Program-made: the position numbers and the translations under genes
NCBI RefSeq assembly: GCF_003762835.1
Contig: NZ_RJWA01000001.1
Location: 310,001-374,000 of the forward strand
DNA from: Micromonospora sp. HM5-17
Lineage (GTDB): Bacteria > Actinomycetota > Actinomycetes > Mycobacteriales > Micromonosporaceae
DNA length: 64,000 bases
Direction of reading: 5' to 3'
The notes under the pieces: generated by a model
What the model was told of the DNA's origin: nothing
The model's database searches: none
What the model saw: the letters and a program-made list of their open reading frames with translations, nothing else
In this document: piece by piece, positions 1 through 64,000 of the stretch
How positions within the stretch are numbered: the stretch's first letter is position 1
Layout of the letters: each line of letters opens with the position of its first letter

Positions 1-329
1 CGGTACGCCGTCTCGCCGACGTACACGGTGTGCAGCGCGCCCGAACCCGGCACGCCGGTGTCCACCAGCTCGACCCGGGTGACGTCGTCAGTGACGAACT
101 CGGCACCGAACCGCTCGGCCTGCTTGCGCATCGCGTCCATCAGCTCCGGGCCCATGATGCCGTCCGCGAAGCCCGGGAAGTTCTCGACCTCGGTGGTGGT
201 CATCAGCGCGCCACCCGACTCCACGCCCTCGATGACCAGTGGCGCGAGATTGGCGCGGGCAGCGTAGATCGCCGCGGTGTAGCCGGCCGGCCCTGAGCCG
301 ATGATGATCAGGTTGCGGACCTCGTCCAC
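1..329 (-). CDS. trxB: Thioredoxin reductase, N-terminal part (runs off left edge)
   Basis: NADPH-dependent flavoprotein that reduces thioredoxin in the cytoplasm. Only the first 109 residues are in the window. They hold the FAD-binding [10 protein letters not shown] loop near residue 11, followed by ENFPGF and the GPELM region typical of bacterial TrxB. The GTG at 329 was chosen because it sits just before the conserved [11 protein letters not shown] start and follows a purine-rich GGGAGA. The gene lies downstream of sigM and its anti-sigma gene in the same direction, the order seen in mycobacteria and streptomycetes. A separate SigR-like promoter lies about 100 bases upstream, which suggests induction by thiol-oxidative stress. 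The identity is secure; the C-terminal part with the CxxC active site is outside the window. Confidence 0.95.
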
Positions 330-424
330 TGCCGTCTCCCGATGTGTCTCTGCGCCCCCAGCGCGCTGCGCCGACGGCGGTCCGAGTGCCGGCCGCCGAC
401 GGCGAACCGACATCTGCAAGCCAG

Positions 425-452
425 AACGTCATCGTACGAACCGGGGATTCCC
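425..452 (-). promoter_or_regulatory. SigR-type (ECF) promoter candidate for trxB
   Basis: On the minus strand GGGAAT (447-452) is followed after 19 bases by GTT (425-427). This is close to the streptomycete SigR consensus of GGAAT, about 18 bases, GTT, and trxB is a classic SigR target. It would give a leader of about 85-90 bases before the GTG at 329. The match is short, so it is a prediction supported mainly by its position and the target gene. Confidence 0.45.
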
Positions 453-512
453 GAGCCGGTCATCCGGTGGGTCATGTCACTGCCCCGTCGAAACGGCCGC
501 TGAGGCGTTGTT

Positions 513-1586
513 TCACCCTACCCGGGTCTGATAGGTGACGTCCGCGCCCGTGGGCGACGTACCGCAACCCGGCCCGGTCGCCCAGGCCCAGCGGGTACCC
601 GTGGAGTCGGCGAAGACGACGACCAGCGCGGCCCTGCCCTCGAACGACGCGAAGTCGACCAGCTCGACCGTGATCGGCCCTCGGCCGTGCGCCGCCGCGA
701 TCGCCTCCAGGCACCGGGCGAGGACGGCCGGGTCGGCGAGCCGCTCCAGCCCGGGTACCCGCTGTGGTGCGACGCCCGGGGAGGCGGTCTCCGGCAGGTC
801 GGGGCCGCCGGTACGGTGTCGGTCCGGCTGCCCGGCCGGACCGGCGGTCACCCGCTCGTCGGTGACCCGGGTTTCGGACGGGTCCTGCGGTGCGGTCGGA
901 GCGCGGCTGGTGAGGGTGGTGACGGTGCCGGCCAGGGTTCGGGGGGTGTAGTCGGTGCCGGTGGCCAGCACCCGCTCCACGGGGGGCCGCGGCACCGGGC
1001 GGGGCGACCCGGAGTCGAGGAGCGGGGCCTGCTCGGGGGCGCTGCCGGCGGTGTACGCCGAGCCGCCGGCCTGGTCCGCGGCGTCATCCGCGCCGAAGCG
1101 GCTCACCGCGAACGCGCCGAAGCCGGCCACCACGGTGGCGACCAGGACCGGACCGGCGACCCGACGCGCCCAGCGTCGCCGCCGGCCGGGACCCCGGGAG
1201 GTGGAGGCCGGGGCGGTCCGGGGCTGGGTCGGTACGCCGGTGGGCGGACGTCCGGGGCGGCGCGGGGCCCTGGGCGTCTCCCGTTCCGCGCTCTCGTCCG
1301 GCCCGGCGGAACTCGGGCCGGCGGCACCGGTCAGGGCCGGCCGGGTCAGGGCCGCGTCGAGTCGGTCGACCACCGCGGGCGGCATCGGTTCCGACTTCGC
1401 CGCCAGCGCCGCCAGATCGCGCCGGACGGCGTCGACGCCAGCCGTCAACGCCGCGTACGCCTCCGCCCAGGCCGGGTCCTCGGCGATCAGCCGGGCGACC
1501 TCGGCCTCGTCCGGGCCGTCCAGCGCGCCGCCGACATAGTCGGCCAGCAGGTCGAAGTCGACCTCCCTGAACTGGCCGCCGGTCAC
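513..1586 (-). CDS. rsmA: Membrane anti-sigma factor paired with SigM
   Basis: A 357-residue protein that probably binds and restrains the sigma factor encoded just upstream. The N-terminal 60 residues (DFDLLADYVGGALDGPDEAE, then a helical stretch) resemble the cytoplasmic sigma-binding region of actinobacterial anti-sigma factors. A basic Pro/Arg-rich linker follows. One membrane segment lies near residues 165-185 (RVAGPVLVATVVAGFGAFAV), and the outer region is Pro/Thr-rich with a compact C-terminal domain. The GTG at 1586 overlaps the sigM stop by 4 bases (GTGA), so translation is coupled. An upstream in-frame extension inside sigM was rejected as antisense-like read-through. The function is inferred from context and overall architecture; the symbol follows the mycobacterial sigM partner. 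Confidence 0.75.
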   Translation of the reverse strand: MTGGQFREVDFDLLADYVGGALDGPDEAEVARLIAEDPAWAEAYAALTAGVDAVRRDLAALAAKSEPMPPAVVDRLDAALTRPALTGAAGPSSAGPDESAERETPRAPRRPGRPPTGVPTQPRTAPASTSRGPGRRRRWARRVAGPVLVATVVAGFGAFAVSRFGADDAADQAGGSAYTAGSAPEQAPLLDSGSPRPVPRPPVERVLATGTDYTPRTLAGTVTTLTSRAPTAPQDPSETRVTDERVTAGPAGQPDRHRTGGPDLPETASPGVAPQRVPGLERLADPAVLARCLEAIAAAHGRGPITVELVDFASFEGRAALVVVFADSTGTRWAWATGPGCGTSPTGADVTYQTRVG

Positions 1587-2617
1587 GATTCCTCCTGCTC
1601 CTGGCCGGGTGAGGGCCGCCGGTCGGGTCCCACCGGCCGCTGTTCGGCCCCGGACCGGGCCGACCGGTCGGGTCCCGACCGGGTTGACGTAGGTCGGACG
1701 TCTGAGCCGAAGCCGCGGTTCCCCCTGGTGGCCGACGGCATGCCGACCCCGGGGCCGGTATGCGGGGCGGTGCCGCCACTGGCCGCCCGAGCCGCTGCCT
1801 CCTCCTCGTCCGCCGCGCCGGTGCGCGGCTCGGGGGCGCGCAGGTGGCCGAGGAGAACGGCGAGCCGGGCCCGCCCCCGCGCGCACCGGCTCTTCACCGT
1901 GCCCTCCGCCACACCGAGGATCTCGGCGACCTCGGCGACCGGATAGCCCTGGAGGTCCACCAGGACGAGAGCGGCCCGCTGCTCGACGGGGAGCGCGGCG
2001 AGCGCCTGCCGGACGACGAGCGCGGTGTCGTGGTCGACGGCCGGCGCGGCCGGCTCGAGGCCGCCGACCCAGCGCCCGCTCTCGTCCGGCCCGGAGCTGT
2101 CGGGCAACGGCACGGTCGGATGCGACTGTCGGCGGCGGATCCGGTCGAGGCAGGCGTTCACCACGATCCGGTGTAGCCAGGTGGTGACGGCCGCATCGCC
2201 GCGGAACCGCGCCGCCGCCCGGTGTGCGGAGAGCAGCGCGTCCTGGAGGGCGTCCGCCGCCTCCTCCCGATCGCCGAGGGTGCGGAGCGCGACGGCCCAG
2301 AGGCGGTCCCGGTGGCGGTGGAAGAGAGCCGCGAAGGCGCCCGGGTCGCCGTCCGCGTGGGCCCGCAGCAGCGCGACGTCGCTCGGCTCGGACCCGGCGA
2401 CCTCCTCACCGTCCGGCTCCGGGCCGACAGACGTGGGTTCGGGAACGGCGTGCGGGTCCGGCGAGGTGGGCCGGGGAACGGCCGCGCCGGCCGGCTCCGG
2501 CTGCTCCGCGGGTCCGGCGTCGTCGCCGGCCGACCGGACCGGCTCTGCGCCCGGCCACGGACCGGTGGCCGACGAGCGGGTCTGGCCGGCCGCGTCCGAA
2601 CTCCGTGCGCCGGTCAT
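1583..2617 (-). CDS. sigM: ECF RNA polymerase sigma factor SigM
   Basis: Extracytoplasmic-function sigma factor of 344 residues. After about 75 acidic, Pro-rich residues comes region 2 (GDPGAFAALFHRHRDRLWAV through AVTTWLHRIVVNACLDRIRR). Region 4 follows at about residues 205-260, with ALAALPVEQRAALVLVDLQG and a helix-turn-helix (VAEVAEILGVAEGTVKSRCA). A disordered C-terminal tail of about 75 residues is unusual for an ECF factor. The neighbours (anti-sigma, trxB, pseudokinase, murJ) match the sigM locus of mycobacteria. TATCGT stands 6 bases before the ATG, so the message may be leaderless. Confidence 0.88.
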   Translation of the reverse strand: MTGARSSDAAGQTRSSATGPWPGAEPVRSAGDDAGPAEQPEPAGAAVPRPTSPDPHAVPEPTSVGPEPDGEEVAGSEPSDVALLRAHADGDPGAFAALFHRHRDRLWAVALRTLGDREEAADALQDALLSAHRAAARFRGDAAVTTWLHRIVVNACLDRIRRRQSHPTVPLPDSSGPDESGRWVGGLEPAAPAVDHDTALVVRQALAALPVEQRAALVLVDLQGYPVAEVAEILGVAEGTVKSRCARGRARLAVLLGHLRAPEPRTGAADEEEAAARAASGGTAPHTGPGVGMPSATRGNRGFGSDVRPTSTRSGPDRSARSGAEQRPVGPDRRPSPGQEQEES

Positions 2618-2662
2618 GGCCGCACGATACCGACTGTCGTCTCCACCGGGGCGTCCGGTCGC

Positions 2663-4267
2663 TCACCGAGCCTGGACCGTGATCTCCTGAACGCCGATCT
2701 TGTAGCGGTACGGCTCGCTCTGGGGCAGGGAGGTGATCCAGAGCAGGAGGTACTGGTACTTCTGGCCCGGGACGAAGTCGCTGAAGGTGATGGTGGAGCC
2801 GTCAGCCTTCTCGAACGGGTTCCCGATCCGCTGGTACGTGTCGACCAGCTGCCGGTCGCCGGAACTGGTCGACGGGTAGTCCCGGGTGCCCCACCGCAGC
2901 TCGGCGGAGAAGCCGGGAGCGGAGAACTCCGCCTTGACGCTGGTGACCTCCCTCGGCTCGCCGAGGTTGATCAGGATCCCCATGCCGTCCTTGAGGTTTC
3001 CGAAGGTCGACCGGTTGTAGCTGTCGGTCTCCCAACCGTCGTTGGGGTCGCCGTTGACCACCTTCTCGACGCCGTCCAGCTCGGTCCGGTCGCCCTCGGG
3101 GTCGATCACCCGGAGCTGGTCGGCCCGGAGGTCGAGCTTGACCGGCTTGCTGAGCGGCGGGTCGGGCTCGCCCGCGGCGCCCGCCTGGGCCGGCACCGTG
3201 GCGGAAGGGGTCGGTGCCGCCTCGGGACCGGCGGGGTCGTTGGAGAGCACGTTGATCCCGACCAGGAGCCCGATGAGCGCGACCGCCAGCAGGGCGGCCA
3301 CCCCGATCAGGGTCTTCCGGCCACCGGTGGTCGGGATGTCGGGAGTGTTGTCGGCGGTGGTGAACCGGAGCGGACCGCTGTCGAGGTACTGCTCCTCCGC
3401 GGCGGCGTCCAGCCGGCCGAGTTCGGCGGCGAGGACGTCGGCGGAGGGGACCGTGAGCTGGGGGTCCAGCAGGTCCATGATCAGGTCGTCGAGGTACGTG
3501 GGGATGCCGGCCCGAACCTGCCGGGGCGCGGCGAGCGCTCCGCTGGCGTCCCGGACCGCGTCCGGGACGGCGGCGCGGGCATGCCGGTCGGCGGTGCCGC
3601 CGAGGGTCGCCTCGACGTGCGGCCAGTGCCCGGTCAGCGCGTAGTAGAGGATGCCGCCGACGGCCCGTACGTCGGTTTCGGGGCTCTCCGCGCCGTCGGT
3701 ACGGGCGTCGGCCAGGACGACCCGCCCGTCATCGGCGATCATCACGGTGCCGGGGTGCAGGTTGCCGTGGACCATCCCGGTGGCGTGGATCGCGGCGATC
3801 GCCCCGGCGACGGCGTGGGCGACGGCGGTGGCCCGGGCCGGGTCGAGGACGCCCTCCGCGACCACCTCGCGCAGCGACCGGCCGTCGACCCACTCGCGGA
3901 CGACGTAGGCGCGCTCCTCTTCGTCGATCGCGTCGTAGACGCCGACGAGGTTGGGGTGGATGACGCGGCTTGCCGCCACGGCGGCCTGGAGCATCTCCTT
4001 TGCGGACTCGCCACCGGGGTAGCGCAGCACGACGGCGACAGGTCGGCGTAGCACGACGTCGACACCGCGCCAGACCTGACGGCCGGCGCTGTCGTCGTTG
4101 ATGTGTTCGGCAAGCTCGTACCGCTCGGCCAGGATCTCACCGGCGGCGGGGGCACCGAAGGTCATCACCGGCGGAGTGACCTCGTCCGCCTCCTGACCTT
4201 CGCCGACCTGGGTCACCCGTCCTCCCTCGGTGATCGTGTCGATCGCTGGACCCGTGCTGCTGGGCAT
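2663..4267 (-). CDS. Membrane pseudokinase with C-terminal discoidin-like domain (MurJ partner)
   Basis: A 534-residue protein with a kinase-like fold at about residues 45-290, one membrane segment near 315-340 (LIGVAALLAVALIGLLVGIN) and an extracytoplasmic beta-rich domain (GVEKVVNGDPNDGWETDS onwards) resembling F5/8 type C folds. Catalytic residues are missing: the VAIK lysine is replaced (VAVVLR), HRD reads HGN (MVHGNLHPGTVMI) and DFG reads ADA. It should therefore bind partners rather than phosphorylate. In M. tuberculosis the same module is fused to the C-terminus of MviN/MurJ, where PknB phosphorylates it and the FHA protein FhaA is recruited. Here it is a separate gene downstream of murJ. 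GTG at 4216, behind a strong GGGAGG, is an alternative start. Confidence 0.85.
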   Translation of the reverse strand: MPSSTGPAIDTITEGGRVTQVGEGQEADEVTPPVMTFGAPAAGEILAERYELAEHINDDSAGRQVWRGVDVVLRRPVAVVLRYPGGESAKEMLQAAVAASRVIHPNLVGVYDAIDEEERAYVVREWVDGRSLREVVAEGVLDPARATAVAHAVAGAIAAIHATGMVHGNLHPGTVMIADDGRVVLADARTDGAESPETDVRAVGGILYYALTGHWPHVEATLGGTADRHARAAVPDAVRDASGALAAPRQVRAGIPTYLDDLIMDLLDPQLTVPSADVLAAELGRLDAAAEEQYLDSGPLRFTTADNTPDIPTTGGRKTLIGVAALLAVALIGLLVGINVLSNDPAGPEAAPTPSATVPAQAGAAGEPDPPLSKPVKLDLRADQLRVIDPEGDRTELDGVEKVVNGDPNDGWETDSYNRSTFGNLKDGMGILINLGEPREVTSVKAEFSAPGFSAELRWGTRDYPSTSSGDRQLVDTYQRIGNPFEKADGSTITFSDFVPGQKYQYLLLWITSLPQSEPYRYKIGVQEITVQAR

Positions 4268-4317
4268 CTGGCTTCCGTTCCGCCTTTGCAGGGACCCGGG
4301 CGGCCACCGGCTCTTCT

Positions 4318-4323
4318 AGCCTA
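4318..4323 (-). promoter_or_regulatory. Candidate -10 element for the pseudokinase gene
   Basis: TAGGCT on the minus strand matches the actinobacterial housekeeping -10 consensus (TAGRRT-like) and would place transcription start about 45 bases before the ATG at 4267. No convincing -35 is visible. The same hexamer stands before several other genes in this window. Confidence 0.35.
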
Positions 4324-4656
4324 GGCGCTCGCCGCATCCGTCGAGAGCGACCTTACCTGGGTCTGACTGATCCCCGACACGTCATCTTGGGCCATAGGCC
4401 ACCAGCTGCCGCAGATGTCGGGAAGAGCACCTGAACAACCGCTCTCATCCGGCTGGACGACATGGGCATTTAGCAATCTAAAGGTGATTTTTATGTCATT
4501 TCGGGGTAGGTCAATCTGTCTTCGACCTCCGCGGCCCGCGATCGTGTCGCCCGGACCGCCGTACCGGGCCTCTTCCCGCCCGGGCCGGAAGTATGCCACC
4601 CGCGAGTCAATTGAGGACAGCCGCCCTGACGATCGGTCAGTTGATCCTGACTGGGA

Positions 4657-4712
4657 GTTATCCACAGCATTCCACCTGGGCTTCGTCCTCAGGCGACCCG
4701 GTTATCCACAGC
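4657..4712 (+). promoter_or_regulatory. Pair of perfect DnaA boxes
   Basis: TTATCCACA occurs at 4658-4666 and again at 4702-4710, same orientation, 44 bases apart, each within the longer identity GTTATCCACAGC. TTATCCACA is the strongest known DnaA-binding nonamer, and AT-containing nonamers are rare by chance in this GC-rich DNA. They may bind DnaA as a regulatory or titration site close to the origin. Binding is inferred. Confidence 0.6.
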
Positions 4713-4749
4713 GATATCCCCAGCCGCGTCGGAGTTGGGGATAGCCGAC

Positions 4750-6471
4750 TCAGCGGCCGAGCCGGCGCCGGACCATGTCGACGACGTCGGTGATCTCCCG
4801 GATCCCCAGCACCAGGGCGAGCCCGAGGTACGTCCCGCCGATCGCCGCACCGCCGAGGGCCACCTCGACGAAGCCGAGCCAGCGGCTCGACAACGCCTCG
4901 CCGGGGAGGAGCACCACGACGAGCAGCCCGACGAGTGTCGCGCCGAGGGCCGCGACCAGGACCCGGCCGAGGGTGCTGGCGATCGTGCCGAACCCGAGGC
5001 GGCCGATCCGGGACCGGAGCAGCGAGGCCGAGATCACCGCCGCGGCCACGTACGACACTCCGTTGCCGATCATCATCCCGGAGGCGAGGAACGACAACGG
5101 GAGTACGGCGAAGACGAGCACCTGGACGACGATCCGCAGCACGACGACCGGAATGTTGATCAGAGCGGGGGTCCGGGTGTCCGGCAGCGCCCAGAACGCG
5201 AAGGTGAAGACCTGGCTGATCGCGAACGGCACCAGCGCCAGCGCGGCGACCAGCAGCACCGGGGAGATGGCGCCGGCGTCGCCCGCGCCGGCTCCGTAGT
5301 TGAAGAGGACCACCGCGATCGGTTCGGCGAGTACGGCGTAGCAGACGGCGATCGGGGCGAGCACGGCCGCGACGGTCCGGACGGTCCGGGAGAGGTCCGC
5401 CGCCATGTCGGCGAACCGGCCGTCGGCCGCGGCGGCGCTCATCCGGGGCATCAGCGCGGTGATGATCGAGACCGCGATGATGCCGTGCGCCATCATCAGC
5501 AGCAGGAAGACGTTGTTGTAGATCGCCGGCCCCGCGGAGTCGTGCCCCACCTGGTTGAGCAGGTTGAACAGGACGATCAGGCCGAGCGAGTTGACCGCGA
5601 CGTAGCAGAACATCCAGGCGCCGAGCCGGCCCAGCTCGCGGAGCCCGAGCTCCCGGAAGTCGAAGCGTGGCCGCCAGCGGAACCCGACCCGGCGCAACGC
5701 CGGTAGCAGGCCGGCGACCTGGACCACGATGCCGAGCAGGGTGCCGCCGCCGAGCAGCAGGATCTGGCCCCGGCTCATCTCGCCCGGTTCGATGACCTTT
5801 GCGCCGTAGATGGCGATGTAGAGCGCGCAGGCGGCGATGATCACCAGGTTGTTGAGGATCGGCGCCCACATCGGCGCCGCGAAGTGGCCCCGGGTGTTCA
5901 GCACCGCGGCGATCAGCGCGCTGAGGCCGGAGAAGAAGATGATCGGCAGCAGCAGCCGGGAGAGGTCGGTGACGAGCTCCTGGTAGTCCTCGCCGCGCCC
6001 GCCGGCGTAGATCTCACTCAGCACCCCGGCCAGGAGGATGGCCAGCACCGACGCGATGCCGAGAGCGAGCCCGGCCAGGGTGAGCAGACGCTGGGCGTAC
6101 GCCTGGCCGCCGTCGGGGTCGAGCTTGCGGCGCCGGACCAGCACCGGCACCACCACGCTGGTCAGAACCCCGCCGAGCAGGAATTCGTAGACCATCTGCG
6201 GGATGATCAGAGCCGTGGCGTACGCGTCGTTGACGGCGAAGTTGCCGAGTGCGGCGACGACCATCAACGTACGGAGGAAACCGGTGCCCCGGCTGACCAG
6301 ACTGCCGATCGCCATGATCGCGCTGTTGCTGGCCGCGCTGCCCTCCGCCGTCTCCGGCGGCGGGTTGGTGCTCTCGATGATCGGGCTGGTCGAGATCAGC
6401 GTGGCACCGTCCCGGGGCGGTGGAACCCCGTCGGGCATGGCGTTCGCGCTGCGGTACAGCCCGCCTGCCAT
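4750..6471 (-). CDS. murJ: Lipid II flippase MurJ (MviN family)
   Basis: Integral membrane protein of 573 residues with about 14 hydrophobic segments, moving lipid II across the cytoplasmic membrane for peptidoglycan synthesis. Family signatures include SAASNSAIMAIGSLVSRGTG followed by GFLRTL near residues 45-75, the VYEFLLGG turn, and FFSGLSALIAAVLNTRGHFA in the middle. The ATG at 6471 was chosen over an in-frame start 63 bases upstream because GGGAGG lies 6 bases before it and the extension is not conserved in character. The protein ends soon after its last membrane segment (EITDVVDMVRRRLGR), unlike the mycobacterial homologue, which carries a pseudokinase tail; that tail is the next gene. 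The mutT4 and Rv3909-like genes that usually separate murJ from the CCA enzyme are absent. Confidence 0.95.
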   Translation of the reverse strand: MAGGLYRSANAMPDGVPPPRDGATLISTSPIIESTNPPPETAEGSAASNSAIMAIGSLVSRGTGFLRTLMVVAALGNFAVNDAYATALIIPQMVYEFLLGGVLTSVVVPVLVRRRKLDPDGGQAYAQRLLTLAGLALGIASVLAILLAGVLSEIYAGGRGEDYQELVTDLSRLLLPIIFFSGLSALIAAVLNTRGHFAAPMWAPILNNLVIIAACALYIAIYGAKVIEPGEMSRGQILLLGGGTLLGIVVQVAGLLPALRRVGFRWRPRFDFRELGLRELGRLGAWMFCYVAVNSLGLIVLFNLLNQVGHDSAGPAIYNNVFLLLMMAHGIIAVSIITALMPRMSAAAADGRFADMAADLSRTVRTVAAVLAPIAVCYAVLAEPIAVVLFNYGAGAGDAGAISPVLLVAALALVPFAISQVFTFAFWALPDTRTPALINIPVVVLRIVVQVLVFAVLPLSFLASGMMIGNGVSYVAAAVISASLLRSRIGRLGFGTIASTLGRVLVAALGATLVGLLVVVLLPGEALSSRWLGFVEVALGGAAIGGTYLGLALVLGIREITDVVDMVRRRLGR

Positions 6472-6607
6472 GTCAGCCTCCCAGGGGGTATGGCGGGCAG
6501 GGTACCCGCCAGCACTCCTGGAGACCTTAGTCAACCGGGACCGGGGCTGCCGAAGCGTGTCGTCGCCGAGCGGTGTGCCCGCCGCCGGCAGGTGCAGGTC
6601 GGCCCGC

Positions 6608-6613
6608 TAGGCT
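6608..6613 (+). promoter_or_regulatory. Candidate -10 element for a leaderless CCA-enzyme transcript
   Basis: TAGGCT ends 9 bases before the ATG at 6623. There is no Shine-Dalgarno sequence in between, so transcription would start at or next to the start codon. Confidence 0.4.
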
Positions 6614-6622
6614 GGCGATTCC

Positions 6623-8275
6623 ATGTCCGACGCATCCGTTCCGCAGGCAGCCCGTTCCGCGCCGTCCGCCAGCCGGTCGGCCGGTTCCCCGTCCGCCTCC
6701 TCGCCCGCCGGTTCCCGGGCGAGGTCGGCCGGTGCGTCCGGCGGCCGGAAGGCGGCAGCGCCGGGCCGCGACGCCGCGGCCGTGGGCCGGGGAGCGGGGG
6801 CCTCGGGCCGGGGTGGCGCGGCGCCGGGCCGCGGGTCGGCCGCGAGCCGGCTGAGCGCCGCGCAACGCAACGCCGTGGCCGAACTGCTCCGGGTCTCGCC
6901 GGTCGCCGACGAACTCGGGCGCCGGTTCGCCCGCGCCGGCCACGAGCTGCACCTGGTCGGTGGCTCGGTCCGGGACGCGCTGCTCGGCCGGCTCGGCGAG
7001 GACCTCGACTTCGCCACCGACGCGCATCCCGACCAGACGCTGCGGCTGCTCAAGGGCTGGGCGGAGGCGACCTGGGAGACCGGCCGCGAGTTCGGCACCA
7101 TCGGGGCCCAGCGCGGCGGACTCCGGCTGGAGATCACGACGTTCCGCGCCGAGTCGTACGACCACGTGAGCCGTAACCCCGTCGTCGAGTACGGCACGAG
7201 CCTCGTCGACGACCTGCGGCGCCGCGACTTCACGGTGAACGCGATGGCGGTCAGCCTCCCCGGGCACGAGTTCACCGACCCGTACGGCGGACTCGACGAC
7301 CTCGCCGAGCGGGTGATCCGAACCCCCGGTACCCCGGCCGAGTCCTTCGGCGATGATCCGCTGCGGATGCTCCGGGCCGCCCGGTTCGCGGCGCAGCTGG
7401 GGTTCACCGTCCACCCGGCGGTGAAGGACGCGATGCGGGAGATGGCCGCGGACCTGGACCGGATCACCGCCGAGCGGATCCGCGACGAGTTCACCAAGCT
7501 GCTCTGCGGCGCCGATCCGGTGACCGGGCTGCGCCTGCTGGTCGAGACCGGGCTGGCCGACCGGTTCCTGCCGGAACTCTCCGGCCTGCGGCTGGAGATC
7601 GACGAGCACGCGCAGCACAAGGACGTCTACGAGCACACCCTGACCGTGGTGAACAACGCGATCCGGTTGGAGGGGGACTCCGGCTGCGACTTCGTGCTCC
7701 GGATGGCCGCGCTGATGCACGACGTCGGCAAGCCGGCGACCAAGGCGGTCGGGCCGGACGGCCGGGTCAGCTTCCACCACCACGAGGTGGTCGGCGCCCG
7801 GCTGACCAAGCAGCGGATGAAGGCGCTGCGCTACCCCAAGGACGTGATCAGCCAGGTCACCACGCTGGTCGGGCTGCACCTGCGGTTCTACGGGTACGGC
7901 CGGGGCGAGTGGACCGACTCCGCGGTACGCCGCTACGTCACCGACGCGGGCGACCTGCTGCCCCGGCTGCACAAGCTCACCCGCTCCGACTGCACGACCC
8001 GCAATCGGCGGAAGGCGGCGCAGCTCGCCGCCGACTACGACGCGTTGGAGGCCCGGATCGCCCGCCTGCAGGCGGAGGAGGACCTGGCCCGGGTCCGGCC
8101 CGACCTCGACGGCAACGCGATCATGGAGTTGCTCGGCATACCGCCGGGCCCGATCGTCGGCCGCGCCTGGCGGCACCTGAAGGAGCTGCGGCTGGAGCGG
8201 GGGCCGCTGAGCCGGGAGGAGGCCGAGGCGGAGCTGCTGCGCTGGGCCCGCGAACAGGGCGTCATCGACGGCTGA
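6623..8275 (+). CDS. cca: CCA tRNA nucleotidyltransferase
   Basis: Adds or repairs the 3' CCA end of tRNAs in the cytoplasm (Rv3907c/PcnA-type). The protein has 550 residues. The first 75 or so are a Ser/Ala/Gly/Arg-rich extension. The nucleotidyltransferase core follows with HLVGGSVRDALLGR and the metal-binding EDLDFATDA, then the RRRDFTVNAMA signature and the FGDDPLRMLRAARFAAQLGF head-neck motif. A C-terminal HD domain carries HKDVYEHTL and LMHDVGKP. The gene is divergent from murJ with 151 bases between starts and is probably leaderless. The identity is secure; exact CCA versus poly(A) specificity is assigned from family and locus. Confidence 0.93.
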   Translation: MSDASVPQAARSAPSASRSAGSPSASSPAGSRARSAGASGGRKAAAPGRDAAAVGRGAGASGRGGAAPGRGSAASRLSAAQRNAVAELLRVSPVADELGRRFARAGHELHLVGGSVRDALLGRLGEDLDFATDAHPDQTLRLLKGWAEATWETGREFGTIGAQRGGLRLEITTFRAESYDHVSRNPVVEYGTSLVDDLRRRDFTVNAMAVSLPGHEFTDPYGGLDDLAERVIRTPGTPAESFGDDPLRMLRAARFAAQLGFTVHPAVKDAMREMAADLDRITAERIRDEFTKLLCGADPVTGLRLLVETGLADRFLPELSGLRLEIDEHAQHKDVYEHTLTVVNNAIRLEGDSGCDFVLRMAALMHDVGKPATKAVGPDGRVSFHHHEVVGARLTKQRMKALRYPKDVISQVTTLVGLHLRFYGYGRGEWTDSAVRRYVTDAGDLLPRLHKLTRSDCTTRNRRKAAQLAADYDALEARIARLQAEEDLARVRPDLDGNAIMELLGIPPGPIVGRAWRHLKELRLERGPLSREEAEAELLRWAREQGVIDG

Positions 8276-8402
8276 CCGGCGCTGCGGCGCCGCGGCCCGG
8301 CCGCCCCGGCACGACGATGGCGCGGCAGAGCATGCGGCGGCGCGGGCATGCCGGTCGGCGGTGCCGCCCGCGCGGCCCACGGCGAGGGCTCCGGCACGAC
8401 GA

Positions 8403-8432
8403 CGGCCCGACACCGCAACCGGTGCCGGGCCG
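8403..8432. terminator. Hairpin between convergent cca and flotillin genes
   Basis: Twelve-base arms (8403-8414 and 8421-8432) with one mismatch and a 6-base loop lie in the 169-base convergent gap. There is no clear T run, as is common for actinobacterial terminators. It could serve both strands. Confidence 0.45.
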
Positions 8433-8444
8433 CACGAGGTGCAG

Positions 8445-9974
8445 TCAGCTCTGCTCGATCGTGGCTGTCGTCGTACCGCTGTTCGCCGGCGCACCCCCGG
8501 TTTGACCTCCGCCGGCGCGGAGGGCGCCGAGTCGGGCGAGCAACGCGGCCAGGTCCACACCGGTCAGGTCGCTGCCGAGTTGCAGTCCCTGGGCCACGTT
8601 GGCCGCGACCGACTTGGTCAGCGAGGTGGCGCCGTCGGTGGAGATGACCGTCAGCTTGTCGATCGCGCGCATCGGGGCGCTCGCCGCCTCCACCACCTGC
8701 GGCAGGACCTTGAGCAGCAGGTCGAGCACGGCCGCCTCGCCGTACGCCGCGAACGCCTCGGCCTTGAGGGCCATCGCCTCGGCCTCGGCCCGGCCCTTGG
8801 CCAGGATCGCCGCGGCCTCCGCCTGCCCCTCCCGCTCGATCGCCTCCGCGATCGCGGTACGCCGGCGCTGCTCCGCCTCGCCCTCCTTGGCACCCTCGAT
8901 CGCGTTCGCCTCGGCGAGCGCCGCCCGGCGGGCCCGCTCGCCCTCACCCATCAGGCGGGCCTGCTCGGCGGCGGCCTGGGCGGCGGCGATGGTGGCCTGC
9001 CGCTCGGCGTCGGCGCGGAGCACCGCCGCGTTGCGCGCCGCCTCGGCCTCCTGCTCCACCTTGTACCGGGCCGCGTCGGCCGGCTTGCGGACCTCGGTGT
9101 CGAGCTGCCGCTGCTTGAGCTCGGCGTTCCGCTCGGCGACCTTCTGCTGCTCGGAGAGGATCGCCTGGTCCCGCTCGGCCTGGGCCAGCGGGCCGGCGGC
9201 GGCCGACCTCGCCTTTGCGGCGTCGATCTCGGCCTGGATCGCGGCCTGCTTCAGGGCGAGATTCCGGTTCGCCTCGGCGATCGCCTCCTCGGCGAGCAGC
9301 CGCTCCTGCTCCGCCGCCTGCCGGGCGCGGGCCTCGGCGATCGCCGCGTCCTTGAGCACCCGGGCCGCCTCCGGCCGGCCGAGGTCCTGAAGGTACGACC
9401 CCTCGGCCAGGATGTCCTGGAGCTGGAAGGTGTCGAGCACCAGGCCCTGGTTGGTCATCGAGTGCTCGGCCTCCTCGGCGACCGCGCTGGCGAAGGCCGC
9501 GCGGTCCCGGATGATCTCCTCGATGGTGAGCCGGCCGACGATCGAGCGCAGCGCACCAGCCAGCACCTCACGGGTGAAGGACTCGATCTCGTCCTGCTGG
9601 TGCAGGAAGCGCTGCGCCGCCGCCCGGATCGCGTCCTCGGTCCCACCGACCTTGACGATCGCGACGCCGTGCAGCTCGGTCCGGATCCCCTGCTTGCTCA
9701 CCGCGCCCTTGATGCTGACGTCGATCCGCCGGCTGGAGAGGTCGATGGACTGGAGCTTCTGCACCACCGGCAGGACGAAGACCGAGGCGCCGAGGACGAC
9801 CTTCTGCCCCGACATGTCCGTCACCCGGGTGCCGTCGGCGCTCCGCGTCGTACGTCCCTTGCGGCCGGTCACGATGAACGCCTCGTTCGGCCCGGCGACC
9901 TTGATCCGGGAGAGCACGAAGAGGATGAGAATGAAGGCGAGCAGTACCGCTCCGCCGATGGCGGCGAAAATCAT
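8445..9974 (-). CDS. Flotillin-family (SPFH) membrane scaffold protein
   Basis: A 509-residue protein with an N-terminal membrane anchor (residues 1-22, MIFAAIGGAVLLAFILILFV). It has an SPFH/band 7 domain to about residue 190 and a long Ala/Glu-rich coiled coil (about 200-420) of the flotillin type with AEAE-type repeats. It then has an Ala-rich flotillin tail (MRAIDKLTVISTDGATSL). Bacterial flotillins organise fluid or functional membrane microdomains. The ATG at 9974 was preferred over an in-frame TTG 51 bases upstream because it places the hydrophobic anchor at the N-terminus. The NfeD-like gene immediately upstream completes the classical nfeD-flotillin pair. Confidence 0.9.
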   Translation of the reverse strand: MIFAAIGGAVLLAFILILFVLSRIKVAGPNEAFIVTGRKGRTTRSADGTRVTDMSGQKVVLGASVFVLPVVQKLQSIDLSSRRIDVSIKGAVSKQGIRTELHGVAIVKVGGTEDAIRAAAQRFLHQQDEIESFTREVLAGALRSIVGRLTIEEIIRDRAAFASAVAEEAEHSMTNQGLVLDTFQLQDILAEGSYLQDLGRPEAARVLKDAAIAEARARQAAEQERLLAEEAIAEANRNLALKQAAIQAEIDAAKARSAAAGPLAQAERDQAILSEQQKVAERNAELKQRQLDTEVRKPADAARYKVEQEAEAARNAAVLRADAERQATIAAAQAAAEQARLMGEGERARRAALAEANAIEGAKEGEAEQRRRTAIAEAIEREGQAEAAAILAKGRAEAEAMALKAEAFAAYGEAAVLDLLLKVLPQVVEAASAPMRAIDKLTVISTDGATSLTKSVAANVAQGLQLGSDLTGVDLAALLARLGALRAGGGQTGGAPANSGTTTATIEQS

Positions 9975-10062
9975 CAGGGCACCGTCCGTTCCGAGATGAG
10001 GGTCAGCAGCCGGGTGGGGTGGCAACGGATGTCGTGGGGGCGGGGGGCCGGCGGCCCCGGCG

Positions 10063-10575
10063 TCAGTAGGTCTCGACGAGGACGCTGGTCTCGCTCAGTG
10101 CCTCGATGACGAAGATCTGGACGCCGGTGGCGATCGGGCGCTCGGCCCGCGCGTTGAGCTTCATCGGTTGGCCAGCGACCTGGATCCGGACCTCGCCGTA
10201 GCCGTCGCTGGGGATCGGGGTCACCACGACGCCGAGCGCCCCGACCAGGTCGTTGCGGGTCAGCGTGGGGTCGGTGGGCATGTCGCGGGCCGCCCGCGAG
10301 AGCCGGGCCGCCAGCCAGCCGGCCGGAAGCGCCGCCAGGGCGCCCAGGCCGCCGGCCGCGGCGATCTGGCCGGGTGTACGGCCGCCGAGCAGTTCGTTGG
10401 CGATGGCGCCGCCGAAGCCGAGGACGCCGGCGAACCCGGCCACCGCCTCCAGGCCGATCGGTCCGTCGACGTCCGGGTTGCCGAGGTGTGCGATTTCGGT
10501 GCCAAGGAGGGCCAGCGCGAGTACCGCGACGCTTGCGCCGCCGATGGTGAGGAAAACCCAGGTCCCCGTTGCCAC
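10063..10575 (-). CDS. NfeD-like membrane protein, flotillin partner
   Basis: A 170-residue protein with one hydrophobic segment at the start (WVFLTIGGASVAVLALALLG), two more in the middle, and a C-terminal OB-fold of NfeD type (about residues 105-170, from LVGALGVVVTPI to SETSVLVETY). Such proteins are encoded with flotillins and act in the same membrane complex. The GTG at 10575 follows the terminator of the upstream gene and starts just before the first membrane segment. The distance to the flotillin ATG is 88 bases, so co-transcription is likely. No serine-protease domain is present, so this is the short NfeD form. Confidence 0.8.
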   Translation of the reverse strand: MATGTWVFLTIGGASVAVLALALLGTEIAHLGNPDVDGPIGLEAVAGFAGVLGFGGAIANELLGGRTPGQIAAAGGLGALAALPAGWLAARLSRAARDMPTDPTLTRNDLVGALGVVVTPIPSDGYGEVRIQVAGQPMKLNARAERPIATGVQIFVIEALSETSVLVETY

Positions 10576-10597
10576 GCTTGCACGGTAACCGGGAGCG

Positions 10598-10637
10598 GCA
10601 ACCCCGGCCGCCGCGTCGACGCGGCGGCCGGGGTTGC
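10598..10637 (-). terminator. Perfect 20-base-arm hairpin terminator
   Basis: A 40-base perfect palindrome (arms 10598-10617 and 10618-10637) starts 8 bases after the stop of the secreted-protein gene at 10646. It lacks a T run, but its strength and position fit a terminator that separates that gene from the nfeD-flotillin pair. Confidence 0.75.
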
Positions 10638-10645
10638 TCCGGGGG

Positions 10646-11656
10646 TCACTCGAAGGCGGTGGTCCAGGTGCGTACCTTGTAGAACTCCGCACCGGAGACG
10701 GTCTTCGCCTCGGTGGGGTTGCCGTTGGCGTCGAAGAACTGCACGGTCGGGCTGCCCCAGGTGCGCGAGCCGGTGTTGTCGCCGCGTACCCAGGCCCGCT
10801 CGCCGGAGGGCGCCTGGTTGACGTACGCCTTCACCCGGGTCGTGCTGGAGATCCGGGTGAGCGTCCGGGTGGTCGTGTCGACCGAGAAGACCCCGGTGGT
10901 GTGGGTGATGAAGAGGGTGTGCGGGTCGGTGTACGACGGTTGCAGGTCGTGCCCGAGGTTCGGGGTCACGACGCCGTCGGAGTTGGTGTAGGTGCCGAGG
11001 TTGATCGGGGATCCGGTCGCTACCAGCCGGGTGTTCCGGTACGTCCCAGTGACGGCGTACGACACCAGCTTGCCCTGGCCGATCGCCCAGATGTACTTGT
11101 ACGTCGGGTCGTAGAGGACGCCGTGCGCCCCGGGCAGGGAGATGGTCTGCACCAGGGCGAGGGTGCTCGGGTCGCTGATCTTGGTGGGCGCGTACAGCTT
11201 GAGGGTGCCGGCGGAACTCGCCACCACGATGGACCCGTTGTCGGTGATCCGCTCGATGGCGTGCGGGTTGCCGCCTGGGGTGGCCTGCCACAGGATGTCC
11301 GCGGTGGTGGCCCGCGGCTTGCCACTCTTCACGTCGATGATCGCGGCGCGGCCGCCGGAGGCGGTGACCAGGGCGACGGTGCCGAAGGCGGCGGTGGCGC
11401 GGATCCGGACGTCGGACAGGTTCTGCCAGGCCCCGCTGGTGGTGCCGGGGCTGAACTGCCAGTAGAGGTTCCCTTCCGTCCACGCCACGTTGCGGTTCCA
11501 CACCAGCACCCGGTTGCTGACCTGCTCGGTCGTGGCCAGGTAGTAGTTGTCGGCCGCGACGGCCGGACCGGCGGTGCCGACCAGCGCGGTGGCGCCGACC
11601 AGGGTGGTGGCGCCGACCGCCCCCACGAGCAGGGCGGCCAGAATCGGCTTGCGCAT
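10646..11656 (-). CDS. Secreted beta-propeller-like protein of unknown function (DUF6528-like)
   Basis: A 336-residue exported protein. A signal peptide spans about residues 1-35 (MRKPILAALLVGAVGATTLV ending in AVAADN). The mature part begins DNYYLATTEQVSNRVLVWN and contains repeated beta-strand blocks with conserved Trp and Gly (GNLYWQFSPG, LWQATPGGNPHAIE, ATPGGNPHAIERITDNGSIV, YIWAIGQGKLVSY). This pattern fits a six- or seven-bladed propeller. No catalytic residues were recognised. The ATG at 11656 is preferred because GGGAGG lies 7 bases upstream. It is flanked by a strong terminator and appears monocistronic. Confidence 0.7.
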   Translation of the reverse strand: MRKPILAALLVGAVGATTLVGATALVGTAGPAVAADNYYLATTEQVSNRVLVWNRNVAWTEGNLYWQFSPGTTSGAWQNLSDVRIRATAAFGTVALVTASGGRAAIIDVKSGKPRATTADILWQATPGGNPHAIERITDNGSIVVASSAGTLKLYAPTKISDPSTLALVQTISLPGAHGVLYDPTYKYIWAIGQGKLVSYAVTGTYRNTRLVATGSPINLGTYTNSDGVVTPNLGHDLQPSYTDPHTLFITHTTGVFSVDTTTRTLTRISSTTRVKAYVNQAPSGERAWVRGDNTGSRTWGSPTVQFFDANGNPTEAKTVSGAEFYKVRTWTTAFE

Positions 11657-11728
11657 GACATTCCTCCCACGGGTCGCCATGACAATAACCTTTGTCGATG
11701 ACGATGGGTAGGAAAAGTTTCTACGGAC

Positions 11729-12895
11729 TCAGTTCGGCGCGACGACGATCTCGGCCCGGAAGAACGGCTTCGGCAGCGGGAGTCGCTGGATCTCGGTGCC
11801 CTCCGGGTCGATCAGCACCGCCGCGCAGTCGTCCGGGTAATTCGCGAGGTAGAGCAGCCGGTCGTCCCGAACCCAGGTGACGTCGGCGCTGGGCAGCTTC
11901 CGGACCACCGTCCCGGTGGCGACCTCGACGAGCTGGGCCGACGCCTTCGCCTGCACCACCACCAGTCGACCGTCCGGAGACCAGGCGCCCGGGCCCCGGA
12001 CGGTCCCCGGCACCGGCAGCGTCCGGCTCGGCGTACCGTCGTCGGCGGTGTAGATCTGGAGCCCGGGCGACGGCGGAGTCGGCGAGCGCCTGTCGGCCGT
12101 GTCCTGCGCGGCCGGGGACTGACCGCGATCGAGCAGCGGTACGGCGATTTCCCGGCCGTTGGGCAGCCAGGAGAAGCGGCAGGGATCGGCGCAGGTGACC
12201 GGGAACGTGCGCAGCGGGTACTGACGGAGGCTGTTGTTCCTCGTGTCGAGGATCCCGAACTGGGGGTACGGCGGCTTCGGGCTGACGAAGTTGATCAGCA
12301 GCCGGGTGCCGTCCGGCGACCACTGCGCGTCGTGCACCTGGCCGTCGAGCACGGTCCAGCGGAGCTGTCGGGTGGCGTGGTCGAGCACGCCGATCTCCGG
12401 GGCGGTGAGGGAGCGCTGCACCGCGACCATGCTCCCCTGCGGGGCAACCCAGACCCGCTTGTACTGCCTGCCGAGTTCGACGTAGCGGCCGGCGACGCGG
12501 TCGTACGCCCAGGCGGCGGGGATCACCCGGGGCGAGAGGCCGGCCAGGAGCCAGCCACCGGGCAGCCGGAGCGGTCCGTCCTGCCAGTTCTCCGCGACCG
12601 GCGGCACGGTCGGGTCGACGGTCGGCGTGGCGGTGACCGCCGGTTCCGGATCGGTCCCGGTGCTCGGCGCGGCGGCGACCGGTGCGGGCGACCGTTCCAC
12701 CGGGCGTAACCAGACGTACGGCGCGGCGATGGCCGCGACCGCGACCAGCGCGGCGGCGGTGGCAGCGACCCGGCGCCGGCGGCGGATGCGCCGACCCCGG
12801 CTGATCACGATGCTGACCAGGTTCGGCGGCTGGTGAGGGTCGCCGGCCAGGTCCTGTATGGCCGCCCGGAGCAACCGCTCCTCGTTCCCGTTCAT
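11729..12895 (-). CDS. Single-pass membrane protein with PD40/propeller domain, sigma-factor partner
   Basis: A 388-residue protein. The cytoplasmic N-terminus (MNGNEERLLRAAIQDLAGDP) is followed by a basic cluster and one membrane segment near residues 42-65 (VAATAAALVAVAAIAAPYVW). The outer part has TolB/WD40-like blades, for example AQWSPDGTRLLINFV and GAWSPDGRLVVVQAKAS. The ATG at 12895 overlaps the sigma-factor stop by 4 bases (ATGA) with GGAGG 7 bases upstream, so the two are coupled. The topology is that of a membrane anti-sigma or co-regulator of the SigE-like factor upstream. That role is inferred from coupling, since no recognised anti-sigma domain is visible. Confidence 0.7.
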   Translation of the reverse strand: MNGNEERLLRAAIQDLAGDPHQPPNLVSIVISRGRRIRRRRRVAATAAALVAVAAIAAPYVWLRPVERSPAPVAAAPSTGTDPEPAVTATPTVDPTVPPVAENWQDGPLRLPGGWLLAGLSPRVIPAAWAYDRVAGRYVELGRQYKRVWVAPQGSMVAVQRSLTAPEIGVLDHATRQLRWTVLDGQVHDAQWSPDGTRLLINFVSPKPPYPQFGILDTRNNSLRQYPLRTFPVTCADPCRFSWLPNGREIAVPLLDRGQSPAAQDTADRRSPTPPSPGLQIYTADDGTPSRTLPVPGTVRGPGAWSPDGRLVVVQAKASAQLVEVATGTVVRKLPSADVTWVRDDRLLYLANYPDDCAAVLIDPEGTEIQRLPLPKPFFRAEIVVAPN

Positions 12896-13638
12896 CCGCA
12901 CACCTCCGCCCGTTCCGCGAGTTCGGCCCGTTCCGCGAGTTCCGTCCGTCGACGAGGCAGCCCTGCCCCTTCGGTCCGCTGCCGCGGTCTCACCAGGCCC
13001 GGTCGCCAGGTCGGCGCGGCCGGGTCGGCGCCGACCGGTCGGTTCGCCCCACCGGCTCGCGCGGTCTCGCCGGTCCGCTCCGCCGCCGCGGTCCGCCCTG
13101 GCCGCTGCCGGCCGGTGTCGCGCCCCGCCGACCTGGCCGCCTCGGCGAGTTCCGGAACGAGTTCGCGGAGCTTGACCAGCGCCCGGGACGCCTGGCTGGC
13201 CACCGTGCCCGGCCGGCAGCCGAGCATCGCGGCGGTCTGCTCGACCGTCTGGTCCTCCAGGTAGCGGAGCACCAGCACGGCCCGTTGCCGGGGCGGCAGC
13301 GCCCGCAGCGCGTCACGGAGCAGCATCCGGACCGCGGTGTCGTGGTCGAGCTGCGCGTCGGCGACGGACTGTCGCTCCGGCACCTCGGCGACGGTGACCT
13401 CGGCGCGTCGGCTGCGGCGGCGCCAGAGCGAGATCTGGTCGTGGTAGAGGATCTGCCGGACGTACGGCTCCGCGTCGCCCCGGATCCGCGGCCAGCGGGC
13501 GTACGCCTTGGCCAGCGCGTTCTGCAGCAGGTCCTCGGCGGTGTGCGGGTCGCCGGCGAGCGCCTGGGCGACCCGGAGCAACGCATCACCCCGTTCATGC
13601 ACGAATCGGGTGAATTCCTGCTCGGCCGTCCGTCCCAC
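12892..13638 (-). CDS. SigE-family ECF sigma factor
   Basis: A 248-residue sigma factor of the actinobacterial SigE family (related to streptomycete SCO4908-type factors). Region 2 (EFTRFVHERGDALLRVAQAL to YVRQILYHDQISLWRRR) is joined to region 4 (LPPRQRAVLVLRYLEDQTVE, then AAMLGCRPGTVASQASRALV). The tail of about 80 residues is Arg/Ala/Pro-rich and ends with an ERAELAERAE repeat. The GTG at 13638 was chosen for its GGAGG 6 bases upstream and because the protein then begins GRTAEQEFTRFV, as in relatives. It is translationally coupled to the PD40 membrane protein, which probably controls it. Confidence 0.85.
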   Translation of the reverse strand: MGRTAEQEFTRFVHERGDALLRVAQALAGDPHTAEDLLQNALAKAYARWPRIRGDAEPYVRQILYHDQISLWRRRSRRAEVTVAEVPERQSVADAQLDHDTAVRMLLRDALRALPPRQRAVLVLRYLEDQTVEQTAAMLGCRPGTVASQASRALVKLRELVPELAEAARSAGRDTGRQRPGRTAAAERTGETARAGGANRPVGADPAAPTWRPGLVRPRQRTEGAGLPRRRTELAERAELAERAEVCG

Positions 13639-13751
13639 GACCCACCTCCTCCAGAGCAGACGCGTGGGGCGGACGAAGCTTTGCCTCACTTGACCGAATC
13701 CGCCCGAGCGGCGGGCCGCCCCGTACGAGCCGGAGCGGCCGCCGGCCTGTG

Positions 13752-13790
13752 GGCGGCCGGGACCCGGACGTGCCCCGGACCCCGGCCGCC
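13752..13790 (-). terminator. Hairpin downstream of the MMPL gene
   Basis: Sixteen-base arms with two mismatches (13752-13767 and 13775-13790) lie 19 bases beyond the MMPL stop on the minus strand. A short direct repeat of TCAGACCCGGG precedes it. No T run. Confidence 0.5.
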
Positions 13791-13808
13791 GGCCGGGTCA
13801 GACCCGGG

Positions 13809-15998
13809 TCAGACCCGGGTGAGCTCCTGCTCCGGCTGGGCCGCCGCGAGGTGGTGGCGCAACCGCTCCCCCTCGATGTCGACGCTGGGCAGGATCCTGG
13901 CGAGCCAGCGCGGCAGCCACCAGGCGGCCCGGCCGAGCAGTGACATCACCGCCGGCACGATGGTCATCCGGACCACGAAGGCGTCGATCACCACCCCGAT
14001 GGCGAGGGCGAAGCCCATCGACTTGATGATCGGATCGTCCATCATGACGAAGCCGCCGAAGACCGAGGTCATGATCAGCGCGGCCGCCGTCACGACCCGG
14101 GCGCCGTGGCCCGTGCCGTTGACCGTGGCCTGGGTCGGGGTGTCGCCGTGGACGAAGTCCTCCCGCATCCGCGAGACCAGGAACACCTCGTAGTCCATCG
14201 CCAGCCCGAACAGGATGCCGATCAGCAGGATCGGCAGGAAGCTGACCAGCGGGCGGGGGGTGTCCACGCCGACCAGGTCGGCCAGGTGGCCCTGTTGGAA
14301 GATCAGCACGGTGAGGCCGAAGGTGGCGCCGACGGTCAGCAGGAAGCCGAGCGCCGCCTTCAGCGGCACCAGCACCGACCGGAAGACCAGCATCAGCAGC
14401 AGTACCGACAGCCCGACGACGAGCAGCAGGTACCACGGCATGGCGTCGGAGAGCTTCTCCGAGGCGTCGATCCCGACCGCGGTCTGGCCGGTGAGCGCCA
14501 CCTCGACCCCGTCCGCCTCGTCGATGGCGGCGACCTTCGCCCGGAGGTCGTGCACCAGTGTCTCGGTCGCCGGGTCGGTCGGCCCGGTGGTCGGGATGAC
14601 CGGCAGCACCGCGGTGCGCTGGTCTCGGCTCTGCTGCGGCGGGGCGACCGCGAGCAGGTTCGGGGTACCCTGCACCGCCGCCATCACCTCCTGGGCGGCG
14701 GCACCGGTCCGTTTGGCCGAGTCGCCGGAGACGACCAGCACCAGCCGGTTGTTGAAGCCGGGGCCGAAGCCCTCGGTGATCAGGTCGGCCGCCTCGCGCT
14801 GCGGCGTGCCCTTCGGGGCGCTGCCGTGGTCCGGGAGCGCGACCCGCATGTCGGCGGCGGGAAGGGCGAGCGCCCCGAGCCCGAGCAGCACGACCAGGAT
14901 CACCGGTACGCGCAGCCGGATCACCAGCCGGGCCCAGCGGAACCCGAAGCCCTCCCGCCCCGCGGCGTCCCCGCCGCCGTCGGCGCGGCGGAGCCGGCGG
15001 GGCAGGACCCGCCGGCCGGCGAAGCCGAGCAGCGCCGGGAGCAGGGTCAACGCGACGAGTACGGCCACCGCGACGGTGCCGGCGGCGGCCAGCCCCATGA
15101 CGGTCAGGAACGGGATGTCCACCACGGCGAGGCCGGCCAGCGCGATCACCACGGTGAGCCCGGCGAAGAGGACGGCGGAGCCGGCGGTGCCGATGGCCCG
15201 CCCGACCGCCTCCTCCGGCTCCAGCCCGTCCAGCGCGTTCTGCCGGTAGCGCGAGGTGATGAAGAGGGAGTAGTCGATCCCGACCGCGAGGCCGAGCATC
15301 AGGGCGAGCACCGGCGCCACGCTGGTCAGCTCGACGACGCTGCTCACCGCGTAGAGGCCGGCCATGCCGGCGCCGACCCCGAGCAGCGCGTTGAGCATGG
15401 TCATCCCGGCCGCGACCAGCGACCCGAGGGTCACCACGAGGACCACCAGGGCGATCACCACGCCGATGCCCTCGGAGCTGCCGACCTCCGGGACGCTGGC
15501 CATCATCTCCCCACCGTGCTCGACCCGTAGCCCGGCGGCCGTCGCGGCCGCGCCGGTCTTCGTGTACGCCTCGCGCTGCGCGTCGGTGACCTCGTCGGCC
15601 TGCGCGGCGAACTGGACCTGGATCAGGGCGTACCGGCCGTCCGGCGAGACCGCGCCCGCGGTGTACGGGTCGATCGCGCCCAGTGCCCCAGGCAGCGTCG
15701 ACGCCTCCCGGACCAGGTCGGCCACCACGGCCCGCCGGTCCGGGGTGGTCAGCTGCTGCCCCTCCGGCGCGGCGATCGCGATGGTGCCGGTCGCGCCACT
15801 CGCCTCGGGAAACTCCCGCTTCAGCGCGTCGATCGCGCGTTGTGACTCGGTCCCGGGAATGGAGAAGTTCGAGGCGGTGGGGCCCATGAACGCGTACGCG
15901 GCGCCGCCGAGCGCGGCCAGCGCGACGAGCCAGAGGACCACGACGAGCCGGCGGCGGCGGAACGAGGCCCGGCCGAGCTGGTAGAGGAGTGTCGCCAT
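13809..15998 (-). CDS. MMPL/RND-type membrane exporter
   Basis: A 729-residue transporter with 11-12 membrane segments in two halves, each with a large extracytoplasmic loop, as in MmpL and streptomycete ActII-3-like exporters. Family marks include the N-terminal FRRRRLVVVLWLVALAALGG, the central GIDYSLFITSRYR in half one and its counterpart GLAMDYEVFLVSRMREDFVH in half two. These Asp-Tyr pairs form the proton relay. The substrate cannot be read from sequence; lipids or small amphiphilic drugs are typical. A TetR gene 96 bases upstream in the same direction, with operators beyond it, implies repression relieved by a ligand. Confidence 0.9.
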   Translation of the reverse strand: MATLLYQLGRASFRRRRLVVVLWLVALAALGGAAYAFMGPTASNFSIPGTESQRAIDALKREFPEASGATGTIAIAAPEGQQLTTPDRRAVVADLVREASTLPGALGAIDPYTAGAVSPDGRYALIQVQFAAQADEVTDAQREAYTKTGAAATAAGLRVEHGGEMMASVPEVGSSEGIGVVIALVVLVVTLGSLVAAGMTMLNALLGVGAGMAGLYAVSSVVELTSVAPVLALMLGLAVGIDYSLFITSRYRQNALDGLEPEEAVGRAIGTAGSAVLFAGLTVVIALAGLAVVDIPFLTVMGLAAAGTVAVAVLVALTLLPALLGFAGRRVLPRRLRRADGGGDAAGREGFGFRWARLVIRLRVPVILVVLLGLGALALPAADMRVALPDHGSAPKGTPQREAADLITEGFGPGFNNRLVLVVSGDSAKRTGAAAQEVMAAVQGTPNLLAVAPPQQSRDQRTAVLPVIPTTGPTDPATETLVHDLRAKVAAIDEADGVEVALTGQTAVGIDASEKLSDAMPWYLLLVVGLSVLLLMLVFRSVLVPLKAALGFLLTVGATFGLTVLIFQQGHLADLVGVDTPRPLVSFLPILLIGILFGLAMDYEVFLVSRMREDFVHGDTPTQATVNGTGHGARVVTAAALIMTSVFGGFVMMDDPIIKSMGFALAIGVVIDAFVVRMTIVPAVMSLLGRAAWWLPRWLARILPSVDIEGERLRHHLAAAQPEQELTRV

Positions 15999-16094
15999 GT
16001 CGGTCGCTTCCTTGTCGAGTGATCGAGCGGCTTGTCGGGGGTGGGGGCGGTGGGGACTGCGCCGGGGTGGGGGTCGGTGGGGATCGGTGCCGGG

Positions 16095-16631
16095 TCAGGC
16101 GCCGGAAGCGAGTGCGCGCCGCGCGACCTGGATCAGGGCCGAGCGGAGTTCGGCCGGGTCGTCGGGGCAGTCGATCACGACCGCGGTGATCCCGGCGAGC
16201 AGCACCTGCGCGGCGATCCGGGCCGCCGGGTCGGCCGATCCGCCGGTGAAGGCGTCGATCAGCCGGGCGGTGGCCGGGTACAGGTCGGCGAAGGCGGGGT
16301 GTTCGAGCAGCTGCGAAAGGTCGTTGTAGATGAGCGCGACCTCGCGCCGGTACGTCAGCACGAGGTCCACGAAGCCCTCGATGGCGACCTCTCGCGCGGC
16401 GTCGGCATCCAGCCCGCTGATCCGGGCGTCCAGTGTGGCCAGGTCCCGGGCGGCGGGGGCGACCAGTTCGAGGAGGATCGCCTCCTTGCTGTCGAAGTGG
16501 TAGAGCAGGGTCGCCTTCGAGCAGCCGACCTCGACCGCGATGTCGTGCAGCGATGTGCCCTTGAAGCCGGCGTGGCTGAACCGCCGCGCCGCCACGGCCA
16601 GAATCTCGTCCCGGGTCTTGCTACGCGCCAT
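16095..16631 (-). CDS. TetR-family repressor of the MMPL operon
   Basis: A 178-residue regulator. The N-terminal helix-turn-helix spans residues 5-50 ([20 protein letters not shown], then [20 protein letters not shown]) and is followed by an all-helical ligand domain. The ATG at 16631 is preferred over a GTG 9 bases upstream because GGAGG then lies 8 bases before it. The two palindromes at 16660-16692 sit directly upstream, so it very likely represses itself, the downstream exporter and possibly the divergent ogt. Confidence 0.9.
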
Positions 16632-16659
16632 CTCCGACACCTCCGTCGCCCAGGATGCC

Positions 16660-16692
16660 TGACCGAACGGTCAGTCCTTGACCGATCGGTCA
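16660..16692. promoter_or_regulatory. Two tandem TetR operators
   Basis: TGACCGAACGGTCA (16660-16673) and TGACCGATCGGTCA (16679-16692) are near-identical palindromes 19 bases apart centre to centre. They have the TGACCG/CGGTCA half-sites common for TetR family regulators. They lie between the divergent tetR and ogt starts, 28 bases before tetR. Confidence 0.85.
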
Positions 16693-16750
16693 GATTGTGA
16701 GCTGGGTAACGCTGCGGAACCCTCGTGGGGGCGGGGTGGAGAATGGGCGG

Positions 16751-17242
16751 GTGCGCTGGACGGTCCTTGACACGCCGATCGGCGCCCTCTCCGTCGGAGC
16801 CGACGAGGTGGGCGTCTGCCGCGTGCGCTTCGGGCCGGTCGAGGCGGCGACGGAAAACCCGTCGCCCACGGCGGACGACCCGCTGCTGGCCGCGGCGGTC
16901 GCCGAGCTACGGGCGTACTTCGCCGGGGAGCTGACCGAGTTCACCGTGCCGCTGCACGTACGCGAGGGCTCGGAGTTCGAGCGCGCCGTCTGGGCCGAGA
17001 TGTCGACGATCCCGTACGGCGAGACCCGGACGTACGGCGAGGTGGCGGCGGCGGTGGGCGACCAGGGAGCGGCGCGCGCGGTCGGCGTGGCGTGCAACCG
17101 CAACCCGATCCCGGTGATCGTGCCGTGCCACCGGATCGTCGGGGCGGGTGGCAAGTTGGTCGGCTTCGGCGGCGGTCTGCCCCGCAAGCGGCACCTGCTG
17201 GAACTGGAGGCCGGGGTCGCCCTCCAGCGCGCCTGGCGCTGA
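16751..17242 (+). CDS. ogt: Methylated-DNA--[protein]-cysteine S-methyltransferase
   Basis: A 163-residue suicide repair enzyme that removes alkyl groups from O6-alkylguanine. It has the active-site PCHRIVGAGG motif (IPVIVPCHRIVG) and the preceding helix-turn-helix region with FERAVWAEMSTIPYGET and TYGEVAAAVG. The conserved Asn (CNRNP) and the C-terminal GFGGGLPRKRHLLELE are present. The GTG at 16751 gives the usual length for short Ogt proteins; a GTG at 16736 is an alternative. It is divergent from tetR and shares the operator region, so the TetR protein may also affect it. Confidence 0.93.
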   Translation: MRWTVLDTPIGALSVGADEVGVCRVRFGPVEAATENPSPTADDPLLAAAVAELRAYFAGELTEFTVPLHVREGSEFERAVWAEMSTIPYGETRTYGEVAAAVGDQGAARAVGVACNRNPIPVIVPCHRIVGAGGKLVGFGGGLPRKRHLLELEAGVALQRAWR

Positions 17243-17327
17243 CCCGGCGACCGCCCAGGTGGCGGCCGCCTTCTCGACGCCGGCCGCCGGAGGCGGTCGA
17301 CGACGGGCCGATGGTGGCCGACGACGG

Positions 17328-18353
17328 TCAGGGCGTCAGGACGAGTCGGAGGCTGCGCAGCGTACCCGCCTCCATCCGGCGATGCGCCTCGGCCGTCTGC
17401 GCCAGGGGCAGGACTTCGGTCCGTCGCGGTCGCAGCCACCCGGCCGCGAGCAGGTGGTTGACCGCCCGGGCCGCCTCGGCGAGTTCGGCGGTGGTCGCCT
17501 GGGAGATGACGAAGCCGGTGACGGTGGCGTCCTTCGTGTAGACGTCCCAGGCCGGAAGCACCGGGCGGCTCTCCCGGCCGGCGAGCAGCACGATCCGGCC
17601 CCGCTGCCGGAGCAGGCCGACGGCCGTGCCCAGCTCGTTGCTGCCGGAGGTGTCGAGATAGAGGTCGACGCCGTCCGGGCAGAGGCGGCGTACCCGATCC
17701 GGCCACCGGTCGTCGCGATAGTCGACCACCTCGGCCGCGCCCAGGGACCGGCAGTAGTCCTCGGCGGCCGGCCGGGCGAGGGCGACCACCCGGGCGCCGG
17801 CGTCGGCGGCCATCACCACCAGCGCACTTCCCACGTTGCCGGCGCCACCGACCACCACCACCGTCTGGCCGGGCCGCAGCCGGCCGTGGGTGAACAGCGC
17901 CAGGTAGGCGGTGGCGGCGGAGTGGGCCACGGCCACCGCGTCGATCGGCGACACCCCGGGCGGGAGGTGGTAGAGCCGGTCGGCCGGCACCACCGCGCGG
18001 TCGGCCGCGGCGCCCTGCCGGCCGGCGTGTCCGAGGCTGTTGCACCACACCCGCTGTCCCGGGGAGAAGCCGAGCGCGCCCGGACCGGCCGTGACAACGG
18101 TGCCGGCCAGGTCACGACCGACGACGAACGGGAACGGCAGCGGTGTGCGGTAGGCGCCCGACCGGATGAACGTGTCCACCCGGTTCACCGTGGTGGCCTC
18201 GACCTCGACGAGCACGTCACCGAAGCCCGGCCCGGCGATGGTCAGGTCGCCGTACCGGATCTCCTCGGGTGGTCCGAGCCGCTCGATGTAGGCCGCCCGA
18301 ACGGTCAGCGGCTGGGAACTCGCCGGGCCGTGTTCCGCGAACGCGTCGGACAT
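17328..18353 (-). CDS. Medium-chain dehydrogenase/reductase (NADPH:quinone oxidoreductase-like)
   Basis: A 341-residue MDR-family protein. The N-terminal GroES-like domain has VVGRDLAGTVVTAGPGA. The Rossmann domain carries VVVVGGAGNVGSALVVMAAD (residues about 165-185) for NADPH binding. The structural-zinc cysteine cluster and catalytic Cys-His ligands of zinc alcohol dehydrogenases are missing, which favours the quinone oxidoreductase branch. The substrate is unknown. It starts 34 bases from the ino1 terminator and appears to be transcribed alone. Confidence 0.82.
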   Translation of the reverse strand: MSDAFAEHGPASSQPLTVRAAYIERLGPPEEIRYGDLTIAGPGFGDVLVEVEATTVNRVDTFIRSGAYRTPLPFPFVVGRDLAGTVVTAGPGALGFSPGQRVWCNSLGHAGRQGAAADRAVVPADRLYHLPPGVSPIDAVAVAHSAATAYLALFTHGRLRPGQTVVVVGGAGNVGSALVVMAADAGARVVALARPAAEDYCRSLGAAEVVDYRDDRWPDRVRRLCPDGVDLYLDTSGSNELGTAVGLLRQRGRIVLLAGRESRPVLPAWDVYTKDATVTGFVISQATTAELAEAARAVNHLLAAGWLRPRRTEVLPLAQTAEAHRRMEAGTLRSLRLVLTP

Positions 18354-18386
18354 GTCAGCACCTTCGCACAGGTCACGACCAAGACA

Positions 18387-18422
18387 GGCGAGGGCTGGCC
18401 CGATTGTGGGCCAGCCCTCGCC
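18387..18422 (-). terminator. Strong hairpin terminator of ino1
   Basis: Perfect 15-base arms (18387-18401 and 18408-18422) around a 6-base loop lie 16 bases past the ino1 stop. There is no long T run. The next gene in the same direction starts 34 bases further on. Confidence 0.8.
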
Positions 18423-18437
18423 GTACGCGCGGTCGGC

Positions 18438-19517
18438 TCAGCGCTCGACCTTGCCGGCGATGAAGTCCTCGACGGCCTGGCGGGCGTCGTGGTCGTTGTA
18501 CTGCTGCGGCGGCGACTTCATGAAGTAGCTCGACGCGGAGAGGATCGGCCCGCCGATCTTCCGGTCCAGCGCGATCTTCGCGGCCCGGATCGCGTCGATG
18601 ATGACGCCGGCCGAGTTGGGCGAGTCCCAGACCTCGAGCTTCAGCTCCGCGTTCAGCGGCACGTCGCCGAAGGCGCGCCCCTCCAGCCGGATGTACGCCC
18701 ACTTGCGGTCGTCCAGCCACGGCACGTGGTCGGACGGGCCGATGTGTACGTCGCTCTTGGCCATCTCGTGCGGCACCTGGGAGGTGACCGACTGGGTCTT
18801 CGAGATCTTCTTCGAGACCAGCCGGCTCCGCTCCAGCATGTTCATGAAGTCCATGTTGCCGCCGAAGTTGAGCTGGTACGTGCGCAGCAGCTCGACCCCC
18901 CGGTCCTCGAACAGCTTGGCCAGCGCCCGGTGCACGATCGTCGCACCGACCTGGCTCTTGATGTCGTCGCCCACGATCGGCAGCCCGGCGTCGGTGAACT
19001 TCTGCGCCCAGACCGGGTCGGAGGCGATGAAGACCGGCAGCGCGTTCACGAAGGCGCAGCCGGCGTCGATCGCCGCCTGGGCGTAGAACTTGTCGGCCTC
19101 CTCGGAACCGACCGGCAGGTACGACACCACGACGTCGACCTTGGCGTCGCGGAGTGCCTGCGCCACGTCGACGGGTTCGCGGTCGGACTCCTCGACGATC
19201 TCCCGGTAATACTGGCCCAGCCCGTCCAAGGTTGGGCCGCGCTGCACGATGACGCCGGTCGGCGGCACGTCGCAGAGCTTGATGCTGTTGTTCTCGCTGG
19301 CGACGATCGCCTCCGCGAGGTCCATGCCGACCTTCTTGGCGTCGACGTCGAACGCCGCGACGAACTTCACGTCCGAGACGTGGTAGTCGCCGAAGGTCAC
19401 GTGCATGAGACCCGGGACGCGGTCGTTGGGGTCGGCATTGCGGTAGTACTCGACGCCCTGGACCAGGGACGACGCGCAGTTACCCACACCGACGATGGCG
19501 ACGCGGACGGAGCCCAT
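18438..19517 (-). CDS. ino1: Inositol-3-phosphate synthase
   Basis: NAD-dependent enzyme converting glucose 6-phosphate to inositol 3-phosphate, the entry to mycothiol and phosphatidylinositol synthesis. The protein has 359 residues, the usual actinobacterial length. It shows [20 protein letters not shown] at the NAD site, [20 protein letters not shown], the [15 protein letters not shown] lysine region, [18 protein letters not shown] and [18 protein letters not shown]. The ATG at 19517 follows GAGGAGG by 8 bases. It lies 24 bases downstream of padR, with which it forms an operon, as at Rv0046c/Rv0047c in mycobacteria. Confidence 0.97.
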
Positions 19518-19541
19518 CGCGTTTGCCTCCTCTGTTGTTCA

Positions 19542-20228
19542 TCACGGCCGCTCCGGCTCATCCCTGGACTGCCCAGGCGGAGGCGGGATGTTCTCTTCTG
19601 ACGACCCCGGGTCGATGCCCGGGTGACCCGGGACGTCGCCCGGGGAGCCCGGGTCGGTGCCCGGGGTGGACACCGCCGGGGCCCGGCCGGAGCGCTCGTT
19701 GGCGATGAGCTCCTCCAGCCAGCGCACCTCGCGCTCACAGGCCTCGAGGCCATGGCGCTGAAGTTCGAGCGTGTACGCGTCGAGCCGTTCGGCCGCACGG
19801 CTCAACACGTCGCGCAGTCCCTCGCGGCGCTCCTCGACCTTGCGACGGCGGCCCTCGAGGATGCGGAGCCGCGTCGCCCGGTCGGTGCGGGCGAAGAACG
19901 CGAAGTGGACCCCGAACCCGGTGTCCTCGTAGCTCTCCGGGCCGGTCTGGGCGATCAGCTCGGCGAAGCGTTCCTTGCCTTCGGCGGTGATCTTGTACAC
20001 GACCCGGCCGCGTCGACTGGTCAGCGCCGGGACCTCCTCGGCGGTCGCCGGCGTCTCCGCCGCCTCGGTGATCAAGCCAGCCGCCTGCAGTCGCCGCAGC
20101 GTCGGATACAGCGAGCCGTAACTGATGGCCGCCCGGATCGCCCCGAGTTTGGCGGTCAGCTCCTTGCGGAGCTCGTAGCCGTGCATCGGGGACTCCTGCA
20201 GCAGGCCGAGGATGGCGAGCTCGAGCAT
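19542..20228 (-). CDS. PadR-family regulator of the ino1 operon
   Basis: A 228-residue PadR-type winged-helix regulator starting MLELAILGLLQESPMHGYEL. The wing region is SYGSLYPTLRRLQAAGLI followed by GRVVYKITAEGKERF. Helical residues 95-180 carry the dimerisation part, and the last 45 residues are low-complexity repeats of TDPGSPGD type. The start at 20228 follows AAGGGG by 8 bases; the upstream frame is non-coding. It probably controls its own promoter and ino1 through the palindrome at 20293-20315. The protein resembles Rv0047c in position and family. Confidence 0.9.
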   Translation of the reverse strand: MLELAILGLLQESPMHGYELRKELTAKLGAIRAAISYGSLYPTLRRLQAAGLITEAAETPATAEEVPALTSRRGRVVYKITAEGKERFAELIAQTGPESYEDTGFGVHFAFFARTDRATRLRILEGRRRKVEERREGLRDVLSRAAERLDAYTLELQRHGLEACEREVRWLEELIANERSGRAPAVSTPGTDPGSPGDVPGHPGIDPGSSEENIPPPPGQSRDEPERP

Positions 20229-20292
20229 GCGCACACCCCTTCTCGCCCTCGCAGGATCCCGGTGACCGTCGTTCCGGCCCGTGTTGTCGGCC

Positions 20293-20324
20293 CGATGTAT
20301 CGCGCCGATACATCGCACCGTAAA
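20293..20324 (-). promoter_or_regulatory. Palindromic operator overlapping the padR-ino1 promoter
   Basis: Ten-base arms CGATGTATCG and CGATACATCG are separated by 3 bases (20293-20315). The core is an ATGTAT/ATACAT dyad, like known PadR sites (ATGT...ACAT). On the minus strand TTTACG (20319-20324) and GATACA (20296-20301), 17 bases apart, form a plausible promoter whose -10 and spacer lie inside the dyad. A repressor bound there would block padR-ino1 transcription. Confidence 0.7.
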
Positions 20325-20424
20325 CCTTTCGGGCCGGGGAGGCAAACCCTCCACGCGGCACGAGCTTCGTTACTCTCGGTTACGGCGGTCGCCTCTCTCG
20401 GCCGGACCGCGTACTCTCTTCCGC

Positions 20425-20883
20425 ATGCGCACCCAGCGGCAGGTCGTCGATTACTCGCTCCAGAGGCGGGCGCTGCTGCGTGAGGTGCATTCAGGCCGCG
20501 TCGGCATGTACGAGGTGTGCGACGCCTCGCCGTACCTCAAGAACGCTGCCCGGTTCCACGGCGAGCCGACCGATACGCTTTGTCCGATCTGCCGCCGCGA
20601 GAACCTCACCCACGTGCACTACATTTACGGTGATGAACTCAAACAGTCGGCTGGTCAGGCCCGCACCCGGGCGGAGTTGTCGGTGCTGGCCATGACTCTG
20701 CGTGAGTTCCAGGTGTACGTGGTGGAGGTGTGCCGCGGCTGCGACTGGAACCATCTCGTCGAGCAGTACCTGCTCGGCCGGGACGGCCTGCCGGCCGACG
20801 AGGCGGGCGTGCCCGGTGAGGCGGCCTCGGCGATGACGGCCGACGGCTCGACCGTCCGGCGAAGGCGTGAGGCGGGGCGGTGA
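20425..20883 (+). CDS. DUF5318 zinc-binding protein (Rv0049-like)
   Basis: A 152-residue conserved actinobacterial protein of unknown function. It starts MRTQRQVVDYSLQRRALLRE and contains DVCDASPYLKNAA-type sequence, then a split zinc motif CPICR...CRGCDWNHL (residues about 54-57 and 105-108). It ends in a disordered Arg-rich tail. The same gene lies between padR/ino1 and ponA in mycobacteria (Rv0049), which suggests a link to envelope synthesis. TACTCT 7 bases before the ATG may be a -10 of a leaderless transcript. Confidence 0.88.
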   Translation: MRTQRQVVDYSLQRRALLREVHSGRVGMYEVCDASPYLKNAARFHGEPTDTLCPICRRENLTHVHYIYGDELKQSAGQARTRAELSVLAMTLREFQVYVVEVCRGCDWNHLVEQYLLGRDGLPADEAGVPGEAASAMTADGSTVRRRREAGR

Positions 20884-21083
20884 CGATGACTCGTCTCGCC
20901 GATCTGGCGAACCTCTGGCTCGGTCGGGGCGAGTACCACGCGGCAAACCGGATAAGTCCGGCTATTTCCTATGTTGCGCCACCCACGCGTCGGGGTGACC
21001 GATCCTGGATGTGGCGTGTTCTAGCTCACGGCAACCCGGTGGGGGCGGAGACGCCCCGCACCGCGACCGGCAGGGTGTGACGA

Positions 21084-24008
21084 ATGAACCCGTACGGCGA
21101 TCCTCGTTCCGCGCGCGGCTGGGGCTCGGGCCCCGGCGCGAACGGTGACCACGGAGCAGCGGACGATCCATACCAGCGCCCGTCATGGGACGACCAGGCG
21201 CCGAGCCGCCGCTCCGCCGCCCGGGACGGCGACGGATGGGCCGCGAACGGCGGCCGGGCTCCGGCCGCCTCGGCCCGGGCCAGTGTGAGCGGCCGTGCCT
21301 CGACGGGCCGCGCCACACCTGGGGGGCGGGCCGGCGGAGTGGGCCGGGCGGCCCCCGTTTCGCCCGGCTCCGGCTCAGCCTCCGTTGGTTCGGCCTCCGT
21401 TGGCTCAGCGTCGGTCGGTTCCGCCTCCGTCGGTTCGGCATCCTCGGGCCGCGCCCGGGTTGGCGGACGGGCCGGAGTCGGCAGCGCCGCCGTGCCCGAC
21501 GCGCCGAGCTCCGGCGGATCCGGCGCGGGCCGTTCCACCGGGCGGGCCTCCGCCGGCCGGGCGAGCGTCGGCGCGGCCTCGGTGAGCGGCGCGGGCGCCG
21601 GCGGAGCCGCGGGCCGGGCGACGGTCGGCCGGGCGGCCGTCCCGGTCTCCCCGGCCGGGCCGCGCGGATCCGACGGTCCCGGTGGTCCCGGCGGCCCGAC
21701 CGGCCCCGGTCGCCGAGGACGGCGAAATGGCGGGGAACCGGATCCGGCCGCGGTACGGCGGGCGAAGAAGCGCAAGCGGATGAACATCATCATCGCCGCC
21801 TTCGCGGTCTTCATCATCCTGACCGGTGGCGGCGTGGTCGGGGCGACCTGGTACTCGACCAAGATGGTGATGCCGGACGAGCTTCCGGTGCCGCTGGCGA
21901 CGACGGTCTACGCCTCCAACAACAAGAACATCATCGCGAAGCTGGGTAACGAGGCACGGCAGATCGTCACCATCAAGCAGATCCCCGAACACGTTCAGCA
22001 CGCCGTGGTCTCGGCCGAGGACCGGAAGTTCTACGACCACGAGGGTGTGGACTACGTCGGCATCATGCGGGCCGCGTGGAACAACTTCACCGGCGGGAGC
22101 AAGCAGGGCGCGTCGACGATCACCCAGCAGTACGCCCGCAACGCGTACAGCAACCTGGACGACGACAGCTACCACCGCAAGGTCAAGGAGGCGATCCTCG
22201 CCTCGAAGCTGAACGACCAGTTCAGCAAGGAGGAGATCCTCCAGCACTACCTCAACATCGTCTACTTCGGTCGCGGCGCCTACGGGATCGAGGTCGCCGC
22301 GCAGACGTATTTCGGGAAGTCCGCGAAGGACCTGACGGTGGCCGAGGGGGCGGTGCTGGCCGCGCTGATCAAGCAGCCGGAGCCGGACAAGAACACCGGG
22401 CACAAGGGCTACGACCCGGCGGACAACCCGGAGGCGGCCAAGGACCGGTGGATGTACGTCCTCAACGGCATGGTGGAGAAGGGCTGGCTCTCGGAGGCGG
22501 AGAAGGCCACGCTCCAGTACCCGAAGGTGAAGCCGAAGAAGAACGCCAACGAGGCGTTCGGCGTCGCGACGCCCCGCGGTAACGTGATCAACTACGTCAA
22601 GGCCGAGATGGCCGCGATGGGCATCTGCACCCTCGGCACGGCCGACCCGAACGGCAAGCCGGACTGCAACGACGCCCTCCGCGACGGTGGTTACCGAATC
22701 CAGACCACCATCGACTGGGAGATGCAGATGGCGGCGGAGAACGCCGCCCAGCGCAAGGCCGGCTCGGAGATCAAGGGCCAGCCGTCGAACCTGATGGCCG
22801 CGCTGGTCGCGATCGATCCCGAGAACGGGCGGGTGCTGGCCTACTACGGCGGGGACAGCGGGACGGACATCGACTACGCCGGGCAGAACACCGTCGGTGG
22901 TGTGCTCACCGGTGGCCACCCCCCGGGGTCGAGCTTCAAGGTCTACACGCTCGCCGCGGCGATCGAGGCGGGTATCTCCATCGACTCGCACTGGAAGACC
23001 GAGGACTACAAGGTGCCGGGGACCGAGATCAAGGTGGTCAACGCCGGCCGTACCGCTCGGTGCAAGAACTGGTGCACCCTCGAGTACTCGACGATCCAGT
23101 CGTACAACGTGCCCTTCTACCACCTGACCGAGAAGATCGGCGCGGACAAGGTCGTCGCGATGGCGAAGGCGGCCGGCGTCACCCGGATGTGGGACACCAA
23201 GAACAACCCGCCGAAGTCCTACGACCTGACCAAGGAGGACCCGGAGGATCTGGCGCCGGACCCGTTCTTCAACGTGGTCGCGTACGGTCAGTACCCGATC
23301 ACCGTGCTCGACCATGCCAACGGGTTGGCCACGCTGGCCAACGGCGGTGTCTACAACAAGGCCCACTTCATCATCAAGATCGAGCAGCAGGACCGGGACA
23401 CCGGCGCGTTCAAGAAGGTCAACGGCGAGAAGCGCGAGCCGAAGCGGCGGATCAGGAAGGAGGTGGCCGACGAGGTCACCGGGGTGCTGAAGCAGCTTCC
23501 GACCGTCCAACTCGGTGGCCGCGAGGCGGCGGGTAAGACCGGTACCTGGGAGTACAACCAGACCAAATACAACGCGCACGCCTGGATGGTCGGCTACACG
23601 CCCCAGCTCGCCACCGCGGTCTGGGTCGGGAGCAAGGACCCCAAGCGGCCGGAGATCAAGGACAAGAACGGCAACAACATCAGCGGTGCCGGTCTGCCGG
23701 CCAGCATCTGGAACCGGTTCATGAAGGAGGCGCTCAAGGGCGAGACCCCCGTCGCGCTGCCGGACGCCAAGCACATCGGCGACAAGGACGCCGGCAACGG
23801 GGAGCAACCGCCGCCACCGCCCACGCCGACCAACCCGGGCGGGCCCACCGGACCCGGCGGGCCCACCGGACCCGGTGGACCCACCGGACCCGGCAATCCG
23901 GGCACCTGCACCAACCCGCTGCTCTGCCCGGGCGACGACCCGGGTGATCCGGGTACGGTCGTCCCACCGCCGGGCAACAACAACGGCCGAGGCGGTGCCG
24001 GCGGCTAG
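21084..24008 (+). CDS. ponA: Bifunctional penicillin-binding protein 1A
   Basis: Class A PBP of 974 residues that polymerises and cross-links peptidoglycan outside the membrane. A cytoplasmic low-complexity region (1-232), rich in Gly/Ser/Arg with SVGSA repeats, precedes one membrane anchor (about 234-256). The GT51 glycosyltransferase domain (about 275-450) has SAEDRKFYDHEGVDYVG with the catalytic Glu and TITQQYARN. The transpeptidase domain has GSSFKVY (Ser near residue 617), SYN in IQSYNVPF, and GKTGTW (about 817). The tail is GGPTGP repeats. It is downstream of the DUF5318 gene, as in mycobacteria, and ends in a strong terminator. The cytoplasmic tail may bind division or elongation proteins. 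Confidence 0.96.
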   Translation: MNPYGDPRSARGWGSGPGANGDHGAADDPYQRPSWDDQAPSRRSAARDGDGWAANGGRAPAASARASVSGRASTGRATPGGRAGGVGRAAPVSPGSGSASVGSASVGSASVGSASVGSASSGRARVGGRAGVGSAAVPDAPSSGGSGAGRSTGRASAGRASVGAASVSGAGAGGAAGRATVGRAAVPVSPAGPRGSDGPGGPGGPTGPGRRGRRNGGEPDPAAVRRAKKRKRMNIIIAAFAVFIILTGGGVVGATWYSTKMVMPDELPVPLATTVYASNNKNIIAKLGNEARQIVTIKQIPEHVQHAVVSAEDRKFYDHEGVDYVGIMRAAWNNFTGGSKQGASTITQQYARNAYSNLDDDSYHRKVKEAILASKLNDQFSKEEILQHYLNIVYFGRGAYGIEVAAQTYFGKSAKDLTVAEGAVLAALIKQPEPDKNTGHKGYDPADNPEAAKDRWMYVLNGMVEKGWLSEAEKATLQYPKVKPKKNANEAFGVATPRGNVINYVKAEMAAMGICTLGTADPNGKPDCNDALRDGGYRIQTTIDWEMQMAAENAAQRKAGSEIKGQPSNLMAALVAIDPENGRVLAYYGGDSGTDIDYAGQNTVGGVLTGGHPPGSSFKVYTLAAAIEAGISIDSHWKTEDYKVPGTEIKVVNAGRTARCKNWCTLEYSTIQSYNVPFYHLTEKIGADKVVAMAKAAGVTRMWDTKNNPPKSYDLTKEDPEDLAPDPFFNVVAYGQYPITVLDHANGLATLANGGVYNKAHFIIKIEQQDRDTGAFKKVNGEKREPKRRIRKEVADEVTGVLKQLPTVQLGGREAAGKTGTWEYNQTKYNAHAWMVGYTPQLATAVWVGSKDPKRPEIKDKNGNNISGAGLPASIWNRFMKEALKGETPVALPDAKHIGDKDAGNGEQPPPPPTPTNPGGPTGPGGPTGPGGPTGPGNPGTCTNPLLCPGDDPGDPGTVVPPPGNNNGRGGAGG
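21375..21449 (+). repeat. Five 15-base tandem repeats in ponA
   Basis: Units of 15 bases encode SASVG-like pentapeptides in the cytoplasmic part of PonA. Copies differ mainly in third positions, so the peptide is conserved while the DNA drifts. Slippage could change the copy number without breaking the frame. Confidence 0.8.
23838..23891 (+). repeat. Three 18-base tandem repeats at the ponA 3' end
   Basis: Three near-identical 18-base units encode GGPTGP in the extracytoplasmic Pro/Gly tail. The in-frame length allows copy-number change. Confidence 0.8.
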
Positions 24009-24044
24009 CCGCCAACCACCGGCACCGGGCCGGTAGGGATCGTG

Positions 24045-24088
24045 AACGTCGTCAGCGGTCGGGCGTACCCGGCCGCTGACGACGTTTT
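24045..24088 (+). terminator. Intrinsic terminator of ponA
   Basis: Nineteen-base arms with a single G-U pair and a 4-base loop (24045-24086) run into TTTT (24085-24088), 36 bases after the ponA stop. This is one of the clearest intrinsic terminators in the window. It makes the downstream membrane protein largely independent of ponA. Confidence 0.88.
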
Positions 24089-24158
24089 CGGCTCCATTCG
24101 TCGACACGGTCGGACCGGGTCGGACGGAACCCGCCCCGGTACGGCAGGATGCCTGTTC

Positions 24159-25652
24159 ATGAGCGCTCAGTCGACGGCTGGCATGGACGAACCCGAGACA
24201 ATCGACCACCCGTCCCGGTCGGACGGGTTCGTCCGCGGGCTCTCCGAGGCGATCGGTGGGCCGATCGGCGAGCACGCGACCGGGTTCGAGCGGCGGGGCT
24301 CCCAGTGGGGCGCCCGGTTCCGGACCGCGGCCCGGATCGTGCTGGCCCTGACCTGCCTGACCCTGGCCCTGCACTGGGTGCAGAAGTCCCCCTGTCAGAC
24401 CGGCGCCTGGCAGAACAACATGCAGTACACCCGGTTCTGCTACACCGACGTCCTGGCGCTCTACTACGCGGAAGGGCTGCACGAGGGGAAGGTGCCGTAC
24501 CGGGACCACCCGGTCGAGTACCCCGTCGTCACCGGCTTCTTCATGGGCGTCCTCGGTCTTCCCGTGCACGACATCGGCGAGGAGCGCCCGGAGATCAACC
24601 AGGCCCGCTGGTTCTACAACCTGAACGCCCTGGTGCTCAGCTCTCTCGCGGTGGCGACCGTGGCGATGATCCTCGCGCTGCGCCGCCGCCGACCCTGGGA
24701 TGCCGCGATGTTCGCGCTCTCCCCGGCGCTGGTGCTGACCGCCACCGTCAACTGGGACCTCCTCGTCATCGGGCTCGCCGCGCTCGGCCTGTACGCCTGG
24801 GCGAGACGACGACCCGTGGTCGCCGGTGTCCTGCTCGGGTTGGCGGCCTCCGCGAAGCTCTGGCCGCTCTTCGTGCTCTGGCCGCTGGCCCTGCTCGCCC
24901 TGCGGACCCTCCGGATCCAGCAGGCCCTGGCGACCATCGGCACGGCGGTCGGCACCATCCTCGCGGTGAACCTGCCGGTGGCGATCCTCTATCCGGAGAA
25001 CTGGCGGCGCTTCTTCGACCTCAACAGCGAACGGGCGATCGACTGGGGGACGTTCTGGTACATCGGCCGCTACCTCGACGGAAAGTGGAACAGCGGCGCC
25101 CCGGGTGACCAGGGGCCGTTCCAGTGGCTGAGCAACCACATCCCCACGCTGAACACGCTGTCGTACGCCCTGATCACGGTGGCGTTCCTCGGGATCGGCG
25201 CCCTGGCGTTGTTCGCGCCGCGCCGCCCCCGGTTGGCCGCGCTGGTCTTCCTGATGGTCGCGGCCTTCCTGATCTTCAGCAAGGTCTGGTCCCAGCAGTT
25301 CACACTCTGGCTGCTGCCGCTCGTGGTCCTGGCCCGGCCGCGCTGGGGCGCCTTCCTGGCCTGGCAGTTCGCCGAGGTCGGCTACTTCGTCGCGTTCTAC
25401 GGGGAACTTCTCGGCGCCTCCGGCAAGCCGGTCTTCCCGGAGGGCGTCTTCGTCCTCGCCGCCAGCCTTCGGCTGATCACCGTCGCCGTCCTCTGCGGAC
25501 TGATCATCCGGGACATCCTGCACCCGGAGCGCGACCCGGTCCGGGCCACCTACGCGGATGATCCCGACGGCGGCGTCCTCGACGGCGCCCCGGACGCGGG
25601 CTGGCTGCGCCGGTTGCGCAGCCCGGCCGAACCGGCACCCGTCCGCGTCTGA
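24159..25652 (+). CDS. GT87-like membrane glycosyltransferase (Rv0051-like)
   Basis: A 497-residue multi-pass membrane protein with about 9-11 hydrophobic segments. After the first segment comes an acidic first loop (FCYTDVLALYYAEGLHEGKV, then YRDHPVEYPVVTGFF). The Asp and the YPV/EYP motif are typical of polyprenyl-phosphate-dependent GT-C mannosyltransferases of family 87. Later segments include ASAKLWPLFVLWPLALLAL. The acceptor is unknown; a cell-envelope glycan or lipid is likely given its place between ponA and rpsF, as for Rv0051 in mycobacteria. The ATG at 24159 is chosen since the upstream frame lies inside the ponA terminator. Confidence 0.8.
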   Translation: MSAQSTAGMDEPETIDHPSRSDGFVRGLSEAIGGPIGEHATGFERRGSQWGARFRTAARIVLALTCLTLALHWVQKSPCQTGAWQNNMQYTRFCYTDVLALYYAEGLHEGKVPYRDHPVEYPVVTGFFMGVLGLPVHDIGEERPEINQARWFYNLNALVLSSLAVATVAMILALRRRRPWDAAMFALSPALVLTATVNWDLLVIGLAALGLYAWARRRPVVAGVLLGLAASAKLWPLFVLWPLALLALRTLRIQQALATIGTAVGTILAVNLPVAILYPENWRRFFDLNSERAIDWGTFWYIGRYLDGKWNSGAPGDQGPFQWLSNHIPTLNTLSYALITVAFLGIGALALFAPRRPRLAALVFLMVAAFLIFSKVWSQQFTLWLLPLVVLARPRWGAFLAWQFAEVGYFVAFYGELLGASGKPVFPEGVFVLAASLRLITVAVLCGLIIRDILHPERDPVRATYADDPDGGVLDGAPDAGWLRRLRSPAEPAPVRV

Positions 25653-25683
25653 CCCGCGGGTTGGCCCGTCCGCCCGGTGACGC

Positions 25684-27948
25684 TCAGAGCCGGTAGACCA
25701 CCGTGTCGCCCATCTCCTCCCGCTGAATACCGAGCCCGTCGACCGGCAGGTCGACGCTGGCCTCCAGCGGCGTTCCGGCGATCCGGTCCCGGAGCACCAC
25801 CACGGTTCGAACCCCCATCCGGCGCAGGTAATCGACGCTCGCCGCGTCCGGGAAGTTCGCGGTGACCTGCCGTACCTCGGCCAGCCGGTTCGGAATGAAA
25901 CCGCTGCCACCGTTGACGATGTCCTGGAACCGGCTCGTCGACCAGAGCATCACCTGCTGGTCGCTGTTCTGGTTCGACGGGAGCACCAGGATCGGGCCGG
26001 TCGCGACCCGCATCGCCGCCGGCTGCGGCGGCACCGTCTCGTGCGGTGTGGCGTTGAGGCCCTCCACCACGACGAGGAGCAGCGGTAGCAGGGTGACCAA
26101 CCGGAGGAACGGACCCGGACGCGGCGGCACCCGCTCGGCCGCCGAGATCAGCCGTGCGCGTTCGGCGAAGGCGCCGACCGCACCCGCGGCGAGGATGCCC
26201 AGCAGCAGCGTGGTCCAGATCATGATCCGGCCCGGCGTACGCAGCCCGTCCCAGCCGGGCAGGTACTCGAAGAGCGGCAGATAGGTCCAGGTGCCGCCGA
26301 AGAACGCGGTGCCCATGGCCAGGATGCCGCTGACCAGGACCCCGGCGAGCAGCAGCAGCCGCTGGCGTACGGTCCAGAGCGAGAAGACGAGCCCGGCGAG
26401 GGCGAGCGCGTAGAGGACGAAGCCCGGCAGCAGGGTCATCTCCGGCGGCCAGGAGAGCCCGTTCCGGACGTTCTCGTGCAGCGATCCCCAGATCAGCGAC
26501 TCCTTGGGTGCGGTGACGAAGCCGCTCGGCGGTGGGGAGTACGCCTGGAGGTCGGCGGCGGTCCGCCGAGCCTCGGGATGCAGCTCGGCGACCTTGTAGT
26601 GGGGAATCGCCAGCAGGATGCCGGCCGCCGTGAAGATGCCGCCGCCGAGGAGGTCGACCAGCACCATCCGGAACCCGACCGGCTGGCGCGGTCGGCGCAG
26701 TATGCGCCGCAGCAGCCAGCCGAACACCACCACCACGGAGATCAGGGCCAGGACGTACGCGAAGACGAGGCCGATGCCGAAGCCGAGGCTGAGCTGCCAG
26801 GCGGCCACCAGCCACCCCGCGAAGACCCACCCGGGCCGGCGCCGGTCCGGCCGGTAGCCGGAGCGCAGCGACCATCCGTGTCCGCGCGCCAGCATCGCCA
26901 GGGCGAGCGGGATGCCGCCGTGGGAGATGACGTGCAGGTGGCCGGCCTGCGCCAGCAGCCACGGGGCGTACGTGTAGGCGACCCCGGCCACGGCGGCGCC
27001 GATCCGGCCCGCGCCGAGCTGCCGGACCAGCGCGTACGCCCCGAACGTGGCGAGCGCGTGGGCCAGCAGGAAGAGGATGTTGTATCGCAGGATCGCGGCC
27101 TCTGGCCCGTGGCCGATCATGCCGGCGGGCGCGTACCCGAGCAGGGGGACCGAGAAGGCGAAGCTCCAGTTCTCGGGGAAGAACGTGTTGCTCTGCCAGA
27201 GCTGGTTCGGGTTGGTCAGCAGGATGTGCCCGGCCCAGGCGACCTGCCAGGCCTGGAGGGCCGGGTCCCAGGTGTCCTGCGGCAGCTTGTACAGCGGGTA
27301 CTGCAACGTCCGCCAGTTCGTCAGCACGGCGAGGACCAGACTCGCCAGCGCTGCCAGGGTCCACTCGTGCCCCAGCACCCGCCCCACCGCGCGGGCGAAC
27401 CGACGGAACCGGCCCGGCACCGGTTCGGGAGCCGGCCCGAACGCGGCGAACGGATCCGGCGGTCCGTCCGCCTCGGGCTGCGCTGCCGATCCCGCGGGCG
27501 CGTTCGGGTCGGCCGCTTTCGCGGTCTCCGGCGCCGTGTCGGGCGTGGCCGGCGTGGTGGCGTCCGGTGCCGTGGAGCCGGCGGCGGCCGTGTCCGACGC
27601 ACCACCGGGGTCGGGCGCACCACCGGGGTCGGGTGCACCGACCTTGTCCGGTTCACCACGTGCGTCTGGCGTATCGGCCCTGTCCGGCCCGCCATTCAGG
27701 TCCGACTTACCAGGTTTGTCCGGCTCACCGTTCGGGTCCGACCTACCGGCCTTGTCCGGCTCGGCGGCGGTTCGCGGCTCACCTCCGCCGGGTGCTTCCG
27801 CGCCGGCCGTGGTCGTCCCGGGGCGTTCGGTCCGCTCCGACCCCGTCGGCGGCGTGGACGGTTCCGCCGCCGCCGCGTCCGGTCCGTCCGGCCGGGACAC
27901 GGTCGGCTCGCTCGTCTGCTCCGTCAGCCCGGACTGCTCCGTCGACAT
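25684..27948 (-). CDS. Large multi-pass membrane protein, GT-C glycosyltransferase-like
   Basis: A 754-residue protein. The first 190 residues are cytoplasmic, acidic and low complexity, with 12-residue repeats. From about residue 195 there are 11-12 membrane segments. The first outer loop has the QDTWDPALQAWQVAWAGHIL motif and NTFFPENWSFAFS, a pattern seen in bacterial membrane glycosyltransferases and YfhO-type proteins. The C-terminal 150 residues form a soluble domain (GPILVLPSNQNSD onwards, ending GDTVVYRL). It probably uses a lipid-linked sugar, but donor and acceptor are unknown. It converges with the GT87-like gene and lies 9 bases downstream of endonuclease IV. Confidence 0.68.
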   Translation of the reverse strand: MSTEQSGLTEQTSEPTVSRPDGPDAAAAEPSTPPTGSERTERPGTTTAGAEAPGGGEPRTAAEPDKAGRSDPNGEPDKPGKSDLNGGPDRADTPDARGEPDKVGAPDPGGAPDPGGASDTAAAGSTAPDATTPATPDTAPETAKAADPNAPAGSAAQPEADGPPDPFAAFGPAPEPVPGRFRRFARAVGRVLGHEWTLAALASLVLAVLTNWRTLQYPLYKLPQDTWDPALQAWQVAWAGHILLTNPNQLWQSNTFFPENWSFAFSVPLLGYAPAGMIGHGPEAAILRYNILFLLAHALATFGAYALVRQLGAGRIGAAVAGVAYTYAPWLLAQAGHLHVISHGGIPLALAMLARGHGWSLRSGYRPDRRRPGWVFAGWLVAAWQLSLGFGIGLVFAYVLALISVVVVFGWLLRRILRRPRQPVGFRMVLVDLLGGGIFTAAGILLAIPHYKVAELHPEARRTAADLQAYSPPPSGFVTAPKESLIWGSLHENVRNGLSWPPEMTLLPGFVLYALALAGLVFSLWTVRQRLLLLAGVLVSGILAMGTAFFGGTWTYLPLFEYLPGWDGLRTPGRIMIWTTLLLGILAAGAVGAFAERARLISAAERVPPRPGPFLRLVTLLPLLLVVVEGLNATPHETVPPQPAAMRVATGPILVLPSNQNSDQQVMLWSTSRFQDIVNGGSGFIPNRLAEVRQVTANFPDAASVDYLRRMGVRTVVVLRDRIAGTPLEASVDLPVDGLGIQREEMGDTVVYRL
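27595..27762 (-). repeat. Imperfect 36-base tandem repeats
   Basis: At least four 12-residue units of the form EPDKxGxxDxNG (residues 63-110 of the membrane protein), followed by a partial PDPGG copy. The unit length keeps the frame. The segment is probably disordered. Confidence 0.7.
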
Positions 27949-27957
27949 TCCCGCCCC

Positions 27958-28737
27958 TTACCGACCCAGGCGGTCGCGGAGGTACGCGATGTCCGCGGCC
28001 TGTCCGTCGACGCCGCCCGGCGTCTCGACGATCGCCGGCGCACCGGCCGCGCGAATCACCTCGACCACCAGCTCGGGATCGATCGCGCCGCTGCCGAGGT
28101 TGTCGTGGCGGTCCTGGCCGGAGTTGAAGCCCCCCTTGGAACCGTTGGCGTGGATCAGGTCGATCCGACCGGTGATCGCCATGACCCGGTCGACGATGCC
28201 GAGCAGCTCCTCGCCGCCCGCGTACGCGTGGCAGGTGTCCAGGCAGAAGCCGACGTCGTACTCCCCGATGGCGTCCCAGAGCCGCGCCAGGTTGTCGAAG
28301 CGCCGGGCACAGGCGTTGTCGCCGCCGGCGGTGTTCTCGATGAGGATCGGGGTGGCGTACCCGCCCACCTCGGCGGCCTGGGCGAACGCCTTGCGCCAGT
28401 TGTCGAAGCCCACCGCGAGGTCGTCGCCCGCGTTGACGTGTCCACCGTGCACGACGAGCCCCTTCGCCCCCAGCGCGGCGGCCGCGCTCGCATGGCCGAG
28501 CAGGAGCTTCCGGCTCGGGATGCGGATCCGGTTGTTGGTCGTGGCCAGGTTGATCACATAGGGCGCGTGGATGTAGATGTCCACGTCGGAGGCGCGCAGC
28601 AGCGCCGCGTCGGGCCGGGGCCGGGGAGCCTTCCAGTCCTTCTGCGGATCGGCGAGAAAGAACTGGACCGCGTCCGCCTTCCGTAGGGCAGCCTCGTCCA
28701 ACGGATTCGTGGCATCGACATGGGCTCCGATACGCAT
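27958..28737 (-). CDS. nfo: Endonuclease IV (AP endonuclease)
   Basis: A 259-residue zinc-dependent AP endonuclease of the TIM-barrel family 2, acting in base excision repair. It begins MRIGAHVDATNPLDEA and shows metal-binding residues in YIHAPYVINLATTN, VVHGGHVNAG, ILIENTAGG, GFCLDTCHAYAGG and the C-terminal IVETPGG. It is slightly shorter than E. coli Nfo. TAGGCT (minus strand 28745-28750) stands 7 bases before the ATG with no ribosome site, so a leaderless message is likely. Confidence 0.92.
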   Translation of the reverse strand: MRIGAHVDATNPLDEAALRKADAVQFFLADPQKDWKAPRPRPDAALLRASDVDIYIHAPYVINLATTNNRIRIPSRKLLLGHASAAAALGAKGLVVHGGHVNAGDDLAVGFDNWRKAFAQAAEVGGYATPILIENTAGGDNACARRFDNLARLWDAIGEYDVGFCLDTCHAYAGGEELLGIVDRVMAITGRIDLIHANGSKGGFNSGQDRHDNLGSGAIDPELVVEVIRAAGAPAIVETPGGVDGQAADIAYLRDRLGR

Positions 28738-28744
28738 GAGGGCG

Positions 28745-28750
28745 AGCCTA
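28745..28750 (-). promoter_or_regulatory. Candidate -10 for leaderless nfo transcript
   Basis: TAGGCT on the minus strand, 7 bases before the nfo start codon, with no Shine-Dalgarno sequence between. Confidence 0.4.
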
Positions 28751-28933
28751 CGTCGCCGGGGCGACCGGTTGGGGAGCGGCGGGCCGACGCATCCGGGCTC
28801 GGCCGAGGTGGGTGGCGGCGCTGCCGGGCACCGTCACCGGCCGCGTCCTGGCTCGTTTCTCCCGGTGAGATCCCTGATTCCCGAGGTCCGGGCGTCGGTG
28901 GAGACCGCATCCGCGCCAGAGAGGAAGCCGTCC

Positions 28934-29180
28934 GTGACCCTGTCGCCCCGACGTCGTCGAGCCGGTGCCGCGCTCGCTGGCGCGCCGTCGGTCGTCGGGG
29001 CCCGGAGCGGCGGTCCCGGTCTTCCCCGCCGAGTCGGCCGTACGCGTCGAGACGGAGCCGTTGCCGCCTGGTCCCGATGCGGCCGGCTTCAGGATCACCG
29101 GGTGTCGCCGAACACGGTGCCGGTGGTGCTCCGCGGTCTGGTCGACTCGGCGGGGCCGCGTCCCCGCCCTGTGGAACGGC
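28934..29180 (+). pseudogene. Possible frameshifted remnant of a small secreted-protein gene
   Basis: GTG at 28934 has AGAGGAAG 6-7 bases upstream and opens a signal-like start (VTLSPRRRRAGAALAGAPSV). The plausible coding reading then moves to another frame (VPVFPAESAVRVETEPLPPG, then DAAGFRITG) and back (SPNTVPVVLRGLVDS). This looks like a short exported protein broken by at least two frameshifts. High GC can imitate coding bias, so this is tentative. Confidence 0.27.
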
Positions 29181-29252
29181 CGGTCGATCAATTCGGGCTA
29201 TTTACTCTTTTCCCTGCAACAAGGACGCTCTTCGCTTAAGCTGACAACACAA

Positions 29253-29258
29253 TAGGCT
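29253..29258 (+). promoter_or_regulatory. Candidate promoter of the rpsF operon
   Basis: TAGGCT lies in an AT-rich island that is unusual for this DNA. It would start a leader of about 420 bases before rpsF. No good -35 was found (TTCGCT lies 16 bases upstream). Confidence 0.35.
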
Positions 29259-29640
29259 CCGCGGGGCGCTTCCCGTCCAAGTCGTCGGTGTGGTCGTTCC
29301 TCCCCAGGTCCCACCCAGAGAATGCGGACGGGGCGCGCCCCGCGGCTTCGCGAGAGCGGACCCCGGCTGGCCACGACGCCCGGCCGGGGTCCGCCTCGTG
29401 TCCGCGTACGCCGCCGGGACGACGTCCGGGGTCGGGGGACCGGCTCCGGACGGCCACCTCGGGCCATCCGGGCCGGGTCCGCCGGGCGGCGCCCCTCGGC
29501 GCGGGGCGGTCGACCGGAGCTCCGGCGCGGCGCCGGAGACCGCGTGGGCCCCGGACCAGCACACCGGGTATTCTGCTCGGGTTGCCCGCGGCGCTGCGGG
29601 TTCCCGCCCGAACCGTCCGGCAACGACGCACGACCTCCTG

Positions 29641-29657
29641 CCACGGAAGGACCGTGG
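29641..29657 (+). promoter_or_regulatory. Small hairpin in the rpsF leader
   Basis: CCACGG and CCGTGG pair around a 5-base loop, ending 13 bases before the GGAGG of rpsF. S6-S18 complexes bind a leader hairpin with a CCG element in many bacteria. Whether this stem is such a site cannot be judged by eye. Confidence 0.3.
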
Positions 29658-29685
29658 CCGCTAGCCCAGAGGAGGTGAGCACGTC

Positions 29686-29976
29686 TTGCGTCACTACGAA
29701 ATCATGGTCATCCTCGATCCCAGCCTCGAGGAGCGCACCGTCGCCCCATCGCTCGACACGTACCTCAACGTGATCCGGAACGCGGGTGGCTCGGTGGAGA
29801 AGCTCGACGTGTGGGGCCGTCGGCGCCTCGCGTACGAGATCAAGAAGAAGGCCGAGGGGATCTACGCCGTCATCGACCTGCAGGCGACGCCCGCGGCGGT
29901 GGCCGAGCTGGACCGGCAGCTCCGGCTCAACGAGTCGGTGCTGCGCACCAAGGTCATCCGGCCGGATACGCACTGA
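29686..29976 (+). CDS. rpsF: Ribosomal protein S6
   Basis: A 96-residue small-subunit protein that binds 16S rRNA together with S18. The sequence [20 protein letters not shown], then [20 protein letters not shown] and [13 protein letters not shown] is diagnostic. The start codon is TTG at 29686, with GGAGG 10 bases upstream; no ATG or GTG gives the conserved N-terminus. It is first in the rpsF-ssb-rpsR-rplI operon. Confidence 0.97.
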
Positions 29977-30068
29977 CGCGTTTCCGGCACGCCCGGATCA
30001 GCCTCACCTGTCCTGTCGTACGGCTCTGGCAGCCTGGACCGGACGGATGAGTGCGCGAGGAGATGGTC

Positions 30069-30569
30069 ATGGCAGGAGACACCACCATCACGGTCATCGG
30101 CAACCTGACCGATGACCCCGAACTGCGTTTCACCCCGTCCGGTGCTGCCGTCGCCAAGTTCCGGGTCGCCTCGACGCCCCGGTACATGGACCGGGCCTCC
30201 GGCGAGTGGAAGGACGGCGAGCCGCTGTTTCTCTCGTGCACCGTCTGGCGGCAGGCCGCCGAGCACGTCGCCGAGTCGCTGCAGCGCGGTACCCGGGTGA
30301 TCGTGTCGGGGCGGCTGCGGCAGCGGACGTACGAGACCCGCGAGGGCGAGAAGCGCACCGTCATCGAGCTGGAGGTCGACGAGATCGGCCCGTCGCTGCG
30401 GTACGCCACGGCGAAGGTGCAGAAGATGTCGCGCTCCGGCGGCGGCTTTGGCTCCTCCGGTGGCGGCCAGGGCGGAGGCAGCTTCGACGACCCGTGGGCC
30501 ACCGCAGCCCCGGCCTCCTCGCGTTCGTCTGGTCCGGGCGGAGACTTCGACGACGAGCCCCCGTTCTGA
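30069..30569 (+). CDS. ssb: Single-stranded DNA-binding protein
   Basis: A 166-residue tetrameric SSB protecting single-stranded DNA in replication and repair. The OB fold (residues 1-110) has [40 protein letters not shown] and [21 protein letters not shown] Gly/Ser-rich linker follows. The acidic tip DFDDEPPF recruits partner proteins. The ATG at 30069 has GAGGAG upstream; a GTG at 30051 would add six unconserved residues. It lies 92 bases after rpsF. Confidence 0.97.
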
Positions 30570-30611
30570 CCGGGCCCGAACGCCCGAGATCGCTAACCAG
30601 GAGCAAGAGCA

Positions 30612-30851
30612 ATGGCAAAGGCTGCGGCACTGCGCAAGCCGAAGAAGAAGGTGAACCCGCTCGACAAGGACGGGATCACCTACATCGACTACAAGGACAC
30701 CGCGCTGCTGCGGAAGTTCATCTCCGACCGCGGCAAGATCCGCGCTCGGCGGGTGACCGGGGTCACCTCCCAGCAGCAGCGCCAGATCGCCCGTGCGGTC
30801 AAGAACGCCCGCGAGATGGCGCTTCTGCCCTACACGGCCAGCGCCCGCTGA
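30612..30851 (+). CDS. rpsR: Ribosomal protein S18, zinc-free (C-minus) form
   Basis: A 79-residue S18 with the family core [20 protein letters not shown] and [16 protein letters not shown]. In most actinobacterial operon copies the N-terminal part carries CxFC and a later NCxxHQ, which bind zinc. Here these read VNPLDKDG and VTSQQQRQ, and the whole protein has neither Cys nor His. It is therefore a C-minus S18 that needs no zinc, yet it sits in the housekeeping operon. It is spaced 42 bases after ssb with AGGAGCAAGAGCA upstream. Confidence 0.95.
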
Positions 30852-30865
30852 GAGGAGGCACCCCT

Positions 30866-31315
30866 ATGAAGATCATCTTGACTCAGGAGGTGTCCGGTCT
30901 CGGCGGCCCGGGTGACATCGTCGAGGTGAAGGACGGCTACGGCCGTAACTACCTGCTGCCGCAGGGCTTCGCGATCGCCTGGACCAAGGGTGCGGAGAAG
31001 CAGGTCACGATCATTCGCCGGGCGCGTGAGGCCCGCGAGATCCGGGACCTCGGCCACGCCAACGAGGTCAAGGCCCAGCTCGAGAGCCTCAAGGTCAACC
31101 TGGCCGCGCGCGCCGGCAACGGCGGCCGGCTCTTCGGCTCCGTCACCCCGGCTGACGTGGTCGAGGCGGTCAAGGCGGCCGGTGGGCCGACGCTGGACCG
31201 GCGCCGGCTCGAACTGCCGGGCACCATCAAGTCGGTCGGCAGCCACAAGGTGCGGGTCAAGCTGCACCCCGAGGTGACCGCCACCTTCGACCTGAAGGTC
31301 GTCGCCAGCAAGTAG
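30866..31315 (+). CDS. rplI: Ribosomal protein L9
   Basis: A 149-residue large-subunit protein with the two-domain L9 structure. The N-terminal domain is [20 protein letters not shown] then [14 protein letters not shown] connecting helix follows, then the C-terminal domain with [20 protein letters not shown]. The start follows GAGAGGAGG by 8 bases. Last gene of the rpsF operon before a strong terminator. Confidence 0.97.
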
Positions 31316-31326
31316 TACCGGCGTGT

Positions 31327-31368
31327 TCAGGGGTGTCGGCCCGTCGGGCCGACACCCCTGAGTCTTTT
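31327..31368 (+). terminator. Intrinsic terminator of the rpsF operon
   Basis: Perfect 16-base arms with a 3-base loop (31327-31361) are followed by GTCTTTT, 11 bases after the rplI stop. A strong factor-independent terminator. Confidence 0.93.
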
Positions 31369-31484
31369 CGCCCCGTGGGGAGTGCGCGGGTCGGGTCCGG
31401 CCCGGCCTGAACGCGGGCGGCCGGGCATGGCGGTGGACGGGCGGGCACGGGCGATGGCGACCGGCCCGGTGCGGTGGCGCGGGT

Positions 31485-33896
31485 TCAGCCCAGCGGTTCG
31501 CCACTGATGGCACTGAGCAGCACCGTGGAGAGCCCCCCACCGACCACGGCGGCGGCGAGGCCGATCGACACCATCCCCCAGCTCCGGTTCACCCAGCGGA
31601 GCAGGACGGCCAGTACCAGGCTGGTCGCCAGGGCCACCCCGAACTGGGGCAGGGCGTCGAGCAGCGCCGACATGGCCCGACCTCGTTCGGACTCGCAGGG
31701 CCCGGCGAGTTCGGGTATGCAACTGACCGGCACCCCGGCGTCGAGCGTCAGCACCCACACCAGCAGCGCCAGCACCGGTACGGCGTACCAGGCGGCGGCG
31801 TACAGGGCGGCGGTGAGCGGGCTACTGGGCCGGGGATCGAGGAGGTCGTCCTCGAGACGCCGACTCAGTGGCGCGGCGCGACGCCGGGCGGCTTCCGAGG
31901 CGAACCGTCGGGGCGGATCTCCGGCGCGTGAGGTCGCCGAGCGCGTGGCCCGCCCGGTGGTGGTCGTGGTCCGGTCGCGGCGCCGACTCGCCGAGGTGCT
32001 CCGCTGCCGGGGAAGCCGCGGCGGCTCGGCGGAGCGTCGGGACGCCGTGCCGCGGGAGCGCCGGGACGCGGTGCCGACCGACGTCGAATAGTTGACCGGC
32101 GGGGACTTCGGCGCCGACTCGGGGATGCCAACCCACCGCGGATCGTCCTCGGCCAGCCGCGTGCCGGACCAGAAGATCCCGCCCCCGTCCTCGTCGGACC
32201 CGAGGACGTCCGGGTCTGCGCTGTGCCGCCCCGGGCGAGTCCCGGCGTCCCGGGACGCGCCGTCCCTGCCGTGCCGCGCCGAACTGCTCCCGGCGTCCCG
32301 CGCCGAGCCGAACAGCTCTCCCGGGCGCCACTCGGTCGTGTCGGTGAGCCGGTCCCACTGGCCGGTGTCGGTGAACCCGTCCCAACGGTCGGACTCACCA
32401 TCGCGCTCCCAGCGACCGGTCCTCCGAGCGCCGACGGTGCTGCCGGTACGGGTACCACCGCCGCTCCAGCCGGTGTCGGCGCTCCGGATTCCGCCGGACC
32501 CCGAACCCTCGGCGTCGGACGCCCGGTCCCGGGCGTGGCGCCCGCCGCGTGGTTCGTCGTCGTCGGTTACCCGTTCCAGGATCCCGGTGTGGGTGTCGCT
32601 GAACCGGTCCCAGGGGATGGTGTCAGCCGACCAGTCCCGGTGTGCGCCGTGCCGGGGCACCAGCCCGGCGTCGGCGTACCGGTCACCGGCGTCGCCTCGG
32701 CCGGAGTCGGAGTAGGCGTGCCGGCCCCGTCCGCCCCGGTCGACGCCCGCCCGGCCCATAGGGTCGGGATCGCTGTGCCGGCCGCCCGACGCGTCGTCGC
32801 GGTGCCGGCGTATCGGCTCGGCGTCGGGAGCGCGATGGCGACGCCGGCTGGCGGTGGCGTCCACCCCGCCCGCGAGGCGTCTGCTCCGGTCGACGGGGTC
32901 GATCTCGTCGGGCGACCGCATCCAGCGGACGGCCAGCCTGGTCGACCCGCCCCGCGTGGTCGACCGGTCCACGGCGGCCCGGTCGTCACCTGCCGAGGTG
33001 TCCGCCCGGCTCGGTGCCGGGAATCCGCCCTCGTCATCGCGGTCGCCAGCTGTGCTCTCGGTCGCCGAGCCCGACCCACGGTGGCGTCGTACCGTCCGTG
33101 GCCGGTCGTCGAGGTAGCCGTCCTCGGTTTCGCCGTCCCCGGCCCGGTCGACCCGGCGCCAGCGGTCGAGGGCGTCCTCCGCGTGCCGGCCGCCCCCGGC
33201 CGGGGCGGTGCGCTCCGCGTACCGGTCGAGGCCGCCCGATGCAGGCCCGGGGTCGTTCCCGGTGCGGACACTCGGTCGCCACCCGTCCACGCCCAGTGCC
33301 ACGTCCTCGTCGGGTGTGGCGTCGCTGTCGCGCCATCCGTCGGCCGTCCGGACCCGGCGGCGACTCCCAGGGGTCTCGGCACCCCAGCCGTACGCCGTCT
33401 TCGACGTCGATCCGGCGATGCCGTTCCCCGGGGCGGACTCGGTGCGGTGGTGCCGGCCCGACTCCGACGCCGGAGCGTCGGCGTCGTCCGGCCACGCGTC
33501 GGCGCGCCAGGATCCGAAGGCACGCCAGTATTCGCCGGACGTGCTCGGCGCGGTCGGTTCCGGCCCGGATTCCTCGGTCGTCAGCGCCCAGGACGGGGTG
33601 TAGGTGTCGGTCGGTTCCGGGGCACCACGGTCTCGGGCAAGGCGCCGGCTCGGCGTGCGGTAACTGCCCTCGGGACGTGAATAGGGCTCCGCCGGCTGGC
33701 CGGTGAGGGGGTCGCCCCAGCCGGCACCCTCCTGCCGCTCGTGTCGGGCGAGTTCACCCCGCCCCCGGTTCCGATGGTCCACGGCCGCAGCGTGACCCTT
33801 CTGATAAGTCGATCGCGAGTAGCCGTCCGGAAGATAGTCGGTGCCTGATGATACGCCGTACGGCTGACCCCGAATGAGCAGGTTTCTTTCCTCCAC
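31485..33896 (-). CDS. Long low-complexity protein with C-terminal membrane domain, unknown function
   Basis: A protein of about 800 residues, unrecognised. Most of it (about 640 residues) is Asp/Arg/Gly/Ser/Trp-rich, charged and probably disordered. It has recurring WDRFSDT, WDGFTDT and WDRLTDT elements and many GRH and DRYAD-type strings. The last 130 residues hold three or four membrane segments (LYAAAWYAVPVLALLVWVLT, LPQFGVALATSLVLAVLLRW and SIGLAAAVVGGGLSTVLLSA) with a Cys pair in VPVSCIPELAGPCESE. The start is uncertain: GTG at 33896 is used, GTG at 33782 is an alternative, and the frame is open to 34028 through the DnaA-box region. Codon bias supports coding. It converges with rplI and diverges from dnaB. 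Confidence 0.6.
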   Translation of the reverse strand: MEERNLLIRGQPYGVSSGTDYLPDGYSRSTYQKGHAAAVDHRNRGRGELARHERQEGAGWGDPLTGQPAEPYSRPEGSYRTPSRRLARDRGAPEPTDTYTPSWALTTEESGPEPTAPSTSGEYWRAFGSWRADAWPDDADAPASESGRHHRTESAPGNGIAGSTSKTAYGWGAETPGSRRRVRTADGWRDSDATPDEDVALGVDGWRPSVRTGNDPGPASGGLDRYAERTAPAGGGRHAEDALDRWRRVDRAGDGETEDGYLDDRPRTVRRHRGSGSATESTAGDRDDEGGFPAPSRADTSAGDDRAAVDRSTTRGGSTRLAVRWMRSPDEIDPVDRSRRLAGGVDATASRRRHRAPDAEPIRRHRDDASGGRHSDPDPMGRAGVDRGGRGRHAYSDSGRGDAGDRYADAGLVPRHGAHRDWSADTIPWDRFSDTHTGILERVTDDDEPRGGRHARDRASDAEGSGSGGIRSADTGWSGGGTRTGSTVGARRTGRWERDGESDRWDGFTDTGQWDRLTDTTEWRPGELFGSARDAGSSSARHGRDGASRDAGTRPGRHSADPDVLGSDEDGGGIFWSGTRLAEDDPRWVGIPESAPKSPPVNYSTSVGTASRRSRGTASRRSAEPPRLPRQRSTSASRRRDRTTTTTGRATRSATSRAGDPPRRFASEAARRRAAPLSRRLEDDLLDPRPSSPLTAALYAAAWYAVPVLALLVWVLTLDAGVPVSCIPELAGPCESERGRAMSALLDALPQFGVALATSLVLAVLLRWVNRSWGMVSIGLAAAVVGGGLSTVLLSAISGEPLG

Positions 33897-34264
33897 ACGA
33901 TGGGGACCGAGTTTTCGCAGGTCAGGGCGGCTGTGGATGATCTTCCCCAATAGTTTTCCACAACCTGTGCACAGGGCTGTGCACATCCCGCCGTCGGCCG
34001 TCCACAGGTTGTCCCGAACTCCGTCCACCGCCGCTATTGAGCGGCTGACCTCGGCTTACGTATCGTTGCGCCCTGGCCTCGCATGTCGCCCCGACTTCCC
34101 CCGGTCGCGGACCGCCGGGGCCGCCTGGACGGCGCCGGCTCGACCGGTGCCAGGGCCGCCCGCGACGGGGTCGGTCCGGGGCCCGAGGCGTCGGGTCCGG
34201 AGACTGTGGTACGGCGGTGGTCCGCGAGGGACCGGGCCGGGCAGGCGGAAGGGGGGAGAGTCCG
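33897..34264. other. Divergent regulatory region upstream of dnaB
   Basis: A 368-base gap between the low-complexity membrane protein and dnaB. Its left third is AT-richer and holds several DnaA-box-like nonamers and two TGTGCACA palindromes. The right part is GC-rich with no gene seen; the dnaB ribosome site GGGGGGAG lies at its end. Confidence 0.6.
33932..34006. promoter_or_regulatory. Cluster of DnaA-box-like sites
   Basis: TGTGGATGA (33932-33940, reverse TCATCCACA), TTTTCCACA (33954-33962) and CCGTCCACA (33998-34006) each match the DnaA nonamer within one or two positions. CCGTCCACA fits the streptomycete consensus. Two TGTGCACA palindromes (33966-33973 and 33978-33985) lie between them, 12 bases apart. 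DnaA or another regulator may act here on dnaB or the divergent gene. Confidence 0.5.
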
Positions 34265-36799
34265 GTGTCGATCACCGACGATGTCCGCGGCGGGTCACGG
34301 TCCACCTCGCCGCCACCCGACGTTCCCGCTCCCCGCGACGGTCAGTTCGACAAGACCCCACCCCAGGACATCGCCGCCGAGCAGTGCGTCCTGGGCGGCA
34401 TGCTCCTCTCCAAGGACGCCATCGCGGACGTCGTGGAGATCCTGAAGTCCAGTGACTTCTACCGTCCGGCGCACGCGACCATCTTCGACGCGATTCTCGA
34501 CCTGTACGGGCGGGGCGAGCCGGCCGACGCGATCACCGTGGCCGCCGCGCTGGCCGACTCCGGCGACCTGGCCCGGGTCGGCGGCGCCCCCTACCTGCAC
34601 ACGCTGATCGCGAGCGTGCCGACCGCGGCGAACGCCGCGTACTACGCGCGGATCGTCGGCGAGCGGGCGGTGCTGCGCCGCCTGGTCGAGGCCGGCACCC
34701 GGATCGTCCAGCTCGGCTACGGAGCGGCCAACGGTGGCGGCCGGGACGTCGACGACATCGTCGACCTGGCCCAGCAGGCGATCTACGACGTCACCGAACG
34801 GCGGGTCAGCGAGGACTTCGCGGTCCTCGCCGACATGCTCCAGCCGACGCTGGACGAGATCGAGGCGGTCGGCGCGCAGGGCGGGGTGATGTCCGGCGTA
34901 CCGACGGGCTTCACCGATCTCGACCGGCTGCTCAACGGCCTGCACCCCGGCCAGTTGATCGTCGTCGCGGGTCGACCCGGCCTCGGCAAGGCGCTCGCCC
35001 TGGACACCCCACTGCCCACTCCGGACGGCTGGACGACGATGGGCGAGGTCAGGGTCGGTGACCGCCTGCTCGGCGCCGACGGCCGGCCGACGACCGTCAC
35101 CGCCGCCTTCGAGGTGCGGTACGGCCGCCCCTGCTACGAGGTGGAGTTCTCGGACGGTTCGGTGATCGTCGCCGACGCGGAGCACCTGTGGAAGACGACC
35201 ACCGAGGCGAGTCACCCGCAGCGACGTGGGACGTCCGGTCCAGATCGGACACTCCACGCCGCGGCGTCGGTCGGCAGGCCCCGCGTCGGGTGGGCGGCGC
35301 CGGCCCACGACGGTCCTTTGCCGACCACGGGCGGGCTCGCCGTGGCGGAACGTCCGGTGACCGCCGCCGACGCGACCGAGGACGGTGTCGTCACCACGGA
35401 ACAGATCCGGGCGACCCTGTGGACCGACGACCACCGGTTCAACCACGCCGTGCGGAACTGCGCGCCGTTGGACCTGCCCGTACGCGAGCTGCCGGTCCCC
35501 CCGTACACCCTCGGCCTGTGGCTCGGCGACGGCCCGTCGGGCTCCGGCTGCGCCTCGTGCGCGCCGGCGACCCCCGGCCAGGCCGGAACGTCCACCGGCC
35601 ACCGCTGCCCGGAGTGCCCCGCCGGCTCGGAATGGCTGGCCCTGCTCGGATCGCTGGGTGTCCTGGATGACCGGCACATCCCCGCCGCGTACCTGCGTGC
35701 CGCCGAATCCCAACGGCGGGCGCTGCTCGCCGGCCTGATGGACCGCGGCGGGACCGTGGCGCCCTCCGGTGACCTCCGGTTCACCACGAGGTCGCGCCGG
35801 CTCGCGTGCGACGTACGGGAACTCGTGGTCAGCCTCGGCTACGGCTGCGCGATGACCGAGGAGCGGGTGTCGGGGCGGCCCGCGGAGGCGTCGACGGCGT
35901 ACATCCTGACCTTCGGCACGGCGGACGTGGTCTTCCGCCTCGAGCACAAGCGCGCGGCGCACCGGGAGCGCTGCCGCCCGGAGGACGCCGCCCGGACCGG
36001 GGTCCGGCACATCGTGGCGGTCCGCCCGGTGCCGAGCGTGCCGGTCCGCTGCGTGACGGTCGACAACCCCGACCATCTCTACCTGGCCGGTCGCGGGATG
36101 GTCCCGACCCACAACTCGACCGCGTCGATGGACTTCGCCCGGAACGCCGCCATCCGCTACAACTGCGCCAGCGCGATCTTCTCGCTGGAGATGAGCAAGG
36201 TCGAGATCGTGATGCGGCTGCTCTCGGCCGAGGCTCGGGTGCCGCTGCACGTGCTGCGCAGTGGGCAGCTCTCCGACGACGACTGGACCAAGCTCGCCCG
36301 CCGGATGGGCGAGATCAGCGAGGCGCCGCTCTTCGTCGACGACACCCCGAACATGAACCTGATGGAGATCCGGGCGAAGGCGCGACGGCTCAAGCAGCGG
36401 CACGACCTCAAGATGATCGTCGTCGACTATCTCCAACTGATGACCTCGCCGAAGCGGGTCGAGAGTAGGCAGCAGGAGGTCGCGGAGCTGTCCCGGGGTC
36501 TCAAGCTGCTGGCCAAGGAGGTCGAGTGCCCGGTGATCGCGGTCAGCCAGCTGAACCGCGGCCCGGAACAGCGGACCGACAAGCGGCCCCAACTGTCGGA
36601 CCTCCGGGAAAGTGGATCTATCGAGCAGGACGCGGACGTGGTGATCCTGCTGCATCGCGACGACTACTACGACAAGGAGTCGCCCCGGGCCGGCGAGGCG
36701 GACTTCATCGTCGCGAAACACCGTAACGGCCCCACGGACACCATCACCGTGGCCGCTCAGCTCCACCTGTCCCGCTTCGTCGACATGGCGGTCGTCTGA
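34265..36799 (+). CDS. dnaB: Replicative DNA helicase DnaB containing an intein
   Basis: Hexameric 5'-3' helicase of the replication fork. The precursor has 844 residues; removing the 375-residue intein (243-617) leaves a 469-residue helicase of normal length. The N-extein has PPQDIAAEQCVLGGMLLSKD and the N-terminal collar, the linker helix, and the RecA fold up to Walker A GRPGLGK. The C-extein resumes STASMDFARN, with Walker B MIVVDYLQLM, VIAVSQLNRGPEQR and the arginine-finger region SGSIEQDADVVILLHRDD. The GTG at 34265 has GGGGGGAG 6 bases upstream. Function depends on splicing because Walker A is split between Lys and Ser. Confidence 0.96.
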   Translation: MSITDDVRGGSRSTSPPPDVPAPRDGQFDKTPPQDIAAEQCVLGGMLLSKDAIADVVEILKSSDFYRPAHATIFDAILDLYGRGEPADAITVAAALADSGDLARVGGAPYLHTLIASVPTAANAAYYARIVGERAVLRRLVEAGTRIVQLGYGAANGGGRDVDDIVDLAQQAIYDVTERRVSEDFAVLADMLQPTLDEIEAVGAQGGVMSGVPTGFTDLDRLLNGLHPGQLIVVAGRPGLGKALALDTPLPTPDGWTTMGEVRVGDRLLGADGRPTTVTAAFEVRYGRPCYEVEFSDGSVIVADAEHLWKTTTEASHPQRRGTSGPDRTLHAAASVGRPRVGWAAPAHDGPLPTTGGLAVAERPVTAADATEDGVVTTEQIRATLWTDDHRFNHAVRNCAPLDLPVRELPVPPYTLGLWLGDGPSGSGCASCAPATPGQAGTSTGHRCPECPAGSEWLALLGSLGVLDDRHIPAAYLRAAESQRRALLAGLMDRGGTVAPSGDLRFTTRSRRLACDVRELVVSLGYGCAMTEERVSGRPAEASTAYILTFGTADVVFRLEHKRAAHRERCRPEDAARTGVRHIVAVRPVPSVPVRCVTVDNPDHLYLAGRGMVPTHNSTASMDFARNAAIRYNCASAIFSLEMSKVEIVMRLLSAEARVPLHVLRSGQLSDDDWTKLARRMGEISEAPLFVDDTPNMNLMEIRAKARRLKQRHDLKMIVVDYLQLMTSPKRVESRQQEVAELSRGLKLLAKEVECPVIAVSQLNRGPEQRTDKRPQLSDLRESGSIEQDADVVILLHRDDYYDKESPRAGEADFIVAKHRNGPTDTITVAAQLHLSRFVDMAVV
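34991..36115 (+). other. Class 3-type DnaB intein with decayed LAGLIDADG endonuclease
   Basis: A 375-residue in-frame intein inserted after GRPGLGK. It begins with Ala (ALALDTPLPTPDGW) instead of Cys or Ser and ends MVPTHN before Ser of the C-extein. The class 3 triad is present: Trp67 (AEHLWKT), Cys354 (VPVRCVTVD) and Thr373 (PTHN). A LAGLIDADG-type endonuclease lies inside. Its first motif LGLWLGDG (174-181) keeps the acid; the second reads LAGLMDRGG (246-254), with Gly where the catalytic Asp is expected. Two CxxC pairs (187/190 and 206/209) sit between the motifs. Splicing should be intact; homing is probably lost. Related inteins occur at this site in mycobacterial and phage DnaB. Confidence 0.92.
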
Positions 36800-36915
36800 A
36801 TCCGGACCGGCGTCGGCCTCCCCGGGTACGGCGGAGCCGGAACGGTGGACCGGCGGCCCCGAGGGGTTGCGTGTCCCCGCGGTGGGGCGGACGGCGGGCG
36901 GGCGTGGACCGCCGC

Positions 36916-37638
36916 TCAGCCGAGCAACGGAAACCAGCCCGCCGCCTCGCCGAGGACCAGCCGGTCGTGCCCGGTCAGCGGCAGCCGGCCGGTCGCCTTC
37001 AGCAGGTAGTCGACGTCGGACCAGTCCGGCGGGCGTACCGCGTCGTCGCTGAGCAGCCCGTCGAGGGTCGCGACGGCGACCTGAACCGCGGCGGGATCGG
37101 GCGCCGGGGCGTCCGGCAGCGCCACGGTCAGGTCGAGCTGGTGCACCACCGCCTCGGTGACCAGGGTGGCGACGAAGTCCGGCACCGTCAGCACGTGACC
37201 CTGGGTGGCGACGTGCCCGGCCGGGTCGGCGGCTCCGGCCGCCCGGACCGCCGCCGGGGCGGTGTCGGACCAGAGTCGGACGACCCCGCTCGGTCGGTCA
37301 AAGGCGGCGGCGCAGCGACGTACCCAGGCGGCGTGCCGGCTGCTGGCGTCCCCGCCGCCGGAGTGGCGCCAGTAGCTGACCGAGTCGACGTCGGGCGGCC
37401 CGTCCGCCGGGGTCGCCAGCGCGACCAGGGCCCGCTGGGCGTCGAGGGTGAGGTGGAAGAGGAGGTCGACGACGAACCACCCCTGGCAGCGGGTCGGCCG
37501 CAGCAGGTCGGCGTCGGCGAGGCCGTCCACCGTCGCCGTGATCGCCGCGTACGTCCGCGCGAGCGCGCCGTGGTGGCGTACCCGCTCTGCCGACCCCGTG
37601 CCGGAGCGCCCGCCGTCGGGCCCGTTCCGTCTGCTCAC
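36916..37638 (-). CDS. Mycothiol-dependent maleylpyruvate isomerase-family protein
   Basis: A 240-residue protein of the DinB-like mycothiol-dependent family. The N-terminal bundle has HGALARTYAAITATVDGLAD and the family signature TRCQGWFVVDLLFHLTLDAQ, whose His ligands normally bind a divalent metal. A second His-containing helix is TLVTEAVVHQLDLTVAL. Its substrate is unknown; members isomerise maleylpyruvate or detoxify with mycothiol. The GTG at 37638 has GAGGAGG 7 bases upstream. It converges with dnaB, 116 bases apart, with no clear terminator. Confidence 0.8.
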   Translation of the reverse strand: MSRRNGPDGGRSGTGSAERVRHHGALARTYAAITATVDGLADADLLRPTRCQGWFVVDLLFHLTLDAQRALVALATPADGPPDVDSVSYWRHSGGGDASSRHAAWVRRCAAAFDRPSGVVRLWSDTAPAAVRAAGAADPAGHVATQGHVLTVPDFVATLVTEAVVHQLDLTVALPDAPAPDPAAVQVAVATLDGLLSDDAVRPPDWSDVDYLLKATGRLPLTGHDRLVLGEAAGWFPLLG

Positions 37639-37808
37639 TCGCACCTCCTCCCAGCCCCGCCGCCCGGCCGGGGGTACCCTACCCCCGGCCGAAACCGGCC
37701 GGAGCCGGCCCCGTGACCGGGCGGCGCTCGGGCGTCGGTGACGCGTGGGCGCGCTTCCGCTCACGGGGGCTCGCGGCCGGTCGGGCGGCGGGACCGGTCG
37801 GCGGCCGA

Positions 37809-38195
37809 TCAGTCGAAGAGCTCCTCAAAGAAGCTCTTGCGACGCTTGGGCCGGTGGTGTCCGTGGTAGCCGTACGGGTGACCGTAGGCTGGCGCCGGGT
37901 AGCCATGTGCGGGCGGTGGCGGCGGCGGGACGTGGCTCGGCGCCGTGTAACCGGACTGGTGCGGTGCCGGCGGCGGTGGCGGGACGTAGCCCCCGCCGGG
38001 CGCGGGCGGTACGTGCGAGGGCTGGGGCGGCCGGGAAGCCTGCTGCTGGTGCCAGTTGGCCTCAGCCTCGAAGAGCTTTTCCAGCTCGCCTCGGTCCAGG
38101 AAAATGCCACGGCACTCGGTGCACTGGTCGATCGTGACGCCGCTGCGCTCGTACTGCCGCATCTCGCCACGACACTTCGGACAGGTCAGCTGCAT
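37809..38195 (-). CDS. TFIIB-type zinc-ribbon protein with Pro/His-rich tail
   Basis: A 128-residue protein. The N-terminal zinc ribbon has CPKC (residues 5-8) and CTEC (26-29) followed by RGIFLDRGELEKLFE, the zf-TFIIB signature. The remaining 80 residues are a proline-, glycine-, tyrosine- and histidine-rich disordered region ending in RRKSFFEELFD. The function is unknown. TACCGT 6 bases from the start suggests a leaderless message. Confidence 0.85.
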   Translation of the reverse strand: MQLTCPKCRGEMRQYERSGVTIDQCTECRGIFLDRGELEKLFEAEANWHQQQASRPPQPSHVPPAPGGGYVPPPPPAPHQSGYTAPSHVPPPPPPAHGYPAPAYGHPYGYHGHHRPKRRKSFFEELFD

Positions 38196-38217
38196 CACTC
38201 GACGGTACCCGGTCGGG

Positions 38218-38853
38218 TCACCCCGAGCCGGTCAGCGCCGCCACCACCTCGTCGTCCGACACCTCGTGGAAGTCCTCGTAGTAGCGGCTCACCGCGCCGA
38301 ACTCGGCCGGCCGGAGCGGGCAGACCACCTCGTCGGCGGTCCGGGCGAGCAGGTCGTACGACTCGGGCGCGCCGACCGGCACGGCGACCACGACCCGTCG
38401 GGCGCCGAGCTTCCGGGCGACCCCCACCGCGGCCCGAGCGGTGGCACCGGTGGCGAGCCCGTCATCGACGACGACGGCGATCCGATCATCGAGCCGCAGC
38501 GGTGGCCGACCGCCCCGGTACCGCTCCTCGCGGCGTCGCAGCTCGGCGGTCTCCGCCCGGACCACCTCCTCCACCTCGTCGGGTTCCAGCCGCTCGGCGA
38601 TCTCCTCGTTGAGCACCCGGACCCCGCCCGGTCCGACGGCCCCGAACGCCAGCTCCGGCGCCATCGGTACCCCGAGCTTCCGGACGACGAGGACGTCGAG
38701 CGGGGCGGCGAGGCGTTCCGCCACGGCCGCCGCCACCGGTACGCCGCCGCGAACCAGCCCGAGGACGATGACGTCGGACCGGTTGGCGAGGGATCCCAGG
38801 CGATCGGCGAGGGTGGCTCCGGCCTCGGCCCGGTCCCGGTACGTGGTGTCCAC
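38218..38853 (-). CDS. Phosphoribosyltransferase-family protein
   Basis: A 211-residue type I PRTase fold. The PRPP-binding motif is IAVVVDDGLATGATARAAVG at about residues 124-143. It is preceded by GLVRGGVPVAAAVAERL and VVRKLGVPMAPELAFGAVG. This clade is annotated generically and is often linked to stress or nucleotide salvage; the base is not known. It lies 22 bases upstream of the zinc-ribbon gene, same strand. Confidence 0.85.
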   Translation of the reverse strand: MDTTYRDRAEAGATLADRLGSLANRSDVIVLGLVRGGVPVAAAVAERLAAPLDVLVVRKLGVPMAPELAFGAVGPGGVRVLNEEIAERLEPDEVEEVVRAETAELRRREERYRGGRPPLRLDDRIAVVVDDGLATGATARAAVGVARKLGARRVVVAVPVGAPESYDLLARTADEVVCPLRPAEFGAVSRYYEDFHEVSDDEVVAALTGSG

Positions 38854-38923
38854 GTCTCAGGTTTACGCCCTGTCAGGCCGGCGTGCTGGCGGACGGCGGA
38901 GAAAGGGACGCGGCCGGAATCAG

Positions 38924-39292
38924 TCAGAGCCGTTCGCCGAGGAGCCAGCCCAGGGCGGCGGCGCCGAGGCCGAGGGCGAGGGTGGCCGCGATGATGAGCA
39001 GTGCCCGAGCCGCCCCGCCGGGGCCGGTGCGGGCCAGCCGTACGGACTCGTGGGCGAAGGTCGACCAGGTGGTCAGGGCGCCGCAGAAGCCGATGCCGAG
39101 GAGCGCGGCGACCCAGCCGGGCAGGGCGGCGCCCAGCCCGCCGAGCAGGCCGAGCAGGAACGACCCGGCCAGGTTGGCCACGAACGTGCCCCACGGCGTG
39201 GGCCGGGAACGAACCTCGACCAGCCAGGTGATCCCGAACCGGCAGGCCGCCCCGGCCGCCCCGCCGAGCGCCACCAGCAGCCAGGTCAGCAT
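38924..39292 (-). CDS. crcB: Fluoride channel CrcB/FluC, second copy
   Basis: A 122-residue four-segment membrane protein of the Fluc family exporting fluoride. It has GGAAGAACRFGI at the start, the conserved GTFVANLAGSFLLGLL asparagine motif and GFCGALTTWSTFAHE with the Phe/Thr track. The ATG overlaps the end of the first crcB by 7 bases. Gram-positive bacteria often need two such subunits to form a heterodimeric channel. It is last in an operon beginning with the GGDEF-EAL gene. Confidence 0.92.
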   Translation of the reverse strand: MLTWLLVALGGAAGAACRFGITWLVEVRSRPTPWGTFVANLAGSFLLGLLGGLGAALPGWVAALLGIGFCGALTTWSTFAHESVRLARTGPGGAARALLIIAATLALGLGAAALGWLLGERL

Positions 39293-39801
39293 GACCGGAC
39301 CCGATCCACCGCCCACATCCCGAGCCGTACCGCGGCGAGCGCCCCGGCGAGCGTGCCGAGGAGGTAGCCGAGGGCGAGCCCGGGGCGGCCCGCCGCGAGG
39401 AGTCCCCGGGTCTCGACGGCGTACGTCGAGAAGGTGGTGAAGCCGCCGAGCACCCCGGTGCCGAGGAACGGGCGGACCAGCCGGTGCGGGGTGATCCGGG
39501 TGGCGATGACCTGCATCAGCACCCCGATCAGGACGCATCCGGAGAGGTTGGTGACCAGGGTCGCCCAGGGGAAACCGGTGGGGGTGTGCGGCCAGGCGAC
39601 GGCGAGGCCGTACCGGGCGGTGGAGCCGAGTGCCCCGCCGAGGGCGACGACCGCGACCACGTCCCAGCGGGGCCGGCCGGACGTGCCGCCGGTGCCGGCC
39701 GGTGGCCGCGCCGCGACGGGCTCGGTGCCGGGTGGCGGTACGGGTACGTGGGGCTCGGTGCCGGGCGACGGCTCCGGCCCGCCGGGCCGGTTCGGGGTCA
39801 C
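39286..39801 (-). CDS. crcB: Fluoride channel CrcB/FluC, first copy with N-terminal extension
   Basis: A 171-residue protein. The first 50 residues are a Pro/Gly/Thr-rich extension. The Fluc core follows, with GGALGSTARYGLA, WATLVTNLSGCVLIG and GTGVLGGFTTFSTYAVET. The GTG at 39801 overlaps the stop of the upstream membrane protein by 4 bases (GTGA), which supports this start despite the extension. Probably pairs with the second copy. Confidence 0.9.
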   Translation of the reverse strand: MTPNRPGGPEPSPGTEPHVPVPPPGTEPVAARPPAGTGGTSGRPRWDVVAVVALGGALGSTARYGLAVAWPHTPTGFPWATLVTNLSGCVLIGVLMQVIATRITPHRLVRPFLGTGVLGGFTTFSTYAVETRGLLAAGRPGLALGYLLGTLAGALAAVRLGMWAVDRVRSC

Positions 39802-41294
39802 GAGGCGGTGGCCAGGGCGGTGGCCGCCGTGCCGGAGGTGGGTCGCGGGTCGGGGGTACGCAGGGCGGGTGCCCAGGCCAGGAACGCGACCGGGTAGAGC
39901 AGGTAGCCGAAGCGGGTGGCGGGCATCAGCAGGATCGCGGTGAGCAGGCCGTACCCGCAGAAGAGCGCGACGGAGGCGGCGGTGCGGGGCGGACGGCGGA
40001 CGAGCACGACGGCGATCAGCAGTCCGGCCCCGACCAGCAGCGCGGTGGCGATGCCGCGGCCGCCGGGGAGCGCCTGGGCGATCAGGTAGCCGGGGAACGG
40101 CGACTGGGCGGGGCTGGTGACGAGCCCGTCGCCGAGGGGGAAGCGCAGGACGTTCTCGACCAGCGCCGCCGAGTCGACCAGTTGGGCCGGAACCAGCGCG
40201 AGGACCGGCAGACCGAGCGCGGCGACGGCGAACTGCGGCCCGACCGACCAGCGCGCGGGCCGGCCGGGTTGGGGTCGGCTCCGGACGACCGCGTGGACGA
40301 GGAGCACCAGCATCACCGGCCAGGCGAAGAGCTTCAACGCGGCGGCCAGGCCGACGGCCAGCCCCGCGCCGAGGTACCGGTCCCGGGCGGCGCAGGCGAG
40401 GGCGAGCAGGCAGAGGGCGAGTACCGGCAGGTCGTCGCCGCCGGTCGCCAGGGTCAGGGCGCAGACCGGGAGTACGGTCGCCAGCTGCACCGCCCGGACC
40501 AGGGCGCCGGCCGGGAGTGCGACGGACGGCTCGGGTGCCGTGGACCGGGGCGGCCGGCGCAGGAGGAGGACGGCGCCGACCAGGGCGGCGGCGGTGCCGA
40601 CCGCGAACCAGACCCGCGCGTCGGTCCACCAGGCGTCGCCGGCGACGGCCCGGGGCAGGCCGAAGATCGCCATTCCCGGCTGGTACGGCGTGTACCCGAG
40701 CAGTCGTTCGTCGACCGGCAGCGCCGCGATCGCGTCCCGCCCGAGGTACGGCGTGCCATGCTCGAGGAGCCGGGCGCCGGCGTGCTCGACCACCACGACC
40801 TCCTCCTGGGCCCGGTCGAGCCGGCCTCCGGCCCGTTCGACCGCCTGCCACACCAGCGGCAGCAGCGCGGTGCCGGCCCAGGTGAGCGCGACCAGGACGG
40901 CCCGGCCGGTGACGCCGGCCAGCGGGGAGTCGGGGCGGCGGCGCCGGACGAGGAGCTGGCCGAGGACCGCGACCGTGGCGACGAGGTAGCCGACGGCGGC
41001 GACGGATCCCCAGGCCCGGTGCGGCAGCAGCGTGGAGGTGGCGGCGGTGACGGCCGCGAACGCGGTGGAGAGCGCGTAGAGCACGAGGTCGGCGGCGAGC
41101 CCGCCGGCGGCCTCGTCGGCCCGCCGCCAGAGCCGGCCCGCCCCGGTCGGCGGCTTGGCCGGTGAGGTGGACTCTCGTGCGGCGGTCTCCGGCGGGGTGG
41201 CCCCTCCTCCGGTGGCCTCCGGTCGGGCGGACTCTCGTCCGGATGCGACCGCCCGGCGTCGGGCGGCGGGTCCTGAATTGTCGCCAGCGCTCAC
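39798..41294 (-). CDS. Multi-pass membrane protein, GT-C/DUF2029-like
   Basis: A 498-residue protein with a disordered N-terminal 55 residues and about 11 membrane segments. The first large outer loop (HGTPYLGRDAIAALPVD, GYTPYQPGMAIFGL) resembles the substrate loop of polyprenol-dependent mannosyltransferases. A later loop has GLAAALKLFAWPVMLVLLVH, as in GT87 proteins. The GTG at 41294 overlaps the GGDEF-EAL stop by 4 bases, so the two are translationally coupled. Sugar transfer is inferred from family resemblance only. Confidence 0.65.
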   Translation of the reverse strand: MSAGDNSGPAARRRAVASGRESARPEATGGGATPPETAARESTSPAKPPTGAGRLWRRADEAAGGLAADLVLYALSTAFAAVTAATSTLLPHRAWGSVAAVGYLVATVAVLGQLLVRRRRPDSPLAGVTGRAVLVALTWAGTALLPLVWQAVERAGGRLDRAQEEVVVVEHAGARLLEHGTPYLGRDAIAALPVDERLLGYTPYQPGMAIFGLPRAVAGDAWWTDARVWFAVGTAAALVGAVLLLRRPPRSTAPEPSVALPAGALVRAVQLATVLPVCALTLATGGDDLPVLALCLLALACAARDRYLGAGLAVGLAAALKLFAWPVMLVLLVHAVVRSRPQPGRPARWSVGPQFAVAALGLPVLALVPAQLVDSAALVENVLRFPLGDGLVTSPAQSPFPGYLIAQALPGGRGIATALLVGAGLLIAVVLVRRPPRTAASVALFCGYGLLTAILLMPATRFGYLLYPVAFLAWAPALRTPDPRPTSGTAATALATAS

Positions 41295-43804
41295 GCGGGC
41301 AAGTGTGGCAGACGTTCCGCGCGCCGTGGCCCCGGTCGACGTCCGGGAGACAGCCGGACGACGGCCCCGGCGTCGTGCAGGGCGGGCGCCAGCGTGCCGG
41401 GGCGCCCCTCGGCGCCCTGCTGGAGCGCGGAGAGGAGCCGGCTGGCGGACATCGGCCGGGCGAAGAGGTGGCCCTGGCCGGCCGCGCAGCCGAGCTCCCA
41501 CAGCGCGCGCCGTTGTGGTTCGCTCTCCACCCCCTCGGCCACCACCATCAGGTCGAGGCTGCGGCCGAGGTCGACGGTGGACCGGATCACGGCCGCGGCC
41601 TCCGTCGAGGTCTCCATGGCGGCGACGAATCCCCGGTCGATCTTCAGTTCGTGGACGGGAATCCGGGACAGCACCGACAGCGACGAGTAGCCGGTGCCGA
41701 AGTCGTCGAGGGCGAGGCGGATTCCCGCGTCCCGGAGTTGACCGAGCACCTGGTCGACCACCTCGAGCTGGCTGAGGGCCAGCGTCTCGGTGAGTTCCAG
41801 GACGAGCCGGTGCGGGGGGAGGTCGTGGGCGCGCAGCCGGGCGAGTACGGATCCCGGGAACCGGGCGTCGAGCAGGCTGCGCGGTGAGACGTTGACCGCG
41901 ACCGGCAGGTCGAAACCGGCTTCCCGCCAGGTCCGGACGGCGAGCAGTGACTGGTCGAGGACCGCCTCGGCGAACGCCGGCAGCAGGCCGGAGCGTTCGA
42001 CCGTCTCCAGGAACCGGAACGGGTCGATGGTGCCCCGCGCGGGGTGCTTCCACCGGGCCAGCGCCTCGGCCGCCAGCACCTCGCCGGTGCCGAGGTCCAC
42101 GATGGGTTGGAACGTGACCGTGAACTCGTGCTCGGCGACCGCCCGGCGCAGGTCGCCGCCGAGCGCCAGCCGCCCGAGGTCGGCGGTGTCCCGGGCCGCC
42201 GTGTACGTGGCGATCCGACGTCCGGTCCGTTTGGCCTGGTACATCGCGACGTCGGCGCGGCGTAGCAGCTCGGTCATCCCACCACTGCTCGGGGCGACCG
42301 CGATGCCGCCGCTGGCCTCGACGTTGATCCGCATGCCGTCCAGCTCGATCGGCTCGTGTAGGGCGTTGAGCAGGGCCTCGGCGCGGTGCGCCGCGACCGC
42401 CGGAGCCGGGAGCGCGTGGAAGAGGACGGCGAACTCGTCACCGCCGAGCCGGGCCACCAGGTCCTCGCCGCGGACCGCTCCACGCAGCCGTTCGGCGACC
42501 TGGACCAGGACCCGGTCGCCGGCGGTGTGGCCGAGGGTGTCGTTGACCTCCTTGAAGTGGTTGAGGTCGATCAGCAGGAGGGCGATGACCCCCTCGGTAC
42601 GGCGCTGGCCGAGCTGCTCCGTACCGCGGTCGAGCAGGTGGCGTCGGTTGGCCAGGCCGGTCAGCGCGTCGTGCCGGGCCGCGTGGGCGTGTTCCTCCGC
42701 GGCCCGGTTGAGTTCGGCGTACGCCGAGGCGTTGCGGACCGCGGTGCAGAGTGCCGAGGCGAAGGTACGCAGGGTGTACTGCTCTCGTTCGGAGAGCCTC
42801 ACCGGCCCGTCGAAGCGGAGCCGTAGCGTCCCGACGGCGCTGTCGTCGTACCCCTTGAGGGGCACCGGGATGACGGTGCCGGTGGTGCTCGAGGGACGCC
42901 GGTCGGTGCCGTCGTACGTGATGGTCTCGCTGGTGCCGCGTACCGTGCGTCCGGTCTCCTGCAGCTCCACCTCGACCTCGTCGGCCGAGAAGAGGTTCGC
43001 GGCCTCGGCCACGGCGGTGTGCAGGACGGTGTCGAGGTCGACGACGTTGAGCGCGTCGGTGGTGTGGGCGAGTCGCTGCCAGGCCTCACGTTCGGCGCGT
43101 GCCCGGACCCGCGTCGAGTACGCGAGGTGCAGACTCAGCGCCAGCGGGGGCACCGCCACGAGCAGCCGCGGGTCGTGCTGGACCAGCATCAGGGTGAGGA
43201 CCGCGACGACGAACCGCACCAGATAACCGACGAGCCGGAGATCCCAGTGGGCGGTGAACTGCCGGCGGACCTTCTGCCGGCTCGCTATCGCGATCACCGG
43301 GATCGCGACGATCTCGTCGACCAGCGCCGCGACGGTGAAGGCCAGGGCGACCGGGCCGATCATCGGGCCGAGCCCGTCGGGTGGCCACGCCGGGGCGACG
43401 GCGGTCAGGGTGGTCCCCGCCGCGGCGGCGACGAGCATGTTCTTGCTGATGTTGAATACCGTCTTGTTGAGCGGCGACCGGTGTATCCGGCTCGAGATGG
43501 CCAGACTGACCCCGGTGCAGAGCACCACCCAGGAGGTGGGTGCCACGGCGACGCCGATCACGATCGCCGTGTCGTTCCAGGTGATGGCGTGGGTTGTCGA
43601 CCGGATCCGGATCGGAGCCCGCACGCTGGCGCTCACCGCGATCGACACGACCAGCGCCACCAGCAGCCCCAGCTCCCCGGGCGAGTCGGGTGGTTGGGGA
43701 GTGGCCAGCACGGACAGCACGGCGGCGATCGCCGCAGAAACAGCGACGAGACCGAGGAGCGGCACCAGCCGCTGATCGGTCTCGTTGTCGTTTCGCTGTC
43801 TCAC
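41291..43804 (-). CDS. Membrane-anchored GGDEF-EAL protein (c-di-GMP turnover)
   Basis: An 837-residue protein. Residues 10-230 hold about seven membrane segments resembling a MASE-like sensor. A GAF-like region (about 245-365) follows. The GGDEF domain has LTGLANRRHLLDR, DLNHFKEVND and an intact RLGGDEF. The EAL domain has an AEALARWKHP motif, LDDFGTGYSSLSVL, KIDRGFVAAM and EGVESEPQRR, all kept. Both cyclase and phosphodiesterase activities are therefore possible. The GTG at 43804 follows GAGGAA. It is first in an operon with the GT-C-like protein and two CrcB genes, all with overlapping ends. Confidence 0.92.
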   Translation of the reverse strand: MRQRNDNETDQRLVPLLGLVAVSAAIAAVLSVLATPQPPDSPGELGLLVALVVSIAVSASVRAPIRIRSTTHAITWNDTAIVIGVAVAPTSWVVLCTGVSLAISSRIHRSPLNKTVFNISKNMLVAAAAGTTLTAVAPAWPPDGLGPMIGPVALAFTVAALVDEIVAIPVIAIASRQKVRRQFTAHWDLRLVGYLVRFVVAVLTLMLVQHDPRLLVAVPPLALSLHLAYSTRVRARAEREAWQRLAHTTDALNVVDLDTVLHTAVAEAANLFSADEVEVELQETGRTVRGTSETITYDGTDRRPSSTTGTVIPVPLKGYDDSAVGTLRLRFDGPVRLSEREQYTLRTFASALCTAVRNASAYAELNRAAEEHAHAARHDALTGLANRRHLLDRGTEQLGQRRTEGVIALLLIDLNHFKEVNDTLGHTAGDRVLVQVAERLRGAVRGEDLVARLGGDEFAVLFHALPAPAVAAHRAEALLNALHEPIELDGMRINVEASGGIAVAPSSGGMTELLRRADVAMYQAKRTGRRIATYTAARDTADLGRLALGGDLRRAVAEHEFTVTFQPIVDLGTGEVLAAEALARWKHPARGTIDPFRFLETVERSGLLPAFAEAVLDQSLLAVRTWREAGFDLPVAVNVSPRSLLDARFPGSVLARLRAHDLPPHRLVLELTETLALSQLEVVDQVLGQLRDAGIRLALDDFGTGYSSLSVLSRIPVHELKIDRGFVAAMETSTEAAAVIRSTVDLGRSLDLMVVAEGVESEPQRRALWELGCAAGQGHLFARPMSASRLLSALQQGAEGRPGTLAPALHDAGAVVRLSPGRRPGPRRAERLPHLPA

Positions 43805-44809
43805 GTCGGTTCCTCAACGTCACTGAACCCTTGTGGTCCGTAACGGTAGCAACTCGAACGCGGAGTGTGGTGACCCATAAACCTCAGTGCCAGTCGTTGG
43901 ACCGCATGGCCGCTTTCTCCTCTCGATTTGCCGAGAACTTTTCTCTTCCGGAATGACGGGAATGATCCTTAGCTGTCTATCGCGTGGGCGATGAGGGAAT
44001 CGTAGGGGAAGTACGGCATGCTTGGCGACAATAAATGTCGGTATGCGCAGTATTAGTCAACTACCGACTGATTCGTTACCCTCTGTCCATAAATGGGGAC
44101 TCAGTGCGGTGATCACGGTCTTCCCCATGCGGTTGGGGGCGTGGAGGGGCTTCACTCCGGGATACTCGCTCGGGGGCCGCTCCGGAAGACTGATCTCCTT
44201 CCGCGAGGGATTCCATCGGATGAAGCGCCGGGCGTTCGCGGTGTCGTCTGCGATGTGATGTACTCCACTCGGATTGCGTGAGTGTCGGGGTGACCGCCGG
44301 GTGAACGCCATCGGATGACCTGCCAGAACTCGTCCCGTGTCGATCGAGTGACGGTGCGTGGGTCGCTGCTGGCAAAGCATGATGTTTCGGGAGATGGTGG
44401 CAGAAGTTGCAGCTTGGCGTGATGTTGTCCACCATGACGAGATAATGACGTCAGTAAATGCATGTGTCTCGTGGTCGGTCAACATCGCGGGTCCGATCCG
44501 GCGTGCCGCCCGGGGCGACACCGGGACTCTTGATTATTTGATCATCACGATCTGACTCCCGGTGCCCCGACTCCAATGCCATCGCGCCCGTACGCTGCCC
44601 CGCACCACGACCTGCGTGCCTTTTCCGACATCGGGCCGGCACCCCACCGAGCGGCCGAGCGGGCACGGCATCGGCCGGCGTTCCACCGGCCGGCCCCGGG
44701 CGGGAACGGCACCAGCCGACCCTGGCGGCACGTCGGCGGCCGGCCACACCATCGACCAGCCACCGGGCACCCCACCGGTCGACACCCGCCGGTCGGTAGG
44801 CTCGCGGGC
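43805..44809. other. AT-richer intergenic kilobase before the molybdenum cofactor operon
   Basis: About 1 kb with visibly lower GC (especially 43860-44460) than its surroundings. Short frames on both strands lack ribosome sites and the usual codon bias, so no gene is called. It should contain the GGDEF-EAL promoter on the left. A long hairpin (GGGG and CACCGGGA arms at 44512-44526 pairing with 44557-44568 across a 30-base AT-rich loop) and a TAGGCT at 44797 lie on the moaC side. Confidence 0.55.
44797..44802 (+). promoter_or_regulatory. Candidate -10 for leaderless moaC transcript
   Basis: TAGGCT stands 7 bases before the GTG start of moaC, with no Shine-Dalgarno sequence between them. Confidence 0.42.
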
Positions 44810-45301
44810 GTGACCGAGCCCGCGCGTCTCACCCACGTCGACGCCGGTGGCGCCGCCCGGATGGTGGACGTCTCCGCCAAGTCGGTCTCGGCGCGCCGCG
44901 CCGTCGCCGCCGGTCGACTGTGTACCACCGCCGAGGTGGTCGAGCTGTTGCGTCGGGACGGGCTGCCGAAGGGCGACGCACTCGCCGTCGCCCGGCTCGC
45001 CGGCATCATGGGCGCCAAGCGCACCCCCGACCTGATCCCGCTCTGCCACCCGATCGCCCTGCACGGCGTCACCGTCGACCTGGAACTCGGCACCGACACC
45101 GTCGAGATCACCGCGACGGTCCGGACCGCGGACCGGACCGGCGTCGAGATGGAGGCGCTGACCGCCGTCGCCACCGCCGGGCTCGCACTGGTCGACATGG
45201 TGAAGGCCGTCGACCCGGCGGCCTCGATCGAGGGGGTACGCGTGCTGCGCAAGGAAGGCGGCAAGAGCGGCGACTGGACCCGACCGGCGGACCGGCCGTG
45301 A
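44810..45301 (+). CDS. moaC: Cyclic pyranopterin monophosphate synthase MoaC
   Basis: A 163-residue enzyme that works with MoaA to make cPMP, the first step of molybdenum cofactor synthesis. Signatures are THVDAGGAARMVDVSAKSVS, KGDALAVARLAGIMGAKRT, the active-site PLCHPIALHGVTVDLE and GVEMEALTAVATAGLALVDM. The GTG at 44810 gives the standard N-terminus. It is followed by mog with a 4-base overlap. No moaA is in the window. Confidence 0.96.
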   Translation: MTEPARLTHVDAGGAARMVDVSAKSVSARRAVAAGRLCTTAEVVELLRRDGLPKGDALAVARLAGIMGAKRTPDLIPLCHPIALHGVTVDLELGTDTVEITATVRTADRTGVEMEALTAVATAGLALVDMVKAVDPAASIEGVRVLRKEGGKSGDWTRPADRP

Positions 45302-45780
45302 TCCGGGCCCGGGTCGTGGTGGCCTCCAACCGGGCGGCCGCCGGGGTGTACGCCGACACCAGCGGCCCGCTGCTGGTCGCCGGCCTGACCGAACTCGGCT
45401 GCCAGGTCGACCCGCCGGTCGTGGTGCCGGACGGCGACCCGGTCGGCGAGGAGCTGCGCCGGGCCGCGGCGGACGGGGTCGACGTGGTGCTGACCAGCGG
45501 CGGCACCGGCATCAACCCGAACGACCGTACCCCCGACGTCACCCGCGCCCTCCTCGACTACGAGATTCCCGGCATCGCCGAGGCGATCCGGGCGCACAGC
45601 CGGGACAGGGTGCCGACCGCCGTCCTCTCCCGGGGCGTGGCCGGAGTGCTCGGCCGGACCCTGGTGGTCAACCTTCCCGGCTCGACCGGCGGAGCCCGCG
45701 ACGGGCTCGCCGTCCTCGGCCCGATCCTCGAGCACGCCATCGACCAACTGCGCGGCGGTGACCATCCCCGGACTGACTGA
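45298..45780 (+). CDS. mog: Molybdopterin adenylyltransferase (MogA/MoaB family)
   Basis: A 160-residue protein that adenylates molybdopterin before metal insertion. It has RARVVVASNRAAAGVYADTS, the VLTSGGTGINPNDRTPDVTR nucleotide-binding motif, and VVNLPGSTGGARDGLAVL. The GTG overlaps the moaC stop (GTGA). Assignment to MogA rather than MoaB rests on length and context only. Confidence 0.9.
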   Translation: MIRARVVVASNRAAAGVYADTSGPLLVAGLTELGCQVDPPVVVPDGDPVGEELRRAAADGVDVVLTSGGTGINPNDRTPDVTRALLDYEIPGIAEAIRAHSRDRVPTAVLSRGVAGVLGRTLVVNLPGSTGGARDGLAVLGPILEHAIDQLRGGDHPRTD

Positions 45781-45815
45781 ACCGAACTCACCCGCCGGCG
45801 GTCGTCCCCCGAGGA

Positions 45816-45821
45816 TAGGCT
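45816..45821 (+). promoter_or_regulatory. Candidate internal -10 before moeA
   Basis: TAGGCT lies 47 bases before the moeA ATG, in the 88-base gap after mog. It may give moeA-moaE a second promoter. Confidence 0.35.
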
Positions 45822-45868
45822 CGGACGGTGAACGTGAGGTGTCTGGACGAGAGGACCGAAGGGCCGGC

Positions 45869-47140
45869 ATGAGCACGGACGCCGCCGTCACCGCCGACCC
45901 GCAGGCCGCGCCGGTCACGCTGGCCTGGACGGAAGCCCGCGCCCGGGCGTACGACGCCGGTCGCGCCGCCGCCGGCGAGCCGGTGGAGGTGCCGCTGGCC
46001 GAGGCCGACGGTCAGACCCTGGCCGAGCCGCTGACCACCCTCACCGACCTGCCGGCCTTCCCCACCTCCAGCGTGGACGGTTGGGCCGTCCGGGGCGCCG
46101 GTCCATGGCGGATCGTCGGCCGGGTCCTGGCCGGCGGCACCCCGCCACCGCTGACCGAGGACGGCACGACCGTCGAGATCGCCACCGGTGCGATGGTTCC
46201 GGCGGGCGCGACCGGGGTGCTCCGGGTCGAGGAGTCGACCCGGACCGCCGACGGGCTGGTGACCGGGACGCTGCGGGCCACCCCGGAGTGGCGCAGCCCA
46301 GGCGAGGAGGCGTACGCCGGAGAGGAACTTCTCCCCGCCGGGACCCCGGTCGACCCCGGGGTGATCGGGCTCGCCGCCTCCTGCGGCTACGACACGCTGC
46401 GGGTGCGCCGCGCGCCCCGGGCCGCGCTGATCGTCTTCGGTGACGAGCTGCTGACCGCCGGCCGCCCCGGCGCGGGCCGGGTCCGCGACGCACTCGGCCC
46501 GGCCGTTCCCGGCTGGCTACGCCGCTACGGCTGCGTCTGCACCGCCGCGGACGTCGTCGGCCCGGTGGCCGACACCCTCGACGCGCACGTCGCCGCGCTG
46601 CGCCAGGCACTGGAGCAGGCCGATCTGGTCTGCACCACCGGGGGCACCATGCACGGTCCGGTGGATCACCTCCATCCGGCGCTCGCCGAACTCGGCGCCG
46701 CGTACGTCGTCAACACCGTCGCCGTCCGGCCGGGGTTTCCGATGCTGCTGGCGCGGGTGACCGGGGCGGACGGGCGTACCCGGTTCGTCGCCGGCCTGCC
46801 CGGGAACCCGCAGTCGGCGATCGTCGCGATCGTCTCGCTGGTCGCCCCGCTTCTCGCCGGGCTGCGCGGCCGATCGATGCCCGAGCTACCCCGGGCGACG
46901 CTGGCCGAGCCGGTGCCGGGGCGCGGTGAGTACACCCACCTGGCCCTGGTCCGGGTCGACCCGGTCCAGCGCACCGCCCATCCGGTCCGGCACGTCGGCT
47001 CGGCGATGCTGCGGGGGCTCGCCCAGGCCGACGGGTTCGCCGTGATCGCCCCCGGCACCCGCGGCGAGCCCGGGAACCGGGTGCCCGTCGTGCCGCTGCC
47101 CCTGCTGCCGGACGAGCGCGTCCAGAGAGGACCACGATGA
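45869..47140 (+). CDS. moeA: Molybdopterin molybdenumtransferase MoeA
   Basis: A 423-residue protein inserting molybdate into adenylated molybdopterin. It has domain 1 TLTDLPAFPTSSVDGWAVRG, GTPPPLTEDGTTVEIATGAM, the domain with LIVFGDELL, and GLPGNPQSAIVAIVSLVAPL. The usual TSGG-S-GxxD motif is altered to TTGGTMHGPVDH, so the Ser/Asp positions differ from E. coli MoeA. The ATG at 45869 follows GAAGGGCCGGC. It overlaps moaE by 4 bases. A second, diverged MoeA elsewhere in the genome would not be surprising, since many actinobacteria have two. Confidence 0.92.
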   Translation: MSTDAAVTADPQAAPVTLAWTEARARAYDAGRAAAGEPVEVPLAEADGQTLAEPLTTLTDLPAFPTSSVDGWAVRGAGPWRIVGRVLAGGTPPPLTEDGTTVEIATGAMVPAGATGVLRVEESTRTADGLVTGTLRATPEWRSPGEEAYAGEELLPAGTPVDPGVIGLAASCGYDTLRVRRAPRAALIVFGDELLTAGRPGAGRVRDALGPAVPGWLRRYGCVCTAADVVGPVADTLDAHVAALRQALEQADLVCTTGGTMHGPVDHLHPALAELGAAYVVNTVAVRPGFPMLLARVTGADGRTRFVAGLPGNPQSAIVAIVSLVAPLLAGLRGRSMPELPRATLAEPVPGRGEYTHLALVRVDPVQRTAHPVRHVGSAMLRGLAQADGFAVIAPGTRGEPGNRVPVVPLPLLPDERVQRGPR

Positions 47141-47601
47141 GCGTCGACGCCGAGCAGGTCACCGACCCCGGCGCCGCACCCGGGCTCCGGGTGCACGCCG
47201 CGGTCGTCGTCGAGCCGCTGGACGTCGCCTCCCACGAGGCGTTGGTCGCCGACCCCGCCGCCGGCGCGGTCGTCTCGTTCCAGGGGGTGGTCCGCGACCA
47301 CGACCACGGGCGCGCGGTGACCCGGCTGGAGTACGAGGGGCACCCGAGCGCCGCCGACGTGCTGCGGGAGGTGGCCACCGAGATCGCCGCCGATCCGGAC
47401 GTCTACGCGGTCGCGGTGTCGCACCGGCTCGGCATGCTGGAGGTCGGCGACGTCGCCCTGGTGGCGGCGGTGAGCACCGCGCACCGGGCGGCCGCGTTCG
47501 CGGCCTGCGCACGACTGGTGGACGAGGTGAAGGCCCGGTTGCCGGTCTGGAAGCGGCAGCTCTTCGCCGACGGTACCGAGGAGTGGGTCAACTGCGCCTG
47601 A
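47137..47601 (+). CDS. moaE: Molybdopterin synthase catalytic subunit MoaE
   Basis: A 154-residue large subunit of molybdopterin synthase, converting cPMP to molybdopterin with MoaD. Motifs are AGAVVSFQGVVRDHDHGRAV, LEYEGHPSAADVLREVATEI, VSHRLGMLEVGDVALVAAVS and the lysines of VKARLPVWKRQLFADGTEEW. The ATG overlaps the moeA stop (ATGA). MoaD is not encoded here. Last gene of the operon. Confidence 0.96.
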   Translation: MSVDAEQVTDPGAAPGLRVHAAVVVEPLDVASHEALVADPAAGAVVSFQGVVRDHDHGRAVTRLEYEGHPSAADVLREVATEIAADPDVYAVAVSHRLGMLEVGDVALVAAVSTAHRAAAFAACARLVDEVKARLPVWKRQLFADGTEEWVNCA

Positions 47602-47748
47602 CCGTTCGCCGTGGCCCGCGGCGAGCCGCGGCTGCCCGCCCGCACCGTCCGGGCCGTCGTGGTCCGGCCGTCCCGTCCACCGAACCCCGTCGACAGTCCG
47701 CTGCGGGCGGTCGGGTCGACCGGTCGGGCCGTCGCGCGTCGCCGCCGG

Positions 47749-49194
47749 TCACGGCTGGCCGACGAGCCGCCGTTCGAAGCGGACCTGCTCGGCGTAGAAC
47801 GTCGGCTCCGCGCCGGGCCGCCATGGCAGGGCGGCGAGCAGCACGATGATCGCCAGCGCGAGGGAGTTCTCCATCAGGACGCCGAAGAAGCCGTCCTGGT
47901 AGTGCGAGACCTCGGGCAGCTGGTGCTCGTACGGCCAGATCGGCGAGATCAGGAAGAGCAGGTAGAGCCCGACCGCGGCGAGCCCGTGCCGGAGCCCGAC
48001 CAGGGCCGGGAACCAGATCGGGGAACGGAGCCCGCCGACGGCGGCCAGCCCCGGGCCGGCCGCCGAGAGCGACGGCCGGTGCGTCGGAAGTCGGCTGGCC
48101 GAGCGGCGCCGGATCGCCGTGTCGGCGAGCACCAGGATCGCCGGGACCACCCAGACCAGGTGATGCGACCAGGAGATCGGGCTGATCACGTTCGTGGTGA
48201 GCCCGACCAGGGTGAAGGCGGTCAACTCGTCGCCGTCGGCGTGCGCGTTCGCCGCGCGGGAGAGCCCGAGGGCGAGCAGCAGCATCGCGAACGAGAACCA
48301 GAGCAGCGTCGGCGTTTCGATCGAGTCGTAGAGCCGGGCGAGTACGCCGGACAGCGACTGGTTCGGCGTCATGTCCGCCGCGCCGACGCGCTCGGTCTGC
48401 CAGAGCACCGAGGTGAAGTAGGCGGTCGACTCCCGGCTGGCGACCGCGAACGTCCCGACCGTGACGCCGATGGCGGTGCCGATCGCCGTCATCGCGGCCC
48501 GCCACTGCCGTGTCAGCACAAGGTAGACGATGAACAGCGCCGGGGTGAGCTTGACCGAGGAGGCCAGGCCGATCCCGACACCGGCCCAGGCGCCGCTGAA
48601 GAAGAGTCGCCGCAGCGGGCCGTCGCTGGGACGGATCCGGGCGCCCCGCCGGCTCTGCCAGCGCAACGCCACCAGGTCGGCCATCACGAGGCCGAAGAGC
48701 AGGAGGTTGACCTGGCCGTACCCGAGGGTCTCCCGGACCGGCTCGATCGCCACCGCGGCCGGCACGGCGATGCCGAGGGTGAGGCCGAGCGACCACCCGA
48801 GTCGGTCGGTGATCGGCCTGAGCAGCGCGGCGAGGACGGCGGTGAGCGCGGCGACGCTGGCGATCGCGTTGAGCCAGCCGGCCAGGCTGAGCGGTATCTT
48901 CGCCATCGGCAGCATGACGAGGCCGGCGAAGGGCGGGTAGGTGAAGCCGAGGGTGGTCCTGGGTGCGACGAACGCGTAAAGGTCGTGTCCGCTCGCCCAC
49001 CAGACCATCGCGCCGTGGTAGATCGCCATGTCGAAGAAGGTGTACGGCCGTCCGAACGTAGCGATGGCGAGCCACGAGGCGTAGCAGGCGGCGGCGACGA
49101 TGCCGATCCGTACGACCGTCCGACGGTCGATCCCCCGAGCGAAGCGACGGACTGGGGCGAGGCGGCCTAGCCGTCTCGCGACGGTCGCCGGCAT
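47749..49194 (-). CDS. PimE-like polyprenol-phosphate mannosyltransferase (GT87)
   Basis: A 481-residue multi-pass protein with about 10 membrane segments. The first outer loop has FFDMAIYHGAMVWWASGHDL and TLGFTYPPFAGLVMLP, the Asp and YPP features of PimE and related alpha-1,2-mannosyltransferases that use polyprenyl-phosphate mannose. Later motifs VGIGLASSVKLTPALFIVYL and NVISPISWSHHLVWVVPAIL are typical of the family. Probably acts on phosphatidylinositol mannosides or related lipoglycans; the exact acceptor is not known. It converges with the moa operon (147-base gap). Confidence 0.82.
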   Translation of the reverse strand: MPATVARRLGRLAPVRRFARGIDRRTVVRIGIVAAACYASWLAIATFGRPYTFFDMAIYHGAMVWWASGHDLYAFVAPRTTLGFTYPPFAGLVMLPMAKIPLSLAGWLNAIASVAALTAVLAALLRPITDRLGWSLGLTLGIAVPAAVAIEPVRETLGYGQVNLLLFGLVMADLVALRWQSRRGARIRPSDGPLRRLFFSGAWAGVGIGLASSVKLTPALFIVYLVLTRQWRAAMTAIGTAIGVTVGTFAVASRESTAYFTSVLWQTERVGAADMTPNQSLSGVLARLYDSIETPTLLWFSFAMLLLALGLSRAANAHADGDELTAFTLVGLTTNVISPISWSHHLVWVVPAILVLADTAIRRRSASRLPTHRPSLSAAGPGLAAVGGLRSPIWFPALVGLRHGLAAVGLYLLFLISPIWPYEHQLPEVSHYQDGFFGVLMENSLALAIIVLLAALPWRPGAEPTFYAEQVRFERRLVGQP

Positions 49195-49275
49195 GGCGTG
49201 GCCACCCCCGTACCGATGTCGGTCTTCCGCCCAGGTCCTCCAGGGAGCCTAGAACGGTGGGTCACTCGAGTGCCT

Positions 49276-49340
49276 CCTGCGTTATGCGACCGTGTCCGAT
49301 CCCACACTGGTTCGCGACATTTCCACCGCGTTAACGCAGG
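49276..49340. promoter_or_regulatory. Inverted repeat upstream of a small open frame
   Basis: CCTGCGTTA (49276-49284) and TAACGCAGG (49332-49340) are exact inverted copies 47 bases apart. The second copy also forms the 10-base palindrome GCGTTAACGC. It could be an operator pair or a leader hairpin. Function is unknown. Confidence 0.3.
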
Positions 49341-49389
49341 GAGTGCGGTTCAGGTGATTCACGGCCGCTCAGTCAGGAGAAAATAGCAT

Positions 49390-49539
49390 ATGTCTGGCAT
49401 GCGGCATCGGGTGATTCGGCGCAGCTCTATCCCTCCGGATCCGGCGGGACCTGCCGTCGCTCCCGGTGCGGCGGCCCGCGTAGCGGCGGAAGAGGGCCCG
49501 CGTCGGGCGGCGGAGGAGACAGCTGGCGAGACAGACTAG
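49390..49539 (+). CDS. Possible small protein of 49 residues
   Basis: ATG at 49390 is preceded by AGGAG (9-10 bases upstream) in an AT-rich context. It opens a 49-residue frame starting MSGMRHRVIRRSSIPPDPAG and ending in an acidic EETAGETD tail. The N-terminus is basic and the C-terminus Ala/Glu-rich. There is no recognised family. It overlaps the end of the convergent DoxX gene by 4 bases. The ribosome site is among the best in this region, which is the main support. Confidence 0.38.
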   Translation: MSGMRHRVIRRSSIPPDPAGPAVAPGAAARVAAEEGPRRAAEETAGETD

Positions 49540-50081
49540 CCCGGCATCCGGCGAGCCGCCGCGGCGGCCCGGACGGCGATCCGGGCGTCCCGGCGCGCCG
49601 TCCGCACCGCCCGGCGTACCGTGCGGCGTCCGCTTCCCACCGCGTGGCTGGTGCGCCAGCCCAGGCTCGGGCGGCCCCGGGTGTCGGCCGCGGCGAGCAG
49701 CAGCCCGCCGATCAGGCCGAGGTTCTTCATGAAGTGGATCCGATGGCCACGGCGCTCCGCGGGATCCTCGAACGTCCAGTACGGATGCCCGGCGAGCGTG
49801 GTCGGCACCAGGGAACCGGCCAGGACCGCGGCAGCCGGCCGGCTGAGGCGGCCGGTGGCCAGCAGGACCCCGCCGACGACCTGGACGGCGGCGTTGAGCC
49901 GGACCAGGCGCCGGGCGTCGGTCGGGATGCCGGCGTGCACGCGGGACAGGACCGGGCCGACCCGTTCCGCCACCTTCTGCGCCCGGCCGACCACCGAATC
50001 GGGGTCGCGGAACGTACGGGCGCCACCGACCACGAAGATCGAGCTCAACAGGGCGCGGGCGATGGCCCGGACAGGTCTCAT
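49536..50081 (-). CDS. DoxX-family membrane protein
   Basis: A 181-residue protein with four hydrophobic segments and the DoxX pattern: MRPVRAIARALLSSIFVVGG, RLNAAVQVVGGVLLATGRLS, AVLAGSLVPTTLAGHPYW, and HFMKNLGLIGGLLLAAADTR. The C-terminal 40 residues are strongly basic (RRTVRRAVRTARRDAR). DoxX proteins in actinobacteria are linked to redox or thiol stress, but the reaction is unknown. The ATG at 50081 gives the usual N-terminus. Confidence 0.85.
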   Translation of the reverse strand: MRPVRAIARALLSSIFVVGGARTFRDPDSVVGRAQKVAERVGPVLSRVHAGIPTDARRLVRLNAAVQVVGGVLLATGRLSRPAAAVLAGSLVPTTLAGHPYWTFEDPAERRGHRIHFMKNLGLIGGLLLAAADTRGRPSLGWRTSHAVGSGRRTVRRAVRTARRDARIAVRAAAAARRMPG

Positions 50082-50164
50082 GGGTTCAGTCTTACCCGCT
50101 CGCCCCACATTTCACCCGGCGAAGGGACGGACTGGATGGCACGGTGGCGGTACCGTCGCGAGGT

Positions 50165-50704
50165 GTGACCACTGTGCGGCTGCGACCGGAGGGGCCGGCC
50201 GACCATCCTGACATTCGCCGGTTGGTGGCCCAGGCGTTCGCCCGGTCGGACGGCGGGTCGCCGCCGGAGGTCCGGCTCGTCGAGGCGCTGCGCGGCAGTG
50301 ACGCCTGGCTTCCCGAGCTGTCCATGGTGGCCGAGGTCGACGGCGAGGTGGTCGGCTACGCCCTGCTCAGCCGGGTCTGGGTGCAGCCGGGCCGGATCCC
50401 CGCGCTGGCCCTCGGGCCGGTGGCGGTCCTCCCCGGCCGGCAGCGCCGCGGCTACGGCCGGGACGTCGTGCAGGCCGCGCTCGACGCCGCCGCCGAACTC
50501 GGCGAGCGTCTGGTGGTGGTGCTCGGCAACCCCGCGTACTACCGGCGCTTCGGCTTCATCCCCGCGGCCCGGTTCGGTCTGACCGGCCCGTGGTCGGGGC
50601 TCGGCGATCCGTGGCAGGTCCTGGTGCTGCCCTCGGTGGACGGCTCGCGACCGGTGGTGCCGAGCGGCGAGGTGGCCTATCCGCCACCGTGGTCCCAGGT
50701 CTGA
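50165..50704 (+). CDS. GNAT-family N-acetyltransferase
   Basis: A 179-residue acetyl-CoA-dependent transferase of the YhbS-like branch. It begins TTVRLRPEGPADHPDIRRLV. The acetyl-CoA motif A is LGPVAVLPGRQRRGYGRDVV (Arg-Arg-Gly-Tyr-Gly). It continues with VVVLGNPAYYRRFGFIPAAR, the usual YY-RFGF turn. The substrate is unknown. TACCGT 8 bases before the GTG suggests a leaderless transcript. Confidence 0.88.
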   Translation: MTTVRLRPEGPADHPDIRRLVAQAFARSDGGSPPEVRLVEALRGSDAWLPELSMVAEVDGEVVGYALLSRVWVQPGRIPALALGPVAVLPGRQRRGYGRDVVQAALDAAAELGERLVVVLGNPAYYRRFGFIPAARFGLTGPWSGLGDPWQVLVLPSVDGSRPVVPSGEVAYPPPWSQV

Positions 50705-50723
50705 GGGTGTACCGCCGTCGCGG

Positions 50724-51974
50724 TCAGGACGGCTGGGTGCGCAGGTAACGGCCGAAGTGCGGGACGGTGAAGGCCACCGTTCCGCGTTCGCCGGAGTAGA
50801 TCAGCCCCTTCTTGATCAGGGCGTCCCGGGCCGGGGAGAGGCTCGCCGGCCTGCGGCCCAGCGACCGGGCGATCTCGGCGGTGGAGACGGCCACATCCAT
50901 GTCGTCGCCGGGCGCCGTCCCGTCGCCGCCCGCCACCCGGGAGAGCGCGGCCATCGCCCGCATGTACTCCCGCTCCGCCGGGGTCGCCCGCTCGTACCGG
51001 GAGCCGAAGAAACCGACCGCGAGTTCGGCCTCCGCCTCCGGCGCGGCGACCCGGACGTCGGCGGGGGTGATCGGCGAGCGCGGCGCGTGGTCCCAGGTGG
51101 CCTTGCCGTACGCCTGGACGAAGTACGGGTAGCCGCCGGACTTCTCGTAGAGCAGGTCGAGGGCCTTCTGCTCGTACTCGACGCCCTCCCGGGCGGCCGG
51201 GGCGCAGAGCGCCTGGTCGGCGGCGATCCGGTCCAGCCGGTCGATGCGCTGGTAGCGGAAGAGCCGTTCCGAGTACGACTTCGCCGCCGAGAGTACGGCC
51301 GGCAGGTGCGGCAGCCCGGCACCGACCACGATCAGCGGCGCACCCAGTTGGGACAGCTCGTGGCAGGCGGCACAGAGCCCGGAGACGTCCTCCGGACCGA
51401 GATCCTGCATCTCGTCGATGAAGAGGGCGACGCCGGTGCCGACGTCCGCGGCGACCTCCGCCGCGTCGGTGAAGAGTTCCACCAGGTCGATCTCGATGTC
51501 GCCGGAGTCCGCGCGTCCGCTCGCCGCCGGTACGTCGATCCCCGGCTGCCAGCGGTCGCGCAGCCGGGCGCCGCCGGAGCTCCGGCCCGCCGGGGCGGAG
51601 CGCAGCGCGAACGCCTTCAGCACGCCGAGGAAGCCGTCGATCCGGTCCGGGGCGCGGTGCCGGGGGGCCAGCTCCCGGATCGCCATGTGCAGGGCGGCGG
51701 CGACCGGGCGGCGGATCGACTGGTCCGGCCGGGCCTCGATCTTGCCGGTGCCCCAGAGCCGGCCGATGGCCTGGGACCGGAGCGTGTTGAGCAGGACGGT
51801 CTTGCCGACGCCGCGGAGCCCGGTGAGCATCAGGCTGCGTTCCGGGCGGCCTCGGGCGATGCGCTCCAGCACGATGTCGAAGACCTCGAGCTCGCGGCCC
51901 CGCCCGGCGAGTTCGGGCGGGCGCTGGCCGGCGCCCGGGGCGTACGGGTTGCGGACGGGATCCACGTCTCGCAC
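50724..51974 (-). CDS. Standalone AAA ATPase with C-terminal winged helix
   Basis: A 416-residue ATPase of the Orc1/ATPase-like group. Walker A is LTGLRGVGKTVLLNTL near residue 55 and Walker B is GVALFIDEMQDL near residue 190. There is a sensor-like VVGAGLPHLPAVLS and a C-terminal winged-helix region (VSTAEIARSLGRRPASLSPA, then DALIKKGLIYSG). Such proteins are common in actinobacteria as lone genes, and the partner is unknown. No adjacent nuclease or effector gene was recognised. A CTAG-centred palindrome precedes it. Confidence 0.78.
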   Translation of the reverse strand: MRDVDPVRNPYAPGAGQRPPELAGRGRELEVFDIVLERIARGRPERSLMLTGLRGVGKTVLLNTLRSQAIGRLWGTGKIEARPDQSIRRPVAAALHMAIRELAPRHRAPDRIDGFLGVLKAFALRSAPAGRSSGGARLRDRWQPGIDVPAASGRADSGDIEIDLVELFTDAAEVAADVGTGVALFIDEMQDLGPEDVSGLCAACHELSQLGAPLIVVGAGLPHLPAVLSAAKSYSERLFRYQRIDRLDRIAADQALCAPAAREGVEYEQKALDLLYEKSGGYPYFVQAYGKATWDHAPRSPITPADVRVAAPEAEAELAVGFFGSRYERATPAEREYMRAMAALSRVAGGDGTAPGDDMDVAVSTAEIARSLGRRPASLSPARDALIKKGLIYSGERGTVAFTVPHFGRYLRTQPS

Positions 51975-51986
51975 CGTATCGATCCG

Positions 51987-52004
51987 TCTAGCCCTCCGGC
52001 TAGA
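51987..52004. promoter_or_regulatory. Palindrome at the AAA ATPase promoter
   Basis: TCTAGCC and GGCTAGA are exact inverted 7-base arms with a 4-base spacer, starting 13 bases upstream of the AAA ATPase start codon. CTAG is rare in this DNA, so the site is likely functional, perhaps an operator for autoregulation. Confidence 0.45.
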
Positions 52005-52072
52005 AACGGGTAGATCGCGCCACGCGTGTCGTGGTCGGCGCGCCGGCGTACGTCGAGGGGTACATCGAGCAA

Positions 52073-52114
52073 AAACTAGGGCTGTCTAGCATCCAGACTA
52101 GACAGCCCTAGTTT
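52073..52114 (-). terminator. Terminator with perfect 17-base arms
   Basis: Arms at 52073-52089 and 52098-52114 are exact inverted copies with an 8-base loop. On the minus strand the stem runs into TTTTT, which fits termination of the LppU-like gene ending at 52227. The stem carries internal CTAG at both ends. Confidence 0.8.
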
Positions 52115-52226
52115 CCGCTGGTGACCTCGGACCGGCCGTACCCGGCACCGTGGGGGTGCCGGTCGTGGGGAGCGGCCGCGGCGCTCCGCCCGGCACACGG
52201 GTCACGGCCTGCGTGGGTGGCGTGAC

Positions 52227-53138
52227 TCAACGCTTCTTCAGGCAGAGCACGAAGTCGCCGATGTCCATCGAGTCGTCGTACACGTAGTTCACGTCGGTGT
52301 CCGGGTCACCAAAGATCGGGTCCTCGATGCACCGGTCGCCGTCCGTGGTGAACGGGATCCGCGACAGCACCTCGTACGTGTTCGGCCCGCACGGCACCTT
52401 CCGCAGCTCGGGATCGTCGTCGGTGCCGTCGTTCACCAGGCAGTCGCCCTCCTTGAAGTCGGTCTCGTCCGAGCCCGAGTCGTCCGATCCGGAGTCCGAG
52501 CCGGAGTCCTCCGACGGGCTCGGCTCGGCGGACGGGCTGGCCGACGTCGAGGTGGTCGGCGCCGCCTCCGGGTCGCCGTCGTCGGACTGGTTGATGGCCC
52601 AGACGACGCCGCCGATCCCACAGGCGCAGAGCAGCACGAGGACGACCGCGCCGATGATGAGGCCGATCTTCAGACCACGGCCCTTCTGGGGAGCCGGGGC
52701 GCCGGACGGAGCGCCGGGCGTCCCGGGGGCGCCGGGCGTACCGGGGGCCCCGTATCCCGGCCCCGCGCCGGGCGCGGCGGGAGTGCCGTACGTCGGCGGC
52801 GTCGGACCACCGCTGGTCGGCGGCTGCGGACCGCCACTGGTCGGCTGTGGACCGCCGCTGGTGGGCGGCTGGCCCCACTCGGTCCCCGCCGGCGGGGAGG
52901 GGTGGGCGCCGCCGGGCGGTGGCGGGTAGCCGGTGCTGGGCGGAGGCGGGTAACCGCTGCTCGGCGGTGGTGGGTAGCCACCACCGCCCGGCGGTGGGTA
53001 GCCTGCGCCACCACCCGGCGGCGTGGGGTAGCTGCCGGGGGGCGGTGGCGGGTAGCCACCGGCCGGCGGACTCGCCGAAGCAGGGGGCTGGTAGGGGTCT
53101 TCGGGCTGGCCAGAGCTCGGGGAGCCGTAGATCGACAT
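52227..53138 (-). CDS. LppU-like Pro-rich membrane protein, copy 2
   Basis: A 303-residue protein. The cytoplasmic N-terminus (1-155) is made of GYPPPP-type repeats followed by TSGGPQP and GAPGTP repeats. One membrane segment (about 160-182, GLIIGAVVLVLLCACGIGGV) leads to an acidic Ser/Asp linker. A small outer domain with four cysteines follows (EGDCLVNDG, KVPCGPNTYEVL, DRCIEDP and DFVLCLKKR). It resembles the LppU/SCO3897 family. Its function is unknown. It shares its domain with the gene immediately upstream, which looks like a tandem duplicate. Confidence 0.75.
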   Translation of the reverse strand: MSIYGSPSSGQPEDPYQPPASASPPAGGYPPPPPGSYPTPPGGGAGYPPPGGGGYPPPPSSGYPPPPSTGYPPPPGGAHPSPPAGTEWGQPPTSGGPQPTSGGPQPPTSGGPTPPTYGTPAAPGAGPGYGAPGTPGAPGTPGAPSGAPAPQKGRGLKIGLIIGAVVLVLLCACGIGGVVWAINQSDDGDPEAAPTTSTSASPSAEPSPSEDSGSDSGSDDSGSDETDFKEGDCLVNDGTDDDPELRKVPCGPNTYEVLSRIPFTTDGDRCIEDPIFGDPDTDVNYVYDDSMDIGDFVLCLKKR

Positions 53139-53286
53139 GATGCTCCAGGGTCACGGCCACGCGTTCCGACTGGGACGCGGGACCTGGGGTGGTTGGTAGG
53201 GAGTTGCGGGGCGCCCCGCGGCACGGGCGGCTACCCTCGACCTCCGCACCACATTGTGGGCGATGCTGTCGAGCGGTGCGCGGCCG

Positions 53287-54174
53287 TTATCTTTGCCTGA
53301 GACACAGGACAAAGTCCAGGTCATCCAGGTCGCTGTTAAAGAAGTAATAGTTGGTGTAATTTTTCACATCCGCGCACTTGGCCTTCGCGTCCTCCTCGCC
53401 GGTCGTCGGCTCGTCGAACCGGGCCAGGACCTCGTACGTCCTCGGTGCGCACTCGGTGATGACCAACACGGGCCGTCGCGCGGTGCCCTCGTTCGCGACG
53501 CACTGCCCCGTCTTGACGAACCGGGCGTCGGTGGTGGGTGCCGCGGCCGGGGCGCTCGGCGTCGGCAGGTCGGGATCGGGGGACTCCTCCGCGGGCACCC
53601 CGTCCTTTGTCGGATCGGTGCTCGGCAGGACGGTCGGGGTCGTCGGCTTCTCCCGCCCGACGAGGTAGAACCCGACCGCGACCCCACCGGCCGCCAGGAC
53701 CACCAACGCGGCGGCGACCATCGCGACGACCCGGCCGACGCTGCGCCTGGGCGCCGGCAGCGGCTCCGGCGTCGACCAGGTGGAGTCCGCCATGGACGAG
53801 CCCCACATCGGCTCCGGCTCGCGCGGGGTCCAGCCGGGCGGCGGCGAGACGGGACCGCCCGGGTGCCGCGGTGCGCCGTAGCCCACGTCGGGCCGGCGGT
53901 GCGGTGGATAGCCGGCGCCCGGTTCGGGATAGCCCGGTGTGGAGCCGGGGTAGCCGGACGCGGCCGGATACGCGTGGCCGGCCGGCGAACCGGGCGCGGC
54001 AGGAGTGACCGAGGGCGGCGCGCCACCCCAGCGGTCGTCCCCGCCGAGCTGGTCGCTGCCGCTCCACGGGTCGGCGGGCTGGCCGTACTCGTCGGCGGAC
54101 TCCCGGTCCTGTCGTGGCCAGGGCTCCGGCGACGAGCCGGGATACGGGCCGCCCGGCGGTCCGTAGTTCGCCAT
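53287..54174 (-). CDS. LppU-like Pro-rich membrane protein, copy 1
   Basis: A 295-residue paralogue of the next gene. A Gly/Pro/Tyr/Ser-rich N-terminus begins MANYGPPGGPYPGSSPE. One membrane segment spans about residues 145-167 (VVAMVAAALVVLAAGGVAVG). A Pro/Thr-rich linker and a C-terminal domain with four Cys follow (TGQCVANEG, ITECAPRTYEVLARF, AKCADV and DFVLCLRQR). The ATG at 54174 has AGGAGG 7 bases upstream. The spacing and order of cysteines match copy 2, so disulfides form outside the cell. Function unknown. Confidence 0.75.
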   Translation of the reverse strand: MANYGPPGGPYPGSSPEPWPRQDRESADEYGQPADPWSGSDQLGGDDRWGGAPPSVTPAAPGSPAGHAYPAASGYPGSTPGYPEPGAGYPPHRRPDVGYGAPRHPGGPVSPPPGWTPREPEPMWGSSMADSTWSTPEPLPAPRRSVGRVVAMVAAALVVLAAGGVAVGFYLVGREKPTTPTVLPSTDPTKDGVPAEESPDPDLPTPSAPAAAPTTDARFVKTGQCVANEGTARRPVLVITECAPRTYEVLARFDEPTTGEEDAKAKCADVKNYTNYYFFNSDLDDLDFVLCLRQR

Positions 54175-54318
54175 CGAGGATCCTCCTGCTCCACCGTCCT
54201 GAAGGCGCGTCACCCGCTGGTCACGTGCCTGCTGTGGTCACCGTAGCGTGACCCCCTGATGAGCTCACCTCCCGGAATCGCGCCAACCAGCGCGCCGGAC
54301 GCCTTCTGCCTCGGATGA

Positions 54319-54370
54319 CGGGTGGCGGCGGCCGTCGGGAGGGGACGCTCCCGACGGCCGCCGCCACCCG
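54319..54370 (-). terminator. Terminator of the PHP-UvrD gene
   Basis: Perfect 23-base arms with a 6-base loop lie 26 bases past the helicase stop on the minus strand. No T run. It is the longest perfect stem in the window. Confidence 0.82.
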
Positions 54371-54396
54371 GTCGGCCGAGACATCCGTGCCGATGT

Positions 54397-57300
54397 TCAC
54401 AGCAGGCGGAGCTGCCGGTCCTTCGGCCGGCGCGGTGCGCTGTCGCCGAGCCGTTCGAAGAGCCCGGGGTCGATCGCGTCGAGGAACGGTGACGGTACGC
54501 ACTCCCGCTCCTGGCCGTGCCGCAACCGCCGCCGTACGTGGCTCACGTAGAGCCGGTCCTGCGCCCGGGTCAGCCCGACGAAGAAGAGCCGTCGCTCCTC
54601 CGCCACCTCCTCCTCGGTCGGCGTCGTACCCGGCAGCCGCAGGGGGAGCAGTCCGTCCTCACAGCCGACCAGGAAGACCACCGGGAACTCCAGCCCCTTG
54701 GCGGCGTGCAGGGTCAGCAGGGTGACCGCCTCGGCGCGGGGGTCGAGGGCGTCGACCTCGGCGCCGGCGGCGAGTTGGGCGAGGAACGACGCCACGTCGT
54801 CGCCGCAGCGCTGGGCGAGCGGGGTCAGCACCTCCACGGCCGACCAGATGTCCTCCGGGCTGATCGCACCGGTCGCGTCGAGGGTCGGGGTGGCGTACCG
54901 CTGCGCGAGGACCTGGCCGGCGAGCCGGACCCGGGCGGCGACCGAGCCGCCGAGCCCGTCGGCGTGCCGCAGCTCGCGGGCGATCGCCGCCACGCCCGGC
55001 CGGTCGCGGAGCCGGTTGTGCGACCGCTTCTGCACCGGGATGTTCGCCCGCGCCAGCGCGTCCAGGATCGGCGCCGCCTGCGCGTCGGTCCGGTAGAGCA
55101 CCGCGATGTCGGAGAAGGAGACATTCGAGGTACGCCCGTCGATCCGTCCCGAGTCCAGCGACCGGTGGGACAGGCCGCCGACGAGTTCGTCGATGGTGCG
55201 GACCACGAAGGTGGCCTCGTCCGCGACCGAGGCCGCGGGGTAGCGACCGACCAGGGGCGCCTCCGGGTCCAGCCGGGCCGGGTCGAGCCGCCGGCCCCGG
55301 ACCAGGGTGGAGGGCGCGATCGCCTGGACGGCGGCGGCCAGGATCGGCGCCGACGAGCGGTAGTTGCGGGTCAGCCGGACCAGCCGGGCGTCGACGAAGT
55401 CCTGCGAGAACCGCAGGAAGTACGTCACGTCGGCACCCCGGAACGAGTAGATCGCCTGGTCCGGGTCGCCGATCGCGCAGAGGTTGCCGTCGGCGGGGCT
55501 GAGCAGCCGGAGCAGTTCGTACTGGGTGGCGTCGACGTCCTGGTACTCGTCGACGAAGATCCAACGCCACCGGTCGCGGTAGCGCTCCACCAGCTCCGGG
55601 TGCTCGCGCAGCAGCGACACCGGCAGGCTGACCAGCTCGTCCAGATCGACCAGGTCGGCGGCCCGGAGCAGCTTGACGTACGTCGCGTCGTCGTCGCCGG
55701 CCTCGGCGCGGGCGGTCGCCCGCTCGGTGTCGTCGGCGATCCGGAAGTCGGTCGGCAGCCCGGCCAGCGCGGCGTTCTCCCGCAGGATGGTCAGGCCGAG
55801 CGAGTGGAAGGTGCCGACGGTGACGTCCTCGGCGACCGGGCCGAGCAGCCCGTCGAGGCGCTGCCGCAGCTCCTCGGCGGCCCGCCGGGTGAAGGTGATC
55901 GCCAGGCAGTGTTCCGGATAGACGTTCAGCTCGGCGCAGAGGTACGCGATCCGGTGGGTCAGGGTGCGGGTCTTGCCGGTTCCCGGCCCGGCGACGATCA
56001 GCAGCGGTCCGCCCGGGGCCGAGGCGGCGACCCGCTGCATCGCGTCGAGCCGGTCCAGCAGCCCGGTGCCGACCTCCTCCATGCCGGCGAGCATCGGCTC
56101 GAACGGCTCGTGTGGGGACGGTGCCGGGGGCAGCGGTGGGACCGGCTCGGCCGGAGCCGCCTTCGACCGGCGTCGGGGGGCCGGTTCGGTCGACGCGGCC
56201 GCCGCCGTGCTCTTCGCCCGGGGCGTCGGTTTCGGCTCGGCCGGTGGTCGCGGCTGTGGCGCCGGTACGTCGAAGAGCGCGTCCGCGAAGAGGGTGTCGG
56301 CCTGCTGGCCGCCCCGGGCACCGGCCAGTTCGCCCGGCTCGAAGAGCGTGATGACGCCGTACTCGCCGTCGTAGCCCGGCACCCGGCGGACCCGGCCCTG
56401 GCGCAGCCGGTCGATCGCCTCGGCGACGAGTTCGCCGCCGACCCGGCGGATGTCGTCGAGCGGGGTGACGGTGAGGATGTCGAGCTCCGCGCCGAGTTCC
56501 GCGACCAGGGTGTTGAGCTGCCCCTCGACCGTCTTCGACTTCGGCCCGACCCTGTTGACCTCGCCAAGGATCTCGGCGAGCTGGATCAGGTGGATGACCC
56601 GGGGGGCGTTCGCCGGGACGTACCCCTCCGGCCGGTCGGCGAGGTCCTCGACCCGGCTCAGCACGCCGACGGTGAGCGGCTTGCCGCACTCGGGGCAGCG
56701 TCCGCCGGCCTCGCGGGTCCGCTGGGGCGGCCAGTTGACCCCGCAGAGCCGGTGCCCGTCGGCGTGGTACTTCCCCTCCTCCGGGAAGAACTCGATCGTG
56801 CCGTGCAGGCCGTTCCCGGTGCGGAGCGCCTCCCGGACGGCGAAGTAGTCGAGGTCGGTGGCGAAGAGGGTCGCCTCCCGGGCCAGCGCGGCCGGGGAGT
56901 GCGCGTCCGAGTTGGACACCAGCCGGTACGCGTCCAAACCCGACACCCGCCAGTTCATCGACGGGTCGGAGGAGAGCCCGGTCTCGACGGCGAAGATGTG
57001 CGGGGCGAGGTCGGCGTAGCAGTCCGCGATCGCGTCGAAGCCGGACTTCGAGCCGAGCGCCGAGAACCACGGGGTCCAGATGTGCGCCGGCACGAGGTAG
57101 CCGTCGGGGCTGGCCTCCAGGGTGATCTCCAGCAGGTCGCGGGAGTCGAGGCCGAGGATCGGGCGGCCGTCCGAGCCGAGGTTGCCGATCCGGCCGAGCG
57201 CGGCGTTGAACCGGGCGACCGCGTCCAGATCCGGCAGGTAGATCAGGTGGTGTACCTTCCGGGTCCGGTCACCTCGCTTGTAGATGGTGGAGATCTCGAC

Positions 57301-57636
57301 GCTGAGCATGAACCGCATCGGGGCAGCCTCGGCCGCACTGGCCAGCCGGGGCGGCAACTTCCGGTTGACCTCCCGTTCGGCGTCGGGGCTGAGCCGGTAG
57401 AGCCCGGGTTCGGCCGGGCGCAGCGACTCGCGCAGGTGGTCGTACCAGGCGGGATGGGTGAAGTCGCCGGTGCCGAGGAGGCTGATGCCCTTGCGCCGCG
57501 CCCACCACGTCAGGTTCGGCAGGGTGAGGTCACGGCTACAGGCGCGTGAATACTTCGAGTGGATGTGCAGGTCCGCGACGAAGGGCACGGCGACGCTGGG
57601 AGAGCCGTCAGCGGTGGCGGCGCGCAACGGAGACAC
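54397..57636 (-). CDS. PHP-domain/UvrD-type helicase fusion
   Basis: A 1079-residue protein joining a PHP phosphoesterase domain to a superfamily 1 helicase. The N-terminal part (about 15-420) has DLHIHSKYSRACSRDL, TGDFTHPAWYDHL, SNSDAHSPAALAREA and CPECGK near residue 313, as in the TIGR00375-type family. A Pro/Lys-rich linker follows. The helicase has Walker A GPGTGKT (about 549), FVDEYQDVDATQYELL, AIGDPDQAIYSFRGADV, TRNYRSSAPILAA and TLHAAKGLEFPVVFLVGCED. The PHP part may cut DNA or act as a phosphatase. GTG at 57636 is the most likely start; the open frame reaches further but loses similarity. It is probably a DNA repair enzyme; a defence role is possible. Confidence 0.85.
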   Translation of the reverse strand: MSPLRAATADGSPSVAVPFVADLHIHSKYSRACSRDLTLPNLTWWARRKGISLLGTGDFTHPAWYDHLRESLRPAEPGLYRLSPDAEREVNRKLPPRLASAAEAAPMRFMLSVEISTIYKRGDRTRKVHHLIYLPDLDAVARFNAALGRIGNLGSDGRPILGLDSRDLLEITLEASPDGYLVPAHIWTPWFSALGSKSGFDAIADCYADLAPHIFAVETGLSSDPSMNWRVSGLDAYRLVSNSDAHSPAALAREATLFATDLDYFAVREALRTGNGLHGTIEFFPEEGKYHADGHRLCGVNWPPQRTREAGGRCPECGKPLTVGVLSRVEDLADRPEGYVPANAPRVIHLIQLAEILGEVNRVGPKSKTVEGQLNTLVAELGAELDILTVTPLDDIRRVGGELVAEAIDRLRQGRVRRVPGYDGEYGVITLFEPGELAGARGGQQADTLFADALFDVPAPQPRPPAEPKPTPRAKSTAAAASTEPAPRRRSKAAPAEPVPPLPPAPSPHEPFEPMLAGMEEVGTGLLDRLDAMQRVAASAPGGPLLIVAGPGTGKTRTLTHRIAYLCAELNVYPEHCLAITFTRRAAEELRQRLDGLLGPVAEDVTVGTFHSLGLTILRENAALAGLPTDFRIADDTERATARAEAGDDDATYVKLLRAADLVDLDELVSLPVSLLREHPELVERYRDRWRWIFVDEYQDVDATQYELLRLLSPADGNLCAIGDPDQAIYSFRGADVTYFLRFSQDFVDARLVRLTRNYRSSAPILAAAVQAIAPSTLVRGRRLDPARLDPEAPLVGRYPAASVADEATFVVRTIDELVGGLSHRSLDSGRIDGRTSNVSFSDIAVLYRTDAQAAPILDALARANIPVQKRSHNRLRDRPGVAAIARELRHADGLGGSVAARVRLAGQVLAQRYATPTLDATGAISPEDIWSAVEVLTPLAQRCGDDVASFLAQLAAGAEVDALDPRAEAVTLLTLHAAKGLEFPVVFLVGCEDGLLPLRLPGTTPTEEEVAEERRLFFVGLTRAQDRLYVSHVRRRLRHGQERECVPSPFLDAIDPGLFERLGDSAPRRPKDRQLRLL

Positions 57637-57751
57637 GCCGCATCCTGTCACGGACCGGTGCCGCCCCGCGTGTCGCCACGCGCGAGTGTGATTTCTCGCT
57701 GCGGGCGCCACGGGGCCGGCGACCGGCCCGTGCGCGCTCCCACGGGCCGGG

Positions 57752-58798
57752 TCAGCAGCTCTTGCTGACCGTGTACGTCGGAGAGATGATCTCTCGTCCG
57801 TTGACGACCGCGCTGACGTACCACTGGGTCGACGTCCGGCTGCGCAACTCGCCGGTGCCCCAGGTCGGGTCGATGACACCGGAGAACGAGGTGCCGCGGC
57901 CGATCTGGAACCCGGTGTACGCCCAGGTGTCGCTCTGCGTGTAGCCCCACACGTCGGACGCGCTGCCGTTGACGATCCGACCGGTGATCCGGACGGCCCA
58001 CCGCCCGTCGCTGTAGCAGACCGCCGACGCGGAGGCGCTGATGGAGGCCGGCGCCGACCTGGTCGGCGATTTCGTCGGCGACCTGGTCGCGGTCGGTGGC
58101 TTGGTCGTGGCCGGCGGTTTCGTCGTGGCCGGCGGCTTGGTCGTGGCCGGCGCCGTCGTCCTGGTCGGGGTGGATCCCTGGCCCCCGGACGACCGCCGGT
58201 CGGGGTCGGTCGCCCCCTGGCCGCCCGCCGGTTGGCGGTCGTCGTTCCCGCTGCTGCCGCCGGTCGAGTCGCGACCGTCTCCGGGGCGACCGGTCTCCGC
58301 CGCACCGGTCGGGGTGGCCGGCAGCGAGGGCAGCACACCGGTGGGTACGGGCCGGGCGGTGGGGACGGGCACCGACTCGGCCAGCTGCCGCTGCTGCTCC
58401 GGTCCGCCGCCGCGGACCGTCACCGTAACCGCGCCGGCCAGTGCCAGCCCGACCGCGGCGGCGGCAGCGGCGGCGAGCCAGTTGCGGGCCGGACCGGGGC
58501 CGTTCGCCCGGGCGGTCACCGGCGGTGTGTCGGCCACCGCCGCCACGGCGGCACCCGCCGGCCGGGGCGAACCCTCCTTGTCGGCCGGGTTGCCCGACAC
58601 CGCCGGGTTGCCCGACATCGCCGAGTCCGTCGGTTTCGTCGGGCCGGCCCGGCCTGTCGCGGTGGCCGGGCCTGTCGCGGTGGCTGGGTCAGGCGGCGTC
58701 TCGACGGGGTCACCCGGGTCCAGCCGGGCCCCGCACTCGGGCCGCAGGCAGTACGTCGCCCCGGGTTCGGCGACCTCTCCACACGCCGGACACGTCAC
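57752..58798 (-). CDS. Zinc-ribbon membrane protein with Thr/Pro-rich stalk
   Basis: A 348-residue protein. The N-terminal zinc ribbon is CPAC (3-6) and CLRPEC (17-22), followed by a disordered region with SGNPA repeats. One membrane segment (about residues 107-130, NWLAAAAAAAVGLALAGAVT) follows. The outer stalk has TTKPPA repeats. The C-terminal 100 residues form a beta-rich domain (SDGRWAVRITGRIVNGSASD) ending KSC, perhaps linked to an earlier Cys in AVCYSDG. The GTG at 58798 has GGTGAGGA upstream. Function unknown; such proteins may sense or bind envelope ligands. Confidence 0.75.
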   Translation of the reverse strand: MTCPACGEVAEPGATYCLRPECGARLDPGDPVETPPDPATATGPATATGRAGPTKPTDSAMSGNPAVSGNPADKEGSPRPAGAAVAAVADTPPVTARANGPGPARNWLAAAAAAAVGLALAGAVTVTVRGGGPEQQRQLAESVPVPTARPVPTGVLPSLPATPTGAAETGRPGDGRDSTGGSSGNDDRQPAGGQGATDPDRRSSGGQGSTPTRTTAPATTKPPATTKPPATTKPPTATRSPTKSPTRSAPASISASASAVCYSDGRWAVRITGRIVNGSASDVWGYTQSDTWAYTGFQIGRGTSFSGVIDPTWGTGELRSRTSTQWYVSAVVNGREIISPTYTVSKSC

Positions 58799-59199
58799 GG
58801 GATCCTCACCTTCACGCCGCCGGACGGTCCGCCGATGTCGCGTCCGTCGGTACTGGCGGGCATCGTCAGGTTTCAGCGAGCGGGTTCTGCCGGAGTGAGC
58901 GGGCCTGGCGTTGTCAACTCCGGGCCTGGGCGAGCAACGTTGGCCTGGACGAACGGCCGAGCCGTGAACCACCAGGGTGGTCTCAGACAGGCACTGTGGA
59001 CGCCCGCTGATGATCGTGCCGGTACCGGGTCCGTCCGCGCAACCGATCAGACGCGCGTTCACCCGAAGTCGGCGTGGGCCCGTGACGCATCGACGGTGGT
59101 TGCCGGCCGCGCCGTCGTCGTGCCGGTGCTGGACGCGGTTCGCGACGCGGCGCGGCTGCCCGGGCCGCCGTCGTCGGTGCCGGTGTCGGGGCACCGACC
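58799..59199. other. Gap between zinc-ribbon gene and manA
   Basis: A 401-base region with no convincing gene. It should hold the promoter of the zinc-ribbon gene and the end of the sugar operon, including a hairpin at 59174-59197. Nothing else was identified. Confidence 0.5.
59174..59197 (-). terminator. Short hairpin after manA
   Basis: Eight-base perfect arms (59174-59181 and 59190-59197) start 2 bases past the manA stop. The stem is short and lacks a T run, so termination is only likely. Confidence 0.4.
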
Positions 59200-60156
59200 T
59201 CAGCGGTGCGCCCGACTCGGGGCGAGGCGAATCGCCTCCACCTGGCCGTCCAGTCGCAGCGGGCCGGCCGCGTACGGGATCAGCAGCGTGTCGCCCCGCC
59301 GGACCGCCAGGTTGTCGTGCTCGCCGCTCAGGGTGCCGGCGCCGGCCACCACGACGAGGACGCTGAACCCCTGGTCCAGGCGGTCGCCGCCGTGTCGGCG
59401 TTCGGCGGTGAAGAACTCGTCCGCGGCCTCGGGCAGCAGCCGATTCACGCCGCGCAGCGTCTCGAGGCGGGCCGGCGACCACGCGCCGCGGTCGACACAC
59501 TGTAGGGCCAGGTCGTAGCCGAGGCCCAGGTGGCCCTCGGCCAGGCCGAAGCCCTCGTACTCCAGCAGCACCGAGAAGTCGGTCGGCTCCTGGACCTCGA
59601 CCAGCAGGATGCCGTCGCCGATCGCGTGGGGCAGGCCGGCCGGGCAGAGGATGGCGTCGCCGGCGGCGACCGGAATCCGGTTGGTGGCGGCGAGCATCTG
59701 CTCGATCTGCTGCCCGGCGACCCACGCGGCCAGCTCGTCGGCGTCCACGTCACGGGAGAACCCGAGGTGGACGTACGCGTCCGGCCTGGCGGACACGATC
59801 ACCCAGGCCTCGGTCTTGCCGTACGGCGAGGCCAGGTGGGCGGTGGCGAAGCGACGGTCCGGGTGTACGTGGAGCGGGAGCCGCTGCCCGGCGTCGAGGA
59901 GCTTCACCAGGATGCCCGGCTCGGTGCGGTCCGGCCCGAGCCAGTAGCGCGGCTCGGCGGCGATCGCCTCGGCCAGCAGGCGGCCGTCCCGCAGGGTGGA
60001 GAGGCCGGCCGGGGCCAGACCGAACCGGCTGGTCGTCGAGCCGACCCAGTCCTCGGGCCGGTCGGCCAGCGCCGGCAGGTTGCGGAACTCGGCGATGCGG
60101 CCCGCGCCGCGGTAGAAGGTCTCGGGTTGGTTGGCGGGTAGTACTTCGACGGTCAC
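59200..60156 (-). CDS. manA: Class I mannose-6-phosphate isomerase
   Basis: A 318-residue zinc enzyme that interconverts mannose 6-phosphate and fructose 6-phosphate. It has GILVKLLDAGQRLPLHVHPD with the zinc-binding His pair, GKTEAWVIVSARPDAYVHLG, and PVAAGDAILCPAGLPHAIG with another zinc ligand. The length fits the short Bacillus-like form. The GTG overlaps the kinase stop (GTGA) with GAGGGAG upstream. Last gene of the sugar operon, so it may act on a related ketose or aldose phosphate here. Confidence 0.88.
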   Translation of the reverse strand: MTVEVLPANQPETFYRGAGRIAEFRNLPALADRPEDWVGSTTSRFGLAPAGLSTLRDGRLLAEAIAAEPRYWLGPDRTEPGILVKLLDAGQRLPLHVHPDRRFATAHLASPYGKTEAWVIVSARPDAYVHLGFSRDVDADELAAWVAGQQIEQMLAATNRIPVAAGDAILCPAGLPHAIGDGILLVEVQEPTDFSVLLEYEGFGLAEGHLGLGYDLALQCVDRGAWSPARLETLRGVNRLLPEAADEFFTAERRHGGDRLDQGFSVLVVVAGAGTLSGEHDNLAVRRGDTLLIPYAAGPLRLDGQVEAIRLAPSRAHR

Positions 60157-61445
60157 GGATGCTCCCTCTGTGACGCGAGACCGGCGACACCTGGCGAGAC
60201 GACCGGCGGGCGCCGCGTGACCTGGCCCGGGACCGGTCGGTGTGGCGCGGCGGGGGAGGTCGACCGGGCGACGGCGGCGAGGAAGCCGCCGACGAAGGTG
60301 TCGCCGAGCCCGACCGTGGTGGGGTTGTCGACGTTGAGGGCGAAGCCGGGTACGCAGCGGACCGTGCCGCCCATCCGCTCCTCCAGCGCCGCCGCGAACG
60401 CGCGGGCCTCGGGCCGGCGCGGGCGCCGGCGCATGAGGTCGATGTCCCGGTCGGTGACGTCGTCGCCGTGGCTGTACCGGGTGGCGGCCATCAGGGTGCC
60501 GAGGTCGAGGGCGGCGGCGAGGTCACCGGCCCGCTCCCCGACCGCGGCCGACCAGAACCTGGTGTGCAGCACCAGGGTGGGTACGGGGATGAGCGCGTGC
60601 ACCGCGGTGAGCGCGCGCCGGACCTCGTCCACGGAGAGCAGGTCGACCGGGTGCCCCAGGTAGGTCTGCATCTCGTCCTCGTTCAGCCCGTACACGTCGA
60701 TCACGTCGAGGAGCGCGTCGCGGACCCGCTGGCTGAGGGCGGGCTCGTGGAACGCCGCGTCCTCGTAGTAGGTGACCGCCCCGGGTGGCAGGTGCCGCAT
60801 GTGCGCGCGGAGCGCGGCAAGCCGCTCGTCGAGCAGGCGTTCGTCGCGCATGGCGTTGAAGCCCGAGATCAGGAAGACGTCCGCGTCGCGCAACCGGGCG
60901 CCCAGGTCGTCGGCGAGCGCCATGCTGCTGTTGGCCGGATCGTTGACGTAGATCAGGCGGTTCGGGAGCGGCGCGGTGATGTCGAGGTCGCCGGTCCGGA
61001 CCCGCAGGCCGCGGTCGTACTGGACGATCAGGTGGGGGTAGTAGGTGTCCGTGTCGCCGCTGGAGACGTAGTCGCAGGTTGCCGGGAGCAACCGACGGAC
61101 GGTGTCGTTGACGCTGACCAGGTGCAGGGTGGACGGGACGCCCAGCCGGTCCAGCACGATCGCCGCCCGTACCGAGGTGCCGCCCAGGGTGGTGCGGTGG
61201 GGAAACCGGCGGGCGAAGGTCTCCAGCGCCGGGGCGGAGGCGACGAAGTGCTCGCCTCCTCCGCCCCGGGCGACGTACCCGAGGATCGACACCACGAGAT
61301 CGCGCTCGCTGGTCACCGCGCCCGGCGACGCCAGGTCCGCGGCGCCGACGGCGTAGTCGGCGGCGAGCTGTTGCAGGGCCGGGCCGGTGAGCTTCAGCTC
61401 GTAGTCGACGCACCCGCCCAGCCCGAGGACGACACGGGCGGCCAT
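60153..61445 (-). CDS. Sugar kinase of the ADP-dependent glucokinase/phosphofructokinase type
   Basis: A 430-residue ribokinase-fold kinase. It starts AARVVLGLGGCVDYELKLTG. It has YVNDPANSSMALADDLG, DVFLISGFNAMRDERLL, the VYGLNEDEMQTYLG Asn-Glu motif, LHTRFWSA and the catalytic TTVGLGDTFVGGFLAA (GxGD). The overall length and the ISGFN and NEDE blocks favour the ADP-dependent GK/PFK superfamily over the shorter PfkB group; nucleotide use is not proven. The start lies 1 base after the aldolase stop. It probably phosphorylates the imported sugar or its monophosphate. Confidence 0.62.
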   Translation of the reverse strand: MAARVVLGLGGCVDYELKLTGPALQQLAADYAVGAADLASPGAVTSERDLVVSILGYVARGGGGEHFVASAPALETFARRFPHRTTLGGTSVRAAIVLDRLGVPSTLHLVSVNDTVRRLLPATCDYVSSGDTDTYYPHLIVQYDRGLRVRTGDLDITAPLPNRLIYVNDPANSSMALADDLGARLRDADVFLISGFNAMRDERLLDERLAALRAHMRHLPPGAVTYYEDAAFHEPALSQRVRDALLDVIDVYGLNEDEMQTYLGHPVDLLSVDEVRRALTAVHALIPVPTLVLHTRFWSAAVGERAGDLAAALDLGTLMAATRYSHGDDVTDRDIDLMRRRPRRPEARAFAAALEERMGGTVRCVPGFALNVDNPTTVGLGDTFVGGFLAAVARSTSPAAPHRPVPGQVTRRPPVVSPGVAGLASQREHP

Positions 61446-61446
61446 C

Positions 61447-62307
61447 TCAGTAGAGCGCGGCCTTGCCGGTGCTGCCGAACAGGTCGATCTTCTGCGCGGC
61501 GACCTCCTTCATCGCCGCGACGCAGGGAGGCTGGATGCTGAGGGGTTCCCGCAGCTTCGGGTCGGCCAGCACCTCGCGCATCTTGTTGTGGTACGCGACC
61601 TTGATGTCGCTGGAGATATTGATCTTGTTGATGCCGAGCCGGGCCGCCTCGGCGATCTCCTCGTCGGGGTTGTTGGAGCCGCCGTGCAGCACGAGCGGGA
61701 TCCGTACCCGGTCCTTGATCTCCTTGAGCAGGTCGAGCTTCAGCTCCGGCTTGAGGTCCGGCGGGTAGATGCCGTGGTAGGTGCCGATCGCCACGGCGAG
61801 GCTGTCCACCCCGGTCTTCCGGACGAAGGTGGCGGCGTCGTCGGGGTCGGTGTAGATGATGCCCTCGGCGCCCTCCTCGGCCTCGCCGTCGGTGGCCCCG
61901 ATGGTGCCCAGCTCGGCCTCGACCGACAGGCCCACCGCGTGCGCGGTCTCGACGACCCGCTTCGACAGCGCGATGTTCTCCTCGAACGGCAGCATCGAGC
62001 CGTCGATCATCACGGACGTGAAGCCGATGCGGATCGCGGTCAGGATCTGCTCGTAGGTGGCGCCGTGGTCCCAGTGGATCGCGATGGGGACGCTGGAGCG
62101 GTTGGCCCGCTGGATCACCGCCGCGATCATGTCGGCGCCCACGTGCCGTACCTCGTCGGGGTGGATACCGAGAATCAGTGGCGCGTTCTTCTCCTCGCTG
62201 ATCTCCACGATTCCGTTGAACATGGCCCAGTCGCTGATGTTGAACGCGGGCACGGCGAAGTTGTGCTCGTTCGCGACGTCGAGAATCGCCTTGCCGGTCG
62301 TCAGCAT
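61447..62307 (-). CDS. Class II ketose-bisphosphate aldolase (GatY/Fba-like)
   Basis: A 286-residue zinc aldolase cleaving a ketose 1,6-bisphosphate to DHAP and an aldehyde. Motifs are AVPAFNISDWAMFNGIVEIS, the zinc site AIHWDHGATYEQILTAIRIG, VEAELGTIGATDGEAE, AVAIGTYHGIYPP and PLVLHGGSNNPDEEIAEA. Its length is like tagatose- and fructose-bisphosphate aldolases of the GatY/KbaY group. The AAGGAG before the ATG at 62307 is one of the best ribosome sites here. It is followed directly by the kinase gene. Confidence 0.88.
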   Translation of the reverse strand: MLTTGKAILDVANEHNFAVPAFNISDWAMFNGIVEISEEKNAPLILGIHPDEVRHVGADMIAAVIQRANRSSVPIAIHWDHGATYEQILTAIRIGFTSVMIDGSMLPFEENIALSKRVVETAHAVGLSVEAELGTIGATDGEAEEGAEGIIYTDPDDAATFVRKTGVDSLAVAIGTYHGIYPPDLKPELKLDLLKEIKDRVRIPLVLHGGSNNPDEEIAEAARLGINKINISSDIKVAYHNKMREVLADPKLREPLSIQPPCVAAMKEVAAQKIDLFGSTGKAALY

Positions 62308-62335
62308 GTTGGTGGTCTCCTTTTGGGATGGGATG

Positions 62336-63184
62336 TCAGGCCTTGACGGCGCCGGAGGCGAGGCCGCCGACGAACCGTCGTTGGAAGAGGAGGAAGAGGA
62401 GGAGCACGGGAATCGACCCGAGGATGCTCATCGCCATCATCTGGTTCCATTCGTACGAGTGTTGGCCCATGAGCAGTTGAATGCCGATGGGGACCGTGCG
62501 CATGTTGTCGGTACGGGTGAGGGTGAGCGCGAACAGGTACTCGTTCCACGAGATCATGAAGGTGTAGACCCCGACCGCGACCAGCCCGGGGACCGAGACG
62601 GGTACGAGGACGCGCCAGAGCGCGGTCCAGCCGTTGCCGCCGTCGACCTTGACGGACTCGTCCAGTTCGCGCGGCAGCGTGTTGAAGTACGCCGTGATCA
62701 TGATGATCGCGTACGGCAGGGTGAACACCATGTGGGTGAGGATCAGCCCCGGATAGGTGTTGTAGAGGCCGAGCGCGACGACGAGCCCGAAGTACGGAAT
62801 GACGAGCGTGATCGGCGGCACCGCCTGGACGCTGACGATCACGGCGTTGATGAGTCGCTGGAGTGGGAAGCGGAATCGGCTGAACGCGTACCCGGCCAGG
62901 GTCGCCACCACGAGCGTCAGAATGGTCACCGCGAGGGCGACGACGTAGCTGTTGACGAAGAACCGCAGTTGCGCGGTGTTGCCGAGGATTTCGCGGTAGG
63001 CGTCGAACGAGAAGTTCTCGGTGATCAGCTTCGGCGGTGTCGCGAAGACCTCGCCGTTGCTCTTGAACGAGGTGGAGAGCATCCACAGGACGGGGAGCCC
63101 GGCGAATGCCGCGCCGAGAACCAGTCCGGTGAGAACGCCGACCTTGGCGGCGGTCCGCCGTGCCCTGGAGGTGCGTCCGCGCAT
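62336..63184 (-). CDS. Carbohydrate ABC transporter permease (MalG/LacG type)
   Basis: A 282-residue inner permease with six membrane segments (first about residues 15-37). The EAA loop is ELDESVKVDGGNGWTALWRV followed by LVPVSVPGL near residues 185-215, which contacts the ATPase. The SWNEYLFALTLT motif is typical of CUT1 systems. Substrate unknown. It starts 1 base after the stop of the other permease. Neither the solute-binding protein nor an ATPase is in the window; the former is probably upstream, and MsiK-type ATPases are often shared. Confidence 0.92.
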   Translation of the reverse strand: MRGRTSRARRTAAKVGVLTGLVLGAAFAGLPVLWMLSTSFKSNGEVFATPPKLITENFSFDAYREILGNTAQLRFFVNSYVVALAVTILTLVVATLAGYAFSRFRFPLQRLINAVIVSVQAVPPITLVIPYFGLVVALGLYNTYPGLILTHMVFTLPYAIIMITAYFNTLPRELDESVKVDGGNGWTALWRVLVPVSVPGLVAVGVYTFMISWNEYLFALTLTRTDNMRTVPIGIQLLMGQHSYEWNQMMAMSILGSIPVLLLFLLFQRRFVGGLASGAVKA

Positions 63185-63185
63185 C

Positions 63186-64000
63186 TCACCGCTCCCTCTG
63201 CTGGCGGACGTAGAAGAAGGCCAGAATCATCGTGAGCAGGAGGACGATCACCGCGCTGGCGGAGGCGGTGGCGAACTCGTACTCGCTGAATGCCTGCTTG
63301 TAGGTGTAGGTGCTGAGCATTTCGGTGGCGTTCAGTGGCCCGCCGCCGGTCGTCATCCAGATCAGCGCGAACTGCTGCGAGGTCCAGATCAGGTCGAGCA
63401 CCGCCATGCTGACGATGACCGGACGCAACTGCGGGAGCGTCACGCTGAGGAACCGCTGGACCGGGTTCGCTCCGTCCACCGCGGCGGCCTCGTAGAGGTC
63501 GGCGGGGATGCCCTGGAGCGCGGCGAGCAGGCTGATCATGAAGAACGGGTAGCCGGACCAGATGTTGACGAACGTCAGGACCCAGAGCGCCTTGCCCGGG
63601 TCACCGAACCAGTTCACCCCGTCGTGGATGAGGCCCAGCGTGCCCAGCACGTAGTTCACCACGCCGGCCGGGTCGAGCAGGAGGCGCCAGATGACGGCGA
63701 TCACCGCGATCGTGAACAGCCAGGGCAGGATGTAGACGATCCGGAAGATGGCCTTGGTGACCCCGCTGAGCAGCGGCGTGTTGAGCATCATCGCGAAGGC
63801 CAGGCCGAGAACCAGGTGGGCGACCGTGCTGACCGTGATGAAGACGAACGTGTTCTTCAGCGCGGTCAGGAACTCCGGATCGGTCAGGACCCTGGTGTAG
63901 TTGGCGAACCCGACGAAGACCGGGTTCTCCTGCACGATCACGTTGTCCCGGAACGAGTAGCTGATCACCATGACGATGGGGACCACCATCAGGACCGCGA
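63186..64000 (-). CDS. Carbohydrate ABC transporter permease (MalF/LacF type), N-terminus outside window
   Basis: At least 267 residues of a CUT1 permease, open to the right edge. It has the large periplasmic loop (NVIVQENPVFVGFANYTRVL), membrane segments, and the EAA loop AAALQGIPADLYEAAAVDGA followed by NPVQRFLSVTLPQLRP. It ends TMILAFFYVRQQRER. It pairs with the next permease and belongs to the sugar operon. The first few residues and the promoter are missing. Confidence 0.92.
   Translation of the reverse strand, partial: AVLMVVPIVMVISYSFRDNVIVQENPVFVGFANYTRVLTDPEFLTALKNTFVFITVSTVAHLVLGLAFAMMLNTPLLSGVTKAIFRIVYILPWLFTIAVIAVIWRLLLDPAGVVNYVLGTLGLIHDGVNWFGDPGKALWVLTFVNIWSGYPFFMISLLAALQGIPADLYEAAAVDGANPVQRFLSVTLPQLRPVIVSMAVLDLIWTSQQFALIWMTTGGGPLNATEMLSTYTYKQAFSEYEFATASASAVIVLLLTMILAFFYVRQQRER

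Follow-up and report, generated by a model that had tools for sequence, protein, structure and literature searches.

The window, that is, the whole stretch of 64,000 nucleotides that was analysed, contains an open reading frame for the replicative DNA helicase DnaB that is interrupted by an in-frame intein (Table 1). The frame matched TIGR00665 with 519.8 bits (cut-off 385.25) and its true start is uncertain (GTG at 34217 or 34265, or ATG at 34400). Genes for SSB and ribosomal protein L9 were found upstream, which is the usual neighbourhood of dnaB in actinobacteria. On the minus strand at 31485-34028 lies an 847-aa ORF that is rich in Arg, Ser and Asp, has hydrophobic stretches near its C-terminus and gave no Pfam match at E 0.001.

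Table 1. Features of the intein-containing dnaB gene (positions in the window)
Feature	Position	Strand	Basis
dnaB, replicative DNA helicase ORF split by intein	34217..36799	+	TIGR00665, PF00772, PF03796
Class 3 intein, 375 aa, in-frame, inside Walker A	34991..36115	+	flanks GRPGLGK / STASM; empty site in G002
N-terminal splicing half: Ala1, Cys48, Asp62, His65, Trp67	34991..35200	+	identity to 6bs8; 81-row alignment
Start of endonuclease domain (VTTEQI...), with Asp180 retained in LGLWLGDG, its first LAGLIDADG-type motif	35390..35533	+	
Cys4 remnant GCASC-x15-CPEC, second half of eight-cysteine block (most likely)	35546..35617	+	15/24 identical to L085
Second LAGLIDADG motif LAGLMDRGG, residues 246-254, catalytic Asp replaced by Gly253	35726..35752	+	
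C-terminal splicing half: Cys354 (block F), Val355, Tyr364, Thr373, His374, Asn375	36005..36115	+	residue alignment

The original prediction placed an intein splitting the Walker A motif of DnaB at 34991..36115, and this was confirmed at GRPGLGK|STASM. An empty counterpart is present in a genome of the same genus (G002, locus L239), in which the intein-free dnaB site was read directly as GRPGLGKSTASM, and the borders of the window intein are therefore exact. The insertion at GK|S in the P-loop, before Ser, is that of DnaB site b (DnaBi1), which is described in the sections of PMC6195587 used here as a P-loop insertion preceding the Mg-coordinating Ser. The closest named relatives belong to Micromonospora and other Micromonosporaceae. 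Within the genus the intein was present in dnaB in four of seven genomes; the dnaB genes of G003 and G004 appear intein-free, judging from an unbroken match of 1305 bases, and in G001 a second copy of dnaB likewise gave an unbroken match.

According to excerpts from PMC3196547 and PMC5222942, the class 3 signature consists of Trp B:12, Cys F:4 and Thr G:5. The window intein has all three, together with a first residue other than Ser, Thr or Cys, the His at B:10 and Ser as the first C-extein residue (Ser+1), a place taken by Ser or Thr in class 3. When aligned with class 3 inteins, Ala1 and the triad Trp67/Cys354/Thr373 fell at class 3 positions, so that the predicted class 3 signature was borne out. 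Ala1, His65, Trp67, Cys354, Thr373, His374, Asn375 and the GK|S site were common to all 80 named relatives (the best 80 of 177 loci found), and this identity of site and residues excludes chance; Ala1, His65 and Trp67 were found in 81/81 alignment rows. All 70 columns of the splicing domain that reach 85% conservation or more among 52 relatives having both Asp and Cys4 were retained in the window intein, and this domain matched DnaBi1 structures solved for Mycobacterium smegmatis and M. chimaera. In a structure comparison with 6bs8 it gave 66% identity and 1.1 A over 125 residues, with Trp67 and Cys354 aligned with Trp67 and Cys118 of 6bs8. Both M. smegmatis DnaBi1 (6bs8, 6own) and M. chimaera DnaB1 (6rix, 6riy) have the same P-loop insertion before Ser and, in the portions of PMC6195587 and PMC7360933 consulted, share Ala1, Trp67, the block F Cys, the block G Thr, Cys48 and the zinc-holding Val/Tyr. 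The splicing part is by itself an ordinary further case of a published family.

Judged from these residues and the published DnaBi1 work, Cys354 would attack the Lys-Ala1 bond, the N-extein would be passed to Ser+1, Asn375 would cyclise, and the Walker A motif GRPGLGKST of an active DnaB would be restored by splicing. It is almost inconceivable that the intein is dead, with the precursor left unspliced and DnaB supplied from elsewhere. A class 3 pseudogene, Arth_1007, is published (in the part of PMC3196547 consulted), but the splicing residues of the window intein are intact, unlike those of Arth_1007, and the frame is open. Furthermore, the window dnaB was the sole match above the DnaB cut-off in its own genome (96% complete), the second match with 30.6 bits lying far below, which agrees with the original prediction that DnaB activity would depend on splicing.

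The endonuclease remnant in the window intein comprises about 200 residues. An active LAGLIDADG endonuclease has a catalytic acid in both motifs; here Asp180 is present in the first and, as predicted from LAGLMDRGG, the catalytic Asp of the second is gone, at a position (Gly253) that is Asp in 59/81 aligned inteins. Compared with L085, an intein of the same genus, the window intein has 78 fewer residues between the motifs. Of the 90 endonuclease columns that pass the same conservation threshold (at least 85% in the 52 relatives carrying both Asp and Cys4), 70 were kept; two of the 20 lost columns are cysteine columns that were misplaced by the alignment and that the window in fact fills. Decay would have involved the change of the second-motif Asp to Gly253 and the loss, relative to L085, of the roughly 78 inter-motif residues, including four of eight cysteines. 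We weighed whether the endonuclease might still cut or nick DNA despite Gly253. Asp180 is retained, and between residues 211 and 330 every ten-residue block except one was predicted with a mean pLDDT above 80, but one of the two catalytic acids and much of the inter-motif segment are missing and the 20 columns mentioned, two of them misplaced, are changed or deleted, making residual nuclease activity exceedingly unlikely. The endonuclease thus appears decayed, and homing would no longer be possible. The M. smegmatis and M. leprae DnaBi1 inteins differ in being mini-inteins without an endonuclease, as far as the consulted text on them goes, whereas the window intein has a decayed one with a Cys4 remnant.

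The two CxxC pairs (CASC, residues 187-190, and CPEC, residues 206-209) lie between the LAGLIDADG motifs and precede the end of the second one by 45-67 residues, which roughly agrees with the predicted distance of about 60 residues. The 507-residue intein L085 has the two catalytic Asp, and four pairs of cysteines, eight in all, lie between its motifs. The second module of L085, GCASC-x15-CVEC, and the window segment GCASC-x15-CPEC are identical at 15/24 positions, seven of them in the 15-residue spacer, and the spacer similarity score was reached by 2/100000 spacer shuffles. Given that no zinc family of Pfam matched the window intein and that a profile of the whole eight-cysteine block found nothing at E 0.001 when run against the window's own genome, the homology of the window remnant rests on the direct comparison with L085. 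An automatic alignment had placed CASC next to the first motif, and the picture from DNA alignments to five Micromonosporaceae copies was ambiguous. On the sequence comparison, CASC/CPEC most likely corresponds to the second half of an accessory block, zinc-ribbon-like in character, that belongs to an apparently intact endonuclease, and it would persist as a relic. A fresh origin of the CxxC pairs near motif C was ruled out by the L085 comparison, and the presence of this piece in the apparently intact L085 endonuclease led us to reject a lineage-specific regulatory insert as the main reading.

It was also suggested that the CxxC pairs could bind zinc or respond to redox state and would thereby make splicing conditional. 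A switch in which the four cysteines bind zinc or form disulfides, turning DnaB splicing on and off, seems very unlikely to us. That all four were retained in a badly shortened domain, from which one catalytic Asp and about 78 residues have gone, is compatible with a preserved function, and the related DnaBi1 responds to zinc and oxidants (excerpts from PMC7360933 and PMC6195587). However, the piece is homologous to one half of the eight-cysteine block that the apparently intact endonuclease of a relative contains, the segment has a pLDDT mostly below 50 in the predicted window model, and the DnaBi1 responses, as given in the consulted sections, need no CxxC. The alleles in the genus range from the apparently intact L085 to shortened inteins in L084 (445 aa), L086 and the window, and in L084 and L086 cysteines are absent between the motifs, yet all splicing residues are kept. 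Splicing by such inteins is therefore probably independent of the Cys block.

A basis for conditional splicing other than the CxxC pairs is provided by the published relative. M. smegmatis DnaBi1 has only two cysteines and oxidants lead to a Cys48-Cys118 disulfide, in the account taken from PMC6195587, and its zinc ligands are Cys118, Val119 and Tyr128, in that taken from PMC7360933. The window counterparts of these residues are Cys48, Cys354, Val355 and Tyr364, so that a splicing switch is plausible without the CxxC pairs. Of the predicted conditional splicing, the general idea thus stood as a plausible analogy with DnaBi1, and the CxxC pairs as its basis did not. If splicing is conditional, the likely sensors, following DnaBi1, would be Cys354 with Cys48 for oxidation and Cys354/Val355/Tyr364 for zinc. 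In our view the window very probably holds a DnaBi1-type class 3 intein that still splices and cannot home, with a decayed endonuclease in which the CxxC pairs are a relic.

The eight-cysteine block was then examined among relatives. In its full form, CxxC-x13-CxxxC followed by CxxC-x(9 to 15)-CxxC, it was found in 30 of 108 inteins, a sample whose named rows were limited to the best 80 of 177 and in which two rows are not DnaB (FtsK, L087, and a dCTP deaminase-like gene, L096). The hosts were Nocardia, Mycobacterium, Rhodococcus, Amycolatopsis, Streptosporangiaceae, Nocardiopsis, Blastococcus, Humibacillus and the window's own family. All eight Cys were present in 20/20 block rows, these rows having been chosen for them. 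The Pfam double zinc ribbon family DZR_2 matched 14/31 full inteins and 13/20 blocks, with scores in the members shown of 15.9 and 22 bits, under the cut-off of 27. In the comparison with known zinc folds, a profile search of solved structures gave weak matches only (best E 0.0047), and in structure comparisons the matches were filled by Hint and LAGLIDADG folds. In the predicted model of L051, which has both Asp, no residue had a pLDDT below 50 and ten-residue means over the block were 75-86. The second cysteine pairs lie at or just before the start of a helix in this model (Cys199/203 with helix 204-210 and Cys232/235 with helix 233-239), an arrangement that we read as resembling treble-clef zinc sites. 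The block in intact relatives would probably bind zinc and aid endonuclease folding or DNA binding. A piece like the first module of the block was also seen in a standalone HNH endonuclease ORF (L252).

The occurrence of the Cys4 pattern was compared between inteins with and without an intact endonuclease. Intact here means that both catalytic columns hold Asp, so a row with Glu in the second column and another with Asn in the first were not counted as intact. The pattern was found in 52/78 rows with both Asp versus 5/30 others, with L020, L022 and L023 (CxxC-x6-CxxC) scored as lacking it. Since 26/78 both-Asp rows are without the pattern (three of these with CxxC pairs at closer spacing), it may be dispensable even for the nuclease. 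On a careful tree of 107 rows the two traits changed at least 16 and at least 22 times, and among 12 supported independent pairs 4.9 went in the same direction and 0.8 against, the rest showing no difference (median p 0.125). A quick tree gave 10 supported pairs, 4.3 with and 0.4 against (median p 0.125), and a splicing-domain tree only 2 supported pairs. L096 was excluded from the quick and careful trees, and the window fell in no supported group of the careful tree. The link between Asp loss and Cys loss on the tree was not significant and is suggestive only. The pooled dN/dS was 0.16 for the splicing domain, 0.30 for the endonuclease and 0.25 for the Cys block. These values come from 188 of 1326 pairwise comparisons, not independent of one another, between copies that carry Cys4 and both Asp (overall dS 0.1-0.9), and the last value indicates that the Cys block is under constraint in both-Asp copies.

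The less familiar part of these findings is a conserved eight-cysteine block in a bacterial intein endonuclease, with a zinc-binding role suggested by its sequence. No description of the block was found in the open-access papers searched on inteins or LAGLIDADG proteins with zinc or cysteine. For comparison we considered PI-SceI and the VMA inteins, which we take not to be class 3. PI-SceI, TliVMA and PhoVMA are LAGLIDADG inteins with an intact or decayed endonuclease and accessory domains; in TliVMA and PhoVMA, according to excerpts from PMC8966425, the accessory domain lies between the endonuclease and the C-terminal splicing part, whereas the cysteine block lies between the LAGLIDADG motifs. 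Yeast HO/WHO, described in excerpts from PMC7282813, likewise combine an intein-type LAGLIDADG endonuclease with several CxxC motifs, but their zinc finger is a C-terminal fusion on a free, non-splicing protein and the present block is internal in bacterial class 3 inteins. HO/WHO are given as the only known intein-zinc finger fusions in the consulted part of a 2020 paper. Found in the endonucleases of the relatives, the block offers an accessory module open to testing: it may influence how specific homing is, it would take intein-zinc finger combinations beyond yeast HO/WHO, and it is a caution that CxxC pairs in inteins are not necessarily splicing switches. It is very unlikely that, along with a double zinc-ribbon module in actinobacterial class 3 DnaB intein endonucleases as the first zinc finger of a bacterial intein, the surviving half in the window lineage was kept after the death of the nuclease as an additional metal or redox sensor gating splicing of the replicative helicase.

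Viral relatives were scanned in 80 IMG/VR contigs (L129-L208, the best of 566 relatives), of which 79 were counted after exclusion of the frame-shifted locus L206. Class 3 residues were found by pattern in 78/79, insertion was after GK in 49/79 and the next residue was Thr or Ser in 79/79. Only L165 had two CxxC pairs close together among the 79 contigs, so that, within this sample of the best 80 of 566, the block belongs mainly to the actinobacterial DnaB lineage. L165 is a 489-aa class 3 intein inserted at GQGSGK|STDLW; between its LAGLIDADG motifs it has a cysteine-rich block of its own, possibly a phage relative of the actinobacterial block. Class 3 inteins were common in the viral contigs at GK|[ST], and some of the hosts resemble terminase P-loops as judged by eye.

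Several other inteins were observed in the genus. A 1443-aa dnaB ORF in G005 (L244) contains two inteins, a class 3 intein in Walker A and one of Cys1 type before SIEQDADV, an arrangement that has been described for M. smegmatis. In G004 the Walker A motif of FtsK is interrupted at GATGAGK|SSCLN by L087, a class 3 intein resembling DnaBi1 that has both Asp of the endonuclease and lacks the cysteine block. The class 3 intein L096, in G005, is inserted at EGK|SSLGR in the dCTP deaminase-like gene (PF22769), which does not encode a P-loop protein; its insertion DNA, GGAAAG|TC, resembles the FtsK site and most DnaB sites compared (L001 has AGC instead), which hints at homing via a shared GK|S coding sequence. 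The window's own genome has a second intein with class 3 features at G000:C3:60970-62004 (L082, L083), in a PhoH-like ATPase (PF02562), with an Ala start, HLW, a block F Cys, VTHN and Thr+1 at the site MRGR|TLND; class 3 PhoH inteins have already been named in the Fig. 6 legend, within the portion of PMC6195587 consulted.
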